Shown piece after piece: positions 1 to 36,096 of a DNA stretch of 36,096 nucleotides; positions within the stretch are counted from its first letter, which is position 1; each line of letters starts with the position of its first letter. The position numbers and the translations under genes are program-made. Source of the DNA: Betaproteobacteria bacterium (GTDB taxonomy: Bacteria > Pseudomonadota > Gammaproteobacteria > Burkholderiales > Burkholderiaceae_C). The notes under the pieces were generated by a model. The model was not told the DNA's origin, searched no databases, and saw nothing but the letters and a program-made list of their open reading frames with translations. The stretch covers positions 1-36,096 of the forward strand of contig JAHECB010000011.1 in NCBI GenBank assembly GCA_024641925.1. Direction: 5' to 3'.

Positions 1-212
1 ATCACCAGCCCCAGGAAAAACGCCACCCCCATGCCCACCTTGCGGGGCTGGTGCACGGCCCAGAACATCAGCACCACCATCAGCAGGTCGGGCATGCCCG
101 GCTGGCGGCCCAAGGGCAGGCAGTTGAAGGCCAGCGCCAGAAACAGCGACGAGGCCACAAAGATCGGCTTGGCCGGCAGCAGCAGCTGGTTGATGCCGCG
201 GGGCGTGATCAT
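1..212 (-). CDS. mreD: Rod shape-determining protein MreD (N-terminal part, cut by window edge)
   Basis: Inner-membrane component of the MreBCD elongasome, which guides lateral peptidoglycan synthesis. Only the first 70 or so residues are present; the gene runs off the left edge. The start is MITPRGINQLLLPAKPIF, followed by a hydrophobic helix (roughly residues 19-37) and a second one near residues 45-70, as expected for this small polytopic protein. The ATG at 212 overlaps the mreC TGA in an ATGA arrangement, which argues for translational coupling and fixes the start. Identity rests largely on position after mreB and mreC plus the hydrophobic pattern; MreD sequences diverge strongly between families. 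Confidence 0.9.
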   Translation of the reverse strand, partial: MITPRGINQLLLPAKPIFVASSLFLALAFNCLPLGRQPGMPDLLMVVLMFWAVHQPRKVGMGVAFFLGLV

Positions 213-1162
213 GGCGCGCCTTCGATCTTGCCCGTGCGCTTGGGCGTGGTCAGTTGTCGCTCCGCGGGGACCTCATCCGTTTCGGGTTCGGGCCGCCGGG
301 CGGGCATCTGGTCCGACAGCGGCGCCAGCAGCAGCACATGCCGCACGCCTTCGATGGCCGCTGCGGGCTGCACCTGCACCCGTGCAAAGCCGCTTTCGGG
401 TCGTCGGATAACGCCGGTCACGGTGCCGACTGCCAGCCCCGCAGGGTAGACGCCGTCCAGGCCTCCGGTTTGCAAGGGGTCACCCACCTCGACGTCGGTG
501 TCCACCGACAGGTACCGCAGTTCCAGGCGTGAGCCGCGGTCGGCGCCCCCGTAGACGACGCTGCGCTGGCGTGTGCGGGTGTTGACGACCGGAATCGCGG
601 CGTCCTTGTCCACCAGCAGCGTGGCCTCTGCCGTCAGCGGGAAGACGCGGGTCACCTGCCCCAACACGCCGGCTTCATTGACCACGGGCGACCCGGCCAC
701 GAGGCCGTGCTGGCTGCCACGGTTCAGGGTGACGCGGCGCGAATAAGGGTCGGCGGCCTCATACAAGACCTCGGCTGCCAGGGTCTGGGCCTGCAACGCC
801 GGGCCCAGTTCCAACAGGGCCCGCAGGCGGGCGTTTTCGATCGCCAACTGTTCCGCCCGGTTGGCCCGCTCGGACAGCGCGGACAGCCGGGTATTGGCGG
901 CTTGGGCCGCCTGCTGTGCGGCGTGCAGGCCTTGCACATAGCTGGCCGCGCTGCGCACCATGTCCACCGGCACCAGCAGCACGCGTTGCAACGGGTACAG
1001 CGCCGTGGCAACAGCGGCTCGCAAAGGGTCCACCATGCGCCAGCGCACGTCGGCCACCATCAGCAGCAGCGCCAACGCGGCCAACACGGTCAGCTTGCTC
1101 AGCGCCGAGGGGCCTTGGTGGAAAAACCGCGGCGGTTGTCGGTCCAGAGAGCCTACGGGCAT
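209..1162 (-). CDS. mreC: Cell shape-determining protein MreC
   Basis: Bitopic periplasmic scaffold that links cytoplasmic MreB to the penicillin-binding proteins of the elongasome. The 317-residue protein begins MPVGSLDRQPPRFFHQGPSA, the short cytoplasmic N-terminus typical of betaproteobacterial MreC. One transmembrane helix follows at about residues 22-42, then an alanine-rich coiled coil near 75-120, then the beta-domain core (about 125-275) with glycine-rich segments such as NRGSQHGLVAGSPVV. The C-terminal tail after about 280 is charged and variable, as usual. It lies 57 bp downstream of mreB and overlaps mreD by 4 bp, so the three genes form one operon. Confidence 0.96.
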   Translation of the reverse strand: MPVGSLDRQPPRFFHQGPSALSKLTVLAALALLLMVADVRWRMVDPLRAAVATALYPLQRVLLVPVDMVRSAASYVQGLHAAQQAAQAANTRLSALSERANRAEQLAIENARLRALLELGPALQAQTLAAEVLYEAADPYSRRVTLNRGSQHGLVAGSPVVNEAGVLGQVTRVFPLTAEATLLVDKDAAIPVVNTRTRQRSVVYGGADRGSRLELRYLSVDTDVEVGDPLQTGGLDGVYPAGLAVGTVTGVIRRPESGFARVQVQPAAAIEGVRHVLLLAPLSDQMPARRPEPETDEVPAERQLTTPKRTGKIEGAP

Positions 1163-1219
1163 GGCGGCAAATCACGCAATCTCAACGCGGGCCGGCACAG
1201 GCGTGGCGCCAGGCCGCAC

Positions 1220-2561
<1,342 letters not shown>

Positions 2562-2857
2562 ATGTCCCTGAAACCCGAAGATGTCAGCCGCATCGCCCAC
2601 CTGGCCAGGCTGGAACTCAACCCGGCACAATCGCAGCAGATGCTGACGCGGCTGAACGACTTCTTTCAGATTGTCGAGCAGATGAGTGCCGTTGACACCC
2701 GCGGCGTTGAGCCGCTGTACACGCCCTTGTCGGCCGTGCACGAGGTGGCATTGCGCCTGCGAGATGACGTGGTGACCGAAGCCGACGACCGTCAGGCCAA
2801 CCAGCGCAGTGCGCCGCGGGTTGAAGACGGCCTGTTCCTGGTGCCCAAGGTGATCGA

Positions 2858-2861
<4 letters not shown>
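2562..2861 (+). CDS. gatC: Asp-tRNA(Asn)/Glu-tRNA(Gln) amidotransferase subunit C
   Basis: Small subunit of GatCAB, which converts misacylated Glu-tRNA(Gln) and/or Asp-tRNA(Asn) to the correct aminoacyl-tRNA; GatC wraps around GatA and stabilises the complex. The 99-residue product starts [19 protein letters not shown], the canonical GatC opening, and contains [17 protein letters not shown] and ends LFLVPKVIE, matching the family C-terminus. An upstream in-frame TTG at 2550 would add four residues, but the ATG at 2562 fits homologues. Its TGA overlaps the gatA ATG (ATGA). Confidence 0.97.
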
Positions 2862-4407
<1,546 letters not shown>

Positions 4408-4411
<4 letters not shown>

Positions 4412-5859
4412 ACGCGCCCGCCTTGACCCGAGGTTTTGAGGTCGTCATCGGCCTGGAAACACACGCCCAGCTGTCCACGGTCAGCAAGATCTTCAGCGGC
4501 GCTTCCACGCACTTTGGCGCCGCACCGAATACCCAGGCCTGTGCCGTGGACCTGGCTTTGCCGGGCACGCTGCCGGTGATGAACCGGGGCGCAGTGGAAC
4601 GTGCCATCAAGTTCGGTCTGGCCGTGGGTGCCAAGGTGGCGCCGCTGTCCATTTTTGCGCGCAAGAACTACTTCTACCCCGACCTGCCCAAGGGTTACCA
4701 GATCAGCCAGTACGAGATTCCGGTGGTGCAGGGTGGCCAGGTGGGTTTCATGCTTGATGGCCAGCAGCGCACCGTGCGGCTGACCCGCGCCCACCTGGAA
4801 GAAGACGCCGGCAAGAGCCTGCACGAAGACTTTGCCGGTGCCACCGGCATCGACCTGAACCGCGCCGGCACGCCGCTGCTGGAAATCGTCAGCGAGCCCG
4901 ACATGCGCAGCAGCGCCGAGGCCGTGGAATACGCCAAGGCCTTGCACGCGCTGGTCGTGTGGCTGGGCATCTGCGACGGCAACATGCAGGAAGGCAGCTT
5001 CCGCTGCGATGCCAACGTGTCGGTGCGCCGCCCGGGCGCGGCGCTGGGCACGCGGCGCGAGATCAAGAACCTGAACAGCTTCCGCTTCCTGCAGCAGGCC
5101 ATCGATTTCGAAGTGCAGTGGCAGATCGACCGCCTGGAAGACGGCCTGAGCGTTCATCAAGCCACCGTGCTGTTCAACCCTGACAGCGGCGAAACGCGGG
5201 CCATGCGTAGCAAGGAAGACGCACATGACTACCGTTATTTTCCTGATCCCGACTTGCCGCCCCTGGTGATTTCGCCGGACTGGATCGACCAGGTCCGACA
5301 GCAGATGCCCGAGTTGCCTGCAGCCATGGCCCAGCGCTTTGAGCAGCAAGACGGCCTGCCGGCGCAGGACGCCTTGTTGATGACGCAGAGCCTGGCCTTT
5401 GCGCTCTACTACGAAGCCGTTCGTGACGCCTGCAAACAACCCAAGCTGGCGGCCAACTGGCTGATGGGCGAGGTGGCCAAGCGCTTGAATGCGCAGGGCC
5501 TGGAGATCGGTGCGGCACCGCTGTCGGCGGCGTCACTGGCCGCGCTGATCGGCCGCGTGGCCGACGGCACCGTATCCAACAGCGGTGCGCGTCAGGTCTT
5601 CGAGGCCTTGTGGCAAGACCCATCCGCTGAGGTCGACGCCGTGATCGAGTCCAAAGGCCTGCAGCAAATGCGCGACAGTGGCGCCTTGCAGGCCATCGTG
5701 GACGAGGTGCTGCAGGCCAATGCCAAATCAGTGGAAGAGTTTCGCGCCGGCAAGGACAAGGCCTTCAACGCGCTCGTGGGGCAGGTCATGAAAGCCAGCA
5801 AGGGCAAAGCCAACCCCACGCAGGCGGCCGAGTTGTTGCGCAGGGCATTGGGCGCCTGA
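4408..5859 (+). CDS. gatB: Asp-tRNA(Asn)/Glu-tRNA(Gln) amidotransferase subunit B
   Basis: Kinase/transamidase subunit of GatCAB, which phosphorylates the misacylated glutamate or aspartate and amidates it. The 483-residue protein begins with GTG inside a GTGA overlap with gatA. Family motifs are clear: [14 protein letters not shown] near residue 9, [18 protein letters not shown] near 90, HLEEDAGKS near 130, [14 protein letters not shown] near 155, the [13 protein letters not shown] segment near 275, and the C-terminal YqeY/tail domain ([18 protein letters not shown]) that contacts tRNA. No GlnRS or AsnRS gene is in view, so which tRNA is served cannot be told from the window. Confidence 0.98.
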
Positions 5860-5881
5860 GCCGGGCCTGAGGCCGCAGTCT

Positions 5882-6610
5882 TCAGCGCCCCGGTTTGTTG
5901 GCGGGCGCCGAGGTCGCCGGCACCAACAGCATGGCTTGGTCCTTTGCGCTCAAGGTGCCCGGGGCTGCGCCGGCCCACAGGCGGCGCAGCCGCTCCAGTT
6001 CGGCGTCGTAGAGGCTGTTGATGCGGTCCATTTCGGCGGCCTGGTTGGCCGCCGCCGACTTTTGCGCATCCATCGCGGCGTCGTTGGCGTCCAGTGCGTT
6101 TTTCAGCTTGGGCGGCAGCTTCTTGCCTTGGTAGAACTCCATCTCGTTCAGCAAGGGTTGGCGCTGCTGCGCCAGATCTCGCAGGCGCGCCTGGGTGGCA
6201 CGCACCGCCAGTCGCACCGAGTCCAGTGCCGACTCCCGCGCACGCTGGTGCGTCACTTCGTCGGGGTAGCGTGCCACCAGGTTGCGGTCGCGACGGGTGG
6301 CGTCCAGCCGCGCCAGGCGGGCCTCATTTTCGGCGCGCTCGCGCGTTTCTTTTGCCAGTTTTTCCTCTGCCGTCAAGGTCGGTGGCAGGACAGTGCGCAC
6401 ACTGCCGTCGCGATTGAGCATTTGCTGTTCCGTACCGGTGCACTCGGCTATCGGTCGGTCAGAGGTGAGCTTTCGCCCCCTTTTGTCAACGCAGGTGTAG
6501 ATACCGGCCCAGGCGTCGCCTGCGCACAGCAGCAACAGCGGCGCTGCCCATGCCAACAGCAAGAGCCTGCGGTGGATCTGTCGGGACGATGGCCTGATCA
6601 AGCCCTGCAT
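5882..6610 (-). CDS. DUF4124-type secreted protein with coiled coil
   Basis: Function unknown. The 242-residue product has a signal peptide (basic start, hydrophobic core LLLLAWAAPLLLLCAGDAWA, cleavage near residue 35) followed at once by the DUF4124 pattern GIYTCVDKRGRKLTSDRP with its paired Cys region. Residues about 80-220 are charged, Ala/Arg/Glu-rich and predicted to form a long coiled coil. The ATG at 6610 abuts the pyrE TGA with no gap, so it is probably translated from the pyrE transcript. It converges on gatB, leaving only 22 bp, within which a short GGCC-TGA-GGCC hairpin lies. Proteins of this type are common in Burkholderiales, with no established role known to me. Confidence 0.85.
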   Translation of the reverse strand: MQGLIRPSSRQIHRRLLLLAWAAPLLLLCAGDAWAGIYTCVDKRGRKLTSDRPIAECTGTEQQMLNRDGSVRTVLPPTLTAEEKLAKETRERAENEARLARLDATRRDRNLVARYPDEVTHQRARESALDSVRLAVRATQARLRDLAQQRQPLLNEMEFYQGKKLPPKLKNALDANDAAMDAQKSAAANQAAEMDRINSLYDAELERLRRLWAGAAPGTLSAKDQAMLLVPATSAPANKPGR

Positions 6611-7288
6611 TCACACTCCAAACTGCTGACGATAGGCCAGGACGGGCGCCGCGTAGGCGGCCAAGTGGTCATCGCGCGCATTTTGCAGATAGTGCAACAG
6701 GTCTTGCAGTGTGGCAATGGCTGCCACGGGCAGATGCAGGGTCTGCGTGATGTACTGCACCGCGCTCAGTGGCGAATCCACACCGTTGTGGGCCGCCCGT
6801 TCCTGGCGGTCCAGTGCGATGACCACGCCGCAGGGCGTGGCACCCGCCTTGGTGATCATGGCGATGGACTCGCGCACCGACGTGCCCGCGGAGATGACGT
6901 CGTCGATGATCAGCACACGCCCGGCCACCGGCGCGCCCACCAATTGCCCGCCTTCGCCATGGTCCTTGGCTTCTTTGCGGTTGTAGGCAAAAGGCCGGTT
7001 GTGGCCCATGCGGGCCAGCGCCACGGCCACCGCGCTGGCCAGCGTGATGCCTTTGTAGGCCGGGCCAAACAGCATGTCGAAGTCCAGGCCCGAGGCCAGC
7101 AGCCGCCGTGCATAAAATTCGGCCACGCGACCCAGTGTGTTGCCGTCGCAAAATTGGCCAGCATTGAAGAAGTAGGGCGACAGCCGCCCGGCCTTGGTTT
7201 TGAATTCACCAAAACGCAGCACGTCGGCTGCCACTGCAAACTCGACAAATTCCTGGGCCAGATCGGGGTCGTCGGGGGTTTGTTTCAC
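6611..7288 (-). CDS. pyrE: Orotate phosphoribosyltransferase
   Basis: Transfers the ribose-phosphate of PRPP to orotate to make OMP in de novo pyrimidine synthesis. The 225-residue protein has the OPRT fold: GEFKTKAGRLSPYFFNAG near residue 30 (substrate loop), LFGPAYKGITLASAVAVAL near 75, the flexible catalytic loop with YNRKEAKDHGEGG near 110, and the PRPP-binding motif VLIIDDVISAGTS near 130. The start is GTG at 7288, with an AAGGA Shine-Dalgarno seven bases upstream; longer readings would run into xth. It is followed without a gap by the DUF4124 gene and is head to head with xth. Confidence 0.96.
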   Translation of the reverse strand: MKQTPDDPDLAQEFVEFAVAADVLRFGEFKTKAGRLSPYFFNAGQFCDGNTLGRVAEFYARRLLASGLDFDMLFGPAYKGITLASAVAVALARMGHNRPFAYNRKEAKDHGEGGQLVGAPVAGRVLIIDDVISAGTSVRESIAMITKAGATPCGVVIALDRQERAAHNGVDSPLSAVQYITQTLHLPVAAIATLQDLLHYLQNARDDHLAAYAAPVLAYRQQFGV

Positions 7289-7300
7289 CAGGGGTTCCTT
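7289..7300. promoter_or_regulatory. 12-bp gap with back-to-back ribosome binding sites
   Basis: The whole space between the divergent GTG of pyrE and TTG of xth is CAGGGGTTCCTT. It reads as AGGGG in front of xth on the plus strand and as AAGGA in front of pyrE on the minus strand, so it holds a Shine-Dalgarno for each gene and nothing else. Any promoter for either gene must therefore lie inside the coding region of the other. Confidence 0.7.
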
Positions 7301-8092
7301 TTGGCCTTCAGACTGATCACGCTCAACCTCAATGGCATCCGTTCGGCTGCCAGCAAGGGCTTCGCCGAATGGGCCTTGAAAGCGCGCCCGGATTGTATGG
7401 GGGTGCAGGAAGTCAAGGCCCAGTCCGACGACCTGGACAATGCTTCGCTGCACCGGCTGGACAAGCTGCAGGGGCACTTTCACTTTGCGCAGAAAAAGGG
7501 CTACTCCGGCGTGGGCCTTTACAGCCGCAAGGCACCCAGCGACGTACTGGTGGGTTTTGGCACTGACGAGTTCGACGCTGAAGGCCGCTGGATCGAAACC
7601 CGTTTTGACACGCCGGCGCGCAAGCTCAGCATCATCAGCTGTTACTTTCCCAGCGGCAGCAGCGGCCCCGAGCGGCAAGCGGCCAAGTTTCGCTTTCTGG
7701 CGCACATGTACCCGCACCTGATGCGCTTGAAAGCCGAACGTGAGTTCATTCTGGTCGGCGACGTCAACATCGCGCACCAGGCCATCGACTTGAAAAACTG
7801 GCGCAGCAACCAGAAAAACAGCGGCTTCACGCCCGAAGAGCGCGACTGGATGACCCGGCTGCTGACCGAAGGGGGACTGGTCGACGTGTTTCGCACGCTG
7901 AACCCCAAGCCCGAGCAATACACCTGGTGGAGCAATCGCGGCCAGGCCTGGGCCAACAACGTGGGCTGGCGGCTGGACTATCACCTGGCGACGCCTGGTG
8001 TGGCGGCACTGGCCAAACGCGAAGAAATCTACCTTGACCAGCGCTTCTCCGACCACGCGCCGCTGATCATCGACTACGATTTCAAGCTCTGA
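7301..8092 (+). CDS. xth: Exodeoxyribonuclease III / AP endonuclease
   Basis: Base-excision-repair nuclease of the ExoIII (EEP) superfamily; it cuts at abasic sites and trims 3' ends. With the TTG start at 7301 the product has 263 residues and begins (M)AFRLITLNLNGIRSAASKGF, the normal ExoIII N-terminus; no better start exists downstream. Catalytic motifs are present: MGVQEVKAQ (metal-binding Glu, near residue 35), the ILVGDVNIAHQAIDLKN segment (Asp-Asn pair, near 150), WRLDYHLAT (near 228) and RFSDHAPLIIDY (Asp-His, near 250). An AGGGG Shine-Dalgarno sits in the 12-bp gap to pyrE. The last 117 bp of the gene are repeated downstream at 8418-8534. Confidence 0.95.
   Translation: MAFRLITLNLNGIRSAASKGFAEWALKARPDCMGVQEVKAQSDDLDNASLHRLDKLQGHFHFAQKKGYSGVGLYSRKAPSDVLVGFGTDEFDAEGRWIETRFDTPARKLSIISCYFPSGSSGPERQAAKFRFLAHMYPHLMRLKAEREFILVGDVNIAHQAIDLKNWRSNQKNSGFTPEERDWMTRLLTEGGLVDVFRTLNPKPEQYTWWSNRGQAWANNVGWRLDYHLATPGVAALAKREEIYLDQRFSDHAPLIIDYDFKL
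7976..8092 (+). repeat. Left copy of a 117-bp direct repeat (3' end of xth)
   Basis: These bases encode the last 38 residues and stop of xth. They recur at 8418-8534 in the same orientation with 7 mismatches and no gap, about 94% identity by eye. Four of the five differences after the central block are clustered in the last 20 bp. A central run of 49 bases (from AAATCTACC to ATCATCGA) is identical in both copies. The arrangement resembles a gene-end attachment site duplicated by an integrative element. Confidence 0.85.
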
Positions 8093-8417
8093 AATGGGCA
8101 ATCAGGGGCGAGGGTCAAGCTTCACTGGCGACGCCTCTGGGGCGGTCGGCCAGGGTGGCTGCAATATGGTGTTCAACCGACCTTGGGCCTATGGCGCCGG
8201 GGGTCAGATCCCGCTGCTTATGGAGAGCTCTCCATAAGCAGCGAGGGCTGTCGTCTGACTCGGCGCGATCAGCGACCGGTCCCGGCCAGACTGCCGACTT
8301 TCACTGGGCAGCGCTGGCACGCAGCCACCTTGATGCAAGGGAACCGAGGTTCGACCCCGGTGGCGCTCGCCCAGCACCCGTCAGATTCCGGTATCGCTGT
8401 AGGTTCTTTGTGCGAGT
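8093..8417. other. Non-coding spacer between the two copies of the xth 3' end
   Basis: No credible gene. The 325 bp contain a perfect 32-bp palindrome (8212-8243) and, at 8126-8136, a third copy of TGGCGACGCCT, an 11-mer that also lies inside both 117-bp repeats (7986-7996 and 8428-8438). Short open frames exist on both strands, but one is open only through the palindrome and none resembles a known family. The spacer may be the remains of an inserted element; no integrase or transposase sequence was recognised. Confidence 0.5.
8212..8243. repeat. Perfect 32-bp palindrome
   Basis: Each arm is 16 bp (left arm CGCTGCTTATGGAGAG) and the arms meet with no spacer, centred between 8227 and 8228. 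Beyond it a second, gapped pairing is possible between GTCAGA on the left and TCTGAC on the right. There is no T run, so it is not an intrinsic terminator. It could be a binding site for a dimeric protein, a recombination or transfer site, or an element terminus; the sequence does not decide. Confidence 0.85.
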
Positions 8418-8534
8418 GACTATCACCTGGCGACGCCTGGTGTGGCGGCATTGGCCAAACGCGAACAAATCTACCTTGACCAGCGCTTCTCCGACCACGC
8501 GCCGCTGATCATCGATGACGACTTCAGGCTTTGA
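8418..8534 (+). pseudogene. Duplicated 3' fragment of xth (right repeat copy)
   Basis: A second, promoterless copy of the last 38 codons of xth, still open and ending at TGA 8534. Compared with the intact gene it has three amino-acid changes (Glu to Gln, Tyr to Asp, Lys to Arg) and four silent ones. The dominance of silent and conservative changes suggests the copy came from a functional xth allele, perhaps of a related strain, rather than decaying in place after a simple duplication. It lacks every catalytic motif except the RFSDHAPL segment, so it is not functional as a nuclease. Confidence 0.8.
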
Positions 8535-8712
8535 ACCCGCGCTTTCAGCAGAGGGAGTGTCGGGTCGCCTGTCGAGACCGGGTTGAGCTTGCCAGCGGCA
8601 GGCCGTAACGGCCTGCGAGCGCCTTCATCGTTTCGCTACAGGGAGCGCAGCGGCCGCAGACGCACGCCACGAAACAGTTGAGCGACGTCGTGCGCATCGC
8701 GTTTGGCAAGCA
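8535..8712. other. Unassigned stretch with a REP-like hairpin
   Basis: No gene was recognised on either strand. At 8598-8616 GCAGGCCGT and ACGGCCTGC form a perfect 9-bp inverted repeat around a single A. The rest is GC-rich with short open frames interrupted by stops. The segment sits between the xth fragment and the sterol-desaturase remnant and probably belongs to the same rearranged patch. Confidence 0.4.
8598..8616. repeat. 19-bp palindrome, GCAGGCCGT-A-ACGGCCTGC
   Basis: Perfect inverted repeat with a one-base centre. It has the size and composition of REP-type extragenic palindromes or of a small regulator site. Only one copy was noticed in the window, so membership of a repeat family is not shown. 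Confidence 0.6.
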
Positions 8713-9190
8713 TTGCAAGCCAGGCTGGCCCCCTTGAGCCTGTGGGGCCGCGTGTTCAAGCTCGGCTTTCTGGCGTTGATGCTTGCGGCTGCACCCGCGC
8801 TGGCCTGGACGACCGAGCACTTCTTGCTGCGGCTGGCCGCATGGGCCATCCTGGCCCTGCTGCTGGCACAGCTCGCCTTTGTGGGGTACCGCGCGGGCCG
8901 TGGCCTATACCCCGGCATGTGTGCCAGGGCTCTGTGCCGCCGGCGCTGTATGCCTGCCTGGCCTGCGTGTCCAACCACGCCGTCTTCATCCAAGCCAATC
9001 TGCGCTGGCGCTTCCCGGTGCTGCGCTGGTTGATCGCAACACCCGAGTTCCACCACGGGCGCCACCGTTCGGACGTGGAAGGCATCGACAAGAACTTCGC
9101 CAGTGCGCTGCCGATGTAGGACGGGTTGTTTTGCACGGCGCATCCGCCGGACCACTGGCCGCACCACTACGGCACCGTGGGCGTTGGTGC
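8713..9190 (+). pseudogene. Degraded sterol desaturase / fatty acid hydroxylase-type gene
   Basis: The region 8937-9190, read in one frame, gives SNHAVFIQANLRWRFPVLRW, then LIATPEFHHGRHRSDVEGID, NKNFASALPM-type sequence and, after an in-frame TAG at 9117-9119, DGLFCTAHPPDHWPHHYG. This is the C-terminal part of the FA_hydroxylase (sterol desaturase) superfamily, a di-iron membrane oxygenase. The usual FHHWHH-type histidine box reads FHHGRH here. The upstream hydrophobic stretch at 8713-8930 (LGFLALMLAAAPALAWTTEH) lies in a different frame and the central histidine boxes are missing. A frameshift, an internal loss and a nonsense codon together make this a pseudogene. The family call for the C-terminal part is fairly secure; the origin of the N-terminal part is not. 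Confidence 0.72.
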
Positions 9191-9356
9191 TGCGCAACAA
9201 AGCGCCCGACCTACCGAGGCGCTCCGGGGCTGCCCGCCCGCCCGTACGCCTGGAAGCCGCATCTGATGCCTGGACTGGGCATCCTGTAGCCGACAGGCCC
9301 GAGCGCGCCGTCGATCCGGCGCACCGATCATGGAGTCCGGCAGTGACCGCCACCCG
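9191..9356. other. Unassigned stretch upstream of the glucanase-transporter gene
   Basis: Follows the sterol-desaturase remnant. No gene, repeat or convincing promoter was recognised before the first LacI-type operator. Confidence 0.4.
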
Positions 9357-9370
9357 AGAAAGCGCTTTCA
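9357..9370. promoter_or_regulatory. LacI/GalR-type operator, upstream site
   Basis: GAAAGCGCTTTC at 9358-9369 is a perfect 12-bp palindrome with the central CG/GC core and A-rich/T-rich arms typical of LacI-family operators. It lies about 180 bp before the start of the GPH-GH17 gene. A related site follows 57 bp downstream (centre to centre). No LacI-family regulator gene is in the window. Confidence 0.6.
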
Positions 9371-9414
9371 CCCTCGTCTAAACACCGATCGACGCGCCAG
9401 CTTCCTGCGGCGAA

Positions 9415-9426
9415 GATAGCGCTTTC
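9415..9426. promoter_or_regulatory. LacI/GalR-type operator, downstream site
   Basis: GATAGCGCTTTC shares eleven of twelve bases with the upstream perfect site GAAAGCGCTTTC, with one arm degenerate. Two sites of the same kind in front of a sugar-transport gene point to repression by a sugar-responsive LacI-type protein, possibly with looping. The site is inferred from sequence only. Confidence 0.5.
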
Positions 9427-9545
9427 AAGTCACCCGAGGCTGTCCGCCCATCCAACATGCCGTTCAAGGCAGCCATGCCCGCTGGCCGCCCGCGACATGC
9501 CGTCATCCAACGCACGTTTGTGTGCCGCAGAACAGAAAGCCGATC

Positions 9546-11906
9546 ATGTCCCCAGCCACTGCCACCGCGCACCACAAGGTCCCGTTCGGGCAGAAAATCG
9601 CTTTCGGTCTGGGCATGCTGGCCAACCAGATGTTCCCGGCCGCCTTGGGCATCTTCATGGTGGTGCTGGTCCAGGACATGGGCTTCCCCGCCTGGATGTG
9701 GGGCGTGCTGTTTTTCCTGCCCCGGGTCTTCGATTCGGTCACCGACCCCATCATGGGTTTCATCTCGGACAACACGCGGTCCAAATGGGGCCGGCGCAAG
9801 CCGTATGTGCTGGCGGGCGCCATCATGATGGGCATCTCCTTCGTGGCGATGTGGCAGCTGTACCGCGACGACGGGGTCAACTACAACTTTGTCTATTTCC
9901 TGTGCTGGTCGCTGGTGTTCTACCTGGGCCTGACGCTGTTCAGCATTCCCTACGTGGCCATGGGCTACGAGATGAGCGATGACTTCCACGAGCGCACCAG
10001 CATCATGGCCGTGGCGCAGTGGATCGGCCAGTGGGCCTGGGTCATCGCGCCGTGGTTCTGGGTCGTGATGTACGACCCCAGCTGGTTCAAGAACGCCGAC
10101 ACCGCGACGCGCACACTGTCGGTCGGCGTTGGCGTGGTCTGCATGCTGCTGGCGATGGTGCCGGCGCTGTTCCTGCCCAGCCGCTCGACCCAGGACGACA
10201 CCCATCTGGTCCCGCTGAACCTGCACAACATCGGTGGCGGCATGCGGGAGATCCTGAACGGCTTCAAGGAGGCCCTGGGGTCGGCGCCGTTTCGCAAGCT
10301 GTGTTTCGCGACTTTCTTGATCTTCAACGCCTTCAACACGGTGGCGGCGTTTTCATTCTTCATCGTCGTCTACCACCTGTTTGCGGGCGATGCGGCGGCT
10401 GCCGGCATCTGGCCCACGCTGTTTGGCAGCATCGGCGCGCTCATCACCACCTTCGCCGTCATCCCCACCGTGGCGTGGATGTCGAAGAAGATGGGCAAGA
10501 AAAACGCCTTCATGCTGTCGCAGGGCATCTCCATCATCGGCTACGTGCTGCTGTGGTTCCTGATGATTCCGGGCAAGCCCTACATGTTCATGTTCGCATT
10601 GCCGTTCTTCTCTTTCGGCATCGGCGGCCTGTTCACTTTGATGATGTCGATGACCGCCGACGTGTGTGACCTGGACGAACTGGCCACGGGCAAGCGGCGC
10701 GAAGGCATCTTTGGCGCCATCTACTGGTGGATGGTGAAGTTCGGTTTTGCTATCGCGGGCTTGCTCAGCGGCGCCATCATGTCGTGGGTTGCGTTCACGC
10801 CAGGTGCCGCCGCGCAGCCCGCCGGTGCGGTGGACGGCATGCGCCTGTTCTATTCCGGCCTGCCCATCTTCGGCACATTGCTGGCGATGTGGATCATGCG
10901 CAACTACGACCTGGACGAGCAGCGCGCCACCGAGGTTCACGCCGAGCTCGAGCGCCGCAAGCTGCGCGCCGGCGGATCGTCGTCGTCCCAGGGCTCGGGT
11001 GCCCGGCCGTGGCTGGAAGAGCATGGCCTGCACCTGCCGGTGATGGAGAAGTCGCCGCTGGCGGACAAGACCGCGGCCGAAGTCCGCGCGTTGTATGCCG
11101 AGCTGTTCAGCAGCAAGGTGTATGGCTTGTGCTTCAGCGCCTACGTCGAAGGGCAGGGCGCGGGCGACCAGTTGACCGAGGCGCAGGTGCGCCGGCGCAT
11201 CGGGGTCATCGCGCCGCACACACGCTGGGTGCGATCGTTCGCCTGCAGCGAAGGTCACGAACTGATTCCCCGGCTGGCCCGCGAGAAGGGCATGAAGACC
11301 ATGGTCGGGGCCTGGATCAGCCACGACCGGGACCGCAACGAGCGCGAGATCGCCGGGCTGTTGACGCTGGCCCAGGCCGGCCTGGTCGACTTCGCCGTCG
11401 TGGGCAACGAAGTGCTGCTGCGCGGTGAACTGCCCGAGGCCGAACTGCTGGACTACATCCGGCGTGTCAAGGCCGCGCTGCCGGACGACGTGCCGGTGGG
11501 TTGCGTCGACGCCTATTACCAGTTCCTGGAACGGCCGGCGCTGACAGCGGCCTGCGACGTGCTGCTGCCCAACTGCTACCCCTTCTGGGAAGGCACCGAC
11601 ATTGCCATGGCCGCCCCCTACCTGCGCCGCATGGTCGGCCTGGTGCAGGCAGCGGGCGGCGAGAAGCCCGTCATCGTCACCGAAACCGGTTGGCCCGGCA
11701 ACGGGCAGCCGGTGGCCGGCGCCGTGCCTTCAGCCGAGAACGCCATGCGCTACTTCGTCGATGTCCAGCAATGGGCCCGGCGTGACGGCGTCAAGCTGTT
11801 CTACTTCTCCTCGTTCGACGAGCCGTGGAAGCTGAAGCAGGAAGGCGAGGTGGGCACCCAGTGGGGCCTGTGGGACAAGGACGAGCAGCCCAAGTACGGG
11901 GTCTAG
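9546..11906 (+). CDS. GPH-family sugar:cation symporter fused to a GH17 beta-1,3-glucanase domain
   Basis: A 786-residue two-domain protein. Residues about 10-455 are a 12-helix GPH (glycoside-pentoside-hexuronide) MFS transporter: VPFGQKIAFGLGMLANQ at the start, FLPRVFDSVTDPIMGFISDN and TRSKWGRRKPYVLAGA after helix 2, GKRREGIFGAIYWWMVKFGF late, and the usual NYDLDEQRATEVHAELERRK end. After a Ser/Gly linker (about 475-485), residues about 524-785 form a GH17 barrel: YGLCFSAYVEGQ, RSFACSEGHELIP, the acid/base Glu622 in VVGNEVLLR, DAYYQF, LPNCYPFWEG, the nucleophile Glu713 in VIVTETGWPG, and FYFSSFDEPWK. Both catalytic glutamates are present. With 12 helices the GH17 part should face the cytoplasm, suggesting uptake of laminari-oligosaccharides coupled to cleavage (inference). 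ATG 9546 was chosen over an in-frame GTG at 9522. Two LacI-type operators lie upstream. Confidence 0.93.
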   Translation: MSPATATAHHKVPFGQKIAFGLGMLANQMFPAALGIFMVVLVQDMGFPAWMWGVLFFLPRVFDSVTDPIMGFISDNTRSKWGRRKPYVLAGAIMMGISFVAMWQLYRDDGVNYNFVYFLCWSLVFYLGLTLFSIPYVAMGYEMSDDFHERTSIMAVAQWIGQWAWVIAPWFWVVMYDPSWFKNADTATRTLSVGVGVVCMLLAMVPALFLPSRSTQDDTHLVPLNLHNIGGGMREILNGFKEALGSAPFRKLCFATFLIFNAFNTVAAFSFFIVVYHLFAGDAAAAGIWPTLFGSIGALITTFAVIPTVAWMSKKMGKKNAFMLSQGISIIGYVLLWFLMIPGKPYMFMFALPFFSFGIGGLFTLMMSMTADVCDLDELATGKRREGIFGAIYWWMVKFGFAIAGLLSGAIMSWVAFTPGAAAQPAGAVDGMRLFYSGLPIFGTLLAMWIMRNYDLDEQRATEVHAELERRKLRAGGSSSSQGSGARPWLEEHGLHLPVMEKSPLADKTAAEVRALYAELFSSKVYGLCFSAYVEGQGAGDQLTEAQVRRRIGVIAPHTRWVRSFACSEGHELIPRLAREKGMKTMVGAWISHDRDRNEREIAGLLTLAQAGLVDFAVVGNEVLLRGELPEAELLDYIRRVKAALPDDVPVGCVDAYYQFLERPALTAACDVLLPNCYPFWEGTDIAMAAPYLRRMVGLVQAAGGEKPVIVTETGWPGNGQPVAGAVPSAENAMRYFVDVQQWARRDGVKLFYFSSFDEPWKLKQEGEVGTQWGLWDKDEQPKYGV

Positions 11907-11931
11907 TCTGACTGTTGCCAGGTACCGGCGA

Positions 11932-12540
11932 TCAGGGCGACGCCAACAGCTGCAGACCCAGCAGCGGCGCCATGATCAGCAACGCAATCCAGCCCACGCC
12001 TGCAGCAAGGCCCAAGACGACCAACAGGCCATCTCGGTTGATCATGCCAAAGGCCGTCAACGCGACCGCCAAGCCCGGCACGGTGTTGGTCAAGGGCAAG
12101 GGCACCAGTATCGAGGCACAGAACAGCATCAGGAACAGGCCCATCAGACGCTCAAAACGGGGCCCGGTGATGAACTGCAAACGGGGCCGGGAGAACCGTT
12201 CCACCCAGCCCAGCCATTTGCGCCCGCCGCGTGCGGTGCCGATCAGGCCCTTGCGGTCGATCATCCGGCCCGCAAAGCGCCGCGGCATCCAGGGTTTTTG
12301 GTGGCCCAGCACCATCTGCACGGCCAGGGCCATCATCGGCAGCGACACCAATTGCGGTACACCGTAGAGAAACGGTATGCAGCAGGGCAGCGCCAGCAGA
12401 AACAGACCGGCCCCAAAGGCGCTTTCGTCCAGTTCTTCAATGATCTCGCCCAGGCTGAAACCCGACGCGGGCGCGCGGTCAGCCAAGTCTTCGATGGTCT
12501 GCAACAGGGTGCGGGTCGGTGCGGTTTCCGGTGGGGTCAT
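11932..12540 (-). CDS. ExoD-family membrane protein
   Basis: A 202-residue integral membrane protein of the ExoD family, named for a Rhizobium gene affecting exopolysaccharide production and alkali tolerance; its biochemical function is unknown. Family signatures are visible: LGEIIEELDESAFGAGLFLL, LALPCCIPFLYGVPQLVSLP and, later, ILVPLPLTNTVPGLAVALTA. Four or so hydrophobic segments are arranged in two halves. I start it at ATG 12540 (MTPPETAPTRTLL); an ATG at 12582 would add 14 basic residues and cannot be excluded, as neither has a clear Shine-Dalgarno. It converges on the GPH-GH17 gene with only 25 bp between stops. Confidence 0.9.
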   Translation of the reverse strand: MTPPETAPTRTLLQTIEDLADRAPASGFSLGEIIEELDESAFGAGLFLLALPCCIPFLYGVPQLVSLPMMALAVQMVLGHQKPWMPRRFAGRMIDRKGLIGTARGGRKWLGWVERFSRPRLQFITGPRFERLMGLFLMLFCASILVPLPLTNTVPGLAVALTAFGMINRDGLLVVLGLAAGVGWIALLIMAPLLGLQLLASP

Positions 12541-12753
12541 GGTCCTGGTCTTCAGGCGTTTGGCGTGCCCTGGCTCGATCATGTTGCCGCCGTGTCTTCA
12601 GGCCCACACGGCCAGGGGGCATCTTTCAGAACCCGGCCTGCGCCACGTCCGGATGCGGCCCCATGCCGCCGACATGCCCGCACGCGGTCGATCAGCGAAA
12701 CGGCGCTAGGCACCCCGAAATTGCTGGGAGACGATGTCCGGCTGGCGGGTCTG
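12541..12753. other. Unassigned stretch between exoD and the reductase remnant
   Basis: No gene, repeat or terminator was recognised in these roughly 210 bp. It must hold the promoter of the ExoD-family gene on the minus strand. Confidence 0.4.
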
Positions 12754-13001
12754 ATGCGGCGCCGCATCTTTTTCATCGGCGCCACTGGCACCATCGGCCA
12801 GGCCACCGTGCGCGCGCTGTTGCGCAATGGGCACGAGGTGGTTGGTCTTGTGCGCCCGCGCGCTGTCGCCCGAAGACAGCGCGATGCTTCTTCCTGGCGC
12901 CGAATTGCGTGTGGGCGACGTGTGTGAAGCAGCCTCGCTGGCGCGTGACGCCGTCATTCGCGCTGTACAGCAAGCCGCACGTGGCGGTTCTGTAAGCCAT
13001 G
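12754..13001 (+). pseudogene. Remnant of an NAD(P)-binding reductase, probably divinyl-chlorophyllide 8-vinyl reductase (BciA-like)
   Basis: From the ATG at 12754 the frame reads MRRRIFFIGATGTIGQATVR then ALLRNGHEVVGLVRPRA, a Rossmann GxxGxxG dinucleotide-binding start. The match then jumps to the neighbouring frame: LSPEDSAMLLPGAELRVGDV followed by CEAASLARDAV, near 12857-12960. This combination is what I recall for BciA-type divinyl (proto)chlorophyllide 8-vinyl reductases of phototrophic betaproteobacteria; other atypical SDR/NmrA-type reductases start similarly. Only about 80 of the 300 or more expected residues remain, and the frame is broken by a small deletion. A third-frame end, FALYSKPHVAVL followed by a stop, may be leftover C-terminus. 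Pseudogene status is secure, the exact family less so. Confidence 0.6.
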
Positions 13002-13025
13002 GCCGCGTGAGCCCGCGGCCCTCGA

Positions 13026-13865
13026 TCATCTACCGACCGGGGGCACCCCATCCAGCGGCGCGAAGTCAGCCGCCTGCTTGGCTTTCCAGCCCTTGATGGC
13101 GACGGCCATTTCGTCGATGTCGAAGATGGCGCTTTGCAGCAGCGTCATCTGCTGCAAGGCATCCGCCACCGGGTGGTCCACCGCGTAGTTCAGGGCCTGC
13201 TTGCTGCCAGCCAGGGCCAGGGGCGACTTGGCCGCGATGCGCTGGGCCATCTGCAAGGCCTCGGCCAGTAGCGCTGTGGTGTCGGGCAGCACGGCATTCA
13301 CCAGGCCGGCCGCCAGCGCGCGCTGGGCATTCAGCCGGTCACCCGTGAACGCCATTTCGCGGGCAATGCCCGGGGGCACCACCTTGGGCAGGCGCTGCAA
13401 CACGCCCAGGTCGGCGGCCATGCCGATGTGGATCTCCTGCACCGTGAAAAAGGCGTCGGCGCTGCACAGGCGGATGTCGCAGGCCGTGGCCAGGTCCAGC
13501 GCGCCGCCGACACAGCCGCCCTGGATGGCGGCGATGACCGGGAAGGGCGCCTGCTCCAGCACGTCAAAACACTGCATCAATTGGCGCAGGTGGGTCTGGA
13601 AGGCCAGCCGTGCACGTGACGTGCTGGTGCGCAGGCCTTCAATGCCGTCGGCAAAGACGTCCAGCGACATCCCGGCGCTGAAGTGCTTGCCGGTGGACGA
13701 GATGACCAGCACGCGGGCCTGGGCCTGATCCTGCAACGCCGATACGGCGTCGCGGAAGGCCGGGAAAAAAGACGGGTCAAAGGTGTTCAGCCGTTCGGGC
13801 CTGCACAGCTGCAGATGCGCCACGGGGGTGTTGGCGCCAGAGACTTCGAAATAGGCTTCGCTCAT
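13026..13865 (-). CDS. Crotonase-family protein, probably delta(3,5)-delta(2,4)-dienoyl-CoA isomerase
   Basis: A 279-residue enoyl-CoA hydratase/isomerase superfamily enzyme for fatty-acid beta-oxidation. The oxyanion-hole segments are HFSAGMSLDVF and AAIQGGCVGGALDLATACDI. The stretch VQEIHIGMAADLGVLQRLPK closely follows mammalian ECH1 (KEVDVGLAADVGTLQRLPK), with the acidic residues used by dienoyl-CoA isomerases: Asp in ALDLATACD, Glu in VQEIHIG and Asp in AADLG. A true enoyl-CoA hydratase would have a second Glu in the first of these places. The start is ATG 13865 (MSEAYFEVSG). The gene is divergent from the lipase-like gene across about 80 bp. A possible TATGCT -10 six bases before the ATG would imply a leaderless mRNA. 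Confidence 0.88.
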   Translation of the reverse strand: MSEAYFEVSGANTPVAHLQLCRPERLNTFDPSFFPAFRDAVSALQDQAQARVLVISSTGKHFSAGMSLDVFADGIEGLRTSTSRARLAFQTHLRQLMQCFDVLEQAPFPVIAAIQGGCVGGALDLATACDIRLCSADAFFTVQEIHIGMAADLGVLQRLPKVVPPGIAREMAFTGDRLNAQRALAAGLVNAVLPDTTALLAEALQMAQRIAAKSPLALAGSKQALNYAVDHPVADALQQMTLLQSAIFDIDEMAVAIKGWKAKQAADFAPLDGVPPVGR

Positions 13866-13946
13866 GGCGCCAGCATAAACCCCAGATGTTGCAAGCCGCA
13901 CTTTGTGGGAGGGCGCGCGCGCCCAAGCTGTGCTGCAATGGGGGTC

Positions 13947-14822
13947 ATGTCCTTGTTCAAGACCGCCGACGGCCGCGAGCTTTTTGCCTGGCAATGGCCC
14001 GTGCCGCAGGGCCTGCGCGTGCAAGGCACGGTTCAGCTGGTGCACGGCCTGGGCGAACATCTGGGGCGTTATGCCGAACTGGTCAGGGTGCTCAATGGGG
14101 CCGGCTGGCGCGTGGTGGGTCACGACCAGTGGGGGCACGGTCGCAGCGCGGGTGCGCGGGGCAGCCTGGTGGCCGACGACACCTTGCTGCAGGACGTGGC
14201 TGCGCTGCGTGACCACGCGCACTGCGAAGGCCGTGTGGTGTTGCTGGGCCACAGCCTGGGCGGTCTGGTGGCCGCGCGTTTTGCCGCCGAAGAACTGGCC
14301 GCCAGCCCTGCGCCCTGGGCGCGGGGCATTGACGGGTTGGTGCTGTCGTCGCCGGCGTTGGACATCGGCTTGGGCGGCGTGCAACGCCTGCTGTTGGCCG
14401 CATTGAATCCGGTATGGCCCAACCTGCCGCTGCCCAATGGCCTGAAGCCGGCGTGGGTCAGCAGCGACCCGGCGGTGGTGCAGGCCTATGTGGACGACCC
14501 GCTGGTGCATGCGCGCATCACCCCCAAGCTGGTGCGGTTCATGGCCGATGCCGCCGAGGTCGTGACCGCGCGGGCGTCGCTGTGGCGCGTGCCCACGCTG
14601 CTGCAGTGGGCCGGCGACGACCACTGCGTGCGCCCCGAAGGCAGCGCAGCGTTTGCCGCAGCCGCGCCCGCCGCCACTGTCACGACCCAGTTGCTGGCCC
14701 ATTTTTCACACGAGATCTACAACGAACCCGGTCGTGAGCAGGCCTTTGCGCGGTTGCGCCGCTGGCTTGCACAATTCGGGCTGCCGCCACAGACTGCTGC
14801 GTTCAAGCCCGACTCAGCCTGA
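13947..14822 (+). CDS. Alpha/beta hydrolase, monoacylglycerol lipase-like
   Basis: A 291-residue lysophospholipase/monoacylglycerol-lipase family (Hydrolase_4) protein, probably cytoplasmic; no signal peptide. The family pattern is complete: LFAWQWPVPQG, VQLVHGLGEHLGRYAELVRV, VVGHDQWGHGRSAGARG, nucleophile Ser103 in LLGHSLGGLVAA, Asp225 in AGDDHCVRPEGS and His255 in FSHEIYNEPGRE. It likely releases fatty acids from monoglycerides or related esters, which would pair with the divergent beta-oxidation isomerase. ATG 13947 has a GGGGG run just upstream; an ATG at 13938 would add MGV. It is followed by the M20 peptidase gene 74 bp downstream. Confidence 0.9.
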   Translation: MSLFKTADGRELFAWQWPVPQGLRVQGTVQLVHGLGEHLGRYAELVRVLNGAGWRVVGHDQWGHGRSAGARGSLVADDTLLQDVAALRDHAHCEGRVVLLGHSLGGLVAARFAAEELAASPAPWARGIDGLVLSSPALDIGLGGVQRLLLAALNPVWPNLPLPNGLKPAWVSSDPAVVQAYVDDPLVHARITPKLVRFMADAAEVVTARASLWRVPTLLQWAGDDHCVRPEGSAAFAAAAPAATVTTQLLAHFSHEIYNEPGREQAFARLRRWLAQFGLPPQTAAFKPDSA

Positions 14823-14896
14823 GCGGGCCCTTCGCAACACCACTGCGGTGCGTGCGCAAGCCCTGCGCCCTAAGCCGTCAACCCAAGGATCACACC

Positions 14897-16369
14897 ATGA
14901 ATGCACCCCTGTCACCGGCCGCCTTGTCGGCTCTGGCGGCCTACAGCGACAGCGCCTGGGACCAGCGCATCGTGCCGGCGCTGACCGACTACATCGAAGT
15001 GCCGGCCAAGAGCCCCATGTTCGAGCCCGACTGGGCCGCCAAGGGCTTGCTCGACCGCGTGGTGCGTGACGCTGCGGCCTGGGTGGAGGGCCGCAAGGTG
15101 GCCGGCCTGAAACTGGAAGTCGTGCGCCTTGAAGGCCGCACGCCGCTGATCTTTTTTGACGTGCCGTCCACGCACCCTGCGGACAGCAACACCTCGGGCG
15201 ACACCGTGCTGCTGTACGGCCACCTGGACAAACAGCCTGAATTCAATGGCTGGCGCAAGGACCTGGGACCCTGGACGCCGAAGTACGAAAACGGCCTGCT
15301 GTATGGCCGCGGTGGTGCTGACGACGGTTATGCGGTGTACGCCGCCATCAGCGCCATCGAGGCGCTGGACGCACAAGGCATTCCGCGCCCGCGCTGCGTG
15401 GGCCTGATCGAAGCCTGTGAAGAAAGTGGTTCGCCCGATCTGCCAGGTTACATCGATGCGTTGCGGCCTCGTCTGGGTCAGGTGGGCCTGGTGGTGTGCC
15501 TGGACAGCGGCGCCGGCAACTACGACCAGCTGTGGTTGACCACCAGCTTGCGCGGCATGGTCAGCGGCGTGTTGAAGGTGGAGATCCTGAGCGAGGGCAT
15601 CCACAGCGGCGACGCCAGCGGCCTGGTACCCAGCAGTTTTCGCATCCTTCGCCACGTGCTGGACCGGCTGGAAGACAGCGCCACGGGCGAACTGCTGCCG
15701 CAAAGCTTTCACTGCGAAGTGCCGGCCTCGCGTCTGGCGCAGGCCCAGGCCACGGCGGCCATCCTGAAAGACGAAGTCTGGAAGCGCATGCCCTGGTCGT
15801 GCGGTGCCGACGGCGGTCCCACGCTGCCCACCACCACCGACCCCGTGCAGGGCCTGCTCAACCGCACCTGGCGGCCCACGCTCAGTGTCACCGGCGTTGA
15901 CGGTTTCCCGGCCCTGTCCAGTGCCGGCAATGTGCTGCGGCCCTACACGGCCTTCAAGCTGAGCCTGCGCCTGCCGCCGCTGGTGGATGGCAACCAGGCC
16001 AGCCTGAAGCTGAAGGCCTTGCTGGAAGACAACGCGCCCTACAACGCCAAGGTCACCTTCCACGCCGACGGCCGCGCCGGCGCACTGGGTGCCAATGGCT
16101 GGAACGCGCCCGAACTGTCGCCCTGGCTGGAAACGGCCTTGAATTCGGCTTCAGGCGCCCACTTTGGCGCGCCGCTGGGTTACATCGGCCAGGGCGGCAC
16201 GATTCCGCTCATGAGCATGCTGGGGCAGGCCTTCCCGAAGGCGCAGATGATGGTCTGCGGTGTGTTGGGCCCCAAGAGCAATGCCCATGGCCCCAACGAA
16301 TTCCTGCACGTGCCCTATGGCAAGAAGCTGACAGCCGCCGTGGCACAGGTGATGGCGGCCTGCCCTTGA
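14897..16369 (+). CDS. M20 family metallopeptidase
   Basis: A 490-residue zinc-dependent peptidase of the M20 (ArgE/DapE/CPG2/carnosinase) family. Metal-binding motifs are visible: LLYGHLDKQPEF (His and Asp), YGRGGADDGYAVYA (bridging Asp), IEACEESGSPD (catalytic and metal Glu) and, near the C-terminus, SNAHGPNEFLHVPYG (His). The dimerisation domain lies at about residues 220-370. The length and motif set resemble the cytosolic nonspecific dipeptidase/CPG2-like branch; the substrate is unknown. The ATG at 14897 has an AAGGAT Shine-Dalgarno at 14885-14890, which decides against the upstream in-frame ATG at 14852. It lies downstream of the lipase-like gene and converges on dedA. Confidence 0.93.
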   Translation: MNAPLSPAALSALAAYSDSAWDQRIVPALTDYIEVPAKSPMFEPDWAAKGLLDRVVRDAAAWVEGRKVAGLKLEVVRLEGRTPLIFFDVPSTHPADSNTSGDTVLLYGHLDKQPEFNGWRKDLGPWTPKYENGLLYGRGGADDGYAVYAAISAIEALDAQGIPRPRCVGLIEACEESGSPDLPGYIDALRPRLGQVGLVVCLDSGAGNYDQLWLTTSLRGMVSGVLKVEILSEGIHSGDASGLVPSSFRILRHVLDRLEDSATGELLPQSFHCEVPASRLAQAQATAAILKDEVWKRMPWSCGADGGPTLPTTTDPVQGLLNRTWRPTLSVTGVDGFPALSSAGNVLRPYTAFKLSLRLPPLVDGNQASLKLKALLEDNAPYNAKVTFHADGRAGALGANGWNAPELSPWLETALNSASGAHFGAPLGYIGQGGTIPLMSMLGQAFPKAQMMVCGVLGPKSNAHGPNEFLHVPYGKKLTAAVAQVMAACP

Positions 16370-16396
16370 GGGCGGCTGGCGGTGGGGTGCCGTCGG

Positions 16397-17047
16397 TCAG
16401 ACCTTGACCACCACCCGTTTGGACCGCCAGGCTCCCACCAGCACCACCAGGCCGGGCAACAGCAGCATGGCCCAGATGATGTGCGACAGGTGCTGCTTCA
16501 CAAACGGCACGTTGCCAAACAGGTAGCCCACCAAGGTGATGCTGCACACCCATAACGCACCGCCGGTGACGTCGTAAAGGCTGAACTTGCGGCGTGTCAT
16601 CTGCGCCACGCCCGCCACAAAGGGCGCAAAGGTGCGCAAGAACGGCATGAAACGCGCTGCCACGATGGTGATGCCGCCGTGTTTTTCGTAAAACGCATGC
16701 GTGCGGTCGAAAGCACTGCGGTTGAACCAGCGCGAATTTTCCCAGCCGAAGACCTTGGGGCCCAGGTGCCGGCCGATGGTGTAGTTGGTCTGGTTGCCGG
16801 CCACCGCCGCCAGTGTCAGCAGCAACATCGTCAGCGGCAGGCTCATCAGGCCCAGGCCACACAGCGCGCCGGTCACGAACAGCAGTGAATCGCCGGGCAG
16901 GAACGGCATCACCACCAGGCCTGTTTCAACAAAGATGATCAGAAACAGCAGGGCATAGACCCCGCTGCCGTAGGTCTGCACAAAAGTGGTCAGGTGCACG
17001 TCTACGTGCAGGATGAAGTCGATCAGTTGTGCGGCGATGTCGATCAT
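16397..17047 (-). CDS. DedA family membrane protein
   Basis: A 216-residue polytopic inner-membrane protein of the DedA (SNARE-associated/VTT) family, whose members act in undecaprenyl-phosphate or phospholipid translocation and in envelope homeostasis. Signatures: FVETGLVVMPFLPGDSLLFV near residue 40 (conserved Glu and the GDS motif) and AARFMPFLRTFAPFVAGVAQ near 130 (the conserved R-x3-R region). Five or so hydrophobic segments. The start MIDIAAQLIDFI at 17047 was preferred to an ATG four codons upstream; neither has a clear Shine-Dalgarno. It lies 82 bp downstream of amgK on the same strand, in the place where murU is found in Pseudomonas. Confidence 0.92.
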   Translation of the reverse strand: MIDIAAQLIDFILHVDVHLTTFVQTYGSGVYALLFLIIFVETGLVVMPFLPGDSLLFVTGALCGLGLMSLPLTMLLLTLAAVAGNQTNYTIGRHLGPKVFGWENSRWFNRSAFDRTHAFYEKHGGITIVAARFMPFLRTFAPFVAGVAQMTRRKFSLYDVTGGALWVCSITLVGYLFGNVPFVKQHLSHIIWAMLLLPGLVVLVGAWRSKRVVVKV

Positions 17048-17129
17048 GGTGGCGCACATTGTGGGGCGTGGTGGTCGCCGCGGTCCGCGAAAAAGGGCGC
17101 GAAGGCGGCGCCCGCACCCATGGCCGGCG

Positions 17130-18209
17130 TCAGAACGTGAAGCCGTGCGACACCTTGGCGCCCGACAGCGGTTCCAGCAGTTTCAACAAAGGCTTCAGCG
17201 GCCCGTAGCGCATCGCCACGCGCGAGGCGTAGCCCATAAAGCGCGGCAGGTCCTGCGCGTAGGCGGCCTTGCCGTCGCGGTGCTGCAGCCTGCAGAAGAT
17301 GCCCAGCACCTTCAGGTGGCGCTGCAGGCCCGACCATTCCAGTTGCTGCCAGTGCAGGCCAAAGTCGGCATGCACGGGCAGGCCGGCGGCGCGCTGCAGC
17401 TCCCAGCCACGAATGGCCCAGTCCAGTTCCTGCTCTTCGTCCCAGCTGATGAAGGCATCGCGCAGCAAGGATGCGGTGTCGTAGGTGATGGCGCCGGCCA
17501 CGGCGTCCTGGAAGTCCAGGATGCCCGGGCCGGGCTGGGCATCCGTTACAGGACCGCCGGTGGTGCCCAGCACCATGAGGTTGCGCGGCATGTAGTCGGC
17601 GTGCACGGCCACCTGAGGTTGCGCCAGCGCGTTGGCCACCAGCAGTTCGCAGGTTCGCTGCCAGATGGCTTGCTCGCGTTCGGTCCAGACCAGGCCAAAA
17701 GCGCGTTGTACACACCAGGTGGGAAACAGGTCCAGTTCCCACTGCAGCAGCTTGGCGTCAAAAGGCGGCAATGCACTGGCCGGCACACGCAGCTGCATCT
17801 GCACCAGGGCCATCAGCGCCGGCATCATCAAGCTGTGGGCCTTCGCGGTGTCGCCCTGGTTTTGCGCGGCTTGCAGGGCCGGCAGTACAAGGCTCTGGCC
17901 CAGATCGGTCAGCAGGAGGAAGCCGTGCTCGGTGTCGGCCTCCAGCACCTGGGGCACCTGCAGGCCGGCGTCGTGCAGCAGGTGGGCGACATGCATGAAG
18001 GGGCGCACGTCTTCTTGCGAGGGCGGCGCGTCCATGATCACCCGCGGGCCCTGGGCCGACTGGATGCGCAGGTAGCGCCGGAAACTGGCGTCGGCCGACG
18101 CCAGCGCCAAGGTTCGCGGCTGCAAGCTCTGTGCGGCCTGGATGCGCTGCAGCCACGACTCAAAGTGGGCCTGCCGCACAGGGTCTGGCCAGGAAACGGG
18201 GTTGCTCAA
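17130..18209 (-). CDS. amgK: N-acetylmuramate/N-acetylglucosamine kinase AmgK
   Basis: Anomeric sugar kinase of the cell-wall recycling bypass: it phosphorylates MurNAc (and GlcNAc) at C1 before MurU makes UDP-MurNAc, a route that avoids fosfomycin-sensitive MurA. The 359-residue protein has the aminoglycoside-phosphotransferase kinase fold: the nucleotide-side segment LASADASFRRYLRI, the catalytic loop HADYMPRNLM (His203, Asp205, Asn210) and the metal motif ILDFQDAVAGAITYD. The start is TTG at 18209 (SNPVSWPDPVRQ); no Shine-Dalgarno was seen. The divergent placement next to lptD-surA matches the amgK locus of Pseudomonas and Burkholderiales, which supports the specific name over a generic phosphotransferase. 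Confidence 0.88.
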   Translation of the reverse strand: MSNPVSWPDPVRQAHFESWLQRIQAAQSLQPRTLALASADASFRRYLRIQSAQGPRVIMDAPPSQEDVRPFMHVAHLLHDAGLQVPQVLEADTEHGFLLLTDLGQSLVLPALQAAQNQGDTAKAHSLMMPALMALVQMQLRVPASALPPFDAKLLQWELDLFPTWCVQRAFGLVWTEREQAIWQRTCELLVANALAQPQVAVHADYMPRNLMVLGTTGGPVTDAQPGPGILDFQDAVAGAITYDTASLLRDAFISWDEEQELDWAIRGWELQRAAGLPVHADFGLHWQQLEWSGLQRHLKVLGIFCRLQHRDGKAAYAQDLPRFMGYASRVAMRYGPLKPLLKLLEPLSGAKVSHGFTF

Positions 18210-18239
18210 GGGTGGGCACGGCGGGGCCGCGTCAAGGGA

Positions 18240-18249
18240 CAGGGATAAT
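18240..18249 (+). promoter_or_regulatory. Possible -10 element for lptD
   Basis: CAGGGATAAT, containing the -10-like GATAAT, lies 48 bp before the lptD start in the 88-bp gap to amgK. The same ten bases occur upstream of gatC at 2414-2423. No good -35 could be identified, so this is a weak call. Confidence 0.3.
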
Positions 18250-18297
18250 TCATTCTACGAAGCGGCGTCGCCGCTACTGCGAAGCGAAAAAGTCACC

Positions 18298-20745
18298 ATG
18301 CGGGTTCCGGCCGCCGCCACCTTGACCGTGTTTCTGTCCAGTCTGGCCTCGGCTGCTGCACAGACCCCCCCGCCGGTGCCTGCTGCCGCGGCTGCGTCCA
18401 GCCCTGTGGGGGTGCCCTTGGTTGAAGGCGCGCGGGGCCTGCAGCCCAGCGTGGTGCTGGGTGCGCTGCCCAAGGGTGATGCGGCAGCGGCCTTGCCCAT
18501 CGTGATGCGGGCGCAATCGATGCAGGGGCAGCTCAATGGCAAGGCCGTGGCCGAAGGCGATGCCGAATTCCGCCGGGGCGGCCTGGTCATCAAGGCCGAC
18601 CGCCTGAGTTACGAGCCCGACACCGACCAGGCCACCGCCAGCGGCCACGTGCGCATCGTGCGTGATGGGGCGGTCTACAGCGGCCCGGCCTTGAACGTGA
18701 GGGTGCAGGCATTTCAAGGCAGCTTCGACCAGCCGGCATTTGAGTTGGCGGCCACTGGCGGCAGCGGCCGCGCCCGCCGCATCGATTTCATCAGCCCCAC
18801 GCAGTCGGTGGCTACCGACGCGCGTTACACCAGCTGCCCGCGTGAAGACGACAGCGGCGCCGACACCGAACCGGCCTGGGAGCTGCAGACCACCAAGCTG
18901 CACCTGGACACGGCCAACAACGTGGGCATCGCAGAAGGCGCGCGCCTGCGGTTTCTGGGCACCACCATCCTGGCGCTGCCCACCATGAGCTTTGCGCTGG
19001 GCGACCAGCGCAAGTCGGGCTGGCTGCCGCCGTCCTTGAGCATCGACAGCCGCGGCGGCCTGGAATTGTCCGTACCGTACTACCTGGACCTGGCGCCCAA
19101 CCGCGACCTGACGCTGGCGCCACGGGTCATCACCCGCCGTGGTGCGGGGCTGGACGGTGAGTTCCGCTACCTCGAACCCCAGTTTGACGGCAGGCTGGCG
19201 GCCGAGTGGCTGCCCAACGACCGGGTGGCCGACCGCAGCCGTTACGCCCTGGAATGGCAGCATCAAAGCCGCCTGCCTGCCGACCTGCGCCTGTCGGCCG
19301 CGGTGCTGCGCGTCAGCGACGACGACTGGTGGAAAGACTTTCCCAACCGCAGCCGCAGCCTGACATCGCGTTTGCTGGGCAGCCACGTGGCGCTGGAGCG
19401 GCCGTTCGAGATGCCTGGCGTGCAGGGCACAGGCCTGGTCTACGCCCGAGCCAACCAGTGGCAGGTGCTGCAGGCCAGCGAATCTTTCATCACCGCGCCC
19501 TACCAGCGTGAGCCGCAGGTGGGTTTGCGCGTTCGCGGCCAGCGCTCGGGTTGGGCCTGGAATGCCGAAACCGAGTTCAACCGTTTCACCCTGCCTGATA
19601 GCCAGGCGGCTAGCACCGGGCGTGTGCAGGGCAGTCGGGTGCACGCGGTGGCCGGTCTCAGTTACCCCTGGCGTGAACCGGGTTGGTGGCTGGTGCCGCG
19701 GCTGAGCATCAATGCGGCCCGCTACGCCGTGGACGGCCAGAACGAGCAGCAGCACCGGGTGATCCCCAGCTTCAGCATCGACGCGGGTCTGGAGCTGGAG
19801 CGCTCCACCGAGGCCTTTGGCCGCGCGCTGCGCCAGACCCTGGAGCCTCGGGTGTTCTACGTCAACACACCCTACCGCCAGCAGAGCCAGTTGCCGAACT
19901 TTGACGCGGCTGCCAAGGACTTCAACTTCACTTCGATCTACAGCGACAACACCTTCAGTGGTGTGGACCGCGTCGCCGACCTGCACCAGCTGACCGCCGG
20001 TTTCACCACGCGGCTGGTGGACATGGCCACGGGTGCCGAGGCCCTGCGCCTGGGCCTGGTGCAGCGATTCCTGTTCCGGTCGCAACAGGTGGCGCCCAAG
20101 GCCGACGGCAGTCCCGACGGCGAGGTGCTGAGCCAGCGCTTTTCAGACGCGTTGTTGCTGGGCTCGACCAACGTGCTGCCCGGCTGGACCCTGGACGGCG
20201 CCGTGCAGTACAGCCCCGACATCAACCGGTCCATACGCTCCATCGCGGGCGCCCGCTACTCACCGGGCCCGTTTCGCACCGTGGGCGCCACCTACCGCCT
20301 GGCGCGCGGCCTGTCCGAGCAGCTGGAGCTGGGCTGGCAATGGCCGTTGTGGGGAGCGGCGACAGTCGGGGCGCCTGGCGAAACGCCCAGCCGCCTGGGG
20401 CAGGCCCTGGCCCGCAGCGGCAGCTGCCAGGGCACCTGGTACAGCGTGGGGCGCCTGAACTACAGTCTCAAGGACCGGCGATTGACCGATTCGGTGCTGG
20501 GCCTGGAGTACGACGCCGGCTGCTGGATCGGGCGGTTTGTGGTTGAACAGCTGTCCACGGGCCGCAGTGAAGCCACCACGCGATACCTGATCCAGCTGGA
20601 GTTGGTGGGGTTGTCGCGCCTGGGTTCCAATCCCCTGAGGGTCTTGAAGGACAATATCCCTGGTTACCGGCTGCTGCGCGAAGATCGCGGCAGCGGCGCC
20701 CTGGACCCGACCGACCGGTCCATCTTGTCACCGTCCTACGAATGA
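18298..20745 (+). CDS. lptD: LPS-assembly protein LptD
   Basis: Outer-membrane beta-barrel that, with LptE, inserts lipopolysaccharide into the outer leaflet. The 815-residue protein has a signal peptide (MRVPAAATLTVFLSSLASAA), a Pro/Ala linker, a periplasmic LptA/OstA-like domain at about residues 65-190 (VMRAQSMQG, ADRLSYEPDTDQATASGHVR) and then the barrel, ending in RLLREDRGSGALDPTDRSIL. Only three cysteines are present: Cys180 in YTSCP, Cys710 in GSCQGTW and Cys742 in DAGCWIG. The N-terminal partner equivalent to E. coli Cys31 is absent. The start is ATG 18298; longer in-frame readings overlap amgK. Its TGA overlaps the surA ATG, so biogenesis of the barrel and of its chaperone is coupled. 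Confidence 0.96.
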   Translation: MRVPAAATLTVFLSSLASAAAQTPPPVPAAAAASSPVGVPLVEGARGLQPSVVLGALPKGDAAAALPIVMRAQSMQGQLNGKAVAEGDAEFRRGGLVIKADRLSYEPDTDQATASGHVRIVRDGAVYSGPALNVRVQAFQGSFDQPAFELAATGGSGRARRIDFISPTQSVATDARYTSCPREDDSGADTEPAWELQTTKLHLDTANNVGIAEGARLRFLGTTILALPTMSFALGDQRKSGWLPPSLSIDSRGGLELSVPYYLDLAPNRDLTLAPRVITRRGAGLDGEFRYLEPQFDGRLAAEWLPNDRVADRSRYALEWQHQSRLPADLRLSAAVLRVSDDDWWKDFPNRSRSLTSRLLGSHVALERPFEMPGVQGTGLVYARANQWQVLQASESFITAPYQREPQVGLRVRGQRSGWAWNAETEFNRFTLPDSQAASTGRVQGSRVHAVAGLSYPWREPGWWLVPRLSINAARYAVDGQNEQQHRVIPSFSIDAGLELERSTEAFGRALRQTLEPRVFYVNTPYRQQSQLPNFDAAAKDFNFTSIYSDNTFSGVDRVADLHQLTAGFTTRLVDMATGAEALRLGLVQRFLFRSQQVAPKADGSPDGEVLSQRFSDALLLGSTNVLPGWTLDGAVQYSPDINRSIRSIAGARYSPGPFRTVGATYRLARGLSEQLELGWQWPLWGAATVGAPGETPSRLGQALARSGSCQGTWYSVGRLNYSLKDRRLTDSVLGLEYDAGCWIGRFVVEQLSTGRSEATTRYLIQLELVGLSRLGSNPLRVLKDNIPGYRLLREDRGSGALDPTDRSILSPSYE

Positions 20746-22148
20746 TTGAAAGCCACAGTGCCGTGCAGAACCGGTTGAATCCGCAGCAGGTCGACCATGT
20801 TGCCGCCACGCCAGGGGGCGTTTCACAGCGGTCCTGGGCTCGTTGCACGGGCCCGCGCCTGCTGTGCGCCCTGGCCATGGCCCTGGGCGCCCATGCCGCT
20901 GGGGGAGCCGAGCGAAACGCCGACCGCAACGGCGACTACATCGCCGCAGTGGTCAACCAGGAACTGGTCACGGCCGGTGAAGTGGACCGTCGTGTTGAAG
21001 GTGCCCTGGCCGAGGCTCGTCGTGCGCAACAGCCGCCGCCCAATGCCGAGCAACTGCGCCAGCAGGCGCTGGACGCCCTGATCGTCGAGCGCGCCATCAT
21101 CAGCACCGCGCGCGAATTCGGCATGAAGGTCGACGAGGTGGAGGTTGACCGTGCCGTGCAAAGCATTGCGGCGCAAAACCAGGTGTCCATCGAGGCCTTG
21201 CGTGAACGGCTGCGCGAAGAAGGCCTGGACTACGCGCGATTCCGCAACAACCTGCGCGACCAGATCATGATGGAGCGGCTGCGTGAGCGCGAGGTCTACA
21301 GCCGCATCAAGATCACCGAAGAAGACATTGACCAGGTGCTGGACAAGCTTCGTCAGCAGGCCGGCAACAGCGCCGAGCTCAACCTGGCGCAGATTCTGGT
21401 CACCGTGCCCGAGGGCGCAGACCCCAGCGTGCTGGCTGCGCGCCAGCAGCGCGCCGAACAGGCCCTGGCCCGGGTTCGGGGTGGCGAAGACTTTGCCGCC
21501 GTGGCGCGCGAATTGTCGGAAGACGCCAACGCCAGCAAGGGTGGTGAAATCGGCCTGCGCCCCGCTTCGCGCCTGCCCGACGCCTTTGCCGAGGCCACCC
21601 GTTCGCTCAAATCCGGCGAAATCACCGACAAACTGCTGCGATCGGGCGCCGGTTTTCATGTGCTGAAGGTGCTGGAACGCAAGGAAGCGGCCCTGGGGCG
21701 TGTCACGCAAACGCGGGCTCGACATATCCTGCTGCGCACCTCGCCGCAACTCAGCGTTGAAGTGGCCAGCCAGCGCTTGGCCGAATACCGCGCGCAGATC
21801 GAAAGCAAGAAGCGCAGCTTCGAAGACGTGGCCCGTGAGCACAGCGAAGACGGCACGGCCGCACGGGGTGGCGACCTGGGTTGGTTTTCGCCCGGCGCCA
21901 TGGTGCCGGAGTTTGAAGCGGCCATGAACCCCTTGCCGGAAGGCGGCTTGTCCGAACCCATCGTGTCGCGATTTGGCGTGCACCTGATCCAGGTGCTGGA
22001 GCGCCGCGACGTGAACCTGGAAATGAAACAGATGCGTGAACAGGCCCGCAATGTGCTGCGTGAACAGAAGTTCCCGCAGGCTTACCAGGACTGGACCAAG
22101 GAATTGCGGGCACGCTCGTACATCGAGATGCGCGAGCCGCCGCTGTGA
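20742..22148 (+). CDS. surA: Periplasmic chaperone / peptidylprolyl isomerase SurA
   Basis: Chaperone that escorts unfolded outer-membrane barrels, LptD among them, across the periplasm. The 468 residues contain the N-terminal chaperone domain ([20 protein letters not shown] near residue 65, then [20 protein letters not shown]), two parvulin domains ([16 protein letters not shown] near 207 and [10 protein letters not shown] near 328, the latter with [19 protein letters not shown]) and the C-terminal helix. The hydrophobic signal core [17 protein letters not shown] is preceded by an unusually long n-region of about 35 residues; an internal GTG start may be the real one. ATG 20742 overlaps the lptD stop, and the surA stop overlaps the rsmA GTG. 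pdxA, which often lies between surA and rsmA, is absent. Confidence 0.96.
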
Positions 22149-23026
22149 AGCCTGGCGGCGCCGGTAGCCGGCCAGCCGGCCCACACGGCGCAGCATCGGG
22201 CCACCTGGCCCGCAAACGTTTTGGCCAGCACTTTCTGGCCGATCTGGGCGTCATCGACCAGATCGTGCGCGCCATCGCGCCCCAGCCGGGCCAGCCGCTG
22301 GTGGAAATCGGCCCTGGCCTGGGCGCGCTGACCCTGCCGCTGCTGCAGCAGTGCCGCCAGCTGACCGTGATTGAACTCGACCGCGACCTGGCGAAACGCC
22401 TGCGCCGGCAAGCCGGCCTGACCGTGGTGGAGGCCGACGTCCTGAATGTGGACTTTGTGGCGCTCAGCCGGGACTGGCCCGGTTTAGAAAGCCGAAGCGA
22501 CGGCGCAGGCGGCGCCTTGCTGCGCGTGGTCGGCAACCTGCCTTACAACATCTCCACCCCCATCCTGTTCCACCTGCTGGCGGCGGCGCATGTGGTGCAG
22601 GACCAGCACTTCATGCTGCAAAAAGAAGTGGTGCAGCGCATGGCCGCCAGCCCGGGCGGCAAGGATGCCAAGGACTACGGCCGCCTGTCGGTGATGCTGC
22701 AATGGCGCTACCAGATCGAACATGTGCTGGATGTGCCGCCCGAGTCCTTTGAGCCGCCCCCGCGTGTGGATTCGGCCGTGGTGCGCATGCTGCCGCTGCC
22801 CTGGGCCCAGGTACAAGGCATTGACCCGCAACGTTTGTCCGCCCTGGTGACCAGCGCGTTTTCGCAGCGGCGCAAGCTGCTGCGTCACACGCTGGGGCGC
22901 TGGCTGGAAGCGCAGGGTGTGCAGACCGACTTTGACCTGCAGCGCCGTGCCGAAGAGGTGCCGGTGTCGGAATACCTGGCCTTGGCGGGTCGGCAGCCCA
23001 CGACCCCGGAAGCGACCGCAGATTAG
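22145..23026 (+). CDS. rsmA: 16S rRNA dimethyladenosine transferase RsmA (KsgA)
   Basis: Dimethylates A1518 and A1519 in helix 45 of 16S rRNA during late 30S maturation. The 293-residue protein has [19 protein letters not shown] at its N-terminus, the SAM motif [15 protein letters not shown], the acidic ribose-binding end VIELDRDLA, the catalytic [15 protein letters not shown] motif and the [14 protein letters not shown] region. The C-terminal helical domain ([14 protein letters not shown]) is complete. It starts with GTG in a GTGA overlap with surA, giving a 23-residue Gly/Pro-rich extension before the conserved core. Last gene of the lptD-surA-rsmA run. Confidence 0.97.
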
Positions 23027-23029
23027 TTT

Positions 23030-23055
23030 GTTGAAACCGGCTGTCAGCCGGCGGG
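23030..23055 (-). terminator. Weak terminator-like hairpin between rsmA and the kinase gene
   Basis: Read on the minus strand, CCGGCTGACAGCCGG (23051-23037) makes a 6-bp GC stem around GAC and is followed by GTTTCAACAAA, a poor T tract. It overlaps the kinase stop codon and could end its transcript. No T run follows on the plus strand. Confidence 0.35.
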
Positions 23056-24624
23056 CAGTGCCAGGCACACGGTGGTGCCTTCACCGACCACGCTGCGCAC
23101 GGTCACCGTGCCGCGGTGCAGTTCGGCGATGCGCTTGACGATGGTCAGCCCCAGGCCCTTGCCCTCTTCGCTGGTGGCGGGTGCCACGCCTTCGCGGCTC
23201 TGGTACAGGCGGTCAAACAGATGCGGCAGGTCGTGCGCGGCAATGCCCGGACCCTGGTCGGCCACGCAGACCCGCACCTGCGCCCCGGCGCTGCTGCCCG
23301 CGGGTTCGGCTGAGGATGCTGCGCTGGCCGCTGGGGCCTGCACATGTTCAACACTGAGTTCAACCGCCTGGCCGGCAGGCGTGAACTTCAGGGCGTTGTC
23401 CAGCAGGTTGGCCACGGCGCGTTCAAACAGCTCGATGTCCACCTCGGCCACCGGCGTGGCCTGCCCGTGCTGCACAAAACGCAGCGCCACGCCCTGGCGC
23501 GCGGCGCGTTGCTCAAAACGCCGGGTGATGTCGTCCAGCACGTCGCCCAGGTCCAGCCGCGCCAGGTGCAGCTTGAACTGCGGCTCGTCCAGCAGCGCCA
23601 GGTCGCCCAGCGACCGCACCATGCCGGCGGCGTTGCGCGTGTTGCGCAGGGCCACTTCCACCAGTTGGCGGTCGGGCGCCCGTTCGGGCTGGTCGGCCCA
23701 GCGCAGTTCCAGTGTTTCCAGGCAGGCCACCGTGGCGGTCAGCGGACTGCGCAGGTCGTGCGACAGGTTGCTGACACTTTCGCGGCGAAAGTTGTCCAGG
23801 CGCTTGAGCTCGCCCCACTGTTGCCGCAGTTTCACCAGCAGGCCATGAAAGCCCCGGCGCAGGCGGGCAAATTCATCCTGGCCCGGCACGGGGCTCAGGC
23901 TCTGCGCGTTGGAAGGCGAGTCGGCCTGCAGGCTGAAACCCAGGCGCTCGGCCTGCGCCACCTCGTCACTCAGGGCCTGCAGCGGTTTGGTGACGGTGAC
24001 GATGATCCAGGCTGCCATGGCTGCGGCCAGCACGATCAGCGCCGCCACCGTGGCCAGCGCCGGGCCGGCCAGGCTGCTGCCGAACATGACCAGCTGCTGG
24101 GCCGGCAGGTTCTGCTTTCGGCAGGCCAGGTACAGGTAGCCCTGGGTGGACGGCGCCGGGCCGATGCTGCTGCGCTGCAGCCGCCGCGCGGCCACCACGG
24201 CCATGTCGTCGCCGTGGTCCGGGTCGAAGCCCATCAGGTAGGCGCCATCGGGGTGGCCGCCGCTGCTGGCCATCTCGGCGGCGTCCTGCACGCCCTGCAG
24301 CGGCAGTACGCTGCCCAGCGCCGGCGCGGCCGGGCTGCTGCTGGCCAGCAGTCGGCCCTGGGCGTCCAGCAGGTACAGGCGGCTGTCGGGGTCAAACAGC
24401 AGCAGGCTGCGCAGGAAGCTGGCAAATTCTTCGGGGTTGCGCTGCTGCTGGTCCAGCAGGCTGTCGTGGTGCTGCAGCACACGGGTCATGAAAGCCTCGG
24501 CGCGCAGGTAGGCACTTTCGCGTTCAAAGCGCTGAAAGGCCAGCGCCACCGTGGCCAGCACGGCCACGGCGGTGGCCAGGCCGGTCAGGAACACCGTCAG
24601 CGCCAGGCGCAGGCGCACACTCAT
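23044..24624 (-). CDS. Sensor histidine kinase of a two-component system
   Basis: A 526-residue membrane kinase. Helix 1 is at about residues 8-30 and helix 2 at about 190-212, enclosing a periplasmic sensor of some 160 residues with no recognised fold. A HAMP-like segment follows (TVTKPLQALSDEVAQAERLG), then the dimerisation/phosphoacceptor domain with His289 in SVSNLSHDLRSPLTATVA, and the ATPase domain: N box NLLDNALKFTPAG, G1 VADQGPGIAAHDLPHLFDRL, G2 GKGLGLTIVKRIAELH. An Ala/Ser-rich insertion (about AASAASSAEPAGSSAG) interrupts the ATPase domain between the N and G1 boxes. I use ATG 24624 (MSVRLRLALTVFL); the longer frame lacks support. It follows the response regulator by 46 bp. The signal sensed is unknown. 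Confidence 0.93.
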   Translation of the reverse strand: MSVRLRLALTVFLTGLATAVAVLATVALAFQRFERESAYLRAEAFMTRVLQHHDSLLDQQQRNPEEFASFLRSLLLFDPDSRLYLLDAQGRLLASSSPAAPALGSVLPLQGVQDAAEMASSGGHPDGAYLMGFDPDHGDDMAVVAARRLQRSSIGPAPSTQGYLYLACRKQNLPAQQLVMFGSSLAGPALATVAALIVLAAAMAAWIIVTVTKPLQALSDEVAQAERLGFSLQADSPSNAQSLSPVPGQDEFARLRRGFHGLLVKLRQQWGELKRLDNFRRESVSNLSHDLRSPLTATVACLETLELRWADQPERAPDRQLVEVALRNTRNAAGMVRSLGDLALLDEPQFKLHLARLDLGDVLDDITRRFEQRAARQGVALRFVQHGQATPVAEVDIELFERAVANLLDNALKFTPAGQAVELSVEHVQAPAASAASSAEPAGSSAGAQVRVCVADQGPGIAAHDLPHLFDRLYQSREGVAPATSEEGKGLGLTIVKRIAELHRGTVTVRSVVGEGTTVCLALPAG

Positions 24625-24670
24625 GCTGAAACTTTCGTTGGCCGGGGAACGCCTTGCGCCAGGGGCTGCT

Positions 24671-25384
<714 letters not shown>

Positions 25385-25545
25385 GGCGGGGGGTCGCCCG
25401 GCCCGGCTTGCTTCTTACAGCCGCCGGGTCTCGGTTTTGACGCCGATGTGATCTGTTTGTGATGTTCGGTGAGCAAGCCGCGAGGTGCGGGCTGCAAAGT
25501 GTAGTCATCGCAGCCCCGTCACCAGACAACTTCACCGGGACACCC
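25385..25545. promoter_or_regulatory. Divergent region between response regulator and sigma factor genes
   Basis: About 160 bp that must contain both promoters. No clear -35/-10 pair or direct repeat for the response regulator stood out. The placement makes co-control of the two regulators plausible but not shown. Confidence 0.35.
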
Positions 25546-26100
25546 ATGCAAGCCACCGCACACACTGCCAGCATCGCCACCATGCCCCCACCCGCCGCCG
25601 GGCTGGGCTGGCAGGACCTGGCGCCACACCGCCCGCGGCTGGTGCAGTTTGCACGCCGCCGCCTGTTGGACCCCAGCCTGGCCGAAGACCTGGTGCACGA
25701 TGTCTTCGAGGCCGTCATCACCGGTCGCGCTCAATTTGGCGGCAAGAGCGCGCTCAGCACCTGGCTGGTGGGCGTGCTCAAGCACAAGATCGTGGACCTG
25801 GTGCGCCAGCGCACCGGCCATGTCAGTCTGGACTATGGCGCCGACATGGACGAAGACGATGCGCCGGGTCTGGAGCTGACCTGCGGTCAGCCCGGGCCGG
25901 AAGAAGTGGCCGAGCAGCGCCAGCTCTTGAACCGCGCCTTGCGCCGCATCGGCGAGTTGCCCGACAGCCTGCGCCGGGTTGTGGAACTGCGCGTGATCCA
26001 GGACGACAGCACCGCCGACGTGTGCCGCAAACTGAAGATCAGCGAGCAGAACCTGTTTGTGCGACTGCACCGGGCCAGGCGGGCGTTGGCAGTGGCCTGA
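25546..26100 (+). CDS. ECF-type RNA polymerase sigma factor
   Basis: A 184-residue sigma70-family protein of the ECF kind. Region 2 reads FARRRLLDPSLAEDLVHDVF then KSALSTWLVGVLKHKIVDLV (about residues 30-88). An acidic linker with DMDEDDAPGLEL follows, then region 4 (LPDSLRRVVELRVIQDDSTA, DVCRKLKISEQNLFVRLHRA, about 125-180) with its helix-turn-helix. The AEDLVHDVF and NLFVRLHRAR wording matches the ECF group usually partnered with zinc-binding anti-sigma factors, but no such gene follows; transketolase comes next after 107 bp. The start at ATG 25546 is preferred to one at 25459. The longer linker might provide built-in control (speculative). Confidence 0.9.
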   Translation: MQATAHTASIATMPPPAAGLGWQDLAPHRPRLVQFARRRLLDPSLAEDLVHDVFEAVITGRAQFGGKSALSTWLVGVLKHKIVDLVRQRTGHVSLDYGADMDEDDAPGLELTCGQPGPEEVAEQRQLLNRALRRIGELPDSLRRVVELRVIQDDSTADVCRKLKISEQNLFVRLHRARRALAVA

Positions 26101-26207
26101 ACCCGGCAGCCGACCAAGGTCGGGCGGCGCCTAGAATTCCAGGTTTCGATCTTGGTACTGCGTGCCGCCCATGGCAGCTGCGCAGGCCGCTTCTAGGCTG
26201 CCCTTTC

Positions 26208-29277
<3,070 letters not shown>

Positions 29278-29320
29278 TCCCCGCGCCGCCCCCGGCTGAA
29301 TGCGCTGGCGTTGTTTGCCA

Positions 29321-29342
29321 GGGGCCTTGACGGCCCCTTTTT
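29321..29342 (+). terminator. Intrinsic terminator of tkt-gap
   Basis: GGGGCC (29321-29326) pairs with GGCCCC (29332-29337) around the loop TTGAC, followed at once by five T residues. It lies 44 bp after the gap stop codon and is a textbook rho-independent terminator. Confidence 0.92.
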
Positions 29343-29381
29343 CAATTCAGGTTGCGCCGTTTCGCGCCTGTGCTGAAGGGG

Positions 29382-29405
29382 TGTGCTCAAGGGTGTGTGC
29401 TCAAG
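29382..29405. repeat. Two 10-bp direct repeats upstream of the first protease gene
   Basis: TGTGCTCAAG occurs at 29382-29391 and 29396-29405, a 14-bp period, between the gap terminator and the protease start. It may be a small duplication or a paired regulator site; nothing else in the leader supports either reading. Confidence 0.5.
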
Positions 29406-29533
29406 TAAGTCGATGGGCCGCCGAAACTCAGGGTGTGACCGACAAACCCGCGCGATCGTCAGCCCGCTGGCGCCAAGATCTCCCTGACGAAAAGGCCGGT
29501 GCTGCGCCTTTGCTGCACCCCTACACTGCGCGC

Positions 29534-32173
29534 ATGCATCCGTTTCGCACCCCTGGTCAGGTTCTGCTCGCAGGCCTTCACGGCTTGCTGGCTGCCGGCG
29601 TTCTGGCCCTTTGCGGTGCTGCTTCGGCCGCCCCCCAGCGCCCGGCCCGTGTGGCGGCGCTGCCGGCACCGCTGGCCCCGGTGGAAGGTGAAGTGATCGT
29701 GGGCTTCAAGCCGCAAGCCGAGGCTCTTCGTAAGTACACACTATCGGCCAAGGCCTCTAAAACAGACGCCAATGCCCAGTTGACTCAACGGGCAGCGATG
29801 CTGGGCGGCCGCTTGAAGCGCCCGTTGTTGTCCGTTCAGGCCGTGAGCAACCAGGCGCAGGTGATGAAGGTGGCGGGTCTTGACGCGAAGACCCTGGCCC
29901 GTGAACTGGCAGCCGATCCCGACGTGGCCTACGCCGTGCCCAATGGACGCAAGCGCGCCTACACGGCACCCAACGACCCCCTGTACCCGGCCGCGGCCAC
30001 GGGTGCGCGCATCAACGGTCCGGACAGTGGCCAGTGGTACCTGCGGGCGCCTTCAGGCGCGGTGGTCTCTGCCATTAATATTGAAGCGGCCTGGGCCTAC
30101 ACCCAAGGCACGGCGTCGACGGTGGTCGCGGTGCTCGACACCGGCGTGCGTTTTGACCACCCCGACCTGGGCCGTGCTGCCAGTGGCGGGCAACTGCTGC
30201 TGGGGTATGACTTTGTCAGCAACACGGCAGTGGCCAACGACGGCAATTCGCGTGATGACGACCCCAGCGACCCGGGCGACTGGGTCACCAGCGCTGACTT
30301 GCGCTCGTCCACCTTCAGCGGGTGCAGCGTCACCCCCAGCTCATGGCACGGCACGGCCACGGCCAGCCTGGTGGCCGCGGCAGCCAACAACGGCCTGGGC
30401 ATGGCCGGTGCGGCGCCGGGTGTGCGGGTGTTGCCGGTGCGGGTGCTGGGCAAGTGTTTTGGCACCGATGCCGACATCCAGGCCGGCATGCTGTGGGCTG
30501 CCGGCATTTCAGTGGCCGGCGTGCCTGACAACCCCAACCCGGCCCGGGTGATCAACCTGAGCCTGGGCGGCGACGGCCTTTGCGACGCCGCTTATGCCGA
30601 CGTGATAGCGCAGGTTCTGGCGCGCGGCGTCGTCATCGTCGCCGCCGCAGGAAACACGGCCGGCGGGGCGGTGAACGTGCCCGCCAACTGCAGTGGGGTC
30701 ATCGGCGTGACCGCGTTGCGTCATGCGGGCACCAAGGTGGGCTTTTCAGACCTCGGGCCCGAGGTCAGCATTGCTGCGCCGGGTGGCAACTGCATCAACA
30801 TCACGGCCGGGTCGCCCTGCCTGTACCCCTTGTTGGCGGCCACCAACAAGGGGATACAAGGACCGACCACCTCGGCCTGGACCGACAGCTACGACATCAG
30901 CGTGGGCACCAGCTTTTCCTCGCCGCTGGTGGCTGCGGTGGTGGGTTTGATGGTGTCGGCGCAACCGAATCTGACACCGGCGGAAGTACGCCAGATGCTG
31001 CAGGCGTCGGCGCGGCCGTTTCCCACCACCGGGGGCGACAACGGCCCCGATGACCCCACCCCCGTGGGGCAATGTGTGGCACCGCAGCCTGGCGTCGAGC
31101 AGTTTCAGTGCTACTGCAACACCAGCCTGTGTGGCGCCGGCATGCTGGACGCCGGCGGCGCCATGGCGCTGGCCGTGGGCTTACCGTTGGCCAACGTTGC
31201 ACTCAGCCCGACCGTCCCCATTGCGGCCAGCCCGGTCACGCTCAGTGCCAGCGGCAGCTCGGGGGCCTTGGTCGGCTATCGGTGGCAACTGCTCGGCGCT
31301 GGCGGCATCGTCAGCGGCTTTGACGGCGCCAACAATGGGGTCACCGCCCAGCTGACGCCCAGCGGGCCGGGTGCCTTCACGGTGCAGTTGACGGTGACCG
31401 ACCTCGTGGGGCAAACCGCCACCACCACACGGACGGTGACAGTGCTGGCCACGCCCGTGCCCACGGCAGTGCTGACCGTCACCACGGCCACACCCGTGGC
31501 ACCCTCTCCGGTCGCACTGAGCGCCACCAGCAGCTTGGCCGGCACCGGCAGCACGCTCAGCAGCTACCAGTGGACCTTGCTGGACGGCGGCGGCATCGTC
31601 AACGGGTTCAACGGGGGCATGACGCAAAACACGGCGTCGCTCACGCCCACGGCCGCCGGCAGCTTCACGGTGCGCCTGACGGTCACCAACGCCCAGGGCG
31701 CCATGGCCACTGCGGACCGCACGGTGGTGGTGGTGGTCCGTCCCACCGCCACCATCACCAACGCCACGGCCACGCCAGTGGCGGGCTCGCCGGTGACGCT
31801 GAATGCAACCGGCAGCGTGGCCGGTGCGGGCAGCACGCTGACCGGCTACCAGTGGTCGCTGGTCAATGGCGGCGGCGTGGTCACGGGCTTTGACGTCCAG
31901 CCTGACGCACCGACCGTGTCCTTCACCCCCAGCGGCGCGGGCACGGTCACGGTGCAGCTGACCGTCACCAATGCCACCGGTCAGAACGGCAGCAGCCAGA
32001 TCACGGTTGCCGTGGCCGCCCCCTCGGGTGCGGGGGGGCCCTCTGGCAGCAGTTCCGGCAGCGGCGGTGGTGCCACCTCGGTGTGGTGGGTGCTGGGAGT
32101 GCTGCTGGCAGTTGCACTTCTCCACACTGTCGGACGGCAGCCGGCAGGCACGCAGCCCCGGCAAATTGAATAA
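29534..32173 (+). CDS. Secreted S8 (subtilisin-like) serine protease with PKD-like repeats and GlyGly-CTERM-like tail
   Basis: An 879-residue secreted protease. Order: signal peptide (residues 1-33, LLAGLHGLLAAGVLALCGAA), inhibitor-like propeptide (about 45-140, GEVIVGFKPQAEALRKYTL and ELAADPDVAYAVPNGRK), S8 catalytic domain (about 165-540) with Asp202 in VVAVLDTGVRFDHPDLG, His272 in SSWHGTATAS and Ser460 in VGTSFSSPLVAA, then three PKD/Ig-like repeats of about 90 residues (to about 825). The tail is a Gly/Ser-rich stretch, a hydrophobic helix (VWWVLGVLLAVALLHTV) and basic residues, like GlyGly-CTERM sorting signals cut by rhombosortase. Cysteines in the catalytic domain suggest disulfides. 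A TACACT -10-like hexamer at 29522-29527 is so close to the ATG that the mRNA may be leaderless. A paralogue follows after 27 bp. Confidence 0.93.
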   Translation: MHPFRTPGQVLLAGLHGLLAAGVLALCGAASAAPQRPARVAALPAPLAPVEGEVIVGFKPQAEALRKYTLSAKASKTDANAQLTQRAAMLGGRLKRPLLSVQAVSNQAQVMKVAGLDAKTLARELAADPDVAYAVPNGRKRAYTAPNDPLYPAAATGARINGPDSGQWYLRAPSGAVVSAINIEAAWAYTQGTASTVVAVLDTGVRFDHPDLGRAASGGQLLLGYDFVSNTAVANDGNSRDDDPSDPGDWVTSADLRSSTFSGCSVTPSSWHGTATASLVAAAANNGLGMAGAAPGVRVLPVRVLGKCFGTDADIQAGMLWAAGISVAGVPDNPNPARVINLSLGGDGLCDAAYADVIAQVLARGVVIVAAAGNTAGGAVNVPANCSGVIGVTALRHAGTKVGFSDLGPEVSIAAPGGNCINITAGSPCLYPLLAATNKGIQGPTTSAWTDSYDISVGTSFSSPLVAAVVGLMVSAQPNLTPAEVRQMLQASARPFPTTGGDNGPDDPTPVGQCVAPQPGVEQFQCYCNTSLCGAGMLDAGGAMALAVGLPLANVALSPTVPIAASPVTLSASGSSGALVGYRWQLLGAGGIVSGFDGANNGVTAQLTPSGPGAFTVQLTVTDLVGQTATTTRTVTVLATPVPTAVLTVTTATPVAPSPVALSATSSLAGTGSTLSSYQWTLLDGGGIVNGFNGGMTQNTASLTPTAAGSFTVRLTVTNAQGAMATADRTVVVVVRPTATITNATATPVAGSPVTLNATGSVAGAGSTLTGYQWSLVNGGGVVTGFDVQPDAPTVSFTPSGAGTVTVQLTVTNATGQNGSSQITVAVAAPSGAGGPSGSSSGSGGGATSVWWVLGVLLAVALLHTVGRQPAGTQPRQIE

Positions 32174-32200
32174 TTCCGGTCTGTCCCGCTGGAAACCCGC

Positions 32201-34183
32201 ATGCCCCTCAAGTGCCCCGGTCCCGCCCGCCTGTTCGGGCCCGTTTTTGCCCCCCTGAGGGTCTGGGCGGCGGGTGCCTGTCTGGCAGGCATGGCCCTGG
32301 CACAGGCACAGACGCTGAACACCGCCCCGGCGCCGGCGCAGCGCCAACTGACGGTGGGCCTGACCCGCATGCCCACCTCGGCCGAAGCCACGCACAGCGT
32401 GCAGGGCCTGATCGTGCGCCTGAAAGAGGCGGCACCCCACATCACCACCGTGCCCGGCCTGAAGCCCTTGGGCGATCGCATGCGCCAACGCGACGCCGAG
32501 CGCTGGCGCTCGGTGCTGCGGGGCGCGGCACTCACGGCCACCTCGGGTGCGCGTGAACCCGTGCTGCGGCCTTCGGGCCGCGATTACGAAGTACTGGACT
32601 TCGGCCGCTCGCTGTCCGTTGCCGAAGCCGAACGTGTGGCCGACCGATTGCGCCAGCGCCCCGAAGTGGAATGGGTGTCGCTGAACGCCCTGGAGCAGCG
32701 CCTGCAGGTCACCAGCGACCCGCTGTCGGCCGAGCAATGGTGGCTGAAGGCCGCTGGCGGCACCGATGGCAACGTATTGCCCGACCGACTGCGCGGTGTG
32801 CCCGGCTTTTTCAGTGCCTGGACGCTGGCCGGTGCGGGTGCTGCCGCCTCGGGTGGCATCTCCGCCGTGGTGGCCGTACTGGACACCGGCATCACGCCGC
32901 ACCCCGACCTGGTCGGCCGCGTGCTGCCGGGCTACGACTTTGTCAGCGACCCCCTGACCGCCAACGACGGTGACGGCCGTGACAGTGACCCTACGGACGC
33001 CGGTGACTGGGTTTCAGCCACTGACCGCAAACAGGCGCGGTTTGCCAACTGCAACGAGCAACGCAGCTCCTGGCACGGCACCGTCATCGCCGGGCTGGTG
33101 GCCGCAAACGCCGACAACGGCATCGGCGTGGCCGGCATCGATCGCCAGGCGCGCATCCTGCCGGTGCGTGTCGCGGGCAAATGTGGTGCTGCCGTGGCCG
33201 ACATCGTGGACGGCATGCGCTGGGCCGCCGGCCTGCCGGTGGCGGGTGTGGCCCTGAACCCCAACCCGGCCCGCATCATCAACATCAGTTTTGGCGGCTC
33301 GGCGGCTTGCGGGCGTGAATACCAGGCTGCGGTCGACGAATTGCGCGGCATTGGCGTGGTGGTGGTGGCAGCGGCGGGCAACGACCACGGCAACGTGTCA
33401 CGGCCGGCCAACTGCAATGGCGTCATCGGCGTGGCGGCGCTGAATCGCGATGGCTTCAAGGCCCACTATTCCAGCTTCGGCCCGGCGCTTTCCAGTACCG
33501 GCCTGGCCACCGTGGGCGGCGACGACGCGCGTTCGGGCGCCTGGGCTGAATTGTTGTCCGACGGCGGCCTGGTCACGGTGTGGAACACTGGCGCCACCGG
33601 CCCGGGCAGCGGCGAGTACGCCAAGCTCTTCGGCACCAGTTTTGCGGCGCCCCTGGTGTCGGGCACGCTGAGCCTGATGCTGGGCGTCAACCCCGCACTG
33701 ACGGTTGAGCAACTGATCGAGGGTGTGCGCAAGAGCGCGCGGCCTCACGTGATGTCCACGCAGATCGGTGTCTGCAGTGAGGACAACCCCGGGCGCTGCA
33801 TCTGCACCGAAGCGACCTGTGGTGCTGGTGTGCTGGATGCCGTGCAGGCGCTGCATTTCGCTGGCAACCCGGGCAGCTATGTGCCGCCGGCGCGCCAGGC
33901 CCAGGTACTGGACGCGGCCGAGATCCGGCAGGCCGTGGCCCTGGGCCAGGACCTGCCCCCCAACCACACGGCCACCGCCAGCGCCGCGGGCCTGTCGGGT
34001 GCCGATGGCGGTGCCAACAGCGCCGCAGGCAGCACGGGGGCCACGCAGGGTGTTGAAGGCGGCGGCGGTGGCCTGGCCGGTTGGCAGGCCAGCGCGTGGC
34101 TGCTGCTGGCCACGCTGTTGTTGTGGCGCCAGCAGCGCGGGGTTCAGCCGGGCCTGCGCCGGATCAGCGCGTCACACAGCTGA
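32201..34183 (+). CDS. Secreted S8 (subtilisin-like) serine protease with GlyGly-CTERM-like tail
   Basis: A 660-residue paralogue of the preceding protease, without the PKD-like repeats. It has a signal peptide ending near ALAQAQ (residue 37), a propeptide at about 50-165 (QGLIVRLKEAAPH, RPEVEWVSLNALEQRLQ), and the S8 domain at about 175-560 with Asp228 in VVAVLDTGITPHPDLVG, His292 in SSWHGTVIAG and Ser480 in FGTSFAAPLVSG. The tail has GVEGGGGGLAGW, a hydrophobic helix (ASAWLLLATLLLW) and RQQRG, the GlyGly-CTERM layout. The Cys pairs (CNEQRSSW, CSEDNPGRCICTEATCGAG) match those of the first protease. The two genes are 27 bp apart and probably one transcript. Its 3' end overlaps the convergent SPOR-like gene by 20 bp. 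Confidence 0.93.
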   Translation: MPLKCPGPARLFGPVFAPLRVWAAGACLAGMALAQAQTLNTAPAPAQRQLTVGLTRMPTSAEATHSVQGLIVRLKEAAPHITTVPGLKPLGDRMRQRDAERWRSVLRGAALTATSGAREPVLRPSGRDYEVLDFGRSLSVAEAERVADRLRQRPEVEWVSLNALEQRLQVTSDPLSAEQWWLKAAGGTDGNVLPDRLRGVPGFFSAWTLAGAGAAASGGISAVVAVLDTGITPHPDLVGRVLPGYDFVSDPLTANDGDGRDSDPTDAGDWVSATDRKQARFANCNEQRSSWHGTVIAGLVAANADNGIGVAGIDRQARILPVRVAGKCGAAVADIVDGMRWAAGLPVAGVALNPNPARIINISFGGSAACGREYQAAVDELRGIGVVVVAAAGNDHGNVSRPANCNGVIGVAALNRDGFKAHYSSFGPALSSTGLATVGGDDARSGAWAELLSDGGLVTVWNTGATGPGSGEYAKLFGTSFAAPLVSGTLSLMLGVNPALTVEQLIEGVRKSARPHVMSTQIGVCSEDNPGRCICTEATCGAGVLDAVQALHFAGNPGSYVPPARQAQVLDAAEIRQAVALGQDLPPNHTATASAAGLSGADGGANSAAGSTGATQGVEGGGGGLAGWQASAWLLLATLLLWRQQRGVQPGLRRISASHS

Positions 34184-34952
34184 CAAACTGCCCCGGCGCG
34201 GGCAGCTTGAACTCCCGCAGGCGTTTGGCCTGCACCGCATCAGCATTGGCCGCGCGCAACAGTGCACCGGCCGGTACGCCGTTGGGCGTTTGCACCACGC
34301 GGGCCACCGTGGCCACGGCGTTGTAGCGCTGGGACAAGACATTCAAGGCACGGTTGGCCTCGTCGCGGCTCATGTGCCGCGAAAACACCAGCCCAGGGGC
34401 CAGCGCCGGTGGCGCTTCCAGCAACTCGGTGGCCGGCACGTTTTGTCGTTGCCAGGCCAATTGACGCGTGCGTCGGGCGTCTTTTGACGCAAACCGGCCG
34501 GCAAACACCATCCAGGTGGGCGCATTGACCGGTACCACCGTGACGGCATTGGTGTCCACGCCGCCGCTGCCCAGTGCGCGCGACACGGTCACCACCTGGC
34601 TTTCGCTGAAGGGCCCGGCCTCCAGGCATTGCGTGTCAGCCGCCGCCGCAGTGGGCGCGGGTAGGCTGGCCGGGCTGGCCGGGCTGGCCGGGCTGGCCGG
34701 GCTGGCCGGGCTGGCCGGGCTGGCCGGGCTGTCCGGAACGCGGGCCGGGTTGGCCGTGGTGGCGGTGGTTGCGGCCTTTGCCGCCGCGGCATTGAGCGCC
34801 ACGATGCGTTCGGGGTGAATCTGCGCGGCTACGCGTTCGGGTTCGCGCTGGTCGTACCCCGGCGGTGGCCAGGCGTCGCCGAACCAGCCTCGGGTCCAGC
34901 CCAGGAACAACAGGTTCAGCACCAGCAGACCGGCAACGACATAGCGCAACAT
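34164..34952 (-). CDS. Membrane-anchored SPOR-like protein with Ser-Pro-Ala repeat linker
   Basis: A 262-residue protein with an N-terminal membrane anchor (MLRYVVAGLLVLNLLFLGW), an Ala-rich periplasmic linker, seven tandem Ser-Pro-Ala units (about residues 74-95), and a C-terminal domain (CLEAGPFSESQVVTVSRALG then WMVFAGRFASKDARRTRQLA) that resembles the peptidoglycan-binding SPOR fold. SPOR proteins bind denuded glycan at the division site; that role is inferred. It starts 2 bp after the birA stop, so it is in one operon with birA. The linker is encoded by a 9-bp minisatellite. Its end overlaps the second protease gene by 20 bp. Confidence 0.8.
   Translation of the reverse strand: MLRYVVAGLLVLNLLFLGWTRGWFGDAWPPPGYDQREPERVAAQIHPERIVALNAAAAKAATTATTANPARVPDSPASPASPASPASPASPASPASLPAPTAAAADTQCLEAGPFSESQVVTVSRALGSGGVDTNAVTVVPVNAPTWMVFAGRFASKDARRTRQLAWQRQNVPATELLEAPPALAPGLVFSRHMSRDEANRALNVLSQRYNAVATVARVVQTPNGVPAGALLRAANADAVQAKRLREFKLPAPGQFVSCVTR
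34664..34735. repeat. 9-bp minisatellite, eight units
   Basis: GGCTGGCCG is repeated seven times perfectly (34664-34726) and once with one change (GGCTGTCCG, 34727-34735). It lies inside the SPOR-like gene and encodes Ser-Pro-Ala units on the minus strand. Because the unit is a multiple of three, slippage would change linker length without breaking the frame. Confidence 0.95.
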
Positions 34953-34954
34953 CG

Positions 34955-35818
34955 TCAGCCGACCTCTGAATGCACAGCAGCTTGCAGCCGAACGCTGACT
35001 TCACCGCTGTTGATGTGGCGCAATGCACCGGCGCTGCGCAGCAGCAAGGCACCCTGGCTGTCCACGCCTTCGGCCACACCCTGCAATGGCGGCGTCTGGC
35101 TGACCGTGACGGCCTGCCCCTGCAGCAGGTCACGGCGCAAAAATGCCTGCACCAGGGGCGCAAAGCCCTGGGTCTCAAAACGCTTCAGGGCCAGGGCCAG
35201 GGGCAAGGCCACCCGATTCAGCGTCTCTGCCGCTGTGACGCCGGGCAGCAAGCTGTGCAGGCCCGCGTAACCATGATGGAGTGGCTGGCTTTCCAGGACC
35301 GGCACGGTGGCCGCGGCATGCAGGTTCAGCCCCACACCCACCACACACAGCCGGTCCGTGCCTCGCTGTGCGGTTTCGATCAGCACGCCGCCCAGTTTTT
35401 GGCCAGCGCGGGCGGCGTCGGCGCCAGCCTCGGGCGGCACCAGCCACAGATCGTTGGGCCACTTCAACATCAGGCGGGCTTGGTTTTGCGGTACCTGACC
35501 GGTCTCGGGCTCCAGTGCCAGGGCCAGCGCCAGGCCCACCGCCAGCGACAACCCGTCCCAGGACTGCGGCGCCAGCGGCAGCGCCAGCGTGAACGTCAGC
35601 GACGCACCACGCTCGCTGTGCCATGTGCGGCCCAGGCGCCCGCGGCCCCGGGTCTGCTGGTGCGCCACCACCAGGCAGGGCAGGGCAGGGGCGCCGCGCT
35701 TCAAGGCCCAACTGTTGGTGCTGTCGACTTCGTCCAGCACCTCGACCTGCACACCCGGCAAGGCGGGGTTCAGTGCCAGTTGCAGCTCCGTCGCGTCAAA
35801 AGTGCTGGCAGCGGTCAA
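34955..35818 (-). CDS. birA: Biotin--[acetyl-CoA-carboxylase] ligase, short form without repressor domain
   Basis: Activates biotin as biotinyl-AMP and attaches it to carboxylase carrier proteins. The 287-residue protein has the catalytic domain motifs DEVDSTNSWALKRG, the biotin/ATP loop QQTRGRGRLGRTWHSERGAS, LMLKWPNDLWL, KLGGVLIETA and VVGVGLNLHA, and a small C-terminal SH3-like domain (VAEGVDSQGALLLRS). The N-terminal winged helix of E. coli BirA is absent, so it cannot repress bio genes in that way (class I ligase). The start appears to be TTG at 35818 (TAASTFDATELQL), with AAGGG upstream; no ATG is available nearby. First gene of a pair with the SPOR-like protein. Confidence 0.93.
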   Translation of the reverse strand: MTAASTFDATELQLALNPALPGVQVEVLDEVDSTNSWALKRGAPALPCLVVAHQQTRGRGRLGRTWHSERGASLTFTLALPLAPQSWDGLSLAVGLALALALEPETGQVPQNQARLMLKWPNDLWLVPPEAGADAARAGQKLGGVLIETAQRGTDRLCVVGVGLNLHAAATVPVLESQPLHHGYAGLHSLLPGVTAAETLNRVALPLALALKRFETQGFAPLVQAFLRRDLLQGQAVTVSQTPPLQGVAEGVDSQGALLLRSAGALRHINSGEVSVRLQAAVHSEVG

Positions 35819-35911
35819 TGGGGTACCCTTCGGCCTTCGGCCTGTCCCGCCGCCTTTCCCATCAGGCGGGAGCGAGCTTGCTGGGGGCGGCCCTGGGCTG
35901 CGCTCACGGCC
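35819..35911. other. Short gap between the SET-domain gene and birA
   Basis: 93 bp with several GC-rich inverted repeats, including CCCGCC at 35848-35853 and GGCGGG downstream, which could form a hairpin in either direction; no T tract follows. It is the leader region of birA. Confidence 0.35.
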
Positions 35912-36096
35912 TCACCGCTTGGGCCCCAGCATGGTGCGGCGGCAATCCGGGCTGCCGCAACGGCATTCGTAGTCTCTTTTCAGCTTGGCCGTGTAGCGCT
36001 CGTCGATCACCAGCCCGTAGTCGTAGAACAACTCGGTTTCGGGCTTGATCTTCTTCAGGGCCTTGATGAAGACGCGGCCGTCGTCGGTCTGGTCGG
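35912..36096 (-). CDS. SET-domain protein (C-terminal part, cut by window edge)
   Basis: Only the last 61 codons or so are in the window. They read VFIKALKKIKPETELFYDYG followed by LVIDERYTAKLKRDYECRCG and SPDCRRTMLGPKR. This is the end of a SET lysine methyltransferase domain (the ELFYDYG motif contains the conserved catalytic Tyr region) plus a post-SET-like zinc cysteine cluster C-x-C-x4-C. Bacterial SET proteins of this compact kind occur in Burkholderiales; the substrate is unknown. The stop is TGA at 35914-35912, upstream of birA on the same strand. Confidence 0.88.
   Translation of the reverse strand, partial: DQTDDGRVFIKALKKIKPETELFYDYGLVIDERYTAKLKRDYECRCGSPDCRRTMLGPKR

Follow-up and report, generated by a model that had tools for sequence, protein, structure and literature searches.

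A sugar symporter joined to a GH17 barrel in a Burkholderiales genome, with a predicted cytoplasmic enzyme and a candidate LacI-type regulon

The DNA analysed here, referred to as the window, is a stretch of 36,096 nucleotides in which positions 9546-11906 form one reading frame of 786 codons plus a stop codon, free of internal stops (Table 1). Pfam places an MFS_2 domain at residues 20-458 (227.6 bits against a cut-off of 27, above the gathering score) and a Glyco_hydro_17 domain at residues 702-786 (43.1 bits, cut-off 28.2). The NCBIfam model of GPH symporters, TIGR00792, gives a full-length match to the symporter at 193.2 bits, below its curated cut-off of 231.35. The best PDB match of the whole fusion protein is the GH17 glucanosyltransferase 4wtp (1.6e-32); since that alignment spans residues 547-780, most of the GH17 barrel is present. 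The catalytic glutamates are found as E622 within an NEV motif and E713 within TETGW. The original prediction of one uninterrupted frame, symporter first and GH17 second, with Glu622 and Glu713 both intact, is confirmed down to the residue numbers.

Table 1 Features of the fusion gene, its predicted parts, and the associated palindromes
Feature	Position	Strand	Basis or remark
MFS_2 (GPH-type) symporter-GH17 barrel fusion, 786 aa	9546..11906	+	translation, Pfam, relatives
Symporter half, residues ~1-459, 12 predicted helices	9546..10922	+	hydropathy, MelB alignment
Linker and barrel lead-in, residues ~460-526, hydrophobic segment absent	10923..11123	+	hydropathy
GH17 barrel, residues ~527-786; E622 (acid/base), E713 (nucleophile), L625, W681, E682	11124..11903	+	alignment
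GAAAGCGCTTTC palindrome, a candidate LacI-type operator 188 bp upstream of the start codon	9358..9369	.	motif search
GATAGCGCTTTC, a further candidate operator with one mismatch, spaced 57 bp from GAAAGCGCTTTC	9415..9426	.	motif search
All places of GAAAGCGCTTTC	window 9358; L114:10001; L140:5220, 7139, 9904; L141:6769		four contigs

Directly downstream of the fusion, in convergent orientation, lies an ExoD gene (11932-12582, minus strand, 185.7 bits). In the region 8700-9290, short frames overlap one another and look, on inspection by eye, like a broken fatty-acid hydroxylase/sterol desaturase-like gene; the three frames tried there gave no Pfam match. Two adjacent subtilase genes occupy 29300-32170 and 32201-34180, the first with PKD domains. 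GH17 enzymes of the NdvB type carry GT2 and GH17 in the same protein. No GT2 glycosyltransferase domain was matched in the window protein by Pfam or NCBIfam, and the genes that share its upstream palindrome (see below) look catabolic, which led us to reject an NdvB-like role in glucan synthesis.

Full-length, stop-free fusions were found in 11 of 61 related genomes, the window's own included, and all 11 belong to the window's genus, which contributed 37 genomes to this set. At E 1e-60, the window genome is the sole carrier of the fusion both in a sample of the order (399 genomes) and in one of the phylum (398 genomes); the two best candidates per genome were scored, and the listed rows held no congener. 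Just an unfused relative of the symporter is present in one other genome of the order sample (33% identity) and in six of the phylum sample (39-59%), four of which have a separate GH17 match. A scan of contigs for related stretches, from which the best 80 of 391 were kept, returned both domains in one frame in all 80 loci; judged by their titles, 47 come from Bacteroidota and 33 from Burkholderiales or other beta-proteobacteria, among them Hydrogenophaga, Rhodoferax, and Rubrivivax. The cultured relatives Rubrivivax rivuli KYPY4 (L058) and R. albus ICH-3 (L065) carry the fusion. These 80 together with ten loci from the genus, minus eight duplicates (L116, L119, L121-L124, L126, and L127) that were removed before distinct proteins and residues were counted, amount to at least 82 distinct fused proteins besides that of the window. 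The domain search envisaged by the original prediction has thereby found the same architecture in many other genomes, in Burkholderiales-type and Bacteroidota loci alike, and the fusion is therefore a real and conserved gene; an assembly or sequencing error or a frameshift joining two genes, the latter two among the refuting conditions that the prediction had named, is ruled out. In many of the relatives (best 80 of 391 plus genus loci) the fusion adjoins further GH17 genes. A plasmid search with the GH17 part gave no match. The free tree nests the Burkholderiales clade within Bacteroidota. A single Bacteroidota clade was compatible with the AU test (p 0.741), in which the constrained tree scored higher; a transfer from Bacteroidota to Burkholderiales, as the free tree would suggest, is only one possible direction.

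It had been thought that such fusions might be undescribed, which is not the case. One of them, FbGH17B of Formosa, was reported in 2018 by Unfried et al. (PMC6246565), who measured exo-beta-1,3-glucosidase activity of its GH17 part on debranched laminarin, stated that MFS-GH17 fusions are common among marine Flavobacteriia, and proposed a coupling of hydrolysis and product uptake. In a 2023 bloom study (PMC10108472), 11 of 15 Bacteroidota MAGs and 7 of 18 gammaproteobacterial ones expressed variant 1 laminarin PULs; one or more GH17-MFS fusions were present in most of the expressed PULs of this variant, and the same passage continues with a list of SAR92, Luminiphilus, and SAR86 MAGs. The gammaproteobacterial part of that account was not reproduced in our phylum sample of 398 genomes, where no gammaproteobacterial fusion was found among the two best candidates per genome. 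Among the matches listed in open-licence PMC text, no report of a Burkholderiales MFS-GH17 fusion was noticed. A GH17 enzyme free of a signal peptide is likewise on record, the stand-alone MlGH17B from Muricauda lutaonensis (53% to FbGH17B; PMC11005184). The window protein is a new Burkholderiales member of an architecture already known from marine bacteria; what is new beyond this is the cytoplasmic topology signal, the occurrence of GAAAGCGCTTTC at six places, Leu625, the probable losses of the GH17 domain, and a second type of fusion.

The residues of the GH17 active site bear on whether the barrel would act as a hydrolase or a transglycosylase. According to PMC11005184, mutagenesis of RmBgt17A identified Tyr102, Trp157, and Glu158 as necessary for transglycosylation. 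In the window barrel this Tyr-Trp-Glu acceptor triad of GH17 beta-1,3-glucanosyltransglycosylases is incomplete, consisting of Leu625, which aligns with Tyr102, together with W681 and E682. Among the distinct fused domains of the best 80 of 391 stretches and the genus loci, window included, both catalytic glutamates and both W681 and E682 are kept in 83/83. Residue 625 is Leu in 36/36 Burkholderiales-type fused domains of this set and likewise in 36/36 distinct separate GH17a domains of Burkholderiales-type loci. In the Bacteroidota loci of the best 80 of 391, the fused domains mostly have a residue other than Tyr at this position (42/47), whereas Tyr is present in 41 of 44 separate GH17 domains. 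By the Tyr mark, many Bacteroidota loci would pair a hydrolase with a transglycosylase, and the Burkholderiales sequences examined are without the mark in both the fused and the separate GH17a domains.

With Leu625 in place of the tyrosine on which transglycosylation depends, a hydrolase is the likelier assignment. We regard it as unlikely, though the best placed of the alternatives, that the barrel serves chiefly as a beta-1,3-glucanosyltransglycosylase and makes branched glucan out of the imported oligosaccharides. In favour of this, the closest PDB sequence and MlGH17B, a stand-alone homologue, are both transglycosylases, and the Trp and Glu are invariant; against it stand the uniform Leu of the Burkholderiales-type domains and the scarcity of Tyr in fused Bacteroidota domains as compared with their separate counterparts. 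Few characterised enzymes underlie the Tyr rule itself, and Tyr does occur in 5 of the 47 fused Bacteroidota domains (best 80 of 391). The original prediction left it open that the protein "cleaves or transglycosylates" its substrate; cleavage is now the best reading, and transglycosylation is weakened by Leu625.

To place the barrel relative to the membrane, helices were called from Kyte-Doolittle hydropathy windows. All 12 predicted helices of the window protein lie before residue 451, and the sole later stretch over the helix threshold (602-620) is inside the barrel, just before E622. The highest 19-residue mean in the linker (456-525) is 0.26. A linker segment passes the threshold of 1.1 in only 1 of 59 aligned proteins (L088, 1.36). 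Predicted cytoplasmic loops of the window protein contain 28 Lys and Arg residues vs 4 in the periplasmic loops; the direction of this positive-inside bias is the same in 59/59 aligned proteins, with medians of 31 and 3. Both termini of MelB are cytoplasmic (PMC8329300). Since the helix number, the charge bias, the linker, and the MelB termini agree, the GH17 barrel is most likely cytoplasmic, as originally proposed. A periplasmic barrel that cuts oligosaccharides to glucose, which the symporter then takes up, is one reading of the coupling that Unfried et al. put forward for Formosa (PMC6246565); with each of these four observations against it, we judge it improbable, slightly more so than transglycosylation.

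The symporter half was compared with MelB, for which the roles of the cation residues and of the galactoside-binding K18, D19, and D124 are described in PMC8329300. The cation-site residues D55, D59, T121, and K377 of MelB align with D63, D67, T130, and K398 of the window protein, of which D63, D67, and K398 are invariant in 59/59 aligned proteins; at T130, 53 proteins have Thr and the other 6 have Ser. The positions of K18, D19, and D124 are occupied by Asn, Gln, and Ser in 59/59. Since the galactoside residues are replaced throughout, the sugar is probably a different one, and the symporter half is probably a cation symporter for a sugar other than MelB's.

A link to beta-1,3-glucan is provided by the palindrome upstream of the fusion. 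The 4,944,527-base assembly contains GAAAGCGCTTTC at six places, compared with 0.14 expected from the window's base composition and 0 for the reversed control. Each place is near beta-1,3-glucan genes or the window fusion. One copy separates a LacI gene from an SBP gene that heads two ABC permeases, a GH1, an ABC ATPase, a GH16, and two GH17 genes. Another is at the head of a TonB receptor of the TIGR01782 type that adjoins a GH149 1,3-beta-glucan phosphorylase, whose score of 1141.5 bits narrowly misses the cut-off of 1150. Three are on the L140 contig, which encodes a GH17 lipoprotein-like protein, a GH81, a CBM protein scoring below cut-off, an aldehyde dehydrogenase, and a protein of no known family. 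Genes beyond the window were picked with a simple ORF and GC3 script, their starts are approximate, and several start with MKALS or LKALS only because the palindrome reads so. Judged from N-terminal hydropathy only, a crude test, GH81 and the lipoprotein-like GH17 look exported, and GH16, GH17a, GH17b, GH1, and GH149 do not. A 495-aa protein without a Pfam or NCBIfam match (L140:3715-5199) is encoded directly before the GH17 lipoprotein-like gene.

The palindrome recurs in relatives. The 33 Burkholderiales-type loci of the best 80 of 391 hold 83 copies of GAAAGCGCTTTC in 29 loci, compared with 0 or 1 for each of five control patterns, and the 47 Bacteroidota loci hold none. An exact copy lies within 6 kb upstream in 24 of 35 other Burkholderiales-type fusions; for some of the 35 the available upstream DNA is shorter than 2 kb. 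Only 2 of the 35 (L035 and L056) are accompanied by one-mismatch copies within 600 bp; neither locus shows a separate GH17, and the two copies of L035 have the 57-bp spacing seen in the window. Since GAAAGCGCTTTC is common to the fusion and the beta-1,3-glucan genes, the data suggest that these genes, spread over four contigs, form one LacI-type regulon, and a LacI-type regulator probably controls the fusion with the glucan genes via this palindrome. Two observations count against a strict version of the rule: one copy also precedes the aldehyde dehydrogenase gene and one the protein of no known family, and five fusions that stand apart from GH17a/GH17b (L041, L043, L057, L059, and L065) have no site within 600 bp. 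The beta-1,3-glucan context assumed at the outset is upheld by the shared sites and not by adjacency in the window genome.

Taken together, the architecture, the topology, and the glucan context make import followed by cleavage on arrival the best reading of the locus. We consider it fairly probable that the protein combines cation-coupled import of laminari-oligosaccharides with their exo-cleavage in the cytoplasm, carried out by the GH17 barrel tethered to it. A laminarin-like glucan would be cut outside the cytoplasm by GH81 and the GH17 lipoprotein-like protein and would pass the TonB receptor. The oligosaccharides would then cross the inner membrane through the ABC transporter and through the symporter half of the fusion, which would import short beta-1,3-gluco-oligosaccharides with a cation. 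The tethered exo-beta-1,3-glucanase barrel would trim the oligosaccharide as it emerges, beside the free and apparently cytoplasmic GH16, GH17, GH1, and GH149, and the LacI-type regulator would control the fusion and the glucan genes through GAAAGCGCTTTC.

Variants within the genus could serve as natural controls for this device. In three congeners (L117, L118, and L128) the symporter is 84% identical to that of the window and the GH17 domain is absent. In a tree that took in 55 of 97 distinct symporter rows, they occupy three separate positions within the fused clade, and one common origin was rejected (AU p 0.0066), from which three losses of the GH17 domain are the simplest and best reading. 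For L117 and L128, a search for a GH17 remnant in the 1500 bases after the stop gave no match better than E 0.5; the same interval of L118 has strong matches on the other strand, which are the neighbouring GH17a and GH17b genes. Since the symporter is kept, the tether would be dispensable in these relatives. Domains that stopped catalysing usually lose their catalytic residues, and although transport is independent of GH17 in these three, the retention of E622, E713, W681, and E682 in all fused domains counted makes it very improbable that the domain is mostly a sugar-sensing or assembly module of the transporter instead of a catalyst.

Two other loci of the genus contain a second fusion (L129:6271-8796 and L130:4104-6539), in which a distant MFS_2 symporter, 27-28% identical to that of the window, is joined to GH17a by an Ala/Pro-rich linker of roughly 100 residues. 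The two proteins are 72% identical over 821 residues; despite this, FastTree did not group their GH17 parts, with weak support. Both have an in-frame AGGAG-N6-ATG at the GH17a start, and an AGGAG-like site precedes the start in only 10 of 36 separate GH17a genes by the same script. Genes of this type may thus yield both a tethered and a free GH17a enzyme. In the window, unlike in L129 and L130, no Shine-Dalgarno-like sequence was found before the in-frame starts GTG499 and ATG500, and internal initiation of a second product was rejected. It is conceivable, and we offer it tentatively, that selection joined a symporter to GH17 at least twice, once in the known fusion and once in the L129/L130 type. 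If so, and with the cytoplasmic topology, transport-coupled trimming would be a device favoured enough to re-evolve and not a one-off accident.

These results extend a transporter-enzyme fusion of marine laminarin degraders to a Burkholderiales genus and tie it to a testable LacI-type regulon. The genus offers the fused form, symporters that lack the domain, and a second fusion built on another symporter, with which it can be asked whether tethering an exo-hydrolase to a symporter speeds uptake. Leu vs Tyr at residue 625 is a residue-level prediction that should separate hydrolase from transglycosylase.

Among known systems, the closest is FbGH17B (FORMB_24740, AOR29491.1, of Formosa sp. Hel1_33_131), to which the window protein is likened by description and not by sequence. 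Both combine an N-terminal 12-helix MFS transporter and a C-terminal GH17 in one gene, both have a laminarin setting, with GH149 present in the Formosa laminarin PULs (PMC6246565), and both lack Tyr at the position equivalent to Tyr136, which is Met in FbGH17B (PMC11005184). The host of FbGH17B is a marine Bacteroidota with SusC/SusD-type PULs, whereas the window genome is Burkholderiales-type, its fusion gene is apart from the GH17 cluster, and the system comprises a TIGR01782-type TonB receptor, an ABC importer, and LacI-type sites. MlGH17B differs from the window protein in being a stand-alone transglycosylase with Tyr136 present (PMC11005184). The symporter half resembles the melibiose symporter MelB (PDB 4m64 and 7l16) in its MFS_2 family by sequence and its cation-site residues, but not in the galactoside residues, and MelB has no C-terminal enzyme. 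The barrel shares the equivalents of W157 and E158 with RmBgt17A (PDB 4wtp), a free enzyme from which it is set apart by the replacement of Tyr102 and by its attachment to a transporter.
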